Shown here: in pieces, positions 1-64,000 of the stretch
How the letters are laid out: each line of letters starts with the position of its first letter
How positions within the stretch are numbered: the stretch's first letter is position 1
Assembly: GCF_000196115.1 (NCBI RefSeq)
Contig: NC_005027.1
Location: 1,922,001 to 1,986,000 of the forward strand
DNA from: Rhodopirellula baltica SH 1
Lineage (GTDB): Bacteria; Planctomycetota; Planctomycetia; Pirellulales; Pirellulaceae
Length of the DNA stretch: 64,000 bases
Direction of reading: 5' to 3'
Notes under the pieces: model-generated
Database searches by the model: none
Told to the model about the DNA's origin: nothing
The model's input: the letters and a program-made list of their open reading frames with translations, nothing else
Position numbers and translations under genes: made by a program

Positions 1-1
1 G

Positions 2-382
2 GCCCAAATCATATTTGTCCCGTTCAACACCGATAATCGGCATGGCTACATGCGTGTTCGCACCTGCGCGGCCGCCCGTTGCGTGGAGAATCATGTGTAT
101 GTCGCGATTGCCGGTTGCACGGGCAATTTGCCGTTCTGCGAGAACGCAGACATTCACTACGCACAGTCGGCTGTGCTTACACCTTTGGATGTAACGTTCG
201 CCCGCGAAGGGATCGGAGCAGAGGCCAACCCAAACATTGAGACGGTTGTGATCTACGATGTCGATCTAGAATTGCTACGTCGACATCGGGAACAAGGCAG
301 TGTCCAAAACTGGAACGATCGACGTTTGGATCTCTATCGTTTGACTGAAACGAGAGCCGCATCGGGTGAGTCGCGGAGCTGA
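2..382 (+). CDS. Carbon-nitrogen hydrolase (nitrilase superfamily), C-terminal part
   Basis: The reading frame is open from the first bases of the window, so the start lies upstream. The visible 126 residues match the C-terminal end of nitrilase-superfamily amidohydrolases of the type often fused to a GNAT acetyltransferase. The region after the catalytic Cys is recognisable as [19 protein letters not shown], followed by [10 protein letters not shown] and the closing [11 protein letters not shown]. The catalytic Glu-Lys-Cys residues are outside the window, so activity cannot be checked. Family members hydrolyse C-N bonds of amides or nitriles in the cytosol; the substrate is unknown. It converges on the outer-membrane protein gene on the other strand, with a strong hairpin between them. 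Confidence 0.85.
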
Positions 383-451
383 GCTTTTGCGATGCGGGCC
401 GCTCGCGCAGCTGGCTGTTCAATCACCACCAAGTGACACCGCTGTCTATGC

Positions 452-486
452 AAAAAGAGCGTGTGCGAAAATTGTCGCACACGCTC
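452..486 (-). terminator. Rho-independent terminator
   Basis: A perfect 12-bp stem (GAGCGTGTGCGA at 457-468 with TCGCACACGCTC at 475-486) encloses a 6-nt loop. On the minus strand it is followed by five T (A-run at 452-456), so it should end transcription of the outer-membrane protein gene. On the plus strand no T-run follows directly, but the same hairpin could weakly stop the nitrilase-family transcript. Confidence 0.8.
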
Positions 487-548
487 CTGATCGTTTGTTC
501 TGAGTGATTCACGTTGCCTGGACGATGACCACCTCGATGTCGTTGCCT

Positions 549-1262
549 TTAGTAGAGCAGCAGTTCAAAACCGGCTCTCAGCACCACCGCGTCGTCGAAG
601 CCCATGTTGGCTCCATCCCAGGTTGCGTAGTCACTGAAGTAGTCCAGGCCGAAAACGGTGCGGCCAGGGATTCCGCAGACAGTGATGTCATGTTTGACGT
701 CGAACCCGAACGTCGTGGTGAACTTGTTGTTCGTTCCGGTGGTCACACCATCATTGCCAACATATTTGCCGTCGAGGTCATACAGTCCCAAACGCAGGTC
801 CACCCAAACTGGACGACGCCCGAACGCGGTTTCCCAGCCGGCGACGACCAGTGCACCACGATAGGAGTTGTCCAGTTCGTTGTCGCCAATCTCTTGTTTC
901 CATTCCATTTGGCTGTAACCGGTACCGGCGGACAGATCGTGAACGCCGAACGTCCATGTGTCCCGCATGATCGCGTCGAAGCCGTACATCTCGGTGTTGT
1001 CAGAGACGGCGTACGTGAAGTTTCCTTCAACGCTGGTTCGATATCCATCAAAGCGATGGTGACCGCGAATGTCGGTTAGAAAGCCAACGGAATCTCCCGA
1101 GTCGCCTTGGTAGGTGGGCAACAATGGAGCCCAAATCGCTTTGCGACTGGTCAGTTCGGTACCGTCGACTGCCTGGGCAGAGGATGCCGACCAGGTCACC
1201 GATGCGAAGCCAAGCACGGCCACCGCAATCTTCAGAATGGAATCAAATCGTCGTTTTGTCAT
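549..1262 (-). CDS. Predicted outer-membrane beta-barrel protein
   Basis: A 237-residue protein with a clear Sec signal peptide: basic MTKRRF, a hydrophobic core around residues 11-28, and a likely cleavage after SAQA near residue 31. The mature part alternates polar and aromatic residues in short strands (for example SYRGALVVAGWETAFGRRP) and ends in FELLLY, as in small outer-membrane barrels. I recognise no named family; it could be an acyl-transfer or porin-like barrel, but nothing identifies a function. The start at 1262 was chosen over an in-frame ATG 45 bases upstream because the signal peptide begins there. It is followed by a terminator and appears monocistronic. Confidence 0.7.
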   Translation of the reverse strand: MTKRRFDSILKIAVAVLGFASVTWSASSAQAVDGTELTSRKAIWAPLLPTYQGDSGDSVGFLTDIRGHHRFDGYRTSVEGNFTYAVSDNTEMYGFDAIMRDTWTFGVHDLSAGTGYSQMEWKQEIGDNELDNSYRGALVVAGWETAFGRRPVWVDLRLGLYDLDGKYVGNDGVTTGTNNKFTTTFGFDVKHDITVCGIPGRTVFGLDYFSDYATWDGANMGFDDAVVLRAGFELLLY

Positions 1263-1476
1263 CGCGTCGCTCAGGTTGGCATTGGGAGGATGCACAGGAA
1301 CGAACATGCCTTGGCTTGTCCGAATGACGCGAGGACCGCCTCACGCGTCTGTCTGAGTTGACTTCGGCTGGGATCCAGTGGGCTCGACCAGAAAGTTAGA
1401 AGATTGGTCTCAAGTCCCGGAGCAAAGCCGACGCGTGACCCGTTTGTCGAAATCACAACGACTGATGCAGTTTTCC

Positions 1477-2871
1477 TCAAGTCGCAGAAACGATGACAGC
1501 CGTTGCCGAACCGTGTGAGGTGTGAGACAGCGCGATGACGTAAGGTTGCTTGAGTGGCGCAGATTCCTGAACAACATTCAGCGTCTCTGGACAATCCGCC
1601 GCGTGGGCGACAGGCGGTGCTGTGCCTCGCTGAGCCGCAACGACCGCGGCGGTTAGCCCCAACATTCCCGTCGCTGCGCCCGTATGGCCCAGTAACCCAA
1701 TCGGCAAAGTCAACGGAACACCCGGCAAAGCTTTCGCAATCGCTCTGGCTTCTTGAGCGTCAATGACCGGGTCGCCCATACCGTGCCCCACCACCAATCC
1801 AATGTCATCGGAGCTCAATCCAGCATCAGACAATGCGCCCGCGATGGCCGCCTCGATTGCGGCGGCTGATCCCCGCCCAGCGTTCTCTTCGGACGAACTG
1901 GTGAATCGTCCCTCCGCGAATGCGGCGGACGGCACGAACCGCGACGCCATTCCCACGACTTTCGCGATTGGCGTACGTTTTCCTTGTTCAGCGGATTCGA
2001 CGGTTTCCAAAATCACGCAAGCCGCGCCTTCGCCTCGCACGATTCCTTTGGCGTCTTTCGCATGAGGTCGGCTGCTACGCTCAACGGATGCCGACGCACC
2101 GGTCAGTGGTTGATCTTCGGTGAACATGGTTCGAGTCGTATTCATTCGCGAACCCGCTGCAGCAGCGACCATGATGTCCGCGATTCCGCGTCGCAGATAG
2201 CCGCATGCTTCCAACACCGCATTGGGACCGGACACATCGCCGACGGTCAACGTGTTGTTGGGGCCGTGTGAATTGACTGCAATTCCAACGTGACACGCCG
2301 GCATGTTGGGTAGGTACTTCAGCATCCACAGCGGCGTGATCGAACGCATCGCCGCGTTGCCGAATTTTGATCGATCGATTTCGTTCTCTTCGGTTTTGCA
2401 AGCGGCAAAAGCATCCGCCAATTCTTCCGGATCGCCATACAACATTTCGCTGCCGAAGACGGTTCCGATCCGATCCACTACGATGCGCCCGGATACCTTG
2501 GCTTGGTCTGCAGGTTCGGCAGGCAACAACGAGGACAGTCCAGCATCCTCGATCGCCATTTGCGAGGCCGCGAAAGATGTTTGGATTTCGCGACACATCA
2601 CCTTCAGAGCTTTTCGCGGTTTTACGAACAGCTTTGGATCAAAGTCCGTGATCGGCGCACCGATTTCCACCGGTGACTCTTGCTCCGTGTCGCCGGAGGA
2701 TCCCTGAACAAACTTGTATCGCGCCGTCGCATTTCGATCGCCGACGGTGGAGTCGACCAGTTCGATGACGCCGCTGTCCCCGTTGAGCAGAGATTCCGTG
2801 AAGGCTTCTCGCCCCAAACCGATTGATGAGACCACGCCGACGCCGGTGATCACGATGTCACTGCGGTTCAT
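1477..2871 (-). CDS. Beta-ketoacyl synthase-like protein lacking the catalytic Cys
   Basis: A 464-residue protein with the thiolase fold of FabF-type ketosynthases: N-terminal VITGVGVVSSIGLG, a nucleophile-elbow region at 203-220, and two His motifs (GHG around H363, LGHTGAATG around H396). The elbow reads TVGDVSG where FabF has a Cys, placing Asp212 at the nucleophile position. The usual Lys before the second His is also missing (LPIGLLGH). The family normally condenses acyl-ACP with malonyl-ACP. Without the Cys this protein may be a decarboxylase-only or chain-length-factor-like partner, or a regulator. It sits alone, with no acyl carrier protein next to it. OsmC lies upstream on the same strand, 87 bases away. 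Confidence 0.8.
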   Translation of the reverse strand: MNRSDIVITGVGVVSSIGLGREAFTESLLNGDSGVIELVDSTVGDRNATARYKFVQGSSGDTEQESPVEIGAPITDFDPKLFVKPRKALKVMCREIQTSFAASQMAIEDAGLSSLLPAEPADQAKVSGRIVVDRIGTVFGSEMLYGDPEELADAFAACKTEENEIDRSKFGNAAMRSITPLWMLKYLPNMPACHVGIAVNSHGPNNTLTVGDVSGPNAVLEACGYLRRGIADIMVAAAAGSRMNTTRTMFTEDQPLTGASASVERSSRPHAKDAKGIVRGEGAACVILETVESAEQGKRTPIAKVVGMASRFVPSAAFAEGRFTSSSEENAGRGSAAAIEAAIAGALSDAGLSSDDIGLVVGHGMGDPVIDAQEARAIAKALPGVPLTLPIGLLGHTGAATGMLGLTAAVVAAQRGTAPPVAHAADCPETLNVVQESAPLKQPYVIALSHTSHGSATAVIVSAT

Positions 2872-2958
2872 GAAAGAAATCGGTCAAAACAAGAGAAACG
2901 GGACAAGCGGGTGGCAGCAGTATGATCCGAGCGATGGAGTGAAACCAGACCGTGCCTG

Positions 2959-3378
2959 TCAATCTAGGTCGACAAAGTCGATTGGTGCATCAATGTCTGG
3001 ATGCAAACTTTGATGAACGGGGCACTTCCGCGCCGCAGCGACCAGTCGATCTCGCATCTCAGGTTGCAAATCCAACCCAGAGGGGAAGGAGACCTTCGTT
3101 TTCAAGCTCGCGATTCGCCGAACGGGGGTGCTGGCCATTTCCTTTTCGACGCGAATGGTGGTCCCACTCAAGTCCAGGTCGTGTCGATCAGCTACCAATC
3201 CCATGATTGTCATCACGCAGGTTCCCAGAGCGGTCGCCACCAGATCGGACGGCGAAAACGAGGACCCTCGACCGCCGTTGTCAGTTGGGGCGTCGGTGAC
3301 CAATTTGGTGCCGCTCGGCCCGTGAGTCGCTTCGCAATGAAGTTGACCTTGGTAGACCGCAGTGATCTCGACTGACAT
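2959..3378 (-). CDS. OsmC/Ohr family peroxiredoxin-like protein
   Basis: A 139-residue protein matching the OsmC fold in full length. The two conserved cysteines are present, one in LGTCVMTIM (about residue 54) and one in RKCPVHQSL (about residue 119). The family reduces organic hydroperoxides through this Cys pair using dithiols in the cytosol. The pattern (FSPSDLVATALGTC, then CPVH) fits the OsmC/YhfA-like branch better than Ohr proper. It may be cotranscribed with the downstream ketosynthase-like gene. A terminator hairpin lies upstream, ending the preceding minus-strand transporter gene. Confidence 0.88.
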   Translation of the reverse strand: MSVEITAVYQGQLHCEATHGPSGTKLVTDAPTDNGGRGSSFSPSDLVATALGTCVMTIMGLVADRHDLDLSGTTIRVEKEMASTPVRRIASLKTKVSFPSGLDLQPEMRDRLVAAARKCPVHQSLHPDIDAPIDFVDLD

Positions 3379-3437
3379 ACGTCACTTTCGAATGAAAAGG
3401 GGCAATCGTGGACAATCACCTGTGCTGGTTGTCCAAC

Positions 3438-3472
3438 AAAAAAACGCGGACGGAATCAGAGTTCCGCCCGCG
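3438..3472 (-). terminator. Rho-independent terminator of the MFS transporter gene
   Basis: An 11-bp stem with one G-U pair in the minus-strand RNA (3445-3455 with 3462-3472) encloses a 6-nt loop. The plus-strand A-run at 3438-3444 becomes seven T on the minus strand directly after the stem. It lies just past the stop of the transporter gene that ends at 3507. Confidence 0.85.
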
Positions 3473-3506
3473 AGTTTGGTGATTGTCAATCAGTTGATCA
3501 ACCGTA

Positions 3507-5099
3507 CTAGAAGCTCGTTGCGGCTTCAGAATCAACGACATCAGATTCAGATTCGCCGTGACCGTGTCCTTCGATCGGGACCGCCTTTCCGAGTTCTTCA
3601 TCGAATCGGAGGACTTTGTATCCGCCGATGCTTCGGAAGTAGATCAACAGCCCCAAGAATCCGATGGCCATCATTCCAGGAATGTAGGCTGTCAAAGTCA
3701 AAGCCCGGCGGCCGCCGAACAGATACGACGCCTGTACTGCGGGGACATCGGTCGCGGCGTTCGCAATCAACGCTGGCTTTTCTTCTTCTGGGATCAGCTT
3801 CGCTTCTTCGATTGCGGCGGTCTCGACGGTTCCTGAGTCAACCTCGATGCCATTGGCAGCATTGAGTTTCGCGGCATCGAGCGGCGTGTACTCGTAACCC
3901 CAACTCGAAGTCGGCTCGGAGCCTTCGTATCGAGCGTAGGTTTCCGGGGCGGATTCCTCCAAGTGCTGGGATAGCTCGTATCCTTGCTGAGCACCGATAC
4001 GTGGCCCAGCGATTTGTCCGACGCAAATCATTCCGACGGCTCCCAACGCCCCCATGGCGACCGAACCGCTTTGCGGATAGCGCTCACCGGCAACGCCCAA
4101 CATGGTTGGCCACAAGAACGCTTTGCCAAAGGAGTAGAACGTTGCGGCCACGAAAATCATGGCAACGCTTTGGATTGGTGATCCCAACCAAAGCAGCCCT
4201 AAGCAAGAGATCACCGAACTACCAAGCAACAATCCAATTGGATTGACGCGATGGACAATTGGTCCTGCAAAGAAACGAAGCACAAACATCAAGAATGATG
4301 TGTAGACCAGAATGATGATCGAGTTTGGAAGCAAGTTTTCCATCAACTTCGTCATCCAAGAGTCAACACCCAACTCCATGTAACCGATCAAACCGTGCAA
4401 CACGATCAGGACCAAGAATGGGATCGATGCGAAGCAGGAAAAAATAGTTGCAAACGAGCCGGCTGTTTCGCCAACGGTCTCTGGGAACTTCTCAGGCAGT
4501 GCCATGACGCCGTAAGCGATTACAACAATCGAGAAACTGGCCAATCCGTATTGCCAAGGCAGTTCGGTGATCCAGGCATTCTCGCCGATAAAACAGGCAG
4601 CGAAGATGCCGCCAAGGATCATTCCGGCAGGCCAACCCGCGTGCAGAATGTTCAAGTAGTGAGTCTTGTTCTCAGGGTACAGCTGAGCGATCAACGGATT
4701 GATCACCGCCTCGTAGAGCCCCTGACAGATTGAAAAGACAAACGCACTCCAAAAGAGCACGGAGAACACATTGCTCGTCGCATTCTCAGGATCTGTTTCT
4801 TGCCATCCTGCGAACAAGGGGTTGGCAGCGAACAACATTCCGGCACTCACCAAGTGAAGCAGAAAAGCGATCGTCAAGAGTTTTTTGTAGCCAAACTTCT
4901 CGACCAAAATACCGCCGAAGAAGATCATCAGACCGAAGCCTAAGAACCCTGCGCCAAGGATGGCACCAAATTCGCCACCACCAAGGTTGAATTCACGTTC
5001 CCATGGTCCACCCGCGGCGGTCCGAGTTGCAAAACCAATTCCAGAGGCAACTAGCGTTAAAAAGCTAGCGACCATCAATTTTCCGCGAGCGTATTCCAT
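3507..5099 (-). CDS. Major facilitator superfamily transporter
   Basis: A 530-residue inner-membrane permease with about 12 hydrophobic helices; the N-terminal half opens with KLMVASFLTLVASGIGF and GFLGFGLMIFFGGILVEKFG. The order resembles sugar or nucleoside MFS permeases, but I cannot name a substrate. A stretch of about 100 polar, acidic residues (from about residue 380 to 480) separates the last two helices, which is unusual for MFS. The start at 5099 was chosen because GGAG lies about 6 bases upstream; an ATG at 5114 would place that Shine-Dalgarno inside the gene. It ends in a terminator and looks monocistronic. Upstream is a 0.9-kb stretch with no gene. Confidence 0.85.
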   Translation of the reverse strand: MEYARGKLMVASFLTLVASGIGFATRTAAGGPWEREFNLGGGEFGAILGAGFLGFGLMIFFGGILVEKFGYKKLLTIAFLLHLVSAGMLFAANPLFAGWQETDPENATSNVFSVLFWSAFVFSICQGLYEAVINPLIAQLYPENKTHYLNILHAGWPAGMILGGIFAACFIGENAWITELPWQYGLASFSIVVIAYGVMALPEKFPETVGETAGSFATIFSCFASIPFLVLIVLHGLIGYMELGVDSWMTKLMENLLPNSIIILVYTSFLMFVLRFFAGPIVHRVNPIGLLLGSSVISCLGLLWLGSPIQSVAMIFVAATFYSFGKAFLWPTMLGVAGERYPQSGSVAMGALGAVGMICVGQIAGPRIGAQQGYELSQHLEESAPETYARYEGSEPTSSWGYEYTPLDAAKLNAANGIEVDSGTVETAAIEEAKLIPEEEKPALIANAATDVPAVQASYLFGGRRALTLTAYIPGMMAIGFLGLLIYFRSIGGYKVLRFDEELGKAVPIEGHGHGESESDVVDSEAATSF

Positions 5100-6036
5100 A
5101 GGGATCTCCGGCAACCGAATTTGTCAGCGAACCATGCGAGCGGCTTTGAGATCCGACTAGGTTGAATGCCGGTGGTGAAGTTCAAGCTGAATGAGCTTGC
5201 CAACTCGACTGAATCTTTCAGCAGAGCTGGACCAAACGGGGCAAAGTAGCGTTCGCGGAGCTGACGAATCGTGCGTAGGGTGAGAGAAAGGGACAACAGG
5301 TAGGCAAGATAACGCCGCAGATGCTGGCATTTTCGAGTCCCTTCGTCAAGAATACCGGCGACGTTTCCGTCTCTGTGACCAAAGTAATTCGATCGGGAAC
5401 GCCTTGCTACCGTCATGTTCACCCTATCTCGCCAACCAATTGCCTCGTCTGGCGAGTCGAATTGGGTGTTCAAGTGAAAGATCAAAGGAAGGCGGTGCAT
5501 GAGTCCGCGTTAGGCTTATTGCGAATGAATGCCCCGGATTCGACCTGAGGTCTATATGCTCGTGGCCCGACGGGAATTCATCGTCGACCGACAGCGCTGC
5601 GGATTGAAGTGTTCTCTCAGCACTTGGCTGAATTCTCCACCGTTCATGCGTGGCTGGTTGCCCGCAATCCTTCGTCTTCGCCATCAGACACTTTGCCAGC
5701 TTCCCGAATGATTGTCGCAACCACTTGCCACCGAATTGTTGCACACATCGTTTCAATCGACACAAGCAGAACGTTTTAACAAGCGGTGTTTTTTGGGGTT
5801 GGAATTGGTCGAAACCATTTGTGATCAACTCCCGACCGATCTCTCCCCGCGTCGTTGTTGGCATCACAATTTGAATGGCGGTCCCGTCGTTTGATTCCAC
5901 GTGCTCCGTTCGTTGGCTCCTCCCATTGCCGCTGAACGCCACTGAACACGTGTTGGATCGAGACGAAATCGTCGCGGTGATGCATCGACTCGTGATTTGT
6001 CGGAACCACCTCCCTTTCCCGACCGGATCGCCACCG
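5100..6036. other. Long intergenic region with no recognisable gene
   Basis: This stretch of about 0.9 kb separates the divergent transporter and sigma-factor genes. Several open frames cross it, but none has a recognisable motif, a plausible Shine-Dalgarno, or residue use like the neighbours. It should contain both promoters. I see no strong hairpin, tRNA or riboswitch fold by eye. A leader or small RNA cannot be excluded. Confidence 0.5.
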
Positions 6037-6942
6037 ATGACTTTCTCCGAATCTCTTGAGCAGGACGAACTCACGCTGCTGAAAAAGAGTCGACGCAAAA
6101 CGCCGACCCGCCGAAGTGAAGCGGCTCAGTCGCCTTTGGAAACTTACCTCCGCGAAATCAACGAAACTCCGTTGTTGTCCGCCGAGGAAGAGCTTGAACT
6201 CGCCGCCAGGATCGCCCAAGGCGATGTGATGGCTCGCGACCAAATGGTTCGAGCGAACCTGCGGTTGGTCGTGAACATCTCGCGGGGCTACACCGGCAAA
6301 GGGCTCGGACTGCAAGACCTGATCGAAGAAGGCAACCTGGGCTTGCTGCGGGCAGTCGAAGGTTTCGATCCGATTCACGGCACTCGGTTCAGCACCTATG
6401 CAAGTTACTGGATCAAGCAATCCATCAAACGAGCGTTGATCAATTCAGCCAAAACCATTCGTATCCCCGCGTACATGGTTGAGTTGTTGAGCAAGTGGCG
6501 TCGAGCGACCGCACGGTTGAACGAAGAGCTGGGCCGAACGCCGACCAACGAAGAAGTCGCCCGGGTGTTGGGACTGCCCAAAAAGAAATTGCCGATCATT
6601 CGCAAGGCAATCAAGATCAACAACTCGACGCCGCAAAGCGACCAAACCGAAGCAGGTTGGTCGTTGGGTGACATGGTGCAGGATGAGCGATTGAAAGCAC
6701 CTGATGAGGAGATGCTCGATCACGACATCCTCAAACATGCGATGAGTCTGTTGGGCGATCTGGAAGAACGCGAATCGACAGTTTTGAAGCTGCGATTCGG
6801 GCTGGGCGGTGTCGAGCCGATGACGCTGAAGGAAATCGGCGCGGAGCTCGGATTGACTCGGGAACGTGTGCGTCAGATCGAAACCGAAGCACTGCGTCGC
6901 TTGGCAGACGGTCTGACCGATCCTCGGGAACGCGGGTACTGA
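6037..6942 (+). CDS. RNA polymerase sigma-70 factor (group 2-like)
   Basis: A 301-residue sigma factor. Region 1.2 (SPLETYLREINETPLLSAEEE), region 2 with the core-binding and -10 recognition segment (GLGLQDLIEEGNLGLLRAVE, FSTYASYWIKQSIKR), region 3 (RRATARLNEELGRTPTNEEVA) and region 4 with the -35 helix-turn-helix (TLKEIGAELGLTRERVRQIE) are all present. Region 1.1 is absent, which points to an alternative RpoS/SigB-like group 2 factor, not the housekeeping one. The frame is open a further 54 codons upstream, but the family start fits ATG 6037. It converges with the ABC ATPase gene 77 bases downstream. Its regulon cannot be told from the sequence. Confidence 0.93.
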   Translation: MTFSESLEQDELTLLKKSRRKTPTRRSEAAQSPLETYLREINETPLLSAEEELELAARIAQGDVMARDQMVRANLRLVVNISRGYTGKGLGLQDLIEEGNLGLLRAVEGFDPIHGTRFSTYASYWIKQSIKRALINSAKTIRIPAYMVELLSKWRRATARLNEELGRTPTNEEVARVLGLPKKKLPIIRKAIKINNSTPQSDQTEAGWSLGDMVQDERLKAPDEEMLDHDILKHAMSLLGDLEERESTVLKLRFGLGGVEPMTLKEIGAELGLTRERVRQIETEALRRLADGLTDPRERGY

Positions 6943-7019
6943 TCGACTCGCCGATGTTCGGTTCGACCGGCAATGTTGGAACGCTTTCCAGCGTACGAAA
7001 CGAGATCACCTACACCGCA

Positions 7020-8213
7020 TCACTCAGCAAAGAGTGAGCTACGCACTTCTTCATCGATGGATTTGCGTTGGCTCATGACGTCCGAGAAGGTGGGGGCGTC
7101 AAGGCTGTAGGTGACCGTTTCGGTGGTGGCGTCCACATGTGCGTTCCGAGGTTCCCCGGTCAACAACGCGGTTTCGCCGAAGTAGGCACCTTCGCCCAGT
7201 TGTGCCACTTCGCGAAAATCGTTGCCGCCAGGTTGGGTGGGCTGTTTGACCGAAACGGTGCCTTCGCGAATCAAGTAGAAACGATCGCCGACGTCGCCGT
7301 ACGTCACGATTCGGTCGCCGGGGCCATGCGTCGTTCTCGTCATGCTGCGTGACAGTTCGGTCAATGTACTGATCGCGACACCTGAGAACACACTGCATTG
7401 GGAAAGCATTTCGCCAAGCACGGCGGCTTCGTTCAAATTGGTGTCGCGAGCGATTTTGCCAAAGTCCATTTTGACGATTCGGTCCGCGACATCCAAAATG
7501 CGGTTGTCGTGAGTCACAATTACAATCGCAACACCACGTTCGCGAGCCTCACGCTGGAACAGCGTCACGACTTGCCGTCCGGACTCTTCATCCAAAGCCG
7601 CGGTCGGTTCGTCGGCCAACAAAATATCCGGTTGATGCACGAGCCCTCGTGCAACCGCGACCCGTTGTTTTTGGCCACCAGACAACCCACCGGGTTTGTA
7701 TTGAATTCGTTCACCCAAGCCGACTTCGGTGAGCATTTTCGCACAACGTTCGTTCTCTTCCCGGCGAGAAGTGCGATTCGGTTGCAGTTCCAACGCCATG
7801 CGAACGTTCTGCATCGCGGTGAGCGAACCGAACAAGTTGTGGGCTTGGAAAATGAAGCCCAACCTTTTGCGAAGCGCCCCGATGTTGGTTTGAGACAAAT
7901 TGTGAAGCGGTTGGCCGAGCACGTTCAATTGGCCCTCTTGAACGCGACGCAAAGTGCCGATCAACGTCAATAAAGTTGTTTTGCCAGAACCGGATTGCCC
8001 GGTCATGATGACAATTTCGCCGGGTTGAACCTGCAGATGGTTGTCGTGAAGCACCTGTTTTCGCGCGTCACCGGTCCCGTAGTAGTGATTCACGCCGCGA
8101 ACGTCGATTGCGGCGGACCCATCCAAGGCGATCTCGGGCGTGATCCCGCGCGAAGCGGATGACCGAGCGCCGTTCTGGTCGGGACGATTGTCGTTTCGAA
8201 AAGGTAATTTCAC
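7020..8213 (-). CDS. DevA-like ABC transporter ATPase fused to a cyclic-nucleotide-binding-like domain
   Basis: A 397-residue protein. Residues 35-265 form an ABC ATPase of the MacB/LolD/DevA type with Walker A GQSGSGKTT, signature LSGGQKQRV and Walker B ILLADEPTAALD. Residues 275-397 form a cNMP-binding-like beta roll with FYLIREGTVSV and GAYFGETALLTGEPRNAHV, the phosphate-binding cassette pattern of CRP/PKA domains. It energises the exporter encoded divergently at 8384-10827 (membrane-fusion protein and permease). The fusion suggests the export step is gated by a small ligand, which is inference. A 170-base divergent promoter region separates it from the fusion-protein gene. Confidence 0.88.
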   Translation of the reverse strand: MKLPFRNDNRPDQNGARSSASRGITPEIALDGSAAIDVRGVNHYYGTGDARKQVLHDNHLQVQPGEIVIMTGQSGSGKTTLLTLIGTLRRVQEGQLNVLGQPLHNLSQTNIGALRKRLGFIFQAHNLFGSLTAMQNVRMALELQPNRTSRREENERCAKMLTEVGLGERIQYKPGGLSGGQKQRVAVARGLVHQPDILLADEPTAALDEESGRQVVTLFQREARERGVAIVIVTHDNRILDVADRIVKMDFGKIARDTNLNEAAVLGEMLSQCSVFSGVAISTLTELSRSMTRTTHGPGDRIVTYGDVGDRFYLIREGTVSVKQPTQPGGNDFREVAQLGEGAYFGETALLTGEPRNAHVDATTETVTYSLDAPTFSDVMSQRKSIDEEVRSSLFAE

Positions 8214-8383
8214 GCGAATTTTCAGGACATTTTGCGTGCCAGACCCTTTGATCGCGATGGCCCGGCGGAGCGGAAAAACGTTACCTTAGCAACTTGTCCC
8301 GAATTCGTGTCACCTCGTTTTTGCAGTTGTTCGTCGTGCCCCAAGCCAAGCAGCCGATCTCAGCCGGTTCGATCCAACAAGGC

Positions 8384-9586
8384 ATGATCCGTTTGCCGCT
8401 CTCACTCGCAATCGGTTTTTTTGCGATCGGTTCGGGATGTGATTGGCGATCGGCGTCCAGCCCAACTCAAACAGTTGATCCGTCCAAGCCAGCACAAACG
8501 GTGGCATTGCAGCGGGTCATGGCGCTCGGCACGCTCGAACCACGGGGCGGAATCTTGGCCGTCATGGCTGCCCCCGGCGACCGGGTTTCGAAGATCTACG
8601 TCGAACCGGGCCAAGACGTCGCAGCAGGCACCGTGCTGATGGATTTGGAAAGCCTGCCTGCTCGACAACTCGAGTTGAGTATCGCTCAAACCAAACTCGA
8701 CGAAGCCAAACGACGCATCGCTGCCGAACGCGCCGCGGGCGAAGCCAAACTGCAAGTCGCTCGCTCGTCACTGAAGCAAGCTGAATCCAAGCTGTCGGAT
8801 GCTCAAAAGCGTTTCAAAGATTCGAAAGCCGATGGTGGCGAACTGAATCTGCTCAAGCAAGCTGCGGATTTGGGACAACGCCGATTGAGGCAATTGGAAT
8901 CCGCATCGCGAGACCCGGCGCGGCAAAGATTGGTATCTGAAAACGCACTCGATACCGAAGCACTCAAAGTCAGCGAGTCGCAGGCACGATACGAATCGGC
9001 TCTGCGCGACGCTCAGGAAGCAATTGACGAAGGACGCTTCGCGGTCGACTCGGCCGAGCAAGAAATTCGGGCGACTGAGCTCTCTTTGATCGCCGCCGAA
9101 CAATCCGCGTCCCTGGAATCGTTGAAACAACAAATCGAACTGCTGAAGTTCAACGTTGCAACGTCGCGATTGGTTGCACCAACCAAAGGTCGAGTGTTGC
9201 GAGTCGATGCGACCATCGGTACCGCGACGGGCGTCTCCGCTTTGATGCACATGGCAGACACGTCCAACATGGTCTGCGTCGCCGAAGTGAACGTTGCTGA
9301 TCTTTCACGTGTCGAAGTCGGGCAAACTGCAACGATCACTTCACCAGCACTTCGCGAACCGTTGCGAGGCAAAGTGCAACGCATTCAGTCATTGATCGCG
9401 GCCCCGACGCTGGCAAGCCCCTACCCAATGGCTGCCGTCGATCGATACTCCGCCGATGTGGTCATTGCGATCGATTCAGATGATTCGACCAGTGCCAGCC
9501 GTTTGATCGAGCTTCAGGTGGACGTGGAAATCAAAGCAGGCGGCTCGAAGGAATCCGCCAAAGTGGCTTCGGCAGCGAAGCCATGA
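8384..9586 (+). CDS. HlyD/DevB-like periplasmic membrane-fusion protein
   Basis: A 400-residue exporter adaptor. The N-terminus (MIRLPLSLAIGFFAIGSGC) looks like a lipoprotein signal with acceptor Cys19, though the lipobox is imperfect (Gly at -3). A biotinyl/lipoyl-like half motif follows (GDRVSKIYVEPGQDVAAGTVLMDLE), then a long alpha-helical hairpin (about residues 85-245) rich in Ala, Glu and Gln, the second lipoyl half (LVAPTKGRVLRVDATIGT) and a beta-barrel domain. It would link the inner-membrane permease to an outer-membrane channel. Its stop overlaps the permease start by 4 bases, showing translational coupling. An upstream in-frame ATG at 8294 would hide the lipoprotein signal, so 8384 was chosen. 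Confidence 0.88.
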   Translation: MIRLPLSLAIGFFAIGSGCDWRSASSPTQTVDPSKPAQTVALQRVMALGTLEPRGGILAVMAAPGDRVSKIYVEPGQDVAAGTVLMDLESLPARQLELSIAQTKLDEAKRRIAAERAAGEAKLQVARSSLKQAESKLSDAQKRFKDSKADGGELNLLKQAADLGQRRLRQLESASRDPARQRLVSENALDTEALKVSESQARYESALRDAQEAIDEGRFAVDSAEQEIRATELSLIAAEQSASLESLKQQIELLKFNVATSRLVAPTKGRVLRVDATIGTATGVSALMHMADTSNMVCVAEVNVADLSRVEVGQTATITSPALREPLRGKVQRIQSLIAAPTLASPYPMAAVDRYSADVVIAIDSDDSTSASRLIELQVDVEIKAGGSKESAKVASAAKP

Positions 9587-10827
9587 CGACCAGCCCAGGT
9601 CAGAAGCCCAGCGGCAAAACCGCCGAGAAGTCACGTCAACGCCGAAGCGTCGTTCGGACGTCCTTGGCATGGTCGAACCTAAGCCACATGTGGGTTCGAA
9701 CGGTTGTTTCCATCTGCGGAATCGGTTTCGCGATTCTGTTGATGTTCATGCAGCTTGGGTTTCTGGGGAGCGTTGGCGATACCGCAACAGTGTTGCTGGA
9801 CCGGATGCCATGCGACGTTTTGGTTCGATCACCCGATTACTTGCACGTTTACGACGCGTCAAAGATTCGAAACGATCTGCGTCCCTGGTTGAACTCGATT
9901 GACGAAGTCGACCAGGTCGTGCCGCTGGACATTGGCGTGACTCAATGGACCAACCCAACCAACCAAGATCCGCGGGCGATCGCTGTGATGGGGATCGATC
10001 TGAACGATCCTGCGTTTGAATTGCCAGAGCTGACCCGAGAAGTCCGGCGTCAGCTATTGGTCGAGGGAGCGGTCCTTGTCGATGACGCTACGAAAACGGA
10101 CTTTGGCCCCAAGAACGGCGTGAAGTTCGGTTCGGATGATATCGGAACCGTCGCGAGCGTCTTTGGCACCCCCGCCAAGATCGTGGGGACGTTCAAGATG
10201 GGAACTGGGCTAGCGGCAAATGGCGCGCTCTTATGTTCTCGCGAAACGTTTCGCAAGCTGGTGCCGGGGAGCAGCGATGACGAAGTTTCGCTATTGCTGA
10301 TTCGATTGACCGATGGTGTCAGCAACGAACGGGGACGTCACATGGTTGCGGGTCGGCTGAATGCGTTGGCTGGTCCCGCGTCACATGCTTCCACCCTGAC
10401 CATCGAAGATGCGAAAAAAGCCGAAGTGTGGCGTTGGTACACCCAAACTCCCATCGGAATGATTTTCGCGATGGGAGTCGCATTGGCCGTCGTCGTGGGA
10501 GGCGTGATCAGTTACATGATCCTTGCCTCGGACGTGCAAGCACACTTGAGCGAGTACGCAACGCTAAAGGCGATGGGTTATGGAACTGGCTTTTTGATCC
10601 GAACGCTTTTAACCCAGTCCACCTTGCTCGCAACAATCGCGTTCCCGCCTTCGGTAATCGCCGCACTCGCACTTTATGCGATCACGTCGGCGCTCGCCGG
10701 CGTTCCTATTCGCATGACGCTGACATGGCTGGTCTTGGTCGCCGTGTTGTCGCTGCTGATGTGCAATGCAGCCGGTCTCATTGCGATTCGAAAGCTGATT
10801 CGAGCCGAACCCGCGAATCTTTTTTAA
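9583..10827 (+). CDS. DevC/FtsX-type ABC transporter permease
   Basis: A 414-residue inner-membrane protein of the MacB/FtsX superfamily. One N-terminal helix (about 38-60, VRTVVSICGIGFAILLMFMQ) is followed by a large periplasmic domain (about 65-280) and three C-terminal helices from about residue 290 to 410 (GMIFAMGVALAVVVGG, LLTQSTLLATIAFPPSV, TLTWLVLVAVLSLLM). DevC-type permeases work with a DevB fusion protein and DevA ATPase to export glycolipids or other envelope compounds. The start overlaps the stop of the fusion protein (ATGA). The gene ends 13 bases from the convergent UDP-xylose synthase gene. The substrate is unknown. Confidence 0.88.
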   Translation: MTTSPGQKPSGKTAEKSRQRRSVVRTSLAWSNLSHMWVRTVVSICGIGFAILLMFMQLGFLGSVGDTATVLLDRMPCDVLVRSPDYLHVYDASKIRNDLRPWLNSIDEVDQVVPLDIGVTQWTNPTNQDPRAIAVMGIDLNDPAFELPELTREVRRQLLVEGAVLVDDATKTDFGPKNGVKFGSDDIGTVASVFGTPAKIVGTFKMGTGLAANGALLCSRETFRKLVPGSSDDEVSLLLIRLTDGVSNERGRHMVAGRLNALAGPASHASTLTIEDAKKAEVWRWYTQTPIGMIFAMGVALAVVVGGVISYMILASDVQAHLSEYATLKAMGYGTGFLIRTLLTQSTLLATIAFPPSVIAALALYAITSALAGVPIRMTLTWLVLVAVLSLLMCNAAGLIAIRKLIRAEPANLF

Positions 10828-10840
10828 GCTTGTTCGCTTT

Positions 10841-11809
10841 TCAACTGAAGTTTGGTGTTGGCGGACGGTAGTCGCCCAAGTTGATCGTCTTGAACCAATC
10901 GATCGTATGCTTGAGTCCTTGCTCCAGTTCGATCTTTGGTTCCCAGTCCAGCTTTTCTTTTGCGAGTGCGATGTCGGGACGACGACGAGTTGGATCGTCA
11001 GCCGGCAGTGGAGCCTCGATAAGCTTGCTGCTCGATCCCGTCAGTTCGATCGTCTTTTCAGCGAGCTGGCGGATCGTGAACTCGTGCGGATTCCCAATGT
11101 TGACCGGGCCTATGAAACCGTCGCAGTTCATCATTCGGATAATGACTTCGACCAAATCGTCTCGGTAACAAAACGAACGGGTCTGCGAGCCGTCACCGAA
11201 GATGGTGATGTCATCACCGGCTAATGCCTGGCGGATGAAGTTGGCAACGACACGTCCGTCAAATGGATGCATCCGCGGCCCGTAGGTATTGAAGATGCGA
11301 ACGATTCGGACATCCACGTTGTTGCTACGGTGATAGTCCATGAATAAAGTTTCGGCGACGCGTTTTCCTTCGTCGTAACAGGCTCGAATACCGATCGGAT
11401 TGACGCTTCCGCGATACGATTCCGTTTGCGGGTGCTGCTCCGGATCGCCATACACTTCGCTGGTGCTAGCCTGCAGGATCCGTGCACCGCATCGTTTGGC
11501 GATGCCCAGCATATTGATCGATCCCATCACGCTGGTCTTGATCGTTTTGATGGGATTGAACTGGTAGTGACCCGGTGCGGCCGGGCAGGCCATGTTGTAG
11601 ATCTGGTCGACTTCTAAATGGATCGGCAGCGTGATGTCGTGTCGGATCAATTCAAAATTGGGTTTGTCGAGCAGGTGAACGACATTGGTTTTCTGGCTGG
11701 TGAAAAAGTTGTCCAAGCAGATCACATCGTGACCGTCGCTGACCAAGCGTTCGCAAAGATGCGAGCCTAGAAATCCCGCACCACCTGTCACCAAAATACG
11801 TTGAATCAT
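10841..11809 (-). CDS. UDP-glucuronate decarboxylase (UDP-xylose synthase)
   Basis: A 322-residue extended short-chain dehydrogenase. It has the Rossmann glycine motif [10 protein letters not shown] near the N-terminus, TSEVYGDP, and the catalytic Tyr-Lys pair in [11 protein letters not shown]. The signature segment [20 protein letters not shown] is typical of UXS enzymes, which convert UDP-glucuronate to UDP-xylose with tightly bound NAD in the cytosol. The start ATG at 11809 was preferred to one 42 bases upstream because the Rossmann strand begins at once ([10 protein letters not shown]). It supplies an activated pentose for envelope or flagellar glycans. A 311-base gap follows upstream before panC. 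Confidence 0.93.
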
Positions 11810-12120
11810 TGATCGAGCCGTTCGCAGAAACCGTTGTCGGTTGAAAATCAAAGGAGCTGGCTGGACGGTGCCAATTTAGGTTCGCCGCACGGGCGTTCAC
11901 GCCGATTTTCGTGGGTCGGCGCCATGGGCATCGGCGAAGTGGAATCGTCCAGCAAGAAGCTTTCAATTCTACCCGCCGGCTTCGTGCTGACTCGCTAATT
12001 GACGACAGAAATGTCCGCTCACCGCGCAGTGTCGGGGCGACCATTCGGAAGGTGCCTGTTACGCGGATTGTCGTTTGTTGCGACGGCGGTTCAGCTACCG
12101 TTGCTCAGTCGATTTCAATT
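11810..12120. other. Intergenic region without a recognisable gene
   Basis: This stretch lies between panC (ending at 12121) and UDP-xylose synthase (starting at 11809), both on the minus strand. It holds the likely promoter of the latter. I see no convincing coding frame, terminator hairpin or repeat in it. Confidence 0.5.
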
Positions 12121-12972
12121 TCACGCGACGATCAATTCACGATTGTCGATCAATCTCGTCACGCCGACCCTCACCGCAACCAGAGCAACCGCGTTCTGCG
12201 TGATTTCTGAAATCGGTAGCAATGTTTGGCGATCGACCACGACCGCGTAGTCGACGCTGTCACAAGGGGACAAGTGGTCGGCCATGATTGACTCGAGTTG
12301 CTTCGGGTCGTGGTTGCCTTCAAGAAACGCTTGTTCGACTTGGTTGAGCGACTTGCTGATGCAAAGTGCTCGCTGTCGTTGATCATCCGACAGATAGCGA
12401 TTGCGGCTGCTCATCGCCAAACCATCGGGCTCTCGAACGATGTCGCAGGGAACGATTTCAATCGGCAAGTTCAAATCACGCACCATGTGTTCGATGACAC
12501 AAAGCTGTTGAAGGTCCTTGCGGCCAAAAAAGGCTCGATCAGATGGTGCGGCTTGGAAGAGCTTCATCACCACCGTCGCAACACCCACAAAATGTTCAGG
12601 ACGGTGAACTCCTTCGAGAGGGAACGCGACCGCGGATGGATGCACCGAAGTGGCGTGCGTTTGTGGTCCACCCGGATACATTTCATCGGCGGTTGGCATG
12701 AACACCGCTTCAACACCCGCGTCACGAAGCATCGCGAGGTCGTCTTCGATCGGGCGGGGATACTGATCGAGATCTTCGTTAGCAGCGAACTGTGTCGGGT
12801 TCACAAAGATCGACGTAACACAATGATCGCAGTCCTTTTTCGCGGCGTGAACCAAAGACAGGTGTCCTTCGTGCAAGGCTCCCATCGTGGGAACCAAGCC
12901 AATCGTGTTGCCCCCACGAGACTTTTCGCGGCACCACGCTCGCATGGCATCAATGGATGTGAATGTTTCCAA
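12121..12972 (-). CDS. panC: Pantothenate synthetase
   Basis: A 283-residue enzyme of normal family length. It condenses pantoate and beta-alanine with ATP to make pantothenate, the coenzyme A precursor, in the cytosol. The nucleotidyltransferase motifs are all visible: PTMGALHEGHLSLV (HIGH-like) at about 28-41, FVNPTQF, the FFGRKDLQQ segment and the MSSRNRYLS loop replacing KMSKS. The start ATG gives METFTSIDAMR, a normal N-terminus. The DUF151 gene lies upstream on the same strand, 79 bases away, and may be cotranscribed. No panB or panD is in the window. Confidence 0.97.
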   Translation of the reverse strand: METFTSIDAMRAWCREKSRGGNTIGLVPTMGALHEGHLSLVHAAKKDCDHCVTSIFVNPTQFAANEDLDQYPRPIEDDLAMLRDAGVEAVFMPTADEMYPGGPQTHATSVHPSAVAFPLEGVHRPEHFVGVATVVMKLFQAAPSDRAFFGRKDLQQLCVIEHMVRDLNLPIEIVPCDIVREPDGLAMSSRNRYLSDDQRQRALCISKSLNQVEQAFLEGNHDPKQLESIMADHLSPCDSVDYAVVVDRQTLLPISEITQNAVALVAVRVGVTRLIDNRELIVA

Positions 12973-13051
12973 CAGAGGGGCCTCAATCGGTCGTTCAAGG
13001 AGCAGGCAAATGCAGCCAAAGACAGTGACGGACTTACCACGCCATCGTCAA

Positions 13052-13471
13052 TCAATCGTCGCTTGTTCCGGTCGCTCCGCTAAGGACTTCTTCAGACACA
13101 AAGATCGGGAGAGGTGGGTCAAAGGTGACCGCCACCGCGATCGCGTCGCTCGGCCGAGCGTCAACTTCGATCAGCTCACCGCTGCTGGTTCGCAGATGCA
13201 GTTGCGCGAAATATGTGTGTTCGGACAGGTCGCTGATCACGACTTGTTCAATCGTCGCGTCCAACGATTCGGCAACGTTGACGATCAGATCATGTGTCAG
13301 CGGACGCGGCGGAACGTAGTCATTTTTGACTCGGCGATCGATGTTGGTAGCTTCAAAGATTCCGATCATGATCGGGAATTGACGCGTCCCGTCGACTTCC
13401 TTGAGATAAATCACTTGGTTATCGGTTAGCTCGGAAATGATGATCCGAGCGAGTTGCATTTGGACGGTCAT
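13052..13471 (-). CDS. Bifunctional nuclease (DUF151/BFN) family protein
   Basis: A 139-residue protein covering the whole DUF151 fold. Typical segments are IYLKEVDGTRQFPIMIG near the N-terminus, RPLTHDLIVNVAESL in the middle and IEVDARPSDAIAVAV near the C-terminus. Plant and some bacterial members have been reported as nucleases acting on RNA and DNA, while bacterial ones are mostly uncharacterised. ATG 13471 is taken as the start; an ATG at 13486 would add only MANFS. It sits upstream of panC on the same strand. Cytosolic, no signal peptide. Confidence 0.88.
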   Translation of the reverse strand: MTVQMQLARIIISELTDNQVIYLKEVDGTRQFPIMIGIFEATNIDRRVKNDYVPPRPLTHDLIVNVAESLDATIEQVVISDLSEHTYFAQLHLRTSSGELIEVDARPSDAIAVAVTFDPPLPIFVSEEVLSGATGTSDD

Positions 13472-13803
13472 AGAAAAGTTCGCCAAAAGGTTTCAGAATT
13501 CAATTGAATCGATTGATTCGAGGAGGCCGAGATATCTCGCCTGTCACCTGCATGATATCGCAGCGTCTGGCTGCCTTCCATGACGAGCTCCGCGGATTGT
13601 TCCGGTTGTGCCGGAAGCTGTCTCAGGAAATCCCATCGCCGCAATGAATTTGGGGTTGCAGCCAACGCACGGCGCAAGAACGCGTTCCATGGTTGAGGTG
13701 GACGCAGAGCCATGCGCTTTACGTCCAGGGTCATTCCGACGCTTCGGCACCCAACTGGTTGACCCCTTCTACTCAACATCAACCCATCTTTGGGAATAAT
13801 AAC
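13472..13803. other. Flagellin upstream region
   Basis: This gap of about 330 bases separates the divergent DUF151 and flagellin genes and must contain the flagellin promoter. GGGA about 9 bases before ATG 13804 may serve as the ribosome site. I searched by eye for sigma-54 (GG-N10-GC) and sigma-28 flagellar promoter patterns and found no good match; the nearest is CGGCACCCAACTGGTT near 13745, with GT instead of GC. Confidence 0.4.
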
Positions 13804-15849
13804 ATGACTCGGATCAACACCAACGTTTCTTCTTTGGTTGCACAGAACCGCCTCCAAAGCAGCAACAATGACTTGCAACAATCTTTGACGCGATTGAGCA
13901 CTGGTCTTCGGATCAACTCCGGTAGCGACGACCCCGCCGGTTTGCTGGCCAGCGAAGCTCTTCGTGGCGAAATCACCGGTTTGACCAAATCGATCAGCAA
14001 CACGCAACGTGCCAGCCAAATCATCAGCACCGCTGACAGTGCTCTGGGCCAAGTCAGCAACTTGCTCAACGACGTCCGCGGTTTGGTGGTCGAAGCCGCC
14101 AACTCGGGTGCATTGAGCAAAGAGGAAATCGCTGCTAACCAGTTGCAGATCGACAGCTCGCTCGAAGCCATCAACCGAATCTCACAAACAACGACTTTCC
14201 AAGGTCGTAAGTTGCTCGACGGTTCGCAAGACTTCGTTAGCACCGCCAGCGGCGTCAGCAGCATCAGCGACATCTCGATTGACCAAGCCAACTTGGGAAA
14301 AACAGGAAAAATCGACGTTGAAGTCGTCATCAATTCAGCTGCAACGCAAGCGACAGCAACCGCAGCTGATTCAGGTTTCAGCGCTGCTGCTCAAGCGACA
14401 GCAACTACCCCAGCTGGAATCAACTCGGTCACCCTTGGTGATGCGACCAACAACCTGACGATCGAAGGCCAATTCGATAGCGTTGAGGTCATCGACGGCG
14501 GTGCATCTTCAGCAACGTCGGCTTCGATCACTGATGGCGTTTTGACCATCTCCGTCGACGCGGCCGCAACTGTAACGGGTGCATCGGTTGTTACTGCACT
14601 GAACGGTGTGTCAGGCGTGTACGCTGAAGAAACAGGAACGGTTGCCGATGTGAACGCATCAGCCGCTACTGATGCAACCGCAATCGAAGGTGCCGGCTTG
14701 TCCATCACCGCAGCGGACTCGGGCGGAGACTTCAACAACGTTCAAATCAACTACGTCGCTGGTGACGCCGCAGCGACCACCGCAAGCTACGATGCCGATC
14801 AAAAAGCGTTGACGGTCACAATTGGTACTGGTGCTGGCGAAAACAATCTGGCCGCCATTGCCGCTGCGATCAATGCAGGAACGACGGAATTCGATGCTGA
14901 GGTGGCTGATGGAACTGGTGCGACACCGGCAGCCGGAAAGGTTACCGAGTATGGCGAATTCACCATCGATACGGCCGACCTGCCAGCCGTCGGTTCGACC
15001 GGCAACACCGGTGGTGAGGTGCTCAACGCAGACTTAGTGTTCCAGCTGAGCGGCGAAAACGGAGCGGAAACGTTCAACTTCGGTGCAGGCACCACCAAAG
15101 ATCAAATCGCAGCAGCCGTCAACTTGGTATCAGACAGCACCGGTGTGTCAGCCGATGCAACGGGCGCTCTGGAATTCAGCTCGACTGGTTTCGGAAGCGA
15201 CGCTTTGGTCGACATTGACGTCATCAGCGAAGGTGCTGGTGGAACGTTCAAAGGCAGCTTGGACAACACTCGTTCAACGGGTGCCGATATCGTTGCAACA
15301 GTGAACGGCGTCGAAGCAAACGGCTCTGGTAACAGCCTTTCGATCAACACCAGTTCGCTCGACTTGAGCTTGACGGTTGACGACGGCAGCAGCACGAACT
15401 TCAGCTTCAGCATCACCGGTGGTGGAGCAACGTTCCAACTCGGCCCAGACGTGACCAGCACCCAGCAAGCTAGCTTGGGTATCGGCAGCGTTTCGACCGG
15501 TCAATTGGGTGGTGCATCAGGTCGTTTGTACGAACTGGGCAGTGGCCAAGCGAAGAGCCTGACCAACGACGTCGAAGGTGCCGCCAAGGTCATCGACGAA
15601 GTGATCGGCAAAGTGGTTGGACTGCGTGGTCGTCTGGGATCGTTCCAAAGCACGACGCTGGAAAGCAACTTGGTATCGCTCAACGAAACCAAAGCCAACC
15701 TGCAAGAAGCTGAAAGCTCGATCCGTGACGCTGACTTTGCTCAAGAGTCGGCCAACCTGACTCGTGCTCAGATCCTCGTTCAGTCCGGTACCAACGTGCT
15801 GTCGCTGGCCAACCAAAACCCACGAAACGTTTTGTCGTTGTTGGGTTAA
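13804..15849 (+). CDS. fliC: Flagellin with a large central insert
   Basis: A 681-residue flagellin. The conserved N-terminal D0/D1 part (MTRINTNVSSLVAQNRLQSS, RLSTGLRINSGSDDPAGLLA) covers about residues 1-145, and the C-terminal part (about 590-681) has SSIRDADFAQESANLTRAQI and ends ANQNPRNVLSLLG. Between them lie about 440 residues rich in Ala, Thr, Ser, Asp and Gly, with segments like the flagellin-IN motif (NLTIEGQFDSVEV, and AAAVNLVSDSTGVSA). Such inserts form the outer surface of the filament and vary between strains. No Cys is seen, as usual for flagellins. The insert is free of Lys-rich stretches and suits O-glycosylation, which is inference. A terminator follows and a FliS-like gene is next. 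Confidence 0.95.
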   Translation: MTRINTNVSSLVAQNRLQSSNNDLQQSLTRLSTGLRINSGSDDPAGLLASEALRGEITGLTKSISNTQRASQIISTADSALGQVSNLLNDVRGLVVEAANSGALSKEEIAANQLQIDSSLEAINRISQTTTFQGRKLLDGSQDFVSTASGVSSISDISIDQANLGKTGKIDVEVVINSAATQATATAADSGFSAAAQATATTPAGINSVTLGDATNNLTIEGQFDSVEVIDGGASSATSASITDGVLTISVDAAATVTGASVVTALNGVSGVYAEETGTVADVNASAATDATAIEGAGLSITAADSGGDFNNVQINYVAGDAAATTASYDADQKALTVTIGTGAGENNLAAIAAAINAGTTEFDAEVADGTGATPAAGKVTEYGEFTIDTADLPAVGSTGNTGGEVLNADLVFQLSGENGAETFNFGAGTTKDQIAAAVNLVSDSTGVSADATGALEFSSTGFGSDALVDIDVISEGAGGTFKGSLDNTRSTGADIVATVNGVEANGSGNSLSINTSSLDLSLTVDDGSSTNFSFSITGGGATFQLGPDVTSTQQASLGIGSVSTGQLGGASGRLYELGSGQAKSLTNDVEGAAKVIDEVIGKVVGLRGRLGSFQSTTLESNLVSLNETKANLQEAESSIRDADFAQESANLTRAQILVQSGTNVLSLANQNPRNVLSLLG

Positions 15850-16312
15850 TCCAAAATCGATTCAGTGCGGCCACCCTAACGGCCGCCTGAATCCAAAGTG
15901 CATATTGAAAAGCAGCAGTGAGCTCCGGCTTGCTGCTGCTTTTTTCGTTTGATGATCCGCCGCCCGCACTGATCGGAAGACAACAACTTTGAGCGCCCCT
16001 ATGTTCCGCTCGAGCATGTGTTCCGGTTACGCAAGCGTTGCCTTGATAAACTGCAACGATCTGGCGCCTTTTTCCGGGCTTCGCCTCTCAGTGTCGCGCA
16101 TCTTAACCTAGCTGGTTTGCGTTGCGAACAATCATTTGGGCGAACGATCGATTCGTCGACACTCATGCCGAATCGTTCAAACGGAAGCGTGCAACTTGTC
16201 CAGCCGACAACTCTTTCGATGAAGAAAAGAGTTGCGAACGTCGATACAACTATGCGCTGCATGCTGGCCTCGGCCCGCAAGCTCGTTTCCAACTCCCGCT
16301 ACCGGAAACCCG
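15850..16312. other. Intergenic region between flagellin and fliS-like gene
   Basis: This gap of about 460 bases begins with the flagellin terminator at 15908-15945. The rest holds the promoter region for the fliS-like gene. The open frames crossing it show no family resemblance, and I see no other clear structure. Confidence 0.5.
15908..15945 (+). terminator. Rho-independent terminator of the flagellin gene
   Basis: An 11-bp perfect stem (AAAAGCAGCAG at 15908-15918 with CTGCTGCTTTT at 15933-15943) encloses a 14-nt loop and runs into a T-tract at 15940-15945. It lies 58 bases past the flagellin stop, as expected for a very highly expressed gene. Confidence 0.88.
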
Positions 16313-16918
16313 ATGTACAACACGGCTGATTCTTTCGTTCCTCCGCCGATGACCTTCGTTGGGGACGACAACGCTTCGACCAGCAGTGATTCCCAGGCTT
16401 CGCCCAATAGTGCATCCTCTCAGTCGATGCCTCGTCCCGGTGAACCAGGCAGCCTGAGTGAAGGCATTGAAAACTTCGGTCGTCGAAGCGGAGACGCCTA
16501 CCTGGAATCGATGGTGAAGACCGCTTCACCCGCCCGACTGCGACTCATGTTGATCGAACGAGCCGTCGAGGTTTCTCGGCACTTGGCCAATCACTGGAAG
16601 ACTCAGCCAGGCAAGCGAGGAACAAACGAGTACTCGCTCAAGCTGCTCGAACTGCTTTCGGAACTCTTGTCAGGCGTCACCGACAGCTCGGTCGATGTCT
16701 GTCGCACCGTCGCCGATTTGTACGTATTTTTGTGCCAGCATCTGATCGCCGCCGAAGCAAACGGCGACTCGACCATGATCGATGAGATTCGCTTGGTTCT
16801 TGAAACGGAAGCGGAAACCTGGCGAATGGTCTGTGCCCGTGAAGGCGACAAGGCGATTGCCAACAAGAGAGTCGCAAACGCTCTTTCCGATGGCGGCGGG
16901 TTGAACTTGCAGGGCTAG
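16313..16918 (+). CDS. fliS: FliS-like flagellin export chaperone
   Basis: A 201-residue protein. Residues 60-180 resemble FliS: YLESMVKTASPARLRLMLIERAVE matches the Tyr-x-x-x-x-Val-x-Ser/Thr-ala-pro and Leu-rich first helix, and the rest is predicted helical. FliS binds the C-terminal D0 segment of unpolymerised flagellin in the cytosol and prevents early assembly. The location right after flagellin supports the call. It differs from typical FliS (about 130 residues) by a disordered Ser/Pro/Asp-rich N-terminal extension of about 60 residues and a longer C-terminus. ATG 16313 was chosen because the upstream codons have no family resemblance. Sequence similarity is moderate. Confidence 0.75.
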   Translation: MYNTADSFVPPPMTFVGDDNASTSSDSQASPNSASSQSMPRPGEPGSLSEGIENFGRRSGDAYLESMVKTASPARLRLMLIERAVEVSRHLANHWKTQPGKRGTNEYSLKLLELLSELLSGVTDSSVDVCRTVADLYVFLCQHLIAAEANGDSTMIDEIRLVLETEAETWRMVCAREGDKAIANKRVANALSDGGGLNLQG

Positions 16919-17069
16919 ATCGTAACGATCAGGTGCAGATGACGCGTTTGAGTTGCTGTTGAGGAACGTCCGCAACCGCAAGCCAAGCGTGACACATTGG
17001 CTCGAGGATCGAGTTCATTCCATTCAGGCCGGATGCCGCTTCGAATCACAATGCATCCAATCGAATTAC

Positions 17070-18068
17070 ATGTCATCATCGCTCGAGTCCGCCGTTGCTC
17101 AAATTGCTGGCACGCGTTGTTTGGTCACTGGCGCCGCGGGATTCATCGGTTCGCAAATGGTTGAGCGGTTGCTCGATGCCGGAGCGGAAGTGGTCGCGTT
17201 GGACAACCTCAGCACCGGATTCAAGCATAACCTGACGCCATTTTTGGAAGGTCCGCAACGGGATCGTCTGACCTTTGTCGAAGGTGACGCCGCAGACCGG
17301 GCGTGTGTGCAACGGTCAGTGGAAGGCGTGGACCACATTTTTCACTTCGCAGCGATGGCCAGTGTGCCGCGCAGCATGCGAGAGCCCGGCATGTGCCATG
17401 ACTGGACCACCACCAGCACCGTTGAGTTGCTGGCCGCCGGTTCTGCCGCGGGTGTGAAGCGTTTCGTTTTGTCGTCTACCAGCGCCGTTTATGGCAACTC
17501 ACCGTATGTTGCCAAACGCGAAGACGATATGCCCGCGCCATTGTCGCCATACGCTGCCGCGAAGTTGTCCTCCGAGAACTACTGCCAAGTCTTTCAACGT
17601 GAGTTTCCAATCGAGACCGTCGTGTTGCGATACTTCAACGTCTTTGGTCCGCGGCAAGACCCGAAGAGCGAGTACAGCGCTGTGATCCCTCGTTTTGTCT
17701 CGATGATTCTCAGCGGCGAACGCCCTGTCATTTACGGCGACGGTCAGCAATCTCGCGATTTTGTGTTTGTTCGTGATGTTGCCAATGCGAACATGTTGGC
17801 GGCAACTGTTGCTGACGCGGCCGGCGGAATCTTCAATGTCGGCCGAGGACAGCGAACCACGTTGCTGGAGTTGCTCGACACTCTACGTGAACTGCTAGAG
17901 GGTGACATTCAACCAATTCACGAGCCACCGCGTGCCGGCGACGTGCGAGACTCATTGGCAGATACAAACCAAATCCGATCTCGCCTCGGTTTTGAACCAA
18001 CGGTCGACATGACCGAAGGGTTACGCCAAAGCATTGAATACTACCGTGGGCTTTGCTCGCCCACCTAA
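17070..18068 (+). CDS. NAD-dependent UDP-sugar 4-epimerase (WbpP/GalE-like)
   Basis: A 332-residue extended SDR. It has GAAGFIGSQMVERLL near the N-terminus, the SSTSAVYGN segment carrying the catalytic Ser/Thr, and Tyr-x3-Lys in LSPYAAAKLSSEN. The RYFNVFGPRQDPKSEYSAVI segment is typical of UDP-N-acetylglucosamine 4-epimerases of the WbpP/WbgU type. It would interconvert UDP-GlcNAc and UDP-GalNAc or the uronic acids for surface polysaccharide or protein glycans. The exact substrate cannot be fixed without the substrate-pocket comparison. ATG 17070 was chosen as the start; the frame is open upstream to 16953. It lies on the same strand as the flagellar genes, 151 bases downstream. Confidence 0.88.
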   Translation: MSSSLESAVAQIAGTRCLVTGAAGFIGSQMVERLLDAGAEVVALDNLSTGFKHNLTPFLEGPQRDRLTFVEGDAADRACVQRSVEGVDHIFHFAAMASVPRSMREPGMCHDWTTTSTVELLAAGSAAGVKRFVLSSTSAVYGNSPYVAKREDDMPAPLSPYAAAKLSSENYCQVFQREFPIETVVLRYFNVFGPRQDPKSEYSAVIPRFVSMILSGERPVIYGDGQQSRDFVFVRDVANANMLAATVADAAGGIFNVGRGQRTTLLELLDTLRELLEGDIQPIHEPPRAGDVRDSLADTNQIRSRLGFEPTVDMTEGLRQSIEYYRGLCSPT

Positions 18069-18192
18069 CACCTTCATCGGAATCTCGCTTCCGCTCGGGT
18101 AGGTCACCGGTCTGGTTGCGTGCGTCACTGGGTGACTCGGCTTACAATCGCGATACCAATCGCTTTTATGTCCTCATTGCCGAGATCCCTTC

Positions 18193-19626
18193 ATGCGTCC
18201 CTGGATGCTTCTACCAATCCTTTGTGCGATAAGCGTTCCCGTCGCGGCGAAGGAGTCGATGAATGTGCTGTTCATCATTTCCGACGACCTAACGTCGACC
18301 GCACTTTCGTGTTACGGCAACGATGTCTGCCAAACGCCGAACATCGACGCGTTGGCCGCCGAAGGCATGCGGTTCACGCGAGCCTATTGCCAAGCGACGT
18401 ATTGCGGACCATCCCGGGCATCCTTCTTGTCGGGCTATTACCCGCACGCGACTGGAGTGCTTGGATACAAGAGTCCGCGTCCCCAAATCGGCGATCGGCA
18501 AACATGGCCGCAAGCGTTCAAAGATGCCGGCTATTACACGGCTCGCGTCAGCAAGATCTATCACATGGGTGTGCCAGGGGGGATCGAGACAGGTGGCGAT
18601 GGTGCAGATGATCCTTTGTCTTGGGTTGAACGTTTCAACAGTCCCGGACCGGAATGGAAGGCTGCGGGTGTTGGTGAAACGTTGGAAGGGAACCCTGATG
18701 GCTCACGTCCGGTGGTCGGAGGCAACACCTTTGTCGTGGTGGAAGCCGAAGGAGGCGACGAAGTTCATTCCGATGGAAAGACGGCTGCCAAAGCAAGCGA
18801 TTTGATTCGCGAAAAACGTGAGCAGCCGTTTTGGCTTGGCGTTGGTTTTGTGCGGCCTCACGTTCCGTTTGTCTCCCCGGCACACTATTTCGAGCCCTTC
18901 AAACCATTCAGCAAACTTTCGTTGCCTGAGCGTGTGGAAGGTGACTGGAACGACATTCCTAAACTTGGCATCAATTACAAAACAAGCATGAACATGAAGA
19001 TGGACCTGCGTCGACAACGCAAAGCCATCGGTGGCTACTACGCGTCGGTCGCTTACATGGACGCGCAAGTCGGCAAAGTCATGACCGCTCTTCGCGAATC
19101 GGGAAAGGCTGACAACACAATCGTGGTATTCACCAGCGACCACGGATATCACCTTGGCGAACACGATTTCTGGGCCAAGGTCTCTCTGCGAGATGAGTCG
19201 TCTCAGGTCCCATTGATCATCAAAGTGCCCGGCAAGGCACCTGGCGTTTGCAACAGCTTGGTGGAGATGTTGGATTTGTATCCCACCATCGGCAACCTAT
19301 GCGGAATCAATGTGCCCGAGCATGTGCAGGGAACGGACATTTCCAAGATGCTCGATGATCCGAACCACACCGTTCACGAATTCGCGTTCAGCGTCGCCCC
19401 CATGAGAAAGGGATTTTTGATCCGAACTGATCGATGGGCCTACATTCAATACAAAGAAGATGCGTCAGGTGGGATGGAATTGTTCGACATGGAATCCGAT
19501 CCAAAGCAATTCACCAACCTAGCCACTTCCGCAGAACACCAATCCATCGTTGCGGCAATGAAGCTAATCTTGAAAAGCAAACTCGCGGAACTACGAGCCA
19601 ACGACTTGGCCGAGAGTGTCGACTAA
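18193..19626 (+). CDS. Secreted sulfatase (iduronate-2-sulfatase-like)
   Basis: A 477-residue alkaline-phosphatase-superfamily sulfatase with a short signal peptide (MRPWMLLPILCAISVPVAAK). The active-site motif is YCGPSRAS, with Cys71 in the Cys-x-Pro-Ser-Arg sequence that is oxidised to formylglycine by a sulfatase-modifying enzyme. Calcium ligands include Asp31-Asp32 (IISDDLT) and the later TSDHGYHLGEH. The pattern fits the iduronate-2-sulfatase-like branch. It would remove sulfate from marine sulfated polysaccharides in the periplasm or outside. No partner sulfatase-modifying gene or glycoside hydrolase lies next to it here. Confidence 0.93.
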   Translation: MRPWMLLPILCAISVPVAAKESMNVLFIISDDLTSTALSCYGNDVCQTPNIDALAAEGMRFTRAYCQATYCGPSRASFLSGYYPHATGVLGYKSPRPQIGDRQTWPQAFKDAGYYTARVSKIYHMGVPGGIETGGDGADDPLSWVERFNSPGPEWKAAGVGETLEGNPDGSRPVVGGNTFVVVEAEGGDEVHSDGKTAAKASDLIREKREQPFWLGVGFVRPHVPFVSPAHYFEPFKPFSKLSLPERVEGDWNDIPKLGINYKTSMNMKMDLRRQRKAIGGYYASVAYMDAQVGKVMTALRESGKADNTIVVFTSDHGYHLGEHDFWAKVSLRDESSQVPLIIKVPGKAPGVCNSLVEMLDLYPTIGNLCGINVPEHVQGTDISKMLDDPNHTVHEFAFSVAPMRKGFLIRTDRWAYIQYKEDASGGMELFDMESDPKQFTNLATSAEHQSIVAAMKLILKSKLAELRANDLAESVD

Positions 19627-19693
19627 GCAGGTCGCCGGAAATGATCGGTTAGAACCTTACGTAGGCAAGTCCCTCTGAGACTCGCAAATGACA

Positions 19694-19710
19694 GCGTCTC
19701 GGAGAGACGC
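19694..19710. repeat. Short perfect hairpin GCGTCTC/GAGACGC
   Basis: A 7-bp perfect inverted repeat (19694-19700 with 19704-19710) with a 3-base loop lies 68 bases after the sulfatase stop. No T-run follows, so it is not a classic terminator. It may be part of a dispersed repeat family with the adjacent palindrome. Confidence 0.5.
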
Positions 19711-19756
19711 CGCAAGGTGATCAAGCCCAATGACTCCCGCTCACGTGCTTAGCGGG

Positions 19757-19864
19757 CTGTTGATTTAATGAGCCGTACCGCGTTAGCGGCGGTTAGTCAG
19801 ACGCCAACCGGGGCTAACGCCCATCGGCTAATTGTTGTCACTCGATATACGACTAAATCAACAG
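19757..19864. repeat. Nested-palindrome intergenic repeat element, about 108 bp
   Basis: The ends are an 11-bp perfect inverted repeat (CTGTTGATTTA at 19757-19767, TAAATCAACAG at 19854-19864). Inside are AGCCG (19771-19775) paired with CGGCT (19825-19829), and GCGTTAGC (19780-19787) paired with GCTAACGC (19813-19820). CCGC-GTTA-GCGG also forms a small hairpin. No coding frame is seen. This organisation is like a MITE, REP/BIME-type unit or structured RNA. The 11-base string GCTAACGCCCA recurs near 29181. Confidence 0.6.
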
Positions 19865-19893
19865 GCTGTTAGGCGTTCGCTGAACCTGAAGTG

Positions 19894-20127
19894 TCACTCG
19901 TCATTCCGGTAATACATTTTCGCGGTGACACGCCCGCAAAACTCGCAGTGAGCCTGGATCCGTTTCCCGACCGACGCGGCTCCACAGCGGATGCCGCCAA
20001 CGTCCCAAACGGACTGTTCACGTTGGCACTGCGGACATCGAATCATCCAACGTTTCGATGAGTCTCGAACGCGGACAAACCAAGCCGCGGGCAAAATTGA
20101 TTCCGCCATTTGTTGGATCTTCGACAT
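19894..20127 (-). CDS. Small zinc-ribbon-like protein of unknown function
   Basis: A 77-residue protein with two Cys-x-x-Cys pairs, RCPQCQREQ at about residue 31 and HCEFCGRVT at about residue 63. Spaced about 30 residues apart, they make a plausible treble zinc ribbon. The N-terminal 20 residues are helical. ATG 20127 is supported by GAGG about 7 bases upstream; an ATG at 20169 is open but has no such site. I do not recognise the family. It lies between the repeat element and glpK on the opposite strand. It could be a nucleic-acid or protein adaptor, but this is only inferred from the fold. Confidence 0.6.
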   Translation of the reverse strand: MSKIQQMAESILPAAWFVRVRDSSKRWMIRCPQCQREQSVWDVGGIRCGAASVGKRIQAHCEFCGRVTAKMYYRNDE

Positions 20128-20405
20128 CGTCACACCTCGGTCCACTTGAGCCCGCGAATTCGATACCACCCTCTAGTCTAACGAACACGAATCGGCATCG
20201 GGTGTGGAACCGGTGGCAATTCATTCGATTCTTGCCACCGGCGACCGCAAGCTTCCACGGTCGATTGCGGGCGATCTGATCCAAAGTTCATTTGCATACA
20301 TGGCGGTTTCGGCGACCTTTTCGAGAACCTGCTATCAACCGCACTGATAGAATGAGGGACCACTTCAGCATTGATCACAAACGAACACCCAGGCGGAGAC
20401 TTTCG

Positions 20406-21911
20406 GTGAAGGCAATTTTGGCACTTGATCAAGGAACAACGAGTTCTCGCGCAATCCTTTTCGCTCACGATGGATCAATCATCGGCGTGTCGCAAAAGGA
20501 ATTCACACAACACTATCCAAAACCAGGTTGGGTGGAACACGACGCGACCGAAATTTGGACGACTCAGTTGGCGGTCGCGCGCGATGTTTTGAAGCAGCAC
20601 GACATGGACGTGTCGGACATTGAAGCCATCGGCATCACCAATCAACGTGAGACCACTTTGGTCTGGGATCGAGCGACTGGTGAGCCGATTCACAACGCAA
20701 TCGTCTGGCAAGACCGCCGGACGGCATCGGATTGTGATGCTCTTCGGAACGCTGGCCATTCTGATTGCGTGCAAAAGAAGACCGGACTGATCATCGACGC
20801 CTATTTTTGTGCGACGAAGCTGCGATGGATTCTGGACAATGTTGCAGGAGCTAGAGAGCGAGCGGAAAACGGCGAGTTGGCATTTGGGACAATCGACAGC
20901 TGGCTGTTTTGGAATCTCACCGGCGGCAAACTTCATGCGACCGACGTGACCAATGCGTCTCGCACGATGCTATGGAACATTCATACCGGGCAGTGGGACG
21001 ACGAATTGCTGGCACTTTTTAAGGTTCCAAAAGAAGTTCTTCCATCGGTTCATCCATCCAGTCACATCTACGGCGAGACCGAATCGAGCTTGTTCGGAAA
21101 ATCAATTCCGTTGGGCGGAGCCGCTGGCGACCAACAATCGGCTTTGTTCGGCCAGAATTGCACGCAGCCTGGTATGGCCAAGAACACTTACGGAACCGGT
21201 TGCTTCATGCTGATGAACATCGGCGAAGAAGCCGCCGCGTCGCCTTCGCGGTTGCTGACCACGGTCGCGTGTTGGGACGGCGGCAAACGCGAATACGCGT
21301 ATGAAGGTAGCATCTTCATTGCCGGAGCGATTGTGCAGTGGTTGCGAGACGGTTTGGGGATCATCCAGTCGTCCTCGGAAGTCGAATCGCTCGCCGCCAG
21401 CGTCGATGACACCGACGGCGTTTACCTCGTCCCGGCGTTCGCGGGGTTGGGTGCACCGCACTGGGACGCGTACGCTCGCGGGATACTCGTGGGGCTGACT
21501 CGCGGTACGACGAAAGCCCACATCGCACGGGCTGCTCTAGAAGGCATCGCATTCCAAGTGGCGGACGTGTTGGACGCGATGCGAAAAGATTCCGGTGTGG
21601 CGATTGAAGAACTACGCGTTGACGGCGGAGCGGCCGCCAATGATCTGCTGATGCAGTTCCAAGCCGACATCATCGGCGCTCGCGTCGTCCGGCCAAAAGT
21701 CATCGAGACGACCGCGGCGGGTGCGGCTTACGTCGCTGGGCTGGCAACGGGATTTTGGAAAGACAGCGCGGACATCGAACGAATTTGGGAAACCGACCGC
21801 GTCTTCGAACCTCAAATGCCCGCCGAAGAAGTTGCTCGACGCAGGCGACGCTGGGCGGCGGCGTTGGAACGATCCAAGCAATGGGTGGAACAGGAAGCTT
21901 CCGCTGATTGA
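20406..21911 (+). CDS. glpK: Glycerol kinase
   Basis: A 501-residue FGGY kinase of normal length. It phosphorylates glycerol to sn-glycerol 3-phosphate with ATP in the cytosol. The N-terminal [14 protein letters not shown] phosphate loop, [18 protein letters not shown] and GALGAPHWD-like [18 protein letters not shown] segments are all present. GTG at 20406 is taken as start because GGAG lies 7 bases upstream and the protein then opens directly at the first strand; the frame remains open upstream to 20292. It is followed at 65 bases by glpD on the same strand, forming a glycerol-use operon. No glpF is visible. Confidence 0.96.
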
Positions 21912-21976
21912 CCTGACGACCTTCGTCCGATCGCTTCCCCCTTTTCCCCTTAGTCTATTTTTCACCCTATCTGACC

Positions 21977-23569
21977 ATGCAACGTCAACGATCACTGACG
22001 AAACTCAAAGAACGTTCCGAACCTTGGGACATCGTCATCATTGGTGGCGGTGCGACCGGCGTCGGAATCGCGATGGATGCCGCCAGTCGCGGACTGGACT
22101 GCTTGTTGCTCGAACAAGCTGACTTCGGAAAGGGAACGTCCAGTCGTAGCACCAAGCTGGTTCACGGTGGTGTTCGGTATCTTCAGCAAGGCAACATCAC
22201 CTTGGTGCGAGATGCATTGAAGGAACGCACGTTGCTTCGCAATAACGCGCCGCAATTGGTTCATGACATGCCGTTCCTGATTCCCTGTCAATCTCGATGG
22301 GAACGGATGTACTACGCGATTGGTTTGAAGGTCTACGACTTTTTGGCGACCGGAAATCGATTCGGACGATCTCACGCAATCAATCAGAAGGAGTCGCTTG
22401 AGAGAGTCCCTACGATCAAAACCGAAAAGGCCAACGGCGGAGTCATTTATCACGATGGGCAATTCGATGACACACGGTTGTTGATCAGTATGGCAAGAAC
22501 CGCGGATGAACAGGGGGCTTGTTTGCTGAACTACTTCGCCGTCACCGATTTGTCGAAGGATGCCCGCGGCGATATCGATGGCGTCGTGGCAGAAGACCGT
22601 GAGACGGGCGAAACGCATTCCATCATGGCTCGGCGAGTCATCAATGCCGCCGGTCCATTCTGCGATGCGGTCCGTATGATGGATGAACCCGCTGCTGAGA
22701 AAATGCTGGCGGCCAGCCAAGGCGTGCACATTGTCTTGCCAAGGCGATTCTTTCCTGGCGACATTGCGATGATCGTTCCTAAAACATCCGATGGACGTGT
22801 CTTGTTCATCATTCCGTGGCACAACCACGCTGTCGTTGGAACGACCGACACCGCCATCGAGAACGTTTCTTTAGAACCAAAACCGCAAGCCGGTGAAATT
22901 GAGTTTCTACTCGAAACGGCAAAGGAGTACTTGGTGGAGGCTCCAACCCGGTCGGACGTTCTCAGCGTTTTCACGGGGATTCGACCTCTCGTCAAAGGAG
23001 ACAAATCGTCTCGGACGGCTTCGCTTTCTCGTGATCATACCATTCGTCTATCTGACTCTGGATTGATCACGATTACCGGAGGCAAGTGGACGACGGTTCG
23101 CAAAATGGCGGAGGATTGCGTGGATCGCGCGCTCGCTTCGACTAAGAATTCCGCAAATCCATTGAAGGCCAACGCCTGCCGAACGGAGACACTGCATCTG
23201 CACGGCTACGATCCAAATTCCGGTTCCACCAACACCGTCGCAGGATCGGGACGAGGGCACTATGGATCGGATTTGTCCGAGATCGAAAGTCTCGAGCGTG
23301 AACACGTGGAGTGGGCATCACCTTTGCACCATGAGCTCTCAATCACCGGTGCCGAAGTGATCTGGGCGACCCGCTATGAAATGGCAAGGACCGTCGAAGA
23401 TGTGCTTGCGAGACGAACTCGTTGCCTGTTTTTGAATTCGGCTGCTGCGATCGCAATCTCCGAGACCGTGGCAAGGCTGATGGCTTCCGAATCGGATCGC
23501 GACGAAGCTTGGATCAGTGCCCAAGTTGCATCCTTCGCGAAACTTTCCGAAGCGTACCGAATCGGGTGA
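21977..23569 (+). CDS. glpD: FAD-dependent glycerol-3-phosphate dehydrogenase
   Basis: A 530-residue membrane-associated aerobic G3P dehydrogenase. The FAD-binding motif is WDIVIIGGGATGVGIAMDA (residues 17-35). Family signatures are SRSTKLVHGGVRYLQQG and, in the C-terminal half, TITGGKWTTVRKMAED. It oxidises glycerol 3-phosphate to dihydroxyacetone phosphate and passes electrons to quinone. It follows glpK by 65 bases, so the two probably form one operon. It converges on the DUF1593 gene downstream. Confidence 0.96.
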   Translation: MQRQRSLTKLKERSEPWDIVIIGGGATGVGIAMDAASRGLDCLLLEQADFGKGTSSRSTKLVHGGVRYLQQGNITLVRDALKERTLLRNNAPQLVHDMPFLIPCQSRWERMYYAIGLKVYDFLATGNRFGRSHAINQKESLERVPTIKTEKANGGVIYHDGQFDDTRLLISMARTADEQGACLLNYFAVTDLSKDARGDIDGVVAEDRETGETHSIMARRVINAAGPFCDAVRMMDEPAAEKMLAASQGVHIVLPRRFFPGDIAMIVPKTSDGRVLFIIPWHNHAVVGTTDTAIENVSLEPKPQAGEIEFLLETAKEYLVEAPTRSDVLSVFTGIRPLVKGDKSSRTASLSRDHTIRLSDSGLITITGGKWTTVRKMAEDCVDRALASTKNSANPLKANACRTETLHLHGYDPNSGSTNTVAGSGRGHYGSDLSEIESLEREHVEWASPLHHELSITGAEVIWATRYEMARTVEDVLARRTRCLFLNSAAAIAISETVARLMASESDRDEAWISAQVASFAKLSEAYRIG

Positions 23570-23642
23570 TGTCATTCTCAATTCGGCCAAACCATCGCGT
23601 CTAAGTCTTTGTGCTGAAACGACGTGCGAAGCCTTTGATGCC

Positions 23643-24695
23643 TCACTCGTCTGATGGTAAACACCAACGCATTCGTTTGGCGAAGTCCGCTTGGAACTCA
23701 GGTCGCCAACGACTAACGGACGTTCGCGGATCGTAAGATGACGAAGCAGCGCGGTCGCGATACCAACCGTTGGCTTGTTTTTCGAACACGCCGCCCCAAC
23801 CTGGTTGAGTTGGATCGTTTGGATCGTTGCCTCCGTGCGGCAGGAAGAAGAACCACGAGGGCGTGTCGCCTTCCTTCAAACATCCTTGAGGATTGGGCGC
23901 GGTCCATGTCTTCATGGGATAAAGCGATCCCAGCGGCCCCATCTGCCGAACGTTGGAATCAATCCATTCGCGACTGGTCGTACTGACGTCTCCTGTCAGA
24001 TACATACCGCGAAAATTCGCGATGCGTTTATCGCTCTTTGGCCTGGCGGCGGACAGAACATAGTTCATCCCAGGAAACTCCTGACCCATCCAGTCTGCGA
24101 TTCCGTCTTGGTCAGCAATGTCATAGACACGAAACTTGCTCAAGAATTCGGCAAAGCCCTCCGCGTCACGTTCTGATTTTACGCTATACAAGGCTTGAGC
24201 CAAGTCCGTTTGCCCACCCCACAATGTGATGCAAAGCGGAGACTTTGGGGTACCAGCGTCAATGCGTTGAATCAACAATCGCGATCCGTCCGTGTCATGC
24301 CCCTGGCCTATATGTGGCCGTTCGCGATGCGGATTGCCTGACACAACGACGCTGCGAAGTGCTTCCGGTTGTGGCCACCCTTCGGCGTGCTGTTTCAGAT
24401 TTGGAAGAACGGTTTCGTATGCGTCGATGAGCTCGTGAATCAGGTCGGGCCGAGTCACGGACTCTTTCAACTCACCGCGAGTTCCTGATGCGCTCGCTAT
24501 CAGAGCCTCGATTTCGAACTCGTTGGAATAGACCAGCAAACGGATCATCGATTGCTGATCGTCCGGGTCGCCTCCGATATCTGTCAGCACGGCCAAACGA
24601 GGTCGCTGAGCGAAAACAGTTGGGACGATAGCGACGATGCAACATGCAAATGTCACACAGGTCGCGAGAAGTTTGATTCGAGTCGACACATCCAT
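23643..24695 (-). CDS. Secreted DUF1593 (nucleoside-hydrolase-like) protein
   Basis: A 350-residue protein with a signal peptide (residues 1-30, basic start then LLATCVTFACCIVAIVPTVFAQ). The mature protein opens with LAVLTDIGGDPDDQQSMIRLL, the DxxxDD-type calcium-binding motif of nucleoside hydrolases, and carries the DUF1593 pattern to the end (YLTGDV..., WFFFLPHGGNDPNDP). The family is thought to cleave glycosidic bonds, but substrates are not established. ATG 24695 was preferred to an ATG at 24818 because the signal peptide begins there; the upstream codons are not hydrophobic. It lies divergently from the acid-sugar cluster, 253 bases away, and may share its regulation. Confidence 0.85.
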   Translation of the reverse strand: MDVSTRIKLLATCVTFACCIVAIVPTVFAQRPRLAVLTDIGGDPDDQQSMIRLLVYSNEFEIEALIASASGTRGELKESVTRPDLIHELIDAYETVLPNLKQHAEGWPQPEALRSVVVSGNPHRERPHIGQGHDTDGSRLLIQRIDAGTPKSPLCITLWGGQTDLAQALYSVKSERDAEGFAEFLSKFRVYDIADQDGIADWMGQEFPGMNYVLSAARPKSDKRIANFRGMYLTGDVSTTSREWIDSNVRQMGPLGSLYPMKTWTAPNPQGCLKEGDTPSWFFFLPHGGNDPNDPTQPGWGGVFEKQANGWYRDRAASSSYDPRTSVSRWRPEFQADFAKRMRWCLPSDE

Positions 24696-24948
24696 TCCTT
24701 TTGCAATCGCGTTTCTGGCTTCCACAACCAGTGAGTGTATAGAGCGAGGCGCAAGAATGTTGGCTGTCCTCTGTCGAATTCGTTTCTGTTGTGGTGTAAT
24801 GTGCGCCGTTGAGGACACGCGAAGGAGTGCATCCAGTCGTTCTCGACCGTTCCGTATCGCTCTGCGATTCGATCGTAGGTGAGCGACGTTTTCGACTCAC
24901 CGTGCGTTGTGATTTTCCAGTCGCCCATTCTTTCTCGCACCATCACCC

Positions 24949-26043
24949 ATGCCCCAATCCTTTCATCTCGTCATCTTAGGTGGCGATGGTATCGGCCCCG
25001 AAGTTTGTGACCAATCGGTTCGTCTGCTGGAGATCATGCAGCCGCACTTGGATGGTGTCGAGTTCCAGCTTGATCGTCATAGCGTCGGTGTTGGTGAGTA
25101 TCAACGGTCCGGCGAAGCGTTGCCGCAGTCCGCCTACGATGCTTGCTTGGCCTCCGACGCGGTTCTGCTAGGTGCGATGGGGCTGCCAAACGTTCGTTAT
25201 CCCAACGGCAAAGAGATTGCACCGCAACTCGACCTTCGTGAAAGACTGCAGTTGTACGGGGGAGTTCGCCCGATCCGTCTTTATCACGAAGCGGACACGC
25301 CACTGAAGGGCCACGGCCCTGGCGAGATCGACTTCGTGCTCGTTCGCGAAAGCACCGAAGGGCTGTTCTACGGTCGCGATGCGATTGCCGATTTGGAAGC
25401 CGATGAAGCGACCAACTTGTTGCGGATCACTCGTTCGGCATCCGAGCGAGTTTGCCGATTGGCGTTCGAGACCGCACGTCGCCGAGATGGAAAGAAGACC
25501 GTCACATTGATCGACAAAGCCAACGTGCTTTCGTCGATGGTTTATTTTCGGCATGTGTTCGACGAAGTCGCCAAAGAGTTCCTCGACATCAAAGCCGAAC
25601 ACGTCTATGTCGATGCCGCAGCGTTGTTCTTGGTCCGCCGTCCGCAAGACTTTGACGTGATGGTCACGGAGAACATGTTCGGCGACATCCTGTCTGATCT
25701 GGCAGCCGGATTGGTTGGTGGGATGGGGATGGCACCATCTGGCGATATTGGTGACGACGCCGCGGTGTTTCAACCTTCACATGGATCAGCGCCTGATATC
25801 GCCGGTCAATCCATCGCCAATCCAATCGCGATGCACCTATCAACCGCGATGATGCTGGAATGGTTGGACCATCCCGAAACACGACGTGCCGCCGATGCAC
25901 TCAACGCCGCGATCGCTGACGTACTGTCGGATCCAACACAGCGCACCGCTGACATGGGCGGCAATCTGTCGACCGTTGAGATCACAGACAAGATCGCAGA
26001 ACGGTTGAGTAAACGACTGCAAGGTGAAACCACCGCTGTTTGA
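24949..26043 (+). CDS. Isocitrate/isopropylmalate-dehydrogenase-family enzyme (tartrate dehydrogenase-like)
   Basis: A 364-residue beta-decarboxylating dehydrogenase. It opens with [20 protein letters not shown], contains the substrate-binding [12 protein letters not shown], the Lys of DKANVLSSM, and the metal-binding [20 protein letters not shown]. The Glu after RES and the short length suggest a tartrate or other C4-acid dehydrogenase instead of LeuB. Such enzymes oxidise a 2- or 3-hydroxy acid with NAD and may release CO2. It is the first gene of the cluster with an MFS permease, oxidoreductase, cyclase and DUF1537 kinase, so a sugar-acid phosphate is a likely substrate (inference). No leuC/leuD or other leucine genes are nearby. 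Confidence 0.85.
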
Positions 26044-26092
26044 GTTTTCGCGTCGAACAGATTCGCTCGCGAACGTTTCCACACTCCAATGA

Positions 26093-27406
26093 ATGGACAC
26101 TCCGATGCCCACACGCTTCTTCCTAATACTCGGCGCGTTCTTGCTGTCCGTGCTGATGTGGGTGGATCGAGCTTGTATTTCGGCTGCCAAAGAAGACATG
26201 GCGACCGACCTTGGGTTTTCCGACCAGCAAATGGGCTGGGTCATGTCCTCCTTCGCCCTTGGCTACGCCCTGTTCCAGGTGCCCAGTGGAAAGCTGGCTG
26301 ATCGATTTGGACCGCGGCGCGTGATGGCGGTGGTGTGTTTGATTTGGTCCGCCTTCACCGTCCTGACCGGAGTCGTCCGAGGATTGTCCGCCATGATCGG
26401 TTTGCGATTTTTGTTTGGAATGGGCGAAGCGGGTGGTTATCCGACACTCGCACGTGCATTCACGTCATGGTTGCCAATGAATGAACGTGGAATCACCAAC
26501 TCGATCAGCTTCTCCGGTGGGCGATTGGGTGCTGCACTCGCCATGCCCGGCGTGGTTTGGTTGATTGGTGCTTTGGGTGGATGGCAACAAACGTTTTGGT
26601 TCTTCGGTGCGATGGGAATCCTTTTCGCGGTGGTTTGGTTCCTGCTATTTCGTGATCTGCCCGAAGATCACTTTGCCGTTTCCGAAGCCGAAGCTGCGCA
26701 CATTATCCAATCGCGATCGCCAAAGCGAGCTGGAACAACCAGTGACGTCGCAGAAGCACCCATCAAGTTTGTGCAAATGTTGCAGTCAACGAACATGTTG
26801 ATGCTGATGGTTCAGTACGTGGCACACAACTTCACATTTTTCTTCACCGTCAGTTGGTTTTTTCCGTACCTGAAGGAACAGTACTCGTTGACCAGCCAAC
26901 AAACCGGTCTTTATGCCGCGGCCCCATTGCTGTTTGGCGTCGTGGGAAACTGGCTGGCCGGCTTCACGGTGGATCGGCTCTACAGCAAAGGACATTGGAA
27001 GCTCTCCCGGCGTCTGCCAGCCGCAATTGGATTTGCACTCGGGGCGATTGGAATGAGTTTGTGCGTCAACATGACGACTCCCACATCAGCGGTCATCTGC
27101 ATGTGCATCGCAATCTTTGGAAGTGACATGATCCTCAGTCCGTCCTGGTCGACTTGCATGGACATCGGTGGAAAGAGTGCCGGTGCGGTCAGCGGTGCGA
27201 TGAACATGGTGGGCAACCTGGGTGCCTTCGCGACATCTCTATCGTTCCCATACTTGGTGGCCTACTTCGATGCACACGAACCGTTCTTTTATTCGGCGGC
27301 TGCATTGAACATTGTGGCAATCTTCATGTGGTTTCGGATCTCGCCGGACCGCTCCATCGCGGAGGAACTTAATGCGGCTTCCCCAGCAACGGGAGCGACG
27401 GCATGA
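26093..27406 (+). CDS. MFS sugar-acid permease (ACS family-like)
   Basis: A 437-residue inner-membrane transporter with 12 hydrophobic helices. The segment RVMAVVCLIWSAFTVLTG and FGMGEAGGYPTLARAFTSW and LADRFGPRR after helix 2 are characteristic of the anion:cation symporter family, which takes up hexonates and glucarate-like acids. Two ATGs (26093 and 26105) are possible; the first is used here. It begins 49 bases after the dehydrogenase stop and its stop overlaps the following oxidoreductase by 4 bases (ATGA), so it is in one operon with them. Confidence 0.9.
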   Translation: MDTPMPTRFFLILGAFLLSVLMWVDRACISAAKEDMATDLGFSDQQMGWVMSSFALGYALFQVPSGKLADRFGPRRVMAVVCLIWSAFTVLTGVVRGLSAMIGLRFLFGMGEAGGYPTLARAFTSWLPMNERGITNSISFSGGRLGAALAMPGVVWLIGALGGWQQTFWFFGAMGILFAVVWFLLFRDLPEDHFAVSEAEAAHIIQSRSPKRAGTTSDVAEAPIKFVQMLQSTNMLMLMVQYVAHNFTFFFTVSWFFPYLKEQYSLTSQQTGLYAAAPLLFGVVGNWLAGFTVDRLYSKGHWKLSRRLPAAIGFALGAIGMSLCVNMTTPTSAVICMCIAIFGSDMILSPSWSTCMDIGGKSAGAVSGAMNMVGNLGAFATSLSFPYLVAYFDAHEPFFYSAAALNIVAIFMWFRISPDRSIAEELNAASPATGATA

Positions 27407-28452
27407 GTTCACAACCCGATGGACGAACCTACCGAGGCGCCGTGATTGGAGCCGGCTACTTCAGCCAGTTTCACTATGACGCCTGGAAAAGAATGCCGGA
27501 TGTTGAGATCGTTTCTTGTTGCGACGTCGACATGGAAAAAGCGAACGATGTGGCTCAAACACACGGTGTGAAGTCCGTCTACTCGGACTACCGACAGATG
27601 CTCGACCAACATCAAGTCGACTTCGTAGACATCATCACGCGTCCAGATACGCATCTGGAATTAGTCGACGAAATCTCGCAACGCGGAATCGCAATCATCT
27701 GTCAAAAGCCGTTGGCCCCCACGGTGCAGGAAGCTCGCGAAATGGTGTCGTTGGTGGAGGAACGCGGTATCCGCTTTATGGTGCACGAAAACTTTCGCTT
27801 TCAGCCTTGGTATCGCGAAATGAAACGGTTGATGGAAGATGGCGTGATTGGCGATCGTTTGCATTCGCTATCATTCCGTAACCGTGCGGGCGATGGGCAC
27901 GGCCCCGAGGCATATCTTGCTCGCCAGCCATACTTCCAGACGATGGAAAAGTTCCTGATTTTCGAAGCTGGCATTCACACGATCGATACCTTCCGGTATC
28001 TCGGCGGCGAAATCGAACAAACCTGGTGCTGGCATCGCAAACTCAATCCAGTCATCGCGGGCGAAGACACCGCCGTTGGAGTGTTTCGTTTTGAGGGCGG
28101 AGCGATGGGGCTTTACGACGCGAACCGCTTCAATGAATCCACCTCAAAGAATCCTCGCTATACATTTGGCGAAGTTCTGCTGGAAGGTGACGGCGGCAGC
28201 ATTCGATTGTATGACGATGCACGCCTGACGATTCAAAGTTTGGGGGAAACCGAACGCGATCATGCTTATTCTCCCACCCAACATGGTTTTTCCGGAGACT
28301 GTGTTTTCGCGACGCAGCGCCACTTCATTGACAATCTTGCGACCGGCGAAACATTCGAAACAGATGGCCCGAACTACTTGAAAAGTTTGGCGGTGCAGGA
28401 AGCCATGTATGCGTCCTCCGAGTCCGGATGCTGGGAGTCACCGCGGGTATGA
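27403..28452 (+). CDS. Gfo/Idh/MocA-family oxidoreductase
   Basis: A 349-residue NAD(P)-dependent enzyme. The Rossmann fold begins at GAVIGAGYFSQFHYDAW. The family Lys motif appears as CQKPLAPT near residue 106, replacing the usual EKP, and the C-terminal substrate domain contains FEAGIHTIDTFRYLGGEIE with the conserved His. Members oxidise sugars, sugar acids or inositols at a hydroxyl group in the cytosol. The gene overlaps the permease upstream and the cyclase downstream by 4 bases each, so translation is coupled across three genes. It is the likely first oxidation step of the pathway (inference). Confidence 0.88.
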   Translation: MSSQPDGRTYRGAVIGAGYFSQFHYDAWKRMPDVEIVSCCDVDMEKANDVAQTHGVKSVYSDYRQMLDQHQVDFVDIITRPDTHLELVDEISQRGIAIICQKPLAPTVQEAREMVSLVEERGIRFMVHENFRFQPWYREMKRLMEDGVIGDRLHSLSFRNRAGDGHGPEAYLARQPYFQTMEKFLIFEAGIHTIDTFRYLGGEIEQTWCWHRKLNPVIAGEDTAVGVFRFEGGAMGLYDANRFNESTSKNPRYTFGEVLLEGDGGSIRLYDDARLTIQSLGETERDHAYSPTQHGFSGDCVFATQRHFIDNLATGETFETDGPNYLKSLAVQEAMYASSESGCWESPRV

Positions 28453-29096
28453 AAGTGATTGATTTAACGCTTCGTATCGAACCTGGTATGCGAGGCTTCG
28501 AATGGGAGAGCAAGTTCACCAAGGCCAAGGATGGTTGGAACGCGAGCACGCTGCACCTCTATTCGCATTGCGGCACACACATGGACGCTCCGCTGCATTT
28601 CGAAGCGAGCGAACAAACCATTGACCAGATTCCTCTGCAAGATTGTTTCGGAACAGCGTGGATTGTCGATCTAGCCCATTTGCCGCCGAAGACACCGATT
28701 GAGATCGCCCACCTTGGCGATCTAGCGGAAACCTTTCCAGCCGGCGATGCACTGTTGTTCCGGACAATGTGGAGCCAGCATGTTGGGGATCCAGCCTACT
28801 ATCGAGACAACTTTCAGCCGATCAGTCCCGAGCTTGCACGCTGGATGGTTGAGCGAAAGGTTCGGTTGATTGGTGTGGAACCACCATCGGTCGCAGATGT
28901 CAACAATTTGCCCGCCGTCACCGAGATCCACCAGATTCTGCTCGGAGGCAACGTGATCATCGTTGAAGGGCTGACAAATTTGGAATCGCTTACAGAGCCA
29001 AAGTGTTTGTTTGGTGCCACTCCGCTCAAGGTTGCCGGTGGCGACGGCGCGCCATGTCGCGCGTTTGCTCTGTTGGATTGTCCGATCGGGTCCTGA
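28449..29096 (+). CDS. Cyclase family (kynurenine-formamidase-like) hydrolase
   Basis: A 215-residue member of the PF04199 cyclase family. The metal-binding motif HCGTHMDAPLHFE at about residues 39-51 is complete, with a downstream HxxxE-type segment (EIHQILLGGNVIIVEG). Members include metal-dependent hydrolases such as bacterial kynurenine formamidase and cyclohydrolases; some open lactones. ATG 28449 overlaps the previous stop by 4 bases, whereas an upstream ATG at 28428 lies inside the oxidoreductase. In this cluster a lactonase-like role on a sugar lactone is plausible but unproven. Confidence 0.87.
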   Translation: MKVIDLTLRIEPGMRGFEWESKFTKAKDGWNASTLHLYSHCGTHMDAPLHFEASEQTIDQIPLQDCFGTAWIVDLAHLPPKTPIEIAHLGDLAETFPAGDALLFRTMWSQHVGDPAYYRDNFQPISPELARWMVERKVRLIGVEPPSVADVNNLPAVTEIHQILLGGNVIIVEGLTNLESLTEPKCLFGATPLKVAGGDGAPCRAFALLDCPIGS

Positions 29097-29213
29097 GTCC
29101 GCCGCGATTAAGAATGTCGTCAGAAGTGTTTCGGCATTTGAGCTGTTATGACAGACGTCACTGTTCCCACGTACAAACGGTGCTAACGCCCAATAGCGTT
29201 TACTTTACAAATT

Positions 29214-29234
29214 CACCCTCCCACTGGGAGGGTG
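29214..29234 (+). terminator. GC-rich perfect hairpin after the cyclase gene
   Basis: A 9-bp perfect inverted repeat (CACCCTCCC at 29214-29222 with GGGAGGGTG at 29226-29234) with a 3-base loop lies 118 bases after the cyclase stop. Flanking TTAC and GTAA extend the symmetry. There is no T-run, so it may be an attenuator, a processing site or a dispersed repeat and not a standard terminator. It separates the DUF1537 kinase from the upstream genes. Confidence 0.4.
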
Positions 29235-29367
29235 ATGTAAGTGCTATTCGGCCCACGCCGAAACGGCTCACATGGCTTTGCCCGATCATTCCTGCCGACG
29301 TGCTTGGTAACGAACACAAGCATCGCATTCGGCCGTTCCTCCACGTTCTTTTTCAACGTTTTTTGCC

Positions 29368-30768
29368 ATGACCCAAACCCTCTCGGAAGCCCTCGAAGGC
29401 ATCGCGGAAGAACGCTCGGAATCATTGCTTGCGCAGATCCGTGACAACAATGACAAATCGAATCGCAAGATCGTCGTATTGGACGATGATCCAACAGGGA
29501 CGCAGACGGTCTACGACACGCCAGTTTTGACCACGTGGGGTGTCGACGAACTAGCCGCGGCATTCACCTCACCCGGGACCTTGTTTTACATCCTCACCAA
29601 TTCTCGTTCATTGACCGAGCCTGATGCGATCAAGTTGGCAAACGAAATCGGAGCTAACCTGAACGAGGCCGCTCTGCGGACCAAGCAAAAGTTCGTGGTT
29701 GTTAGCCGCAGCGACTCGACCCTTCGCGGTCATTACCCGGCCGAAGTGACCGCGATTGCGGCCGCGGTCGGCACTTCCGACGCAGTTCATGTGATTGCCC
29801 CCTTCTTTTTGCAAGGAGGTCGCTACACGATCGGTGACATTCACTACGTCGCCGAGGATGAGCAATTGGTCCCCGCTGCGGAAACCCCGTTTGCTCAGGA
29901 TGCGGCGTTCGGCTTCCAGAATAGCGATCTGAAACAATGGGTGATTGAAAAACACGACGGCAACATCGATGCCGACCAAATCGCTTCGGTTAGTTTGAAT
30001 GAACTTCGCTCGTCCGATCTGTCGTCACTGACTGATCGGTTAGCCAATCTATCGCCGGGTTCCGTCTGCATTGTCAATGCGGCGTGCATGCGAGACATGG
30101 AAGCCTTTGTGCTCGCCGCTCAGAATGCTGAACAAAAGGGACAGACGTTTGTCTATCGTACGGCGGCAAGTTTCGTACAGGCCTTTGCGGGGTTGGAACC
30201 ACGCGAATTGCTGACGCCTGATGAAATGGTCGATGGCAACACGAAGACCGGTCTGGTTGTCGTTGGATCCTACGTTCCCAAAACAACACAGCAACTCGCG
30301 TCGCTGCTCGAAAATGAATCCAACTTGAAGTCGGTTGTATTGGACGTTGACAAGCTACTTGCCGATGACAGCGAGTCGTATCTGTTGGAAGTGACCCAGT
30401 TGGTGAATGAATCGCTCCAATCATCCAACGTCGTCTTGTCATCCTCACGTAAATTGGTGACCGGCACCGATGCCGCGTCCAGTTTGTCGATCGGCAATCG
30501 CGTTTCGGACGCATTGGTTTCAGTGGTCAGAAGGCTCACCAAGCGTCCGCGGTTCTTGATCGCCAAGGGTGGTATCACCTCAAGCGACGTTGCAACCAAG
30601 GGTTTGCAGGCCAAGCACGCAATGGTGCTCGGTCAAATCCTTCCAGGTGTTCCGGTCTGGAAGATGCCGGCTGACAGTCATTTCCCGGGAATCGCGTACG
30701 TCGTTTTTCCCGGAAACGTTGGTGGCACAAACGCGTTGCTCGAAGCATTTCAAAAACTCAAAGCTTAA
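29368..30768 (+). CDS. Four-carbon acid-sugar kinase (DUF1537, OtnK/DtnK family)
   Basis: A 466-residue protein of the family named four-carbon acid-sugar kinase. The N-terminal domain opens with VVLDDDPTGTQTV and carries SRSDSTLRGHYPAE. The C-terminal nucleotide-binding domain has VGSYVPKTTQQ, KGGITSSDVA and the closing VVFPGNVGG. Characterised members phosphorylate D- or L-threonate, erythronate or similar acids before decarboxylation. It lies 271 bases after the cyclase, on the same strand, and is followed by the VOC gene at 23 bases. It anchors the functional guess for the whole cluster. The specific acid cannot be told from the sequence. Confidence 0.92.
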   Translation: MTQTLSEALEGIAEERSESLLAQIRDNNDKSNRKIVVLDDDPTGTQTVYDTPVLTTWGVDELAAAFTSPGTLFYILTNSRSLTEPDAIKLANEIGANLNEAALRTKQKFVVVSRSDSTLRGHYPAEVTAIAAAVGTSDAVHVIAPFFLQGGRYTIGDIHYVAEDEQLVPAAETPFAQDAAFGFQNSDLKQWVIEKHDGNIDADQIASVSLNELRSSDLSSLTDRLANLSPGSVCIVNAACMRDMEAFVLAAQNAEQKGQTFVYRTAASFVQAFAGLEPRELLTPDEMVDGNTKTGLVVVGSYVPKTTQQLASLLENESNLKSVVLDVDKLLADDSESYLLEVTQLVNESLQSSNVVLSSSRKLVTGTDAASSLSIGNRVSDALVSVVRRLTKRPRFLIAKGGITSSDVATKGLQAKHAMVLGQILPGVPVWKMPADSHFPGIAYVVFPGNVGGTNALLEAFQKLKA

Positions 30769-30791
30769 AACTTTTCTTCACCGAGGTTCCC

Positions 30792-31208
30792 GTGTCTCAG
30801 CCACCACTGTTTAAAAAACTTGATCACATCGCGATTGTGGTACGCAACACTGATGAAGCCCTTTCGTTCTACCGCGATCAGCTGGGACTTCCGGTCGTGA
30901 TCGACGAAAAGATCGAATCAGGAAACGTTCGGCTAACACATTTGGACATGGGCAATCTGCATCTGCAATTGGTTCAGCCATTGACCGATGATCATCCGCT
31001 GATGGACCATCTGAATCAAAACGGTGAAGGACTTCACCATCTGTGTTTTGAGACCAAAGACGTTCGAGAAACCTTTGCCGAGCTACCAGATCGTGGCATG
31101 TCGCCCAAGAACGAGACGCCTCACGATGGTGTGCTCGGCAAGAAGGCCGGCTTCATTGATCCCACGAAAACGCGTGGCGTGATCTGGGAAATGACGGGGC
31201 CGCAGTAG
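30792..31208 (+). CDS. VOC-superfamily protein (methylmalonyl-CoA epimerase-like)
   Basis: A 138-residue VOC (glyoxalase/dioxygenase fold) protein. Metal ligands expected of methylmalonyl-CoA epimerase are present: His in KLDHIAIVV, Gln/His in NLHLQLVQP, His in GEGLHHLCFET and Glu in VIWEMTG. The GTG start at 30792 is the only one fitting the family N-terminus. The likely reaction is epimerisation of the acidic alpha-carbon of a CoA ester, but in this cluster it may act on a different acid. It is 23 bases after the kinase and 8 bases before the next gene. Confidence 0.85.
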   Translation: MSQPPLFKKLDHIAIVVRNTDEALSFYRDQLGLPVVIDEKIESGNVRLTHLDMGNLHLQLVQPLTDDHPLMDHLNQNGEGLHHLCFETKDVRETFAELPDRGMSPKNETPHDGVLGKKAGFIDPTKTRGVIWEMTGPQ

Positions 31209-31216
31209 CCGGTTGG

Positions 31217-31744
31217 ATGTCAATTCCCGTCCGGATACACGTCGTCGTTCGGTTCTCGTGCTTGCTGGTGGTGAGCTGGATCGTCATGACATTGACTCAT
31301 GAACTTGGGCATGTTGTTGGCGGATGGAGTGGCGGTGCGAACTTGGTTGATTTGGAATTGTCGCCTTGGCGGCTTCCATATTCGATCCATTCGCCTGACC
31401 CGCATCCGTTGCTGACTTTGTGGTCGGGCCCCATCCTGGGTGTCGTCGTTCCGGTCTTCGCGGCGTCGGTAATCCGAAGACGCCCAGTGTGGTTCGTGGC
31501 GGACTTTTGTATTCTCGCAAACGGCAGCTATCTTGCGTTGGCTTGGGTAGCAGGCGATCCGCACTTGGACACGCCGCGACTTTTTCAATCGGGAGCCACG
31601 ACGCTATCCGTTCTTGTTCACTGCATCCTCACAATCTGCCTGGGATACGTGCGTTTTCGCAACGGTTGCATTTTCTACCTGAGCAGCAACGGCTCGAGTC
31701 GTGAGACGAATGTCTCCCAACCGCCCGACAGCGATTTGAATTGA
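31217..31744 (+). CDS. Membrane protein with an HELGH zinc-protease motif
   Basis: A 175-residue integral membrane protein with about four hydrophobic helices. The first helix (VVRFSCLLVVSWIVMTLTHE) runs into HELGH at about residue 28-32, the HExxH zinc motif. This fits the M50 intramembrane protease or a Wza-like M50-related family, but the second-zinc-ligand motif is uncertain. The function is unknown; it may be an intramembrane peptidase. It starts 8 bases after the VOC gene on the same strand and may simply be cotranscribed. Confidence 0.65.
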   Translation: MSIPVRIHVVVRFSCLLVVSWIVMTLTHELGHVVGGWSGGANLVDLELSPWRLPYSIHSPDPHPLLTLWSGPILGVVVPVFAASVIRRRPVWFVADFCILANGSYLALAWVAGDPHLDTPRLFQSGATTLSVLVHCILTICLGYVRFRNGCIFYLSSNGSSRETNVSQPPDSDLN

Positions 31745-31749
31745 GCGTA

Positions 31750-31777
31750 CAATGCGGTTCCCTCAATGCGGTTCCCT
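31750..31777. repeat. Perfect 14-bp tandem duplication
   Basis: The unit CAATGCGGTTCCCT occurs twice head to tail (31750-31763 and 31764-31777) just upstream of the NlpC/P60-like gene. It is probably a replication-slippage product. It lies between the HELGH gene stop and the following start codon, so it could affect spacing of a promoter or ribosome site. Confidence 0.8.
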
Positions 31778-31825
31778 CCGCCGAGGTGGCTCTTCATCTT
31801 GGCAACCGCCCACACCGATTGATTC

Positions 31826-32701
31826 ATGCCAAATTCTGCGATCCTTGTTGCTCTGGTCGTCCTTTTCGAAGTTGGTTCACCGTCCGCTTCGACGAAAAAG
31901 ACGCCAACACCGCCAGTCATCATTGACACCACTCCTTTGGAAGGCAACACGCCGCGGATCCTGCTGGTCAACGAAGTCAAAAACGTGTGGTCGAATTTGA
32001 AAGTGACCGAATACACGCATCGGAAGGATAAGGTCATTGACCTCGAAAACGGCGTGGTAAAATTTGACTGCAGCGGTTTCGTCGGTGAAGTGTTGCTGAA
32101 GACTGCATTGCCCGATCACTATCAGGCGATCGAAAAACACCTGAAGAAAAATCGAACCTCCATTCCATCGGCCGACGATGGCCGAATGTGGATGACCCGG
32201 CCACTTGCGGGATTGTTCTACGACTATTTTGACGAGCAGCAACCCGATGATTGGTTGGTCTTCCGCTGTGCTGCAGATCTGAAGCCAGGTGATTTGATCG
32301 TCGCTCGGTACGAAGATTCCTGGCGTGTCGAGCGAAACAACACGAGCACAGGACACATCATGGTGGCTTGGGAGATCGAACCTCCGCAGGATGACTCGAC
32401 AATCCAAGTCCGCGTTTTCGATTCGTCGAACGGTGCTCACACGAAACAGCTAGACACTCGTCATCAGGCCGACAGCCCGGTCGATGCCATTTCACGAACC
32501 GGAATTGGATCAGGCGTCATGCAATTCCGGTTGAATGACAACGGAGAAGTTACCGGATACAAGTGGAGTCTGACTAGCAAGCGATGGCACAACTTGGTCG
32601 ATTCGGAAGAAGCCACCGGCAATCGATACTACGATCGATTGGAGGGCATTCTGTTCGCTCGACCGATTGAACCCGAAGAGTACGGAACGGCTACGGAATG
32701 A
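31826..32701 (+). CDS. NlpC/P60-like secreted protein
   Basis: A 291-residue protein with a short N-terminal hydrophobic segment (ILVALVVLFEVGSPSAS), likely a signal peptide or anchor. It has DCSGFVGEVLL with the candidate nucleophile Cys at about residue 81 and NTSTGHIMVAWE with a downstream His, which is the Cys-His arrangement of NlpC/P60 peptidases. The usual third residue is not obvious. Family members cleave peptidoglycan peptides, but planctomycete walls are unusual, so the substrate is open. It converges closely (15 bases) on the histidine kinase gene. Confidence 0.62.
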   Translation: MPNSAILVALVVLFEVGSPSASTKKTPTPPVIIDTTPLEGNTPRILLVNEVKNVWSNLKVTEYTHRKDKVIDLENGVVKFDCSGFVGEVLLKTALPDHYQAIEKHLKKNRTSIPSADDGRMWMTRPLAGLFYDYFDEQQPDDWLVFRCAADLKPGDLIVARYEDSWRVERNNTSTGHIMVAWEIEPPQDDSTIQVRVFDSSNGAHTKQLDTRHQADSPVDAISRTGIGSGVMQFRLNDNGEVTGYKWSLTSKRWHNLVDSEEATGNRYYDRLEGILFARPIEPEEYGTATE

Positions 32702-32716
32702 AATGAAACCGTCAAA

Positions 32717-35700
32717 CTATCCAACGGTTGCTTCAATCAAATTCCCGGCTTCACCAGAACCGATTCCGTTTTCTACGAGAATCAGCCCGATTCCTGAATC
32801 GACGTTGGTCGGAAGCGTGATTGTGAACTGAGTTCCTTCGCCGGGCGTGGAATCTACCTTGATCGTTCCACCGTGTTGCTTGACCACGACATCATACGCA
32901 ATCGCCAGTCCTTGCCCGGTTCCCTTGCCAACATCCTTCGTCGTAAAGAACGGATCGAAGACTCGGCACTGGACGCTTTCAGGCATACCGGAGCCCGTGT
33001 CACTCACGACGATTTGTATGTCATCTCCGGCGTTACGAGTTGCAACCGATATGTTCCCAAGTTCGTGAGAGTCGTTTCCGACTCGTTCCTCGATCGCGTC
33101 GGCGGAATTGACCACCAAGTTCAGAATCACCTGACTCATTTGAGCGGGGTAAAGAGGAAGTGGTGTGACGGTTTCATCCAAATCCAACTCCAACTTCGCA
33201 ACGTATTTCCAGTGATTGCGAGCCACGGTGGTTGCATCGCGAATCAGTTGATTCAAATCCGTTGTGCTTTTGTCTGAAGTGCCGGGATGCGACATTGTCT
33301 TCATTGCTCGCACGATATCAATCACTCGATTCGACGCGTCGTGAGCTTCCTGAATCGACTCGGTGATGTTGCGTTGCAAGGAATCAAATCGACAAGAAGC
33401 TTCTGCCTTCGGCACGACTTCCTGCGCAAGCTCGCTTGGATTCTCATCGTTGCGTAGTTCTCGGTAGGAGTTGATTAGGTCGAATGCTTTGTCAAAAGCC
33501 GTGTTGAGATACTCCACATTCCCAAACACGCACTGCATCGGCGTGTTGATCTCGTGTGCGACTCCGGCGGCAAGCTGACCGATACTTTCTAGTTTTTGCG
33601 TTTGTGCCAACTGTCGCTGCATTTCCTTTTTGCTGGAAATGTCACGGATCACTGCTTGTTCGTAGATGCGGCCCGACAACTCGAATGAGACAACCGAAAT
33701 GTCGCAATCGATTGGTTGTTTGTCCTTCGTTTGGTGAGTCCACTCGAAGTGCTTCTTTCCATCCCGACGAATCATCTCCATGACTTTTTCACTCTCAACG
33801 TCAGATCGTTTCCCGTCGGGCTGATACTCGGGTGACAGTGAGCTCACATTGACACTTCGCATTTCATCCAAGCTGTCGAACCCAAACATTTCGAGCGCTC
33901 TTGGATTGCAATCCAGTAGTTCTCCGTCGGACAGAAACAAGATGGCGTCTTGCGATGAATTGAACATCGCTTGCGAACGCTTGGTGTTTTCAATGAGCGC
34001 CGCTTCAACACGTTTGCGTTCATTGATCTCCATCGTCGTTCCAGCAAGGAACGTTGCCCGTCCGTCCTTGTCACGCTGCAGCGCCTGACCGCGTGCAAAC
34101 AACCAGTTGTATTGGTCATCTGGACGTCTACATCGCCATTCAATTTGAAAAACGTCAGTCTCACCTTGAACGCAGCGGCCGATCTCTCTTTCCACGTGCT
34201 CAAGATCGTCTTCGTGAATGCGATCGAACCAAGCTTGGATCGGATCACCATCCTTAGATGTTCCGTGTCCTGTAATTGAATAGCAGCGGCTGTCGTAGAA
34301 GACTCGTTCTTGCTGAACATCCCAGTCCCAGATCGACATTCTGCCACCGTCCAGTGCGTACTCAGCTCGCTGAGTGGCTTGCTTCAGTTCTTCAGCAGCT
34401 TGATGGGCCTGAGTGACATCATTCTTGATCGCCAAGTAGCCAATGTGTTCACCGTCCACATCGTGAAGTGGCTGAATATCGAGGTTCACCCAGTAGTGTT
34501 CTCCGCTCTTGCGACGATTCAGCATCTCTCCATAGAAACCAGTTTTGTCACGGAGTGCTTTTCGAATCTCTACAATCGTCCGACGATCAGTTTCTTCACA
34601 TTGCAAAAAACTTCCGGGTGTCCTACCGATCACTTCGTGAAGTTCATAGCCGCTGACTCGTGTGAATCCCTCGTTGACCCACGTGATCCTTCGTTCAGCA
34701 TCAGTGATGATGACGGCGTTCGTTGTTCGCTGAGCGACCATCGCCAACTTACGCAGATCCACGGTCATTTTCGCGGCGGCTCGATTGGCCCTGTATGCGC
34801 TTGAGCTCAAAAGAAATACCAGTGTGGACACCAACGCCGTGCAACAGGCACCACCCAGTCCGATCATCCAGACCAATGAAGATGCCGTGGTCGCGAAAGT
34901 TCGAGTGGGGAACATCTCGATGTCCCAGCGTTGCCCCGCAATTTGTTCCGCTGCATGGTGTTTGAAGCTGTTCACATAGGACTCTCCCAACTCACCGCTG
35001 GAAGCAACCTCAAATTTGCCTTTGTCGCCTTCCTGAATGAACAAACGGTAGCCGAGTTCGGACCCGGTCGCGGTTTCCAACCCTTCGAACACGGCAGACG
35101 TATCGATGACCATTCCAACCCAACCGACGATTGATTCCAATCGCTCGGCCTCGGTCGTGGGAAGACCTCGGTAATGGGGAACCATGTACAGGAAGTTCAC
35201 CTCGTCAGGATCCGCGCCGACGAGTTGCAGTCGCGGGGTGATACAGGCCTGTCCGGTACGCGCAGATAGTTCGGCCGTTTTTCGCCGAGAGAGATCTTCG
35301 CCCATGTCCAAACCGATCACCTGCGAAAAGCGTGTTCCGGGCTGAACAAATTTGACAATGAATCGCGCAGGAATGAGCCGGTCGTCGCCAACCTGATCGT
35401 AGGGAATACCAGCGCTTTTGGGAGTCAACAATCGGAGTGGAGGCAAACCGGAGGCAACCAGTTCATCGCTAAGAGATTCCAGTGCCTCAGGTGTATCAGG
35501 CACGATCTCCAGATACCCAAACGCTTCTGCGCCAAGGAATTCATCTTCGAAATTGATTTGTGCAAGCAAGTTGGTGAATTCGTCGTACCGAACCGATTCA
35601 CTCGCCGAAAAGAGGCACTGAACCGCGACCAATCCTAGTTCACTCTGCTGCATCCGACGTTGAAACTCGCCGTGCAAGCGGTCTGCAAGATGCTCAAATC

Positions 35701-35809
35701 GGACCTGGTCGTGCCGCATCGTTGATCGACGAACGACATTCACTGTCGCCGCCGTCATCACTATCCCGACGCAAGCAACTGATAGTGCAAGGGTGAGAGA
35801 ACGCTTCAT
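32717..35809 (-). CDS. CHASE-PAS sensor histidine kinase
   Basis: A 1030-residue membrane sensor kinase. Domains in order: signal/helix 1 (about 7-27); periplasmic CHASE-like sensor (about 40-290, with EAFGYLEIVPDTPEALE and IPARFIVKFVQPG); helix 2 (about 310-335); three PAS/PAC repeats (about 355-470, 480-610, 620-745); HisKA with His752 in GVAHEINTPMQCV; and HATPase (about 860-1010) with NLVVNSADAIEE, DTGSGM and TGQGLAIAY. It would sense an extracellular small molecule and autophosphorylate. The stand-alone receiver encoded upstream on the same strand (59 bases away) is its likely partner. It lacks its own receiver domain. Confidence 0.94.
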   Translation of the reverse strand: MKRSLTLALSVACVGIVMTAATVNVVRRSTMRHDQVRFEHLADRLHGEFQRRMQQSELGLVAVQCLFSASESVRYDEFTNLLAQINFEDEFLGAEAFGYLEIVPDTPEALESLSDELVASGLPPLRLLTPKSAGIPYDQVGDDRLIPARFIVKFVQPGTRFSQVIGLDMGEDLSRRKTAELSARTGQACITPRLQLVGADPDEVNFLYMVPHYRGLPTTEAERLESIVGWVGMVIDTSAVFEGLETATGSELGYRLFIQEGDKGKFEVASSGELGESYVNSFKHHAAEQIAGQRWDIEMFPTRTFATTASSLVWMIGLGGACCTALVSTLVFLLSSSAYRANRAAAKMTVDLRKLAMVAQRTTNAVIITDAERRITWVNEGFTRVSGYELHEVIGRTPGSFLQCEETDRRTIVEIRKALRDKTGFYGEMLNRRKSGEHYWVNLDIQPLHDVDGEHIGYLAIKNDVTQAHQAAEELKQATQRAEYALDGGRMSIWDWDVQQERVFYDSRCYSITGHGTSKDGDPIQAWFDRIHEDDLEHVEREIGRCVQGETDVFQIEWRCRRPDDQYNWLFARGQALQRDKDGRATFLAGTTMEINERKRVEAALIENTKRSQAMFNSSQDAILFLSDGELLDCNPRALEMFGFDSLDEMRSVNVSSLSPEYQPDGKRSDVESEKVMEMIRRDGKKHFEWTHQTKDKQPIDCDISVVSFELSGRIYEQAVIRDISSKKEMQRQLAQTQKLESIGQLAAGVAHEINTPMQCVFGNVEYLNTAFDKAFDLINSYRELRNDENPSELAQEVVPKAEASCRFDSLQRNITESIQEAHDASNRVIDIVRAMKTMSHPGTSDKSTTDLNQLIRDATTVARNHWKYVAKLELDLDETVTPLPLYPAQMSQVILNLVVNSADAIEERVGNDSHELGNISVATRNAGDDIQIVVSDTGSGMPESVQCRVFDPFFTTKDVGKGTGQGLAIAYDVVVKQHGGTIKVDSTPGEGTQFTITLPTNVDSGIGLILVENGIGSGEAGNLIEATVG

Positions 35810-35868
35810 GATACTTTCCTAGGGTAGGAAGATCGGACGCCGGTTGGTCGCCACGTAGGATCGGGCGA

Positions 35869-36294
35869 TCATGCACTCATCGTGAAATGAGTATCTGATT
35901 TCGCCGGAGCTTCCTTTTCACTTCGACATTTCAGAGCACCCTCGATCGCTTCGATGATTTCACCACGAGGCGAAGGTTTGTTCATCAAGCAAAAAACGTT
36001 CGCTTCTTCAATCGCGCGACGTTCGCTCTCTTCGTCTTGGTTGCCCGTCAGGATGATGCAGGGAATGTCCGGCCATTCCAACGAGATTTTCTGGACCAAT
36101 TCGACGCCGTCCATGATTGGCATTCTCATGTCACTGACCACGCAGCTGATCGGCGATGTACCTCGCAGAATTTCGAGTGCCTTCAGCCCTGAATCGGCGG
36201 TCTCAACGTCGTAGTCTTCTTCCATGCTGCGTCTGAGCACACGAAGGACGATGGTGTCATCATCCACGAATAAAATACGCTCAGTTTTGTTCAT
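35869..36294 (-). CDS. Stand-alone response regulator receiver protein
   Basis: A 141-residue CheY-like protein with one receiver domain. It has the acidic pair DDD at residues 11-13, phosphoacceptor Asp55 in VVSDMRMP, the Thr of CIILTGNQ and a Lys in CLMNKPSPRG. No output domain follows, only about 20 residues. Start ATG 36294 is supported by GGGGAG about 7 bases upstream; an ATG at 36324 lacks one. It lies 59 bases upstream of the CHASE-PAS kinase on the same strand and should receive phosphate from it. It may act by protein binding or as a phosphate sink. Confidence 0.92.
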   Translation of the reverse strand: MNKTERILFVDDDTIVLRVLRRSMEEDYDVETADSGLKALEILRGTSPISCVVSDMRMPIMDGVELVQKISLEWPDIPCIILTGNQDEESERRAIEEANVFCLMNKPSPRGEIIEAIEGALKCRSEKEAPAKSDTHFTMSA

Positions 36295-36690
36295 ACGGAT
36301 TCTCCCCACCTTAGTGTGAAACATGAAGAATTTGAAAAGCGGGGCACTATAAAGTTAGCCCTCCATTTGTGCGCGCACGACAGACTTCCGCGACAATGCG
36401 AAGACCGTCCACACATCAGGTTCACGCGAGCGCAACAATCGTCACAATCGGAGTTTCATCCGTTTGACTACGCCGAATGCACGGGCGTCCACCACCACAC
36501 CAAGCCATCACGATTCACACGATGGTGCTGGCGTTTCAACCGTGAGAAAGTGATTCCCAAGCGATCCGCTCGACCTCTCGGTCGGGCAGACATCTGGTCG
36601 CCCCATGCGCTTCATTGTGCGTCTAAGCGGGTACACATGGACTGTTGCAACCTCAATACGCTTCACGTATCGAGGGAGACGGCTTCCTGC
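36295..36690. other. Intergenic region, about 0.4 kb
   Basis: It lies between the receiver gene and the ABC-2 permease gene, both on the minus strand. It should hold the promoter of the two-component genes. A 10-bp palindrome GTGCGCGCAC is at 36371-36380. No coding frame with support and no terminator is seen. Confidence 0.45.
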
Positions 36691-39252
36691 TTAAAAGTCA
36701 CTGCGTGCGAAGTAAATGCAACTCAGCAACATCATGGCGATGATGAACACACCGCAACTGATGATAGGCGTGGCGATTCCGTATCGAACCACTTCGCCGG
36801 TTTCCATGTCACCACCGCCGATAATGAATGCTTTCTTGCCTGAAACCATCCCGGCGGTGGTATCACCAAGTGCCAAGACTTGAGGCGTTAACAATTCCAG
36901 CAAACCAATTCCGTATCGGTCAATTCGCCGCCAAAACGATCGTTCCGGTTCAACGCTGCGAATCAACGATATGTCTGCCGATTGCGATTGATGACTGACC
37001 TCAAATTCGCTGATTCGATCGACATCGTGTGCGACGATCAACTGAGCTGTCGTAGCATCTGGCGCGACTTCAACCATCGCGGTCTCGATGTCATCCACTG
37101 GCAGCGTCGCGGTGATCTGCAAACGTTGCTCCGACGCGTCATCGTGGTCGAGTACCCGTAGCAAATGGCCGCTGCCTTCCGTCGTAACAACGAAAAACAG
37201 ATCGTCCGCAACGGCGTGGATCGAAAGCGGTGCGATGTCTTCCGGCCAATCGCCAACATAGAACTCGTTCAGTTCGTTTCCTTCGAACACTCGAGCGGAC
37301 TCGTCGCCGGTGCTGGCAATGACAAATCGACTCGACGCTGCCAGAACAGGAGGGAGCGGTGTATCCGAACGGGCTAAGTCAGCGACTTGGGTTCGCTGCC
37401 ACACGTTTTCGACGGGATCTCCATCGGGTTCCAACTGTTGCAATTGACTTCCATTCAAAATCAGCAAACGTGTTGTCTCGCTAGAAATATCCTCCGTCGC
37501 ATCTTCGGCTGCCAGCGGAACTGCTAATCGTATCGGCGGACTGAGAGCCACGTTCCGCGGCAAGATCGAAACGAACTCTTCGGTTGCCCCACCCTGCATC
37601 GTCACAAGCGTACTCAACCAAGCGCCGATCGAATTGGAACCTTGTCCGCGCGGCGAACGCCCATCTGAACTTTCGTCGCCGTCTTCAGCGGTATCGTTAT
37701 CCTCATCTTCAACCTTCTTACCGATTGACGACAAGATATCTCGGTTGTGAGTGATCAACAGATCCGCTGTGTTGACCGCCAATGTGTGACCGGATCCAGA
37801 ATCTTCAGTCACACCAATGGGAATCAGCCGTTCCGTCGCCGTCGGCAAACGCAAACCCGGCTGAGGTTTCCAATCGTTGTCGCGAGCCAACACGATCAAG
37901 TCGAGTGATCCAGATCCAAATGGATTGAACTTTCCATTGCGGATTCTGGCCGTCAAAACATGATCGTCATCGATCGCGACGGGCCGTAGAACGCGATCAT
38001 TCGACATCGCTTTGCTCTCGATCACCGGCACCCATTGCAATTGATCTTCATCCATCCGATTCAGCCCACCGCCGTTGGTGAGTGAAAGCAGATCCTCGCC
38101 AGCTCGTACTAAACCAGCAATTCGATCCGGCTGGACAATTCGAGTGTCAAAAACACCGGAGATGATGCTGAACACCAAACAGATTGCTGCCAACGCACCA
38201 GCGGCGGCAATCGAAATGATCGGCGATCGCCATTTCAAGCCAGCCGGTACGGAGACACTGAAGAACACCGCAAAGAGAAAGACCGCGACCGGGATGCACC
38301 ACAAAATTCGCGGGTTCCAAATTTCCAAACGCAATCCCGCGATCAAATACAGCCCAATGACCAGTTGTGCCACGCATAGAAACACGAATGCACACCCACC
38401 CACAAACTTTGCGATCAGCAAAGCCGGACGGGAAACGGGTTTGCTTAGCAGTAGATGCAACGAACCCGTCTGCAACATGTCGGGGATAATGGAAGCGGTA
38501 ACCAAAATGCCCAGGAAAACCAGCACAAAGCCGAGCAACCAGTGAACCAACATCGGGATCACGAACTGATTGAATAGCGATTCAAATTGCGTTCGATCGA
38601 TCTCGAACCCGGTGGGGAAATCCAACGTGCCGTAAGTCAACAACACCGACCTCGCACTTCTCGCCTCGAAGACTCCCGGCAAAGCAGCCTCGATTCGCAA
38701 TCGCCCACGCCGCCGAATCAAGGAATCCGATAGTTCTTCGGTGGGCATCTCATCGAGCTCACGAAGTTCGCGAAGACGAACCGTTTCTTTCCATGCTTCC
38801 GCGTCGTACCAATGTCGCGATACGGATGCTTCCTTCGAGTCGTCTTTTGATTCGGCTTCTTCGTCAACCGTTCCCTTCGCGAGCTTCAATTCTTGATCGA
38901 TCAAATCATTCAAAGCGTCGGTCAGCATCGGCAACGGAATGCGGACCTCGTCGCCTTCTCCGACACGCTTTAGCTTTCGCGACAATTCTTCGGGCATTGC
39001 TTCGGCAATTCGGCCCAGCGGCGCGTCTTCTTGTTTGGGATCGACCATGCCTTGGGCGAGCATCGCCTTCATTCGTGTCCCGTTGTAGACATCGAAGAAA
39101 CGAAACGTCGTCGTGTAATCTTCGCGAACACCGATCGGGGCGAGCATCGCTAGCAAGATCCAAATGGCCAGCATCGCGGCCCAAAGCACACGTGAAGCCA
39201 TCGCAGCGTGAAACGAATCCCAAACGACGGCGAAATAGGGTCGCCAATTCAA
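36691..39252 (-). CDS. ABC-2 type permease with a large soluble insert
   Basis: An 853-residue membrane protein. Hydrophobic helices are near 18-42, 222-250, 270-305, 312-335 and 342-366, with a final one near 826-849. Between the fifth and last is about 450 residues of soluble, strand-rich sequence that includes LLILNGSQLQQLEPDGDP and SRFVIASTGDESARVFEGNE, suggesting a WD/propeller-like fold. TTG at 39252 is proposed as start because GGGAGAG lies just upstream. A GTG at 39354 is open but has no ribosome site and would overlap the ATPase by 29 bases. It is the third gene of an operon with the ATPase and a small membrane-anchored protein. Confidence 0.75.
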   Translation of the reverse strand: MNWRPYFAVVWDSFHAAMASRVLWAAMLAIWILLAMLAPIGVREDYTTTFRFFDVYNGTRMKAMLAQGMVDPKQEDAPLGRIAEAMPEELSRKLKRVGEGDEVRIPLPMLTDALNDLIDQELKLAKGTVDEEAESKDDSKEASVSRHWYDAEAWKETVRLRELRELDEMPTEELSDSLIRRRGRLRIEAALPGVFEARSARSVLLTYGTLDFPTGFEIDRTQFESLFNQFVIPMLVHWLLGFVLVFLGILVTASIIPDMLQTGSLHLLLSKPVSRPALLIAKFVGGCAFVFLCVAQLVIGLYLIAGLRLEIWNPRILWCIPVAVFLFAVFFSVSVPAGLKWRSPIISIAAAGALAAICLVFSIISGVFDTRIVQPDRIAGLVRAGEDLLSLTNGGGLNRMDEDQLQWVPVIESKAMSNDRVLRPVAIDDDHVLTARIRNGKFNPFGSGSLDLIVLARDNDWKPQPGLRLPTATERLIPIGVTEDSGSGHTLAVNTADLLITHNRDILSSIGKKVEDEDNDTAEDGDESSDGRSPRGQGSNSIGAWLSTLVTMQGGATEEFVSILPRNVALSPPIRLAVPLAAEDATEDISSETTRLLILNGSQLQQLEPDGDPVENVWQRTQVADLARSDTPLPPVLAASSRFVIASTGDESARVFEGNELNEFYVGDWPEDIAPLSIHAVADDLFFVVTTEGSGHLLRVLDHDDASEQRLQITATLPVDDIETAMVEVAPDATTAQLIVAHDVDRISEFEVSHQSQSADISLIRSVEPERSFWRRIDRYGIGLLELLTPQVLALGDTTAGMVSGKKAFIIGGGDMETGEVVRYGIATPIISCGVFIIAMMLLSCIYFARSDF

Positions 39253-39325
39253 AGCTTCTCTCCCGGGATCATTTTCGAAACAGATGGCGTCAGCATTGCC
39301 GCGACGCTCAAAGAGGCCATCGTCA

Positions 39326-40402
39326 TCACAACGTCGCGTTGGGGACGGGAGCACCGGCTTGCTGCACCAATCGCATGAAGGTGTCTTCTAACGTGTGTCG
39401 GTGCGGCTGCAACGTCACGATGGATCCACCCAGACCTCGCACCAAATCGACGCTTGCATCGACGTCCGCTTGATCGTCGCAATTCAATTGCACTCGCCAA
39501 AGATCTTTGGTTCCCAGTGAACGCACCAATTGCCACGCTGCGTCGGTGGACATCATCGGCTGAAGCTGTTCCTGGAGCGTGTCCAGGTTGGACCGTTCCA
39601 GATCAATCTCCATGTGGATCGTCAACTCTGATGTCGACGCCTTCAACCCGGGCCCACTGAGGTTGTTGATTGGCCCGGATGCGAGCACACGGCCTTTTGC
39701 CATGATCGCCAAATGAGTGCACACCAATTCGACTTCGTGCAGGATGTGACTGTTAAGAAAGATTGTTTTTCCTGAATCACGAAGTCGTTCGATCACTCGA
39801 CGGACTTCCGATCGTCCGACCGGGTCCAATCCATCGGTGGGTTCGTCCAAAACCAACAAATCAGGGTCGTGCATCAAAGCCTGCGCCAAACCCAAACGCT
39901 GCAACATTCCCTTGCTGAAACGTCGCACGGGCTCACGATCACGACCATCCAGACCAACCAACTTCAGCAGTTCATCGCTGCGGTTGCCGATCGTCGTGCC
40001 GTCCAAACCGCTCAACCGTCCATAGTATTTGAGTGCCGAACGTGCGGTGTGGTGTCGATCAACTCGCAACGATTCAGGCAGGTAACCAACTCGTCGACGA
40101 GCGGCAGCCGATCCGGCGGGCAATCCAAACAGGCTGGCCGAACCTCCGGAAGAGCGAATGACACCGAGCAGAATTTTGATCAGGGTCGTTTTGCCAGCAC
40201 CATTGGGGCCCAACAATCCAAATACCTGACCCGCATCGGCTTGGAGAGTCACACCCGAAAGAGCGTGAACGTGAGAAGATCGCAACCAACTGCCGCGATA
40301 GACTTTTTGCAGACCGTTGACGGAAATGATCGTGCCCGACGTTTCCAGCACTTCGTCGGAGGCTGGAAGATCCTCGGTCGGTTCTGCGATGGTGGAACTC
40401 AC
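39326..40402 (-). CDS. ABC transporter ATP-binding protein
   Basis: A 358-residue ABC ATPase. It has Walker A GPNGAGKTT at about residue 68, signature RFSKGMLQRLG and Walker B LLVLDEPTDGLDP, of the NodI/CcmA/NatA type that pairs with ABC-2 permeases. A C-terminal extension of about 100 residues follows the ABC fold. Its stop lies about 75 bases before the permease start, and its start overlaps the stop of the small membrane protein by 4 bases, so the three genes are one operon. It energises export of an unknown substrate. Confidence 0.93.
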   Translation of the reverse strand: MSSTIAEPTEDLPASDEVLETSGTIISVNGLQKVYRGSWLRSSHVHALSGVTLQADAGQVFGLLGPNGAGKTTLIKILLGVIRSSGGSASLFGLPAGSAAARRRVGYLPESLRVDRHHTARSALKYYGRLSGLDGTTIGNRSDELLKLVGLDGRDREPVRRFSKGMLQRLGLAQALMHDPDLLVLDEPTDGLDPVGRSEVRRVIERLRDSGKTIFLNSHILHEVELVCTHLAIMAKGRVLASGPINNLSGPGLKASTSELTIHMEIDLERSNLDTLQEQLQPMMSTDAAWQLVRSLGTKDLWRVQLNCDDQADVDASVDLVRGLGGSIVTLQPHRHTLEDTFMRLVQQAGAPVPNATL

Positions 40403-40848
40403 GCCAGAAGATTCTTCAGCGTCAACAGGAACAACGTTAGAGCGGCCATGGCAATCATTGCTGCCAACAATAGCCGATTAGCGGGGTGACGCCAGGACGG
40501 GCCACTCACTTCACGATCGTACAAACTGCGAAAACCTTCGCGTTCTTGTGGGGTGTCGAACACTCCATCTTCGACCAATTCTTGCAATCCGAACTGGATT
40601 TGATATTCGATCACGCCGAACACGTCTTGCCGGTGGTGGCCTTCGTCGACGCCTTTGGCTTCGAAGTACCAGAGCTGATTGCCAAACTGATTGTCCGTTT
40701 CGGCACGATCATCGACGCAAGACAAGCGAACGATTTCACTGTTTTTGGGACAGAATTTCGCTTTCGAGAGCGCACGGACCCCGTCCAAACGGACCTGCTG
40801 GAGCGTTCTTTCGGAATACTGTCGTTGCTGCGTTTCGGCACGCATCAT
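40399..40848 (-). CDS. Small membrane-anchored hypothetical protein in ABC operon
   Basis: A 149-residue protein of unrecognised family. The N-terminal 110 residues are polar and contain AKFCPKNSEIVRLSC and FGVIEYQIQFGLQELVEDG. The C-terminus has one helix (LLLAAMIAMAALTLFLLTL) that should anchor it in the inner membrane with the bulk in the cytosol. ATG 40848 was chosen from several close ATGs. It overlaps the ATPase gene by 4 bases, so it is translated with it and may be an accessory subunit of the ABC-2 complex. Confidence 0.65.
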   Translation of the reverse strand: MMRAETQQRQYSERTLQQVRLDGVRALSKAKFCPKNSEIVRLSCVDDRAETDNQFGNQLWYFEAKGVDEGHHRQDVFGVIEYQIQFGLQELVEDGVFDTPQEREGFRSLYDREVSGPSWRHPANRLLLAAMIAMAALTLFLLTLKNLLA

Positions 40849-41331
40849 CCTAACTCCGCGTGGCAATGATGAAGACACTTAGTCTCCGATGGTCCATTAT
40901 TGCCGGTTGGGCAACCGCCGTCATGGTCGGAGTCAAATTTTTGGGGAAGTTTTGACTCATTTTTGGCTTGCCCGTTTTCGTTGCCACCCATTGGTGTGAC
41001 AGCATGTCGCGATCAAATCAGGCAACGGATCCGCCGCCGGCCATCGGGCACTCGCCGGTCTCGACGGGCAAATTCTCGTGACGAACAACAGAAATCCTCT
41101 GACGCTATGGTGAACGCCGCATTGTTGCTAACGTTGACGTCATCACACCCCTGATTTGTGCTCTCATTTAGGTGCCCCTGGTAGGAGCCAGCACCTTTCA
41201 GAGACCAGTTGCGTGCGTCCCTGCCGACAGCCACGACCGGACCGGGGTGACGACTCGAAAAAGCCCGTTTGGGCAATTTGAATTGCAAGAACCAAGTGTC
41301 TGGTTCGATTCCATTTCAACCTGCAAAGGAC
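40849..41331. other. Divergent intergenic region, about 0.48 kb
   Basis: It separates the minus-strand ABC operon from the plus-strand histidine kinase and should hold both promoters. The open frames crossing it have no family resemblance. I see no repeat, tRNA or strong hairpin. Confidence 0.45.
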
Positions 41332-42405
41332 ATGGTCATCGTCACGCCCATCTCGCACCGCCCGCTGACTTTGCGAACGCCCGTTACGCTGGGCGTCGTT
41401 CTGATCGTTTTGGTCGTCCTGCTGACCGCAGTTTGGATCAGCGGAACGGTTTGGGGCGCTGTTCGAAACGATTCCACGTCGGGGATGTTTTGGGTGATGC
41501 TGGGCGCCGGTGCGCCACTGCTCGTCGCGGTTTTGGCTGGCGTGATCGCTTATCTGACGCTATCGGTCAAGGCATTCAACCTCAATCGTCGCCAATCAAA
41601 CTTTATCGATTCAGTCACGCACGAACTGAAAAGCCCGATCGCGTCATTGAAGTTGTATTTGCAAACGATGACCCGGCACGATGTCAGTGTGGAACAACAG
41701 AAAGAGTTCCACCTCATCATGTTGGAAGACGTCGAGCGACTGGACAGTCTGATCAATCACCTGTTGGATGCAGCTCGGGTGGAACGAGGCGGGGAGGCTT
41801 ACGAAGCCAGCGATCTGTCGTTGGAAACGGTTCTGTCCAAATGCGCCCAAGGCGCCTGCGTGCGATACAAAATGCCACCGGAAACCGTCAGCATTCACTG
41901 CCCCGCGATCTACGTTCACGCCCCGGTCGTGCAAATTGAAATCTTATTTCGCAATTTGATCGACAACGCCATCAAGTACGGTGGCTCACCTCCCAAAGTT
42001 GAGCTGACCGCGGTTTGTTCTCCTACGGGCGATGTGACTGTGTCGGTCCTCGACAATGGGACCGGCATCCCCGCCAACTTGCGAAGGAAAGTTTTCGGTC
42101 GCTTTGTGCGTTTGGGAAGTGAACTGGAACGAAGCAAGCAGGGCACCGGGCTGGGACTGTATTTGGTTCGCAACATCACGCATGCTCTGGGCGGTCGCAT
42201 CAATATCCAAGACGGACACTGGACGGTGGCAACCGAGACGGGTCCGACCGATTCCACAAAGTCCGCCGGCGCGGACCAACCGCCAAGCAATCCGGAATCC
42301 ATCGCCAACCGTAAGCCAACTGGCACACGAGTGGACGTCACACTTCCCAACGGAAAGATCATCCAGCCGGAAACCGGGGCCGATGAGCCACCATCGAAAG
42401 AATGA
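41332..42405 (+). CDS. Membrane sensor histidine kinase
   Basis: A 357-residue two-helix sensor kinase. Helices lie at about 18-38 and 52-75 with only a short loop between, so any signal is likely sensed in the membrane or by a partner. HisKA carries SVTHELKSPIASLKLYLQTM at about residues 97-116 with the phospho-His. HATPase follows with NLIDNAIKYG, LDNGTGIPANLRRKVFGRF and GTGLGLYLVRNI. A C-terminal tail of about 55 residues is low-complexity. ATG 41332 was chosen over an open upstream start. No response regulator is adjacent; the FtsK-like gene follows 216 bases later on the same strand. Confidence 0.93.
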   Translation: MVIVTPISHRPLTLRTPVTLGVVLIVLVVLLTAVWISGTVWGAVRNDSTSGMFWVMLGAGAPLLVAVLAGVIAYLTLSVKAFNLNRRQSNFIDSVTHELKSPIASLKLYLQTMTRHDVSVEQQKEFHLIMLEDVERLDSLINHLLDAARVERGGEAYEASDLSLETVLSKCAQGACVRYKMPPETVSIHCPAIYVHAPVVQIEILFRNLIDNAIKYGGSPPKVELTAVCSPTGDVTVSVLDNGTGIPANLRRKVFGRFVRLGSELERSKQGTGLGLYLVRNITHALGGRINIQDGHWTVATETGPTDSTKSAGADQPPSNPESIANRKPTGTRVDVTLPNGKIIQPETGADEPPSKE

Positions 42406-42621
42406 TCGTTCAGCTTGCTGTTTGGTACATCCGCTTCTTGTTGAATTGCGAACTTGATTCCGCCGATCGAAATGCGAATTGAATGAGCGATCGAAACATG
42501 CGGGAACTTTTCGTGATACAACGTCACTCCTTTTAACCGCTCAATCTTCAACCGTTTTGTTTTGAAGTTGGCGGCACCTTTGTGACCACGCAGCAGTTCA
42601 GCTTGGGTTAAAATCGAATCC

Positions 42622-45600
42622 ATGAAAGACTCTGCTGTTTCGCCTGCGCTGCTGTTTGCTCCGGAACGCCAACGCCGTCTGCTTCATGGATTGATACAAC
42701 GCGTTGCGGCGTCGCGAGAGGAACACTACCGATTGGTTCGCCAACAAGGTGACCAACACGCGGACATCGAACAGAAACTTGCCGACCAACTCGCTGCGGT
42801 CAAACAGAACTGCAAAGCCGACCGACTCAGCACTCTCAAGCAATGGGATGCCGCACAAGAAGAGACCATTGCCGCTTACGAATCCGCGACATTGCATACT
42901 CGCGACGAATTGCGACGTTGTTCAGCGAGATTCCGACGCCAATTGGCCGAAGAAGAAGCGGTGATCAACGGCAAAGTCGAGAAGCGACTGATCGCGGTCA
43001 AAAATCAGTACGAGGCTCGCAAGGATCAACCCAAGAAGGTCGCGACGAAGGAGCATCACCAACTCGACACCGCTCTCGCAGAATCCAACGAGGACATCGA
43101 GTGGGCACGAGCTTTGACGATTCGCAGGTTGAACCGTCTGCTGGAGACTCAAACACCAAGCGACCTCTATGCGGAATTCGGCGAATCGAAACCGACCAGT
43201 GTCGAAGATGCATTGGATCTCATACGGCGACAGAACCGACGTTTGAAATCGACCGTTGCGGAGATGCAAACTGGTTTTGCGGCTCACGTTGTCGATGCGG
43301 TCTACTACCTGCCTACTCTCGTCGCGGTACTTTTGGTGCTGTTCGCTGGTGCATCCATCTTGATGAAAGCGGAACCGCTGCTTCACTACTTGATTGGTTC
43401 GGTCATCATCTCAGGATTGATCGGATTCACCTGCTATCTGATTTTGATGTGGCCGTTGCGACGGATGACGCGTTCCTTGCATCCGACCACAGAGCGTATC
43501 CGACTGGCATCGCAGGATGCTGTCGTCCAAGCCAAACGAATTTCAACCGCAGCGGCGAAGAAAGCCAGCCAAGAGCTCATCCAGCGCCGAGACGCTCACG
43601 TGAAAGAAGCTCACCAGTGGCAAGAAAGCCAACTGAAGTCTCTGCGTGAAGACCTCGCGGCAAAACAGGTTGCTGAAGAAACTCGGCTCAACGAACAATT
43701 GCAACGGATTGAGCAACAGTTTCAATCGGGATTCAATGAACTGCAGCAAACCATGCGTGAACGAGCGGAGCAAACCGCTGACGCAATCGCTCAAAAGCTC
43801 AGTCAATCCGACGCGGCGGCGGGCCAAACTCTGCAAGCTGTCGTTCAACAACACCAGCATACGCTTGAATCGTTGTCCCAACGTTTGAATTCCGGCATGC
43901 ACCGGGGCATGACACGGATTCTAGCTGCGAATGATCTAGTCGAATATCGACATCCTCATTGGGACGAATTGCTATCCAATCCACCGCCTCAACATCCCGG
44001 CATTGATTTCCTACCACTTGGATCTCTCCGGTTGGGCAATCGATTGAAGAAGCAATTTGATTCGGCGTTGGGATACAACGCCAAGCATCGCGCGGCGAAC
44101 AATGGTCACGCCCACGACGAAGCCGACATCCTCAATCGATTGCAGGTCCCTGACACGATGCCAATCGCGATGCATCGGCGTCAGCATTCCGGCGTGATCA
44201 TCGAGGCACCAACGGCCCACATCGAAGATGGCATCAAAATCGCTCATCAGATTCTTTGGCGTTTGCTTAGCGCGGCGCCACCGGGCAAAGCTCGTGTGAC
44301 ATTGATCGACCCAGCCGGACGCGGCCAGAATTTTTCCAGCTTTCTCGCGTTGGCTGACCACGACCCGAGCCTGATCCATCACCGCGTTTGGACTCAGGGC
44401 GACCAAATCACCGCACGAATCGCCGACATCGGACACCAAGCTGAGAATCTGCTGCAGTCTTGCCTACGTGACCAATATGAACGCCTGGAAGACTACAACC
44501 AAGTCGCCGGTTCGCTTGCGCAGCCCTATGAAGCCATCGCTGCGGTCGGCTTTCCCGACGGATTGTCTCGCGAAGCCTACTCGCATTTGGGCTCGTTGAT
44601 TCGCAGCGGCATCCGATGTGGCGTCTTTGTCATCCTGGTCGTTGATGAAAAACACGAGTGGCCTGCCGACATGCCAATGTTTGACCATCCGAATTTGCTA
44701 CGGTTAAAATACGGCGAAGCCGGTGTGGACTCGGGCGAAGAAGCTGCTCGAAAAGATCCGTCGGTGGCATTCGACGGTCTGGATCGATCGACCCTGACCG
44801 GTGAAAAGCCGGAAGCCAACGAAGACGGCATCATTCCCATCGCGTCCAAACGTCGAGTTCGCTTGCTTGACGAAGGCATCACGGCAGGCCATTGGCGTTT
44901 GCTCAACGCAGGGTTGGATGAATTTGAATTCTGGCCAGCACCGCCACCGATGCCGCAAGACCGCTCGGCGCTGATCAATCGAATCGGTCGGCTCGCGCAG
45001 GAAGCTTCTCAGGTCATTGTGCCGCTGACATCGTTACTTCCCGGCGAACAAATTCCCGTTGCGGCCAATACGTCCAGCTCCGCAGATGGTTTGGAAGTGA
45101 TCATCGGCAGTTCTGGTGCAGGACGCAATCGCTCCTTGGACTTAGGCGAAGGGGTTCGCCAACATGTTTTGATTGCAGGAAAGACCGGTTCGGGCAAGAG
45201 CACGTTGCTGCACAGCATCGTGACATCAGGTGCCGCAATGTACGAACCTGATGAACTGCAGTTCTATCTTCTGGACTTTAAAAAGGGCGTGGAATTCAAG
45301 ATCTACGCTGACGCAAAATTGCCTCACGCTCGAGTGATCGGGATCGAGAGCGAACGCGAATTTGGACGTAGCGTGCTGCAACGTTTGGATGCCGAGATGA
45401 CCACGCGAGGCGAACTGTTTCGTGCCGCCGGTGTGCAAGAAGTCGGATCGTACCGCCGGGCGTGCCCAAACAAATTGATGCCACGGCTGATGCTGGTCGT
45501 TGATGAATTCCAAGAGTTGTTCACCCGAGACGATTCATTGGCGGCCGATTGCACCGCGTTGCTCGATCGACTCGTTCGCCAAGGCCGCTCGTTTGGCATC

Positions 45601-46860
45601 CACGTTGTCCTCAGCAGTCAATCGCTGGCGGGTGCGAACAGCCTTCCACGAGCAACGCTGGGACAAATGGCCGTTCGCATCGCCATGCAGTGCAGTGAAG
45701 CGGATGCAGCGTTGATCTTGTCCGACGACAACACCGCCGCTCGCCTGATTTCGCGTCCTGGTGAAGCAATTTACAACGACGAAAGTGGATTGATCGAAGG
45801 GAATCAACCCTTCCAAGTCGCTTACCTGGAAAGCGCCGAACAAGTCCGGCTGCTCAATCAGATTGCTGAGCGTGATGAATCCTGGACGCAAGAACTGGGA
45901 GCGGCCGTTGTCTTCGAAGGTAACCGCCCCGGACGCTTTACGGCGGCCATGGTTCGTGAAGTCATCGCGGAATCGGGACGCTCCGATACACTGGTTGGCT
46001 TGCTCGGCGAAGCGGTCGAACTTGGCCCGCCCTGCGCACTGCGGTTGCAAGCCAACACGGGTCGCAACGCGGTCCTGGTTGGTTCGGCTCGAAATCGCCC
46101 CAGCATTCTGGGCAGCATCATCGCATCGGCAAAGGCGCATCGTCCCGAGATGGCACTGGTCCATTTCGATGGTTCGCGCGCCGAAGAAGGCGATTCAACG
46201 GCACACTGGATTCAGCAGAACCCGCAACTTGGTGGACAAATCATTCGGACCAGAGACGCCGAAGCAGCGATGATCCAACTCTCGCGGTTCGTGGACTCGC
46301 GACTTGGCAAAGCCCCCGCTGACTCCCCCGAGGATCGCGAAGCGGCATCCACAGCCGCCGCATTCAGTTTGGATTCCGGTGGCACGTTGGTATCAGCAAA
46401 AAGCGATCAAACGGAAGAACCACCAATCGAGGAGTTGCCTGACAACGACGAAACTCCAGTGCTGGTTGTTCTCGATGGGCTCGACCGCTTCCGCGATTTG
46501 CGACAGCCTGAATCAATGAACTTCTCGCTGGATGCGTCCAGCCAGGTTTCCGGTTGCGACGCGTTTCAATCGATCTTGCGAGAGGGTCCCGCGGTCAACG
46601 TATTCATCATCGTGAGCCTTCCATCGGCTGAAACACTCAATCGATGGTTGCCGCGTCAAAGTCATCACGATCTGGAATTGCGTTTGGTGGGTGCCCTCAA
46701 CGCTGGCGATTCATCTATGTTGATTGATTCGCCCGCCGCCGCAGATCTTTCGGCGGCAACGATGATTTTGTACGACGATTCAGATGGTCGATTGACCAAA
46801 TTCCGGTTGTGTGACCCGCCAACGTCGGGAGAATTGATGGCGTTGTTAACAACCAACTGA
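42622..46860 (+). CDS. FtsK/SpoIIIE-family membrane ATPase with three ATPase-like segments
   Basis: A 1412-residue protein. Residues 1-220 are coiled-coil rich. Two helices (about 228-246 and 256-276) anchor it, and a second coiled coil runs to about 430. A degenerate nucleotide-binding-like region (about 500-740) has TLIDPAGRGQNFSSF but no Walker A. A canonical FtsK domain follows with Walker A GKTGSGKST (853-861) and Walker B LMLVVDE (956-962). A third degenerate region (about 1130-1400) has LVGSARNRPSIL and VLVVLDGLDR. Three tandem FtsK-like modules behind two helices recall EccC/EssC of type VII secretion, but the extra coiled coils fit no named member. It could move DNA or protein across the membrane. 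A small Cys-rich protein follows at 30 bases. Confidence 0.8.
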   Translation: MKDSAVSPALLFAPERQRRLLHGLIQRVAASREEHYRLVRQQGDQHADIEQKLADQLAAVKQNCKADRLSTLKQWDAAQEETIAAYESATLHTRDELRRCSARFRRQLAEEEAVINGKVEKRLIAVKNQYEARKDQPKKVATKEHHQLDTALAESNEDIEWARALTIRRLNRLLETQTPSDLYAEFGESKPTSVEDALDLIRRQNRRLKSTVAEMQTGFAAHVVDAVYYLPTLVAVLLVLFAGASILMKAEPLLHYLIGSVIISGLIGFTCYLILMWPLRRMTRSLHPTTERIRLASQDAVVQAKRISTAAAKKASQELIQRRDAHVKEAHQWQESQLKSLREDLAAKQVAEETRLNEQLQRIEQQFQSGFNELQQTMRERAEQTADAIAQKLSQSDAAAGQTLQAVVQQHQHTLESLSQRLNSGMHRGMTRILAANDLVEYRHPHWDELLSNPPPQHPGIDFLPLGSLRLGNRLKKQFDSALGYNAKHRAANNGHAHDEADILNRLQVPDTMPIAMHRRQHSGVIIEAPTAHIEDGIKIAHQILWRLLSAAPPGKARVTLIDPAGRGQNFSSFLALADHDPSLIHHRVWTQGDQITARIADIGHQAENLLQSCLRDQYERLEDYNQVAGSLAQPYEAIAAVGFPDGLSREAYSHLGSLIRSGIRCGVFVILVVDEKHEWPADMPMFDHPNLLRLKYGEAGVDSGEEAARKDPSVAFDGLDRSTLTGEKPEANEDGIIPIASKRRVRLLDEGITAGHWRLLNAGLDEFEFWPAPPPMPQDRSALINRIGRLAQEASQVIVPLTSLLPGEQIPVAANTSSSADGLEVIIGSSGAGRNRSLDLGEGVRQHVLIAGKTGSGKSTLLHSIVTSGAAMYEPDELQFYLLDFKKGVEFKIYADAKLPHARVIGIESEREFGRSVLQRLDAEMTTRGELFRAAGVQEVGSYRRACPNKLMPRLMLVVDEFQELFTRDDSLAADCTALLDRLVRQGRSFGIHVVLSSQSLAGANSLPRATLGQMAVRIAMQCSEADAALILSDDNTAARLISRPGEAIYNDESGLIEGNQPFQVAYLESAEQVRLLNQIAERDESWTQELGAAVVFEGNRPGRFTAAMVREVIAESGRSDTLVGLLGEAVELGPPCALRLQANTGRNAVLVGSARNRPSILGSIIASAKAHRPEMALVHFDGSRAEEGDSTAHWIQQNPQLGGQIIRTRDAEAAMIQLSRFVDSRLGKAPADSPEDREAASTAAAFSLDSGGTLVSAKSDQTEEPPIEELPDNDETPVLVVLDGLDRFRDLRQPESMNFSLDASSQVSGCDAFQSILREGPAVNVFIIVSLPSAETLNRWLPRQSHHDLELRLVGALNAGDSSMLIDSPAAADLSAATMILYDDSDGRLTKFRLCDPPTSGELMALLTTN

Positions 46861-46890
46861 TTCCAAATTCTCTCAGTCCAGGACATTCGT

Positions 46891-47253
46891 TTGGCCAAGT
46901 GTGATGAAGGGTATCGCTGCGAAGTCTGTGGCGAAGACGTGATGTCGATCGTGGATAGCGATCTGTATCTTCGCTATGTCATTGGGCACTTGGATCCCGA
47001 GAAGCTCCATGTGTCGCCCGAACGCCACATCCGCTGCAATCCAATTCTCGCTCAGTGCATTCGCGACGATCGCGTTCCACCCGTTGCAGTGGAAGGACCA
47101 TTTGCACTCTCCGAACTGGATCCAGATCACTCCAACGAGATGATCGATCTGGTAACACGAGGTTATCAACGGCTTTGGGAAATCAACTCGGAAGACGGCG
47201 ACCGAGACGTCACCGAATACCCACTCCCTGAAGTTCGAGCTCGCTACCAGTAG
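46891..47253 (+). CDS. Small Cys-rich protein next to the FtsK-like ATPase
   Basis: A 120-residue protein of unrecognised family. It carries YRCEVCGEDV at about residue 8 and HIRCNPILAQCI at about residue 46, enough Cys and His for one zinc site. The rest is acidic and soluble with no signal peptide. Start TTG 46891 is used, with AGGA about 8 bases before it. It begins 30 bases after the ATPase stop and is probably cotranscribed. A role as an adaptor or regulator of the ATPase is inferred from proximity only. Confidence 0.6.
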   Translation: MAKCDEGYRCEVCGEDVMSIVDSDLYLRYVIGHLDPEKLHVSPERHIRCNPILAQCIRDDRVPPVAVEGPFALSELDPDHSNEMIDLVTRGYQRLWEINSEDGDRDVTEYPLPEVRARYQ

Positions 47254-47436
47254 CAAGTTCTTCACTCACATGCTCCACCGCACCGGTCACGCGAAAGTCG
47301 GAGCGAACTTTTGATCATGCCGCCCCGATGCTGATCGGCTCGAAGAATTACACACGGGGGGACGGGATAGTCTATAGTGGGTGCGTCGATTTGACCGATC
47401 GACCCCTCCCGCCTCCCCATCCCACCCCGAAATGCC

Positions 47437-50400
47437 ATGTTTTCGTTTGGAATCACAACGAGAGCGTGTGATCACGCTTGGTCGCGTAGAAACTCGCACC
47501 GGTGCTGTATCTACGTTGCCAGTTTCGCTGCCCTGATCTCCGCACCGCTCTTTTCCGCCTTAGCGTTGGCTCAACAGACGAGCCAAAACGAAGTGGTGAC
47601 AGCGTTGGATTTCACCAAGCTGGAATCAAACACGACCTCTCCATTGGAAATCCACGTTCATGGTTCCGTCAAATGGAATGTCCCCGGACCGGTACCGCCT
47701 GAATACGCCGAAGCCAAACCGGGCAACCTGTCAGCTCAATTTCACGGCAAGGGCGAACGCTTGGTCATCGATGATCCGGGCAGCGATTCACAGTGGGATT
47801 TTGACAATGGAGATGAGCTATCGATCCAAGCCATCGTCAAGATTGACGAAATCGGCGAGGGTCAAAACGTCTATGTCATCGGCAAGGGTCGCACACACGA
47901 GAAGAAGTACGCATCCAACAATCAAAACTGGGCGTTGCGTTTGCGGCAACTCAATGGCAGTAGCCGCATCAGTCTGCTTTTCGCAACGCCGGAGGTTTCC
48001 GGCAATACACCTTGGCACCGATGGACGTCGAGTGAAGGGGTCGAATCAACCGCGACCTGGAACCACATCGCTGTGACTTACCGTTTTGGCGAACCCAAAA
48101 GCGTTCGCGCTTGGTTAAACGGAAAGCCGGTCGCCGGAAAATGGGACATGGGCGGACCGACAAAGCAGGCTCCAATCATCGACGACGCGCCGGTTTGGGT
48201 TGGCTCGTCGATGGGAGGTCAACATTCATCGAGCTTTCGAGGATGGATCGATCAGCTGATTGTCTCTCGCAAACTGCTTCACGACGACGACTTGAAGGGT
48301 TGCTGGAATCCTCCACCTCCACCACGTCCCAAACCTCCGGAAATGTTGCTTTCCCCCGGCAAGGTCACTTGGTGGTGGAAGGATGACATTCCGACGCATA
48401 CGAAGTGGCCGGTGGTCAATTCTGATGACGGTGATTCGCTGACCGTCGAGGCTCCCATGCTGCTTTCGCGTTTGCCGCAGAAGTACGACTCGCACGGGAT
48501 CCGCGATTCCTATTCGAAAGCGGTCTACCTTCGATTGGGAACCGAACTGTCGATTCCCGCGGGCGACCATCGGTTTCTTGTTCGCGCGCGCGGCTTGTCT
48601 CGGCTATGGATGAACGACGAGGAAATCGCAACCATCGGTCCGCAGAACGGACGTACCGACGGACACAACCCAGTCGAACCATTGCCGGAAAGACCGGGCC
48701 CCGGATTGAGACGTCTGGCTTATGGAGTGCAAGAAACAATTGTCGAACACTCTGTCAAAGAGGAAGGCGACAAACGATTCATCCTAGAAACAATCGTAGG
48801 TGGCACTCGATATCGAGCGGAACCCGATGAAACGATAGTCGCCGTGCAGCTAAGTGGAACTGGGCCGTTCTATTTGCTGTCATCCGCCTTTGAAGATGTA
48901 AACTCACGGCTGCCGATTACCGACGCAATGGTCGAAACGAAATTGGCCCAAGTGGAAACGACACTCAATGCACATGACGTGCATACTCGGCGGCATCACG
49001 CCGCAGCACACAATGACTATTGGGACGAACGTCATGCGAGAGCGAATGAGTGGATTGACTCGCTTGAATCCGTGGAAGTCCCGACGAATTCAACGAAGGC
49101 TGAACAGGCACGACACTCGATTGACAGATTTCTGACCGCGAAGATCGAGACGTATCGTCGCGATGCGAGATCGAGCGAAGCGGAACCTGAAACAAATAAA
49201 TTGTCTTTGAAGGCACAGTCCATTCTGCGGGAACGATGCTTTCGATGTCATGACGAGGACAGCGAAGGCGGTTTGCAACTGAGTTCCGCCGAGGCGATCC
49301 GCATGGGCGGTGATTCAGGCGAAACGCTATTGGTTTCCGGCGACCCCCACGCGGGCGAATTGATGCGAAGGATTCGCTCAACCGACGAATTGGAACGGAT
49401 GCCTCCTTCCGAATCCATTCCGGATGAAGAAATCGCAATCCTCAGCCGTTGGATCTCCGAAGGTGCGAGTTGGGCCGACGAAGCAAACACCATCGAAATT
49501 GCGGACGCGGAATTGGTCGACGACGAATCGTTCATTCGCCGCGTTTACCTGGACTCGATCGGTGTGCCGCCAACCGAAACGCAGTTTCGCGTGTTCGCCG
49601 CTGACACCGCCAAAGACAAACGACAACGGTTGATCGAAGACTTGATGGGACAAGATGCAGTCGCCGATCATTGGGTCAGCTTCTGGCAAGACTTGCTGGC
49701 CGAGAATCCCAACTTGTTGAAACCCTCGCTCAATAACACCGGCCCGTTCCGTTTCTTCTTGCACGATTCGTTAATAGACAACAAGCCAATTGATCGCATG
49801 GCGACCGAACTGTTGATGCTGCACGGCAGTCGCTATGAAGGCGGCAGTGCAGGTTTCGGAATGGCCGCCGACAATGACGCCCCCGAAGCAACACGCTGTA
49901 TCGTCGCCGCGTCAGCTTTCATGGGTATGAATTTACAATGTGCGCGATGCCACGATTCACCTTACCATTCGACGACCCAAGAAGACCTGTATTCACTGGC
50001 CGCGATGCTGGCTCGGAAGGAACTGAAAGTCCCCGCCAGCAGCAGCGTTCCAGCCGCATTCTTCGAGGATCATCCTGGGCGAGCTTCGCTGATTCAGGTC
50101 ACTTTGCCGCCCGGCGAAGCTGTGGAACCAAATTGGCCCTTCGGTGATCTGGTCGACACGTCTCGATTGGATCGTTGGATGCGTGAACCTTCCGATGCTC
50201 GAGAAAGGTTGGCCGTCGCGGTGACGACTCCGGAGAACCCTCGTTTCGCAAAGGTGATCGTCAATCGCGTTTGGCAGCGTCTGATTGGCACCGGCTTTGT
50301 CGAACCACTTGGCGACTGGGAAAAGGCATCACCCAGCCATCCAGAATTGCTGGAGTGGTTGTCGCGAGATTTCATTGCGAGCGGCTATGACTTTCGCAAG

Positions 50401-51225
50401 TTGGTTCGCACGGTCATGCAATCCGAAGTTTACCAACGCGAAGCCATTGGCCAAAACGATCCCGTCAATCCAGCCAATCGCTTTTTTGCGGCCCCCGATC
50501 GTCGTCGCATGTCATCCGAACAAATCATCGATTCGATGGTGATGTCCTCCGGCCGTCCCTTGGATGTTGAACCTTTGACGTTCGATCCCGAAGCCCGTCG
50601 TCCGCCGCAGACCATGATCCATTTGGATGCTCCCGAGCGAGCGTGGGAGTTCACCACGTTGTCCAACGAACGTGATCGTCCCAGTCTCGCGTTCCCTCGT
50701 GCGGGTGTGATCGTGGACGTGATGAAAACATTCGGCTGGACCGGTTCTCGACAATCGGCGATCGATCGTCGAGACGAAGATCCGAACGTGTTGCAACCCG
50801 GCGCGGTTGGAAATTCCGTGTTTGCATCCTGGACGGTAGCCGCATCCGAAGACAGCGAGCTAGCTGACTTGGCCGTGCAATCTGAAACGCCTGATTCGCT
50901 GACTGAATCATTATTCGTTCGTTTCCTGTCACGCCGACCCACCGATGATGAACGCGAACTTTTCGCGAATGTGTTGTCCGATGGATTTGATGACCGGATC
51001 GTTCCGAAGGCTCATCGCCATCGCGCCGAACCGCTTCCGGAGCTTGAGCACGTTTCTTGGTCGAACCATTTGGCCGACCGTGCCAACAGCATCAAACTCG
51101 AACTGGAACAACGAGCCGTTCGTGGCGATGCCCCCGATTCACGTTTGCGTTCAACATGGCGTCAAAGCTACGAAGACGTCATTTGGTCATTGCTCAATTC
51201 CCCCGAATTCATCTGGATCCCCTGA
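47437..51225 (+). CDS. Secreted PSCyt1/DUF1549/DUF1553 protein with LamG domain
   Basis: A 1262-residue planctomycete protein. After an N-terminal signal segment ([21 protein letters not shown]) come a LamG/concanavalin-like domain (about 80-290), a cytochrome-c-like PSCyt1 region with one CxxCH haem motif ([10 protein letters not shown], about residue 600), DUF1549 (about 690-900, with a second CARCHDSP motif) and DUF1553 (about 940-1250, with [15 protein letters not shown] and [11 protein letters not shown]). The two CxxCH motifs are visible. The family is common in planctomycetes, and its role in extracellular redox chemistry or polysaccharide use is not established. The stop overlaps the next start (TGATG), so it is coupled to the DUF1501 gene. 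Confidence 0.93.
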
Positions 51226-52532
51226 TGTTGCAATCTCGACGAAGTTGGCTGCAAAACGTTGCAGCAGGGAGCACCGCCATTGCCGCGTCATCCGCTGGCG
51301 TGAGTGGATTGTTGCGAGCGAATGTAGCAAACGACGCCACGCTATTCGGAAAAGCCGAACACGTCATCTCGATTTGGCTTGGTGGCGGTATGGGGCAGAT
51401 CGACACGTTTGATCCTAAACGAATGGGTGACCAAAAGGCTCGAAAACCGGGTTCGCTCTATAAATCGATCGACACGGCCGTGGCTGGAGTTTCCGTTTGT
51501 GAACACTTGCCGCGACTCGCCGAACGCATGGATCGTGTCACGGCCGTTCGAACGGTTCACCATGACGTGATTGATGAACACGCGGCGGCGACCAACCGAA
51601 TGCACACCGGTCGTGTCGTGACAGGAACCGTTACCTACCCGTCGCTGGGCAGCGTCGTTGCTCACGAACTCGGTTCAGCAGATTCCAGCGTTCCGCCTTA
51701 CGTCTTGATCGGCTATCCAAACGTGACCCGCGGCCCAGGATTCCTGGGTGCATCAAGTGGTTACCTGTATCTGACGGATACCAGCAAAGGCCCGTCCGGA
51801 TTGTCACTACCACACGGAATTGATGCGGAACGTCAATCACGACGCGAGCAACTGCTGAGCGCAACAAGAGCATCAGCACGGCGTCGCTTCGACAACGATT
51901 CTGCAGTCGCGAACTACGATTCGGTCATCGAACAATCGCTGCGTTTGTCCGGTCCGGAGTTCGGAGAAGTTTTCGAACTGGAAAACGAGAGCGGCCAACT
52001 TCGCAATCAATACGGCAGCGAATTCGGACAACGATGTTTGCTGGCTCGACGCTTGGTCCAGCGAGGCGTTCGGTTTGTGGAAGTCTCCCATAACCTGAAC
52101 TTCATCAATGGCACGGGTTGGGATGTCCACAACGATGGCATCAACAAACAACACGAACTGATCCGAGACTTGGACACAGCCGTGTCAACGTTGATCGATG
52201 ACTTGGAAAAGCACTCAATGCTGGACAAAACGTTGATCATGGTGTCGTCTGAATTTGGACGACCACCAGGCTTCGACGCCGGCGGCGGACGAGGTCACCA
52301 AGGCAAGGCGTTCACCTGTGTCCTGGCGGGCGGCGGACTGAACCACAGCGGAGCCTATGGACTGACCGACGAGCTCTCACAAAACATCGTCGAATCGCCG
52401 GTGAGCGTTCCAGATCTATTCGCGACCGTGCATGCGTCGCTCGGAATCGACCCGCAAAAATTGCTCTACGACGGCGACCGTCCGATCCCAATCACAGACA
52501 ACGGAAAACCAATTCGGTCATTGCTCGTTTGA
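51225..52532 (+). CDS. Tat-exported DUF1501 protein
   Basis: A 435-residue protein with a twin-arginine signal, [13 protein letters not shown], at residues 4-16. The mature part has the sulfatase-like fold of DUF1501: [19 protein letters not shown] at the N-terminus and [30 protein letters not shown] towards the C-terminus. DUF1501 proteins nearly always follow DUF1549/1553 proteins in planctomycetes. ATG 51225 shares one base with the previous stop, so 51057 as a start is rejected. The pair is probably exported to the periplasm together. Substrate is unknown. Confidence 0.93.
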
Positions 52533-52663
52533 TTCGTTCACGCTGCCTGCCACTATCAAGCGATTGATTTTCGTCGAATGTGCTCGACAAGAAGTTTGTC
52601 CCCAGCGGCGATTTTGCCGAATCGCCGTCAGCCAACATCAAACTCACCCGCCAGCAACCTTCG

Positions 52664-53230
52664 CTACTGGTTGTTGTCGTCATTGACGGACTGTTCGGCC
52701 TCGGAGGAATCATCTTCTCCGTTCGGTTCCGTCGGCGGTCCGCTATCGTCCGCGGTTTCCATTGGAGGTTCTGAATCTCCCTCGATTGCCTCTGGGTCGA
52801 TGACAATGGTCTGCTCATCGGTCTCCTCCTTGGGCTTCAGCGAGTGGCGAACGAACGTCCAATCCTCACCCTGCTTTCGATAGACCGCATACAGTTTATG
52901 GGAATTCACAATCATGCCACCCATCCAATGAAACACCTCGACGTACTCTTCGCCCTCTTCATAGGTATTGGCAGGTTCTTTGCCCAACACCTCTCGCACG
53001 TCGAGATTTGACAGAGTCTTGTTGTCCGCCAGACTTTTAAACTGTGCCTCGGCGACTTTGTCAAAGCCAGCTTGCAGGTTCGCTGGGGCGAGGAAGGTTT
53101 CATAGCAGAATGCCGCAAGTACGACCGCAATCACGGCAAGTATGATGAACAGTCCCTTGTGGCCACCACGACTGCTCTTGGGCTGAGGTGAAGAAGGTTG
53201 ATTCGCTGATTCTTGAGGTGTGTCTGACAC
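52664..53230 (-). CDS. Membrane-anchored hypothetical protein with acidic tail
   Basis: A 188-residue protein of unrecognised family. A polar N-terminus precedes one helix (LFIILAVIAVVLAAFCYETFLA, about 27-48). A small folded domain (about 55-140) has DVREVLGKEPANTYEEGEEY and AVYRKQGEDWTFV. The last 50 residues are Glu/Asp/Pro-rich and probably disordered. It should sit in the inner membrane. It converges on the DUF1501 gene and is divergent from the NHL protein gene across a 0.45-kb gap. Confidence 0.65.
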   Translation of the reverse strand: MSDTPQESANQPSSPQPKSSRGGHKGLFIILAVIAVVLAAFCYETFLAPANLQAGFDKVAEAQFKSLADNKTLSNLDVREVLGKEPANTYEEGEEYVEVFHWMGGMIVNSHKLYAVYRKQGEDWTFVRHSLKPKEETDEQTIVIDPEAIEGDSEPPMETADDSGPPTEPNGEDDSSEAEQSVNDDNNQ

Positions 53231-53684
53231 TGGGTCCGCCTGTTTTGATGATTGAAAGTGAAAACTGTACTGATTGCCCTACGTTCTACTACAGCTTTCG
53301 GTGGTTGTGGAACTCGTTGCAGCCGTCCTCGCGATTTTGCGATCAAGAAACCACGACGCTGTCGTCCATTTCGGTAGCATCGCAGCTTCGGATTCAATTT
53401 GTGGCGACAATCTAACCTGGATGTTAGCTCGACCAAACACGCTCGTTTGCGATGTTCCACGGCAAGGCATCACAAACCTTCGGTGTTCGACAGATGAGCC
53501 CCTCACGGGCCTGTTGAAGAGACTCATTCTATTTCATTCACTCTGCGTTCGTTCCTGAAATCGACGGGTCACGAAAGTCAACGATTCAACGCCGATTCGC
53601 TAAACTAACGACCGTGCCATTGACGCGTCACACCTGTTTCATTGTCGTTCTCCAAAACGCATCCTTTCTTGTACCGAGTTTCTC
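53231..53684. other. Divergent intergenic region, about 0.45 kb
   Basis: It lies between the membrane-anchored hypothetical gene and the NHL-repeat gene and should contain both promoters. A short GC-rich stretch near 53500 (CCCCTCACGGGCC) is not a full hairpin terminator. No supported coding frame, repeat or RNA gene is seen. Confidence 0.45.
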
Positions 53685-54740
53685 ATGACGTCGTTTACGT
53701 TTCGTAGCTGTTCATTGGCGGTGACCGTCTACACGCTGGTTTTCCTTGCTAACAATTCGACAGCTGATGAGATGCCTTCACTACCGGTTGAGGTCCTAAT
53801 CGGTCCAACTGAACCCGCTCCCGAGGATGCGCCCGATCCTGGACCGTTGCGGACGCCTTTTGCTGTCGAATTCGACTCACAGAACCGCATGTGGATCGTC
53901 GAGTTCGATGGCGGACGCGTGTTGCGTTGCGAGGCCAATGATTTTGGCGACCCAAGCGTGATCGCTGGTCCCGAATCGGCAACTGAACCCAACGCACTTG
54001 GATACGTTGATGGCCCCGCCCGATCGGCGCGGTTCAACAAGCTGCACAACTTGGTGATCGACGCGGAGGATGTTCTGTATCTGTCCGACCATGCGAACCA
54101 TTCCGTTCGCAGGTTGATTCAGACAACCGATGGAGAATGGATGGTTGACACGTATGCTGGCCAAGGCAAGGAAGGTCCCGCAACCGACAACGTCGACCGC
54201 CGGGACGCCACCTTTCACGAACCCATCTCAGTCACGTTGGACGCGGAAGGCAATCGCCTGTTGATTGCTGATATCGGCAATCAAGTCGTCCGGTCAATCG
54301 ATCTTTCATCGGGTTTGGTCACTACTCTCGCCGGAAGGACATCCAAACTCAAAGATCCGCGAGCGGTGGACTTGGACGGCAACCGCCGTCTGCTCGTGTT
54401 GGAACGCAACGGCAATCGGTTGCGACGCGTCAAATCAAACGGTGACATCACAACGCTTGCTGGCAGTGGCAAAAAGGGGAAGGCCGACGGTGATGCGAAA
54501 CAGGCTAGCTTCAACGGACCAAAGCACATGGACGTGGCACCTGATGGACGCGTCTACATCGCCGACGATGTCAACCACCTGGTCCGAGTCTACGATCCAG
54601 AAACCGACGTCGTCCAGACACTGAATCTGGGCGAATACACACTTCGTCGTCCTCACGGTGTTTGCGTTCGCGGCGATCAACTTTACATTGCAGACAGCTT
54701 CAATCACCGCATCTTGCGAATTCCTCTTCCAGCAAAGTGA
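53685..54740 (+). CDS. Secreted NHL-repeat beta-propeller protein
   Basis: A 351-residue protein with a signal peptide of about 27 residues ending NNSTADE. The rest is a series of NHL repeats with the usual xxLYIAD/VRR pattern: DVLYLSDHANHSVRR, RLLIADIGNQVVR, RVYIADDVNHLVRV and QLYIADSFNHRILRI. These make a six-bladed propeller, usually a binding module or a lactonase-like scaffold. Ends 6 bases before the next gene on the same strand, so the two are likely cotranscribed. Substrate unknown. Confidence 0.85.
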   Translation: MTSFTFRSCSLAVTVYTLVFLANNSTADEMPSLPVEVLIGPTEPAPEDAPDPGPLRTPFAVEFDSQNRMWIVEFDGGRVLRCEANDFGDPSVIAGPESATEPNALGYVDGPARSARFNKLHNLVIDAEDVLYLSDHANHSVRRLIQTTDGEWMVDTYAGQGKEGPATDNVDRRDATFHEPISVTLDAEGNRLLIADIGNQVVRSIDLSSGLVTTLAGRTSKLKDPRAVDLDGNRRLLVLERNGNRLRRVKSNGDITTLAGSGKKGKADGDAKQASFNGPKHMDVAPDGRVYIADDVNHLVRVYDPETDVVQTLNLGEYTLRRPHGVCVRGDQLYIADSFNHRILRIPLPAK

Positions 54741-54746
54741 AAGCAA

Positions 54747-55658
54747 ATGGCCGACGACAAATCGCTCCCGAAAATCGGATGGGTTGGGACGGGAGTGATG
54801 GGGGCCAGCATGTGCGGCCATCTGCTTGACGCCGGCTATGAAGTCACGCTGACAACTCGAACACTCGCGAAAGCTGAGTCGCTACTGACTCGCGGCGCGA
54901 CTTGGGTGAAGACGCCTAGAGCGGTGGCGGAAAGTAGCGATCTGATCTTCACGATCGTTGGTTACCCACACGATGTTCGTGAAGTCATCTTGGACCCAGG
55001 AACCGGAGTCCTGGCGGGCTGCAAACCAGGCGATGTGATTGTCGATATGACGACCAGCCAACCGTCGCTGGCCGTTGAAATCGCCGAAGCAGCGGCTCGC
55101 CGAGAAGTCGACTCGCTCGACGCTCCCGTTTCCGGCGGTGACACGGGCGCAAAGGGTGGAACGCTGTCCATCATGGTCGGTGGTAGCGGCCGTGCACTCA
55201 CAAAGGTGCAACCTTGCCTGGAATCGATGGGCAAGACCATCGTCCATCAGGGCGGTCCCGGTGCGGGCCAGCACACCAAAATGGTCAATCAAATTTTAAT
55301 CGCAACCAACATGATCGGCGTTTGTGAGGCGTTGGTCTACGGACACAAAGCCGGATTGGATTTGCCAACGGTTCTGCAATCGGTCGGATCCGGTGCGGCG
55401 GGAAGCTGGTCGCTGAACAACCTGGGTCCGCGAATCATCGACAATCAGTTTGATCCCGGCTTCTACGTCGAACACTTCATCAAAGACATGGGAATTGCAC
55501 TTGCCGAGTGCCGAGCAATGAGTCTTTCCATGCCGGGATTGGCTCTGGCAGAACAGCTCTATCAAGCGGTCGCGGCACAGGGTCACGGACGTGACGGAAC
55601 ACACGCATTGGCACTTGCCATCGCAAACCTATCGGGAATCGACTGGCTCAAACGTTGA
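54747..55658 (+). CDS. 3-Hydroxyisobutyrate dehydrogenase family enzyme
   Basis: A 303-residue beta-hydroxyacid dehydrogenase. Rossmann motif [18 protein letters not shown] opens the protein. The substrate-binding [22 protein letters not shown] and the catalytic Lys segment QHTKMVNQI are complete. Members reduce tartronate semialdehyde or oxidise 3-hydroxyisobutyrate or threonate-type acids with NAD(P). It starts 6 bases after the NHL gene. Its relation to the acid-sugar cluster 24-31 kb is possible but untested. It converges on the MBOAT gene downstream. Confidence 0.92.
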
Positions 55659-55721
55659 ACGTCGCGGCCTTCGAACACGAATCAGCATTGCATGAATCGC
55701 TGATCGATTGGCAAGTCAAAC

Positions 55722-57134
55722 TCAAAACTGAAAGTACACAAACGGGCGGAATCCACGAGGGGCATACAACACCAATGCCCAAATCATCATGGCGGTCGCC
55801 ACGGGACTGAACCACCGATCTGCCGGCAAACGCATCCACCGACGCCCGTGAGTACGCCAAACCAGGTGATCGACAACCATGCACGCCAGTGCCAACAGCG
55901 GCAATGGTGGCAACCACAGAATCGCCCCGGCCACCGACCAAGTTTCGGTCCCCGGAAGGCCAAGCGGAGTCGTGCCGCCGAACATACCGCGATAGACGAC
56001 CATCGCGTTCTCAAACGATGTCGCGCGGAACAGAACCCAACCGAACAGAACAACGCTCATCGTTGCCAGCCATCCGCCAACGCGAGGCAATCGCACGCGA
56101 CTACATCGGGCCACGACAAGCGCGATCCCGTGCCAAACGCCCCAACTCACAAAGGTCAGCGCAGCACCGTGCCAAAGTCCGCCGAGCGTCATGGTGATCA
56201 TCAAATTCCGATTGGTGCTCCAGGCCGTGCCGCGGGAGCCACCCAATGGAATGAAAAGGTAGTCACGCAACCACGTTGACAATGTGATGTGCCAGCGTCG
56301 CCAAAATTCGCTGATCGAAGTGGATAGGTACGGATGCCGAAAATTGACCGGAAACCGATACCCAAGCATCTTCGCGATCCCGATCGCCATGTCGCTGTAG
56401 CCGGAAAAGTCATAGTAGATTTGTCCGGCATAGGCCAAAACGGCAAGCCAAACCGTTGCTGGATGATAGAGCTCCGGTCCTGCGAAAACGCCATCGACCA
56501 AGTCTGCTAAGTGATCGGCAATCAAGACCTTCTTCACCGCACCTCGAAGCAACTGCTGGGCTCCGTTGTACATCCGCTTGGAGTTCCAATTCGGAGTCAC
56601 CGCCAATTGCGGCAACAAATGCGACGCACGAACGATCGGCCCAGCCACTAATTGCGGGAAGAACGAAACGTACAGCGAGAAATCAAGCAGGCTGCTCGTT
56701 GGCTTCATTTTTCGACGATACACATCGATCGTGTAGCTGAGCGTCTGAAACGTGAAGAACGAAATCCCAACCGGCAAAACGATGGGCAGCGTTGAGGAAT
56801 TCAACCCAATCGCTCGCACCAACGGTTCGGCGGTTTCCAAGAAGAAGTTGAAGTACTTGAAAATGCCCAGCATGCCGAGGTTCACGGTCAGGCTGCACAA
56901 CAGCCAACGCTTGCGAGTCGTTTGATTGTCACTCGCCGCAATCTTCTTTGCGACGACAAAGTCCACCGCCGTCGACAGCAACAACAATCCGCAGAAGCGA
57001 AAGTCCCAGTACGCGTAGAAGTAGTAGCTGGCCAGCAATAAAAACGCGTTGCGTCCCACGCGTCCTCGAAGCATCCACGCGATCGACACGACGCATAACA
57101 AGAAGTACAGAAATTCCAATTGCGTGAAGTTCAC
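55722..57134 (-). CDS. MBOAT-family O-acyltransferase (AlgI-like)
   Basis: A 470-residue inner-membrane protein with about 10 helices. The MBOAT signatures are FFTFQTLSYTIDVYRR, the SEFWRRWHITLSTWLRDYLF segment and the catalytic His in MTLGGLWHGAALTF. AlgI and its relatives move acyl groups across the membrane to a periplasmic partner that O-acetylates alginate or other polymers. The SGNH protein encoded just upstream overlaps its start by 4 bases and is that partner (AlgJ/AlgX-like). The operon is psd-pssA-SGNH-MBOAT. The acceptor polymer is unknown. Confidence 0.92.
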   Translation of the reverse strand: MNFTQLEFLYFLLCVVSIAWMLRGRVGRNAFLLLASYYFYAYWDFRFCGLLLLSTAVDFVVAKKIAASDNQTTRKRWLLCSLTVNLGMLGIFKYFNFFLETAEPLVRAIGLNSSTLPIVLPVGISFFTFQTLSYTIDVYRRKMKPTSSLLDFSLYVSFFPQLVAGPIVRASHLLPQLAVTPNWNSKRMYNGAQQLLRGAVKKVLIADHLADLVDGVFAGPELYHPATVWLAVLAYAGQIYYDFSGYSDMAIGIAKMLGYRFPVNFRHPYLSTSISEFWRRWHITLSTWLRDYLFIPLGGSRGTAWSTNRNLMITMTLGGLWHGAALTFVSWGVWHGIALVVARCSRVRLPRVGGWLATMSVVLFGWVLFRATSFENAMVVYRGMFGGTTPLGLPGTETWSVAGAILWLPPLPLLALACMVVDHLVWRTHGRRWMRLPADRWFSPVATAMMIWALVLYAPRGFRPFVYFQF

Positions 57135-58195
57135 TCGGCCACTCCGAGAGCTTCATGCCAGTGCTTCGCAACCTCAGTGGCAATCAATTGGTAGCCGACC
57201 GCGTTGAGGTGCCCATTTCCAAAACGTCCATTGTGAAAACCATGTGGATAAACGCCGCGCGCAACCGAATTACGAAATGCGCCACGACAATCGATGACTT
57301 TCGTCGACGTCCCATCCGCATTTCGCTGGACAACGTTCCATAGATAAGTGTCCGGATCCTCCACACGAAGCTGCCCGTCCATGATCAATGGGCAACGAGG
57401 CGCATAGACGACCCAAATGGGCTTCGTTGCCGCCGCGCTGATCGCGTTCAGGTTGTCGACGATCCGGCGTTCCGCTGCGACTCGATCCGATTTTTCTTGA
57501 ACTGCTAGCTGGGTCGGAGATAGATACTTGGGAACTGGTCCAACACCAAACCTCAGTCGACGACGCTCCATCGTTTGCGGGTCAAGCAACAAGTTGCGTC
57601 CGGCGTGAATTGCAAAATCCGGTACCCAGTTCGCCACCCTGTTTGTGGCGGCGAGGTTCGTTAGATCGGCCGAGGTCTGATGGCTTGGTTTTTCAACCGT
57701 CCCCATAAAGTCAACCATTTCACAAATCAAGAAGACGTGCCCACTGACGTCCAGCTCTTGTTCAACCAACGGCATCTGGTGTCTCCAAGAGCCAGCATCA
57801 TCACCGCTGCTGGCCATCGGAAGAACGTGCACTTTCACGCCGCGTTGTTCACCATTCGAGGCCAAGTCACCAAGCGAATTTTCGAGCTGACGCCACAATT
57901 TGTCGGCGTCAGCGACACTCACGCCTTCCGCTTGCGAATCACCCCAAAGTGCGAGCATCTTGATTCGTGAATCACCGGTCTGTGGCAGGTTGATCCTGCC
58001 CATCATCCCGTGAGGCCCAACCGAAGTGGTCGCATAACCTTCCGCTCGCCATCGATAGGTTTGGCCTGGCGAGAGCACCACACGTTGCCGAACGTCATCG
58101 AACGTGCGTGGCACATAGCTGCGCACAAACCATGGCGATGTCGCTGCGATGATCAGGGTGCCCAACGACAGACCGATCAACCAGCGAACGATCAT
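57131..58195 (-). CDS. Membrane-anchored SGNH acyltransferase partner (AlgJ/AlgX-like)
   Basis: A 354-residue protein with one N-terminal helix (WLIGLSLGTLIIAATSPWFV) and a periplasmic domain. The SGNH hydrolase block I is ALWGDSQAEGVS with the nucleophile Ser at about residue 78. The last block is NGHLNAVGYQLIA with the catalytic His. This suits an acyl acceptor/transfer protein working with the MBOAT protein encoded downstream. ATG 58195 overlaps the pssA stop by 4 bases, so the long upstream open frame to 58501 is rejected. The polymer it acylates is not known. Confidence 0.85.
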   Translation of the reverse strand: MIVRWLIGLSLGTLIIAATSPWFVRSYVPRTFDDVRQRVVLSPGQTYRWRAEGYATTSVGPHGMMGRINLPQTGDSRIKMLALWGDSQAEGVSVADADKLWRQLENSLGDLASNGEQRGVKVHVLPMASSGDDAGSWRHQMPLVEQELDVSGHVFLICEMVDFMGTVEKPSHQTSADLTNLAATNRVANWVPDFAIHAGRNLLLDPQTMERRRLRFGVGPVPKYLSPTQLAVQEKSDRVAAERRIVDNLNAISAAATKPIWVVYAPRCPLIMDGQLRVEDPDTYLWNVVQRNADGTSTKVIDCRGAFRNSVARGVYPHGFHNGRFGNGHLNAVGYQLIATEVAKHWHEALGVAE

Positions 58196-59133
58196 CCGCC
58201 TTCTACCGACGAAGTCGACGTTGCGGGTTTCGAGTTGCGTTGCAGCAACGATCGGATTGGCGACATGAATGCGAAGTAGCAAAACACAACTGGAAGAGCG
58301 ACCCAGTGCAGCAGGAACAAACCCACCACCGCAAACAAAGCTTGTCCGATCTGGTGCGGTGCTCGCCGTCCACGCACCAATTGTGCGAACACGTGAGGGT
58401 ACTCGTATCGCGACACCATCAAAAACGCCAGCACCAAAGCCAGGGTCGGAATCACATAGTGCGACGCATCGAGAGCGAGGCCGGCCATCGAATGAATCCA
58501 TTCGGGATAGGCTTCGCCGACCGAGAAGTCGGCCAGGTCCGGAATCGCAATCGCAAACGCTGCGATCGTTCCTGCGGCGGCCGGCGATGGCAAACCTTCA
58601 AAGCCTTCGTGGTCGTCATCCTCTGGCGTTTCAACATTGAAACGAGCCAAGCGGATCAGAACGCAAAGCGCGAACAAAACGCCGATGCCCCAAGTCAAAC
58701 GCTGCAACAACACATCGCTGATCCGCCAAACGATCACCGCGGGTGCAACCCCGAACGTGACCGCATCGCACAACGAATCCAGCTCCGCGCCGAACCGGCT
58801 CGCTTGACCGGTCAACCGAGCCGCTGATCCATCCAGGGCATCAAACAACATGCCGCCAAAGATCAACAAACCAGCGGCAAACAACTTCGACTCGGGCGTC
58901 CAATCCAGCGACTCTGTGCTGACAGCGATCGCGATCGCAGCCAGACCGCAGACGCCATTTCCGAGGGTCAACAAAGTTGGCAACACGGCCAGCGTCAAAC
59001 GTCGCTTCTTACCACGGCGGCGTCGGCGACCAAATTTCGAGCGTTCAGCGACTCCGTCCTCTTGGATGAGGTCCGATTCGTCATCGACGCTGTCGTCGTC
59101 CTGGATTGGCAATCTTGGTTTCAGTTCGCTCAT
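58192..59133 (-). CDS. pssA: CDP-diacylglycerol-serine O-phosphatidyltransferase
   Basis: A 313-residue membrane enzyme of the CDP-alcohol phosphatidyltransferase family. The signature DGSAARLTGQASRFGAELDS, then CDAVTFG, gives the DG-x2-AR-x8-G-x3-D-x3-D motif. It makes phosphatidylserine from CDP-diacylglycerol and serine, the substrate of Psd. ATG 59133 is supported by AAGG about 9 bases upstream; the upstream ATG at 59181 would overlap psd. The N-terminal 45 residues are charged and probably disordered, longer than usual. It overlaps the SGNH gene by 4 bases and is 5 bases downstream of psd. Confidence 0.93.
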   Translation of the reverse strand: MSELKPRLPIQDDDSVDDESDLIQEDGVAERSKFGRRRRRGKKRRLTLAVLPTLLTLGNGVCGLAAIAIAVSTESLDWTPESKLFAAGLLIFGGMLFDALDGSAARLTGQASRFGAELDSLCDAVTFGVAPAVIVWRISDVLLQRLTWGIGVLFALCVLIRLARFNVETPEDDDHEGFEGLPSPAAAGTIAAFAIAIPDLADFSVGEAYPEWIHSMAGLALDASHYVIPTLALVLAFLMVSRYEYPHVFAQLVRGRRAPHQIGQALFAVVGLFLLHWVALPVVFCYFAFMSPIRSLLQRNSKPATSTSSVEGG

Positions 59134-59138
59134 TTCGA

Positions 59139-60134
59139 TCAACCTTGTTGATAGCGGGCGAACACCGTCGAGCCGGCACACACCTTTTCACCGACTTGTG
59201 CCACGATCTCGAGGGCTTCGTCGCGAGGAATCACCAACTCGGTTCGCGATCCCAGTTTAATCATTCCGAACATTTCTCCGCGCTGTAAAACGTCGCCCAC
59301 GCGAGCCCAGCAAACAATTCTTCTCGCGAATTGGCCGGTGATCTGCCGAATCCGGACGATTCGGCCTCCGATTTCCGGACATTCCAATTCGACGTCAATG
59401 TTTTCGTTTTCTTTGGTCGATTCGGAACGCAGCGCATTAAGAAATTTGCCCGGACGATAACGAACCCGGACGACTCGGCCGGGCATCGCAATCCGGTTGG
59501 CGTGCACATTGAAAACCGACAAAAAGATTCCAAACCGGACAGCGGCCCCGATGATCGGATCATCGACTTCAACGATCTCGACCAACTTTCCATCCGCGGG
59601 TGAGACAACGGTGCCGATCGTTTCCGGCACTTTGCGACGCGGATTGCGGAAGAACCAAGCCACCAATGCGGCAACCAAAACGAACGGAACGGCCAGGGGC
59701 CACCAGAACCACCCGGCGATGACCGCCAGGACGAGCGAGACCAGTGTCATGATGATCAGTTCGGCCAACCCAACCCGCACAAACGGAAGTGATTCTCGCC
59801 ACAGGAACGGGTCGTCGGCGTCAGCCCACCAATAACTGTCTTGATTGCGATAGTATTTCATGTCTCGCGAATCGACCGGCTCGAACGGCAACTCGCCACG
59901 ATGGCCTTGGCGACGATCCCGCATTTTCGCCACGTACTTGGGTCGAACCGCGTTCAACCAAGCTCGCCGAAACCTCCCCCACGCCAACTCAATTGTCATC
60001 ACCACTCCACCACCGGGCTGAATCGATTTCAGCGCTGGGTCCATGGCTGGCTCTTCCAACATCGCCGCATCAGAAGACGGCGGGATTGGATCGTTGAGCG
60101 GGACGGAAGCGTTGGAGGACAAATAGCTGGCCAT
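59139..60134 (-). CDS. psd: Phosphatidylserine decarboxylase
   Basis: A 331-residue protein. The C-terminal half holds the PS decarboxylase domain: VVSPADGKLVEIVEV, the FLSVFNVHANRIAMPGRV segment, and the self-cleavage site GMIKLGSRTEL, where the Ser of GS becomes the pyruvoyl group. The N-terminal 100 residues are a poorly conserved extension, followed by two helices (about 120-165). It converts phosphatidylserine to phosphatidylethanolamine in the inner membrane. It is first in the operon with pssA. nadB lies divergently 124 bases away. Confidence 0.94.
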   Translation of the reverse strand: MASYLSSNASVPLNDPIPPSSDAAMLEEPAMDPALKSIQPGGGVVMTIELAWGRFRRAWLNAVRPKYVAKMRDRRQGHRGELPFEPVDSRDMKYYRNQDSYWWADADDPFLWRESLPFVRVGLAELIIMTLVSLVLAVIAGWFWWPLAVPFVLVAALVAWFFRNPRRKVPETIGTVVSPADGKLVEIVEVDDPIIGAAVRFGIFLSVFNVHANRIAMPGRVVRVRYRPGKFLNALRSESTKENENIDVELECPEIGGRIVRIRQITGQFARRIVCWARVGDVLQRGEMFGMIKLGSRTELVIPRDEALEIVAQVGEKVCAGSTVFARYQQG

Positions 60135-60258
60135 GAATTCAATATGAAAGCCAAAAACGACGGCTTGGCAGGGGGCCGGTCAGCGTGAAGCGTACTGGTT
60201 ACACTGTGAAATTGTCGAGAACACTCGCACTCGAATTTGTTACCCCGTTGGATGGACG

Positions 60259-61941
60259 ATGATCACACCCCGGTATCTTTTGCCGTTTGATTCGCGAAGA
60301 GCCCTTCATCGTTTCACAGACGTCCTGGTCATTGGCGGTGGTTTGGCGGGTTTGCGAGCGGCCAACGCGGTGGAACCGAACCTGTCTGTTTTGGTTGTGA
60401 CCAAAGACGAGCTTCGTGAGTCCAACAGCAACTACGCACAAGGCGGCATCGCCGGCGTCTTGGATCCCCAAGATTGTTTTGACGATCATATCCGAGACAC
60501 ATTGATTGCGGGTGGCAACCTTTGTGATCCGGCCGTCGTCGCGAGGGTCATTCACGAAGGCCCGCGTCGGATCGAAGAACTGATCCACTGGGGCACCCAG
60601 TTTGACAAAAGCGAAGGTGAACTCGCTCTCGGACGAGAAGGCGGGCACAGCCACGAACGCATTGTTCATGCCATGGGCGATGCGACTGGACGCGAAGTGA
60701 TGCGAGCCGTGATCGCACGTTCACGCGAAGCCGCCAACATCGACATCTGGGAAAACGCATTCACAGTCGATTTGCTCAGCCAAGAAGGGCGTTGCCACGG
60801 TGCGATTGTCGTCACCAGCGATGGACGCCCGACAATGGTGTGGGCCAAAGAAACGATTCTTTGCACCGGTGGCGTGGGCCAGGTTTATCGCGAATCGACC
60901 AATCCGCCAGTCGCAACCGGTGACGGAACCTCGCTGGCTTATCGAGCCGGCGTTGAACTGAGAGACATGGAGTTCATTCAGTTCCATCCCACCGTTTTGT
61001 ATATCGCCGGATCGTCCCGTTCATTGATCACCGAAGCCGTCCGTGGCGACGGAGCTTACCTTCGTGATGCGACCGGTCATCGCTTCATGCCCGACTACGA
61101 TTCTCGCGGTGAACTCGCGCCCCGAGATATCGTCAGTCAATCGATCGTCAATCAAATGAACGAGACCGCACATCCGTGTGTGTACTTGGACTTATCCCAC
61201 CTCAACGCTGAACACGTGCGAGCTCGCTTCCCTGGCATCGCAGAGACTTGCGGCAAGTTCGGGTTGGATATCGCCACCGATCGCATCCCGGTTCGTCCGG
61301 GAGCTCACTACATGATCGGCGGCGTTCGGGTCGATATGTTGGGACGAACCAGTCTCCCTGGATTGTGGGCGGCGGGCGAAGCGACCAGCTCTGGACTGCA
61401 CGGCGCCAATCGATTGGCCAGTAACAGCTTGCTCGAAGGTTTGGTCTATGGTGCCCACGCCGGAGAAGCGGCCAGCCGTTCCGCCGCGGAAGGCCCACAT
61501 AAAATGGTTGCGCGCCGCATCCAACACGCAGACCACACGCTCAACGAATCGTTCGATGTCGCCGACGTCCGTGTGTCGTTGAAAAGTCTGATGGGTCGAT
61601 TGGTAGGCGTTCAAAGAGATGCCGAGGGGCTACGCCAAGCCGACGGGCAAATTCGATCGTTGGCCGCTTACGTGATGCGACACCAATTCAACAGCGTCGA
61701 AGGTTGGGAACTTCAGAATCTATTGCTGACCGCCCACTGCATGGCCTCATCGGCACTGGCACGGACCGAATCTCGCGGCGTGCATCTTCGCAGCGATTAC
61801 CCCGAACCGGACGACGAGAATTGGCGTTGCCACCTCAGCGTTCAAGTCGACGTTGATGGTGGCATGCCACGAAAAGGCGAACCAATGACGTCTCCCGTGA
61901 TCACGCGTGAATCAACGCAGACGAACTCGACGGTCGATTGA
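60259..61941 (+). CDS. nadB: L-aspartate oxidase
   Basis: A 560-residue flavoprotein that oxidises L-aspartate to iminoaspartate, the first step of de novo NAD synthesis. FAD motif VLVIGGGLAGLRAANAV (about 22-38), SNYAQGGIAGVLD, the REGGHSHERIVH segment and EFIQFHPT are all family signatures. The C-terminal Arg-rich end (SRGVHLRSDYPEPDD) is also typical. ATG 60259 gives a normal start. nadA and nadC are not in the window. It converges on the porin gene. Confidence 0.96.
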   Translation: MITPRYLLPFDSRRALHRFTDVLVIGGGLAGLRAANAVEPNLSVLVVTKDELRESNSNYAQGGIAGVLDPQDCFDDHIRDTLIAGGNLCDPAVVARVIHEGPRRIEELIHWGTQFDKSEGELALGREGGHSHERIVHAMGDATGREVMRAVIARSREAANIDIWENAFTVDLLSQEGRCHGAIVVTSDGRPTMVWAKETILCTGGVGQVYRESTNPPVATGDGTSLAYRAGVELRDMEFIQFHPTVLYIAGSSRSLITEAVRGDGAYLRDATGHRFMPDYDSRGELAPRDIVSQSIVNQMNETAHPCVYLDLSHLNAEHVRARFPGIAETCGKFGLDIATDRIPVRPGAHYMIGGVRVDMLGRTSLPGLWAAGEATSSGLHGANRLASNSLLEGLVYGAHAGEAASRSAAEGPHKMVARRIQHADHTLNESFDVADVRVSLKSLMGRLVGVQRDAEGLRQADGQIRSLAAYVMRHQFNSVEGWELQNLLLTAHCMASSALARTESRGVHLRSDYPEPDDENWRCHLSVQVDVDGGMPRKGEPMTSPVITRESTQTNSTVD

Positions 61942-62010
61942 ACCGATCCGACTTTGCGATCGACTCTCTCGATCGCCCCGCAAGAGTTTGAGTCGTCATC
62001 CAATCTCACC

Positions 62011-63525
62011 CTAAAAATCGAGGTGAGCTCGCATGGCAAAGATGCTGGCGTCACTGTCGCCATTGACCGGGCTGTCCAACATCGCGTGGATGTAGTTCAG
62101 TTGGAACTTGGTGTGTGGGTTCCAGTGCCAATTGACTCCTGCCGTGATGTCGCTCAAACGACCGCCTTGCACGTTTGCATCGTTGAAGTCGAGATAGGAA
62201 TAGCGAACGGCCAATTCCCACGCCCCGATGCCGCCATCTTTGTCGACGCTGCAGTTCGGCACCACGTCGCCGAAGACTCCGTTCTTCTTGTCATACGAAC
62301 GTTGTTCGCCAGTCAGAAAATAGCCAGCGTAGGCATAGGCTCCAGGCAGTGCGACGGTTGGACCGCCGATCTGATCCACCACGCTGACCAGATATTCCGA
62401 TTGGGCGTAGAAGGATCCCGCCGACGCTGCGAGTTCCGCACCAAACAAATTGGTGTGCTCCGCGTCGATGATTCCGGTATCAACGAAGAAGGGTGTGTTC
62501 ACGGCCACGGCGGCAGGGACTCCGCCACCGGTTTCGCTGACAAACACTTCGGGCTGGCTTCGATATTGTAACAAATCGTTTGAAGGATCGATGAAGCTGT
62601 AAGCTCCACCGACGTGAAAACGAACGTTGCCAGGTTCGCGATCGACCAGCAACCCAGTCACACGGGCGGCGGTTCCGTAACCACCGTTCTCGCCGACACT
62701 GCCCCCATACACATCGGTTGGGAAACGGAATCCGCTGACCGCCCAAGTCATCAAGTCATCCGACGCGGTTCCATAGGCAACCGCCCCCACCTGACGGAAT
62801 GGGATCAAGGCAAATGGCAACGAACGTTCCAAGAACGTCAGTTCTTTCACACTGGTCAATCCTTCCATTCCGATCGGTTGACGAAATTGGCCAACCCGCA
62901 GATTGACATCGCCGATCACATCTTCCATGTCGACCCAAACGTCCATGAAACTGGGACGGCCAGGGAAGCCAAAGTCCATCTCGAGCGAATAAGCAACGTT
63001 GTCCCAAACGTTGCCAACCGCGGCCAATCGAGCTCGTCGAAAGTCTGAACCATCTTCCGCGCCGCCCACTGCCGCGATGTTTCGTTCGCTTTGATGGAAC
63101 CAGGCTGTGTCGGCTTGGAAGAAGCCGGTCAGCCGCACGGTGGGAAACTTGCTCACCTCAGGAGGACTGCAAGCCATTGCAGGAGACTCCTCTGGATAAA
63201 CGTAGATCGGCTCTTGGGAGATTTTGGACGCTTGTTTCAGCTCATCGATCTGAGCCTGCAACCGAGCCAGTTCCAATGCGACTTCATCCGACGCATCACC
63301 CGCGGCGTTTGCATCCAAGGATCTCTCTGAAAAGGGGACTCCCAACTCAGTGGCGGTGGTCGGCTGGCTCGTGATCCCGCTTCCCAAGACCATGTCTTCC
63401 TGCGCGCTGGCTACCGTCGCCTGAGCGCCGCACAACGCCCCCATGATCACGACAATTTGCAGAGTGAAATCGCGGAATGCCATTTCATTTTTCCCGCCTG
63501 TTTTTCCGATCGCTTGCTTTGTCAT
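62011..63525 (-). CDS. Outer-membrane porin (phosphate-selective type)
   Basis: A 504-residue protein. A signal peptide (MAFRDFTLQIVVIMGALCGAQATVASAQ within the first 42 residues) is followed by an N-terminal coiled coil (ELARLQAQIDELKQAS) as in OprP/OprO-like porins. The rest is a beta barrel with the RLTGFFQADTAWF start and a terminal Phe (MRAHLDF). It would allow anion or phosphate uptake through the outer membrane. ATG 63525 is supported by AGGTGG upstream; a second ATG at 63483 is possible. Divergent from the last gene across 232 bases. Confidence 0.85.
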   Translation of the reverse strand: MTKQAIGKTGGKNEMAFRDFTLQIVVIMGALCGAQATVASAQEDMVLGSGITSQPTTATELGVPFSERSLDANAAGDASDEVALELARLQAQIDELKQASKISQEPIYVYPEESPAMACSPPEVSKFPTVRLTGFFQADTAWFHQSERNIAAVGGAEDGSDFRRARLAAVGNVWDNVAYSLEMDFGFPGRPSFMDVWVDMEDVIGDVNLRVGQFRQPIGMEGLTSVKELTFLERSLPFALIPFRQVGAVAYGTASDDLMTWAVSGFRFPTDVYGGSVGENGGYGTAARVTGLLVDREPGNVRFHVGGAYSFIDPSNDLLQYRSQPEVFVSETGGGVPAAVAVNTPFFVDTGIIDAEHTNLFGAELAASAGSFYAQSEYLVSVVDQIGGPTVALPGAYAYAGYFLTGEQRSYDKKNGVFGDVVPNCSVDKDGGIGAWELAVRYSYLDFNDANVQGGRLSDITAGVNWHWNPHTKFQLNYIHAMLDSPVNGDSDASIFAMRAHLDF

Positions 63526-63757
63526 CCATCCACCTTTGATTGGAAGTCGCTTCTTTCGATGCAAGCCTTGTGTCCCGGATGACCGTTCCACAAGGTTTGA
63601 TGCTTCGTTTCGCTCCGATGATCAAAGTCGACATGACCACCACTCGGATGTAGACCGCCGCGTCGAACCGTTACAATCGGAACAAACACACCTCCCCGGT
63701 GGCGGTCTCTCCCTCCTTCGCCGCCGATTCCCTGCCCCACGAAATCCCCTCCTTCGA

Positions 63758-64000
63758 ATGAATTTGTTCTCCGATTGGTTTGCTCGCCAAAGCAAATGTT
63801 TCACGCCCTTGGTTCGTGACGTGCTGCCAATTTTGGTTTGCTTGGCTTTGAGTCCCCTATTCACTTCGCTCGCGGCTTCCCAATCCCCAACCGACGTCGA
63901 GCCGCGAACGATTTCGTTTTCCAACGAGCAAGTTCAGCTCAAACACCTGGAGATGGAACAGGCAGACGACGCCATCGCGTTCCGAACCAACGGCAATGAT
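63758..64000 (+). CDS. Start of a secreted protein, truncated by window end
   Basis: The frame is open from ATG 63758 to the end of the window. The first 81 residues include one hydrophobic segment (LPILVCLALSPLFTSLAAS) that looks like a signal peptide or anchor after a polar N-terminus. The start of the mature part, about 35 residues, has no known domain. Too little is visible to give a function. It is divergent from the porin gene. Confidence 0.5.
   Translation, partial: MNLFSDWFARQSKCFTPLVRDVLPILVCLALSPLFTSLAASQSPTDVEPRTISFSNEQVQLKHLEMEQADDAIAFRTNGND

Follow-up and report, generated by a model that had tools for sequence, protein, structure and literature searches.

Gene content of the locus

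The window under study, a stretch of 64,000 nucleotides of the Rhodopirellula baltica SH 1 genome (a single contig of 7,145,576 bases), carries on its forward strand a large ATPase gene followed by a gene for a small Cys-rich protein. The features are given below, with positions counted from the first nucleotide of the window and residues numbered in the ATPase.

42622..46860, forward strand: putative EccC/EssC-like three-module FtsK ATPase, membrane-anchored, 1412 aa (ATG start, ORF call, profile matches, model)
42709..43281, forward strand: first predicted coiled-coil region, residues about 30-220 (composition only)
43309..43446, forward strand: predicted membrane hairpin, two hydrophobic segments, residues 230-275 (hydrophobicity)
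43489..43941, forward strand: second predicted coiled-coil region, residues about 290-440 (composition only)
44155..44712, forward strand: putative degenerate FtsK-like module D0, residues about 512-697, P-loop motif absent (AlphaFold2 model, EccC 4nh0 alignment, weak profile match)
44893..45918, forward strand: middle module D1, residues about 758-1099, the sole module with intact motifs (Pfam 92.7 bits, model)
45178..45204, forward strand: Walker A, GKTGSGKST, residues 853-861 (sequence, orthologue conservation)
45487..45507, forward strand: Walker B, LMLVVDE, residues 956-962 (sequence, orthologue conservation)
45985..46851, forward strand: putative degenerate FtsK-like module D2, residues about 1122-1410 (hhalign to D1, model)
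46891..47253, forward strand: 120-aa CxxC protein, outside the system (TTG start; linkage counts)

The open reading frame of the ATPase is not a chance one, because orthologous ORFs were found in 41 loci, the window included, and conservation across the orthologues is highest in the FtsK region of the protein. The ORF has at least 1295 aa in 39 of these 41 loci, all of which were chosen for a match. In the Walker A motif, G853 and T855-S860 are kept in 41/41 orthologues and T861 in 39/41, and D961 and E962 of Walker B are kept in 41/41. The Pfam family FtsK_SpoIIIE matches the ATPase once, at residues 822-1002 (92.7 bits, cut-off 24). A first-pass annotation of this DNA had described the 1412-residue protein, both Walker motifs at these exact residues, a single intact FtsK/SpoIIIE ATPase, and two helices flanked by long coiled coils, and all of these are borne out, the coils as a prediction. 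The helices correspond to hydrophobic segments at residues 230-248 and 257-275, and the composition of residues 30-220 and 290-440 (42% D/E/K/R/Q, less than 4% P+G) is as expected of a coiled coil. Matches of the PADLOC models LeoBC, LmuB and ZorA fall within the N-terminal 425 residues, i.e., the coil part.

Exactly two strict hydrophobic segments are present in 34/41 orthologues. In a broader set of 121 ATPases (the 41 and the best 80 of at least 464 matching stretches from public genomes), 113 retain enough of the N-terminus, and 105 of these have a hydrophobic hairpin in a 46-residue window. The eight without it comprise six of the Prosthecobacter clade and those of loci L233 and L244.

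Modules and family assignment of the ATPase

Profile-profile comparison (hhalign) matched D2 to D1 with 96.9% probability (E 1.8e-10, 222 columns), and coil and reversed controls reached at most 0.41%. The profile match of D0 was weak (59.7% to D2, 4.3% to D1). In the AlphaFold2 model the order of its strands and helices is that of D1, and its assignment as an FtsK-type module rests mainly on this predicted structure. The two degenerate modules suspected on either side of the intact one hold up in this check, D2 by its profile and D0 mainly by its predicted fold.

The top Foldseek match of the ATPase model is the EccC cytoplasmic domain 4nh0 (E 1.3e-28, 971 columns, TM 0.39/0.43), and in both Foldseek and VIA-align the alignment with EccC spans the modelled part of the ATPase, D0 alone being barely tested by VIA-align. 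Ranked by Z, VIA-align places FtsK motor domains first for the middle module (31.3). EccC/EssC stand on top of the PDB profile matches, EccC proteins also lead the PDB sequence matches, and 4n1a, which contains EccC ATPases 2 and 3 with a bound signal peptide, is among the structure matches. The best NCBIfam models are EccCa, EccCb and EssC, all far below their curated cut-offs (124.4, 99.6 and 84.9 bits against 509.15, 346.55 and 778.4, respectively); FtsK reaches 19.6 bits (cut-off 1566) and TraB 18.8 bits. The PADLOC models SspH and mad8 match the FtsK module, as does HerA; we take these matches to reflect the common motor fold only, and not the identity of a system.

Judged from its sequence and its model, the ATPase is built like an EccC motor, with a hairpin anchor and three FtsK-type modules; the motifs for hydrolysis are confined to the middle one. 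As in EccC (T7SSa) and EssC (T7SSb), a membrane hairpin on the N-terminal side precedes several tandem FtsK modules, some of them degenerate, and there is a WXG100 partner. On the other hand, the planctomycete ATPase differs from both in its active middle module, in its long coils and in having no FHA domain among its Pfam matches. The canonical first module typical of EccC/EssC is lacking, the Walker motifs being confined to the middle module, whereas those of EssC are placed in D1 and D2 in the available text of PMC11090510. Because the curated models and the active first module both fail, we do not file the protein as EccC or EssC. The order D0-D1-D2 fits NBD1-2-3 of EccC as well as a DUF followed by NBD1-2, which we take to be the module names in use.

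Small genes upstream of the ATPase

Up to 20 kb was fetched around each of 40 orthologues and, together with the window, all ORFs were compared (41 loci). Upstream of the ATPase and on the same strand, a 90-aa WXG100 gene was found in 20 loci, a gene of about 185 aa in 19 and a gene of about 75 aa in 21. Across the broader set of 121 loci (the 41 and the best 80 of at least 464), the order WXG100, long hairpin, short W-x-D protein and ATPase is intact in 53; 14 loci have the short protein only, 31 have none of the small genes although their upstream sequence extends over 1.5 kb or more, and 23 are cut or of another kind. The earlier remark that no WXG100 gene is adjacent is correct for the window, where none adjoins the ATPase, but misleading in view of the cassettes of many relatives. 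To read the missing neighbour as evidence against a type VII system is incomplete, because one WXG100 gene lies 4.5 Mb away in the same genome and because of these cassettes.

All 20 members of the WXG100 family match PF06013 at E ≤1, the first row with 38.8 bits (cut-off 27.3), and the copy of this genome reaches 43.0 bits against the same cut-off. The turn reads W-R-D in 16/20 rows and W-Q-D in 4/20, and the best PDB match of the family is Helicobacter pylori HP0062 (3fx7, 2gts; E 6.2e-12). A conserved K-A-x5-Y-L at the C-terminus is a candidate tail signal, which is a guess on our part. The family of about 75 aa has an invariant W, W and D and reaches WXG100 weakly, in 5/21 members; the copy of this genome scores 20.5 bits against WXG100, below the cut-off. 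Members of the long-hairpin family have about 160-200 aa. The copy of this genome gave Pfam matches no better than noise, and its model is a single long hairpin with helices at residues 8-76 and 86-158 (pLDDT 93.0).

No fifth cassette gene was found, other coding-strand families with a fixed position occurring in at most 6/41 loci. Families inside the ATPase gene and on the opposite strand are frame shadows, and one family present in 10 of the 41 loci has scattered positions on both strands.

Co-occurrence and dispersal of the four genes

In the R. baltica genome, the ATPase gene lies at 1,964,622, the WXG100 gene at 6,490,371, the long-hairpin gene at 3,635,664 and the gene of the short W-x-D protein at 4,142,882; the WXG100 gene is the only one over the Pfam cut-off. 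Among 40 relatives, WXG100 occurs in exactly those 29 that have the ATPase and is absent from the other 11 (Fisher 4e-10, which, as with all our co-occurrence p-values, ignores shared ancestry and is too small). The two are jointly present or absent in 40/40 relatives and in 291/294 genomes of the phylum. In the latter set, the ATPase was found in 39 genomes (E ≤1e-50) and WXG100 in 40 (E ≤1e-6), i.e., 38 with both, one with the ATPase only (G219), two with WXG100 only (G271, G279) and 253 with neither, and all three exceptions are assemblies of at least 550 contigs. At most two ATPase candidates and at most 18 WXG100 candidates were scored per genome, so that single misses are possible; 184/294 genomes had some ATPase match, and matches weaker than 1e-50 were taken as ordinary FtsK.

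The two other small proteins follow the same pattern. Of the 29 genomes that have the ATPase, 28 gave strong matches to the long hairpin (the exception being G305, which is in 490 contigs) and likewise 28 to the short W-x-D protein (G315 giving E 9e-4 only). Neither had a strong match in the 11 genomes without the ATPase, where the best match to either had E 0.02. Six of the long-hairpin matches cross one stop; in the three of these that were fetched (G294, G300, G303), an uninterrupted ORF of at least 158 residues matches the long hairpin of this genome. Taken at the level of genome comparison, gene order and co-occurrence show the partners of the ATPase to be the WXG100 protein with its W-R-D turn, the long two-helix hairpin and the short W-x-D protein.

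The ATPase and WXG100 are kept in 13/13 genomes of the genus, and in these 13 no two of the four genes, where found, lie at one place. Partial arrangements occur elsewhere: G311 has WXG100 and the long hairpin at one place and the short protein and the ATPase at another, in G315 only WXG100 and the long hairpin are still together, G152 has the three small genes together but not with the ATPase, and WXG100 stands alone at its locus in five further genomes. In a quick, midpoint-rooted ATPase tree without an outgroup, the cassette is nowhere intact among the 28 rows of the Rhodopirellula-Rubripirellula group with its kin, and the rows from verrucomicrobia nest within the other side, where it is mostly intact. 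We infer that in this lineage the four parts, while no longer in need of an operon, are retained jointly; for the direction of the break-up we rely on parsimony. Since the operon is gone and the parts are kept in the genus, gene context makes the motor resemble an orphan FtsK, and a tight functional set can escape neighbourhood methods.

Distribution in public genomes and on plasmids

A scan of public genomes returned at least 464 stretches encoding an ATPase relative at E ≤1e-3, ordinary FtsK possibly included. To judge by their titles, the best 80 of these come from Planctomycetota and Verrucomicrobiota. All three small genes lie near the ATPase in 37 of the 80, verrucomicrobia included; 16 have the short protein only, four the short protein and the long hairpin, and 23 none, some of these being short contigs.

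A search of plasmids with the ATPase yielded 35 records, in each of which less than 80% of the protein was covered. Plasmid ATPases of Caballeronia, Rhodococcus and Deinococcus score 432.6, 574.8 and 337.4 bits with the three-module profile, and each has a WXG100-like gene nearby (E 1.4e-27, 1e-12 and 3.4e-11, respectively, in a set of 20 proteins). No clear membrane segment lies in the N-terminal 400 residues of the ATPases from Caballeronia and Deinococcus, and that from Rhodococcus has a borderline one there. The 76-aa and 436-aa proteins of Caballeronia could not be matched to the families of the short and the long small gene (probabilities of 0.7% and 10.3%), so that WXG100 and the motor are what the plasmid cassettes are seen to share with the planctomycete set.

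Comparison with known systems

Compared with EccC/EssC systems, this genome has no YukD (best 19.1 bits, cut-off 27), EccB (10 bits) or YukC/EssB over the cut-off, the search for YukC/EssB giving no match. The weak YukD match was rejected as a YukD/EccD-like gene, as it sits inside what reads as a DegP-like serine protease. Of the marks of a type VII system, the pairing of WXG100 with the ATPase is thus present through the cassette and the co-occurrence, with the two genes unlinked in this genome, and the further core membrane parts YukD, EccB and YukC/EssB were not found here.

A closer likeness is to the group with a solo WXG protein in PMC3482391, where footnote 6 of Table 1 names planctomycetes, verrucomicrobia and others as having a solo WXG and a distinct YueA-like ATPase. 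The available text ascribes to this ATPase three HerA/FtsK domains with only the middle one active, and speaks of apparently mobile T7SS versions. The ATPase described here shares the three FtsK modules with Walker motifs in the middle one only, as well as the WXG partner, which is adjacent in many relatives, and it comes from phyla named there. It differs in that the footnote gives neither genes nor a cassette, and in that the set here is chromosomal, kept and dispersed instead of mobile. According to the available text of PMC11090510, the EssC-like ATPase of Type III-A CoCoNuTs has three modules, the middle one being active, behind an N-terminal coiled coil; it comes with two WXG100 proteins, and the CoCoNuT ATPases have no transmembrane domains. 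The planctomycete ATPase departs from this CoCoNuT/TerY-P form, with its TerY-P/McrBC setting, by the predicted membrane hairpin between its coils. The H. pylori protein HP0062 has W-R-D at its bend and is clustered with an FtsK/SpoIIIE gene (PMC3397514). The pair HP0062/HP0066 resembles the planctomycete genes in both respects (PMC3397514, PMC4978471, PMC3843698), but belongs to another phylum and has no long-hairpin partner named in the available texts.

Proposed function and alternative explanations

We propose, with a probability of about 0.6, that the four dispersed genes encode a minimal exporter of the type VII kind in diderm bacteria, in which the ATPase would be the motor and export is suggested by the likeness to EccC/EssC. 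Speaking against this proposal are the failure to find YukD, EccB and YukC/EssB, the position of the active module in the middle, the eight of 113 ATPases that lack the hairpin, and a cassette that is intact in no more than 53/121 loci. Following the same likeness, the motor would oligomerise at the inner membrane, its degenerate C-terminal module would dock the C-terminal tail of the WXG100 protein, and the middle module would burn ATP; the hairpin proteins would then be pushed across the inner membrane or act as adaptors for other cargo. More tentatively, and with some doubt, we suggest that Planctomycetota and Verrucomicrobiota have a four-part type VII system of their own, without EccB/D/E or EssA/B, which has been kept by descent and in Rhodopirellula occupies four chromosomal places. 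The first-pass annotation had read the ATPase as a distinct translocase with the Cys-rich protein as its adaptor; of this reading, the EccC/EssC-like motor of three modules, with an active module other than the first, stands, and the adaptor does not.

The relatives on plasmids and in CoCoNuTs belong to conflict systems, and the role may therefore be defence. The set could be a membrane-tethered, chromosomal version of the WXG100/EssC-like defence modules known from TerY-P triads and CoCoNuTs, serving in anti-phage or stress conflict and not in an export of its own, which we consider unlikely, though worth serious attention. On the Caballeronia plasmid, WXG100 and the ATPase lie beside genes annotated as VWA, PP2C, kinase and CARF, which is TerY-P-like; the Rhodococcus relative lies beside TerD genes, and the Type III-A CoCoNuT ATPase with two WXG100 proteins in the available text of PMC11090510 fits as well, as do the PADLOC matches to SspH and mad8. 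These two matches are, however, limited to the FtsK motor, the CoCoNuT forms of PMC11090510 lack the membrane anchor of the planctomycete ATPase, and the other fixed-position neighbour families of the planctomycete loci, counted as families and not by named Ter, CARF or nuclease domains, stay at or below 6/41. The points against a defence module leave export as a possible biochemical act.

An FtsK/SpoIIIE-like or TraB-like DNA translocase would fit the first rank of FtsK motor domains in VIA-align for the middle module, but is improbable, since another gene of the genome exceeds the FtsK cut-off (213.1 bits, at 6,367,392) and is much nearer to ordinary FtsK. Moreover, the ATPase has one module only with motifs, its match spanning the whole model is EccC, NCBIfam FtsK and TraB score far below EccCa, the pairing with WXG100 is strict, and no FtsK gamma domain is among its Pfam matches. 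We regard as quite improbable that the four genes make an intracellular assembly, e.g., a membrane-attached filament of WXG100 and hairpin proteins remodelled by the ATPase, with nothing exported. The failure to find YukD, EccB and YukC/EssB and the long predicted coils filling the N-terminus of the ATPase would suit it, but that absence concerns three known partners in one genome, and WXG100 proteins are secreted in the studied cases according to the available text of PMC11090510. It is very improbable that the 120-aa Cys-rich protein serves the ATPase as an adaptor. The two genes adjoin each other in this genome and in five close relatives, i.e., by coordinates in only 6/26 genomes with both (G000, G295, G297, G299, G302, G304), so that, under the refuting condition set in the first-pass annotation itself, the linkage is not conserved. 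The 120-aa gene occurs in 36/40 relatives and the full ATPase in 29/40 (best matches at least 357 bits); the former is present in 10/11 genomes without the ATPase and missing in 3/29 with it (Fisher p = 1, 40 relatives). On this adjacency and p-value we rejected the 120-aa protein as a general partner of the ATPase.

Relation to earlier reports

Among the literature matches listed, the four-gene set in planctomycetes is touched upon only in the footnote of PMC3482391. A solo WXG protein with a middle-active three-module ATPase is known in outline, as far as the available texts of PMC3482391 and PMC11090510 go. What seems to be new among the literature found is the form with a membrane anchor, the fixed set of four genes in planctomycetes and verrucomicrobia, and the repeated break-up of this set with retention of its parts. 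An article of Sutcliffe from 2011 reportedly may name planctomycete WXG100 genes. According to the available texts, type VII secretion is handled in a 2024 survey of its variants as a pathway of Actinomycetota and Bacillota (PMC11217815), and WXG100 proteins were placed almost only in these two phyla in 2014 (PMC3935865). If true, a conserved set of WXG100 and motor in diderm planctomycetes would show how little the pathway needs, and the evolution of type VII would become testable.

A TPR gene was not found in intact cassettes or at ten further WXG100 loci. In 10/10 loci fetched from the genus (13 genomes) and in G311, such a gene immediately precedes that of WXG100, so that extra parts of the system may exist in the genus. 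The TPR and WXG100 genes overlap by 4 bases in this genome and in three others.

ATPases lacking the membrane anchor

The hydrophobic hairpin, the two-segment membrane anchor of the ATPase, is absent from the ATPases of six verrucomicrobial loci (L242, L250, L251, L253, L255 and L257), which belong to a clade with Prosthecobacter, while the whole cassette is retained in five of these six. The hairpin-less ATPases of the Prosthecobacter clade that keep a cassette thus offer a natural test of the purpose of the anchor. An anchor-less ATPase is also encoded by a relative on a Deinococcus plasmid, and the gene preceding it (L272:4517-4945) specifies a helical-looking protein with a hydrophobic C-terminal stretch, which, judging from its sequence, could perhaps supply the anchor as a separate protein.

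Genes accompanying WXG100 and the ATPase

In R. baltica, the WXG100 gene directly follows a gene for a TPR protein, with an overlap of 4 bases (locus L142, G000:C1):
L142:9081-9875, TPR protein gene, frame of 264 aa
L142:9872-10141, WXG100 gene

The TPR gene was present 5' of the WXG100 gene in all ten genus loci fetched and in genome G311, and was not found in the intact cassettes. Besides, at L267 (genome G251) the small genes lie apart from the ATPase in the order long hairpin, short protein, WXG100.

The surroundings of the ATPase in the window comprise:
36691-40402, on the minus strand, 887-residue permease of the ABC-2 type and a DrrA/GldA-like ATPase
41269-42405, 5' of the ATPase, 378 aa frame, putative membrane histidine kinase
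46891-47253, 120-aa protein with an N-terminal CxxC
47437-52532, LamG and PSCyt1/PSCyt2/PSD1 protein, then a DUF1501 protein

The 120-aa CxxC protein, which had no match above the cut-off in a Pfam scan, is widely kept (36 of 40 relatives). PSCyt1/PSCyt2/PSD1 and DUF1501 protein pairs are common in planctomycetes. The 378 aa frame, whose sequence reads like that of a membrane histidine kinase, is likewise retained 5' of the ATPase at the compared loci L092 and L093.
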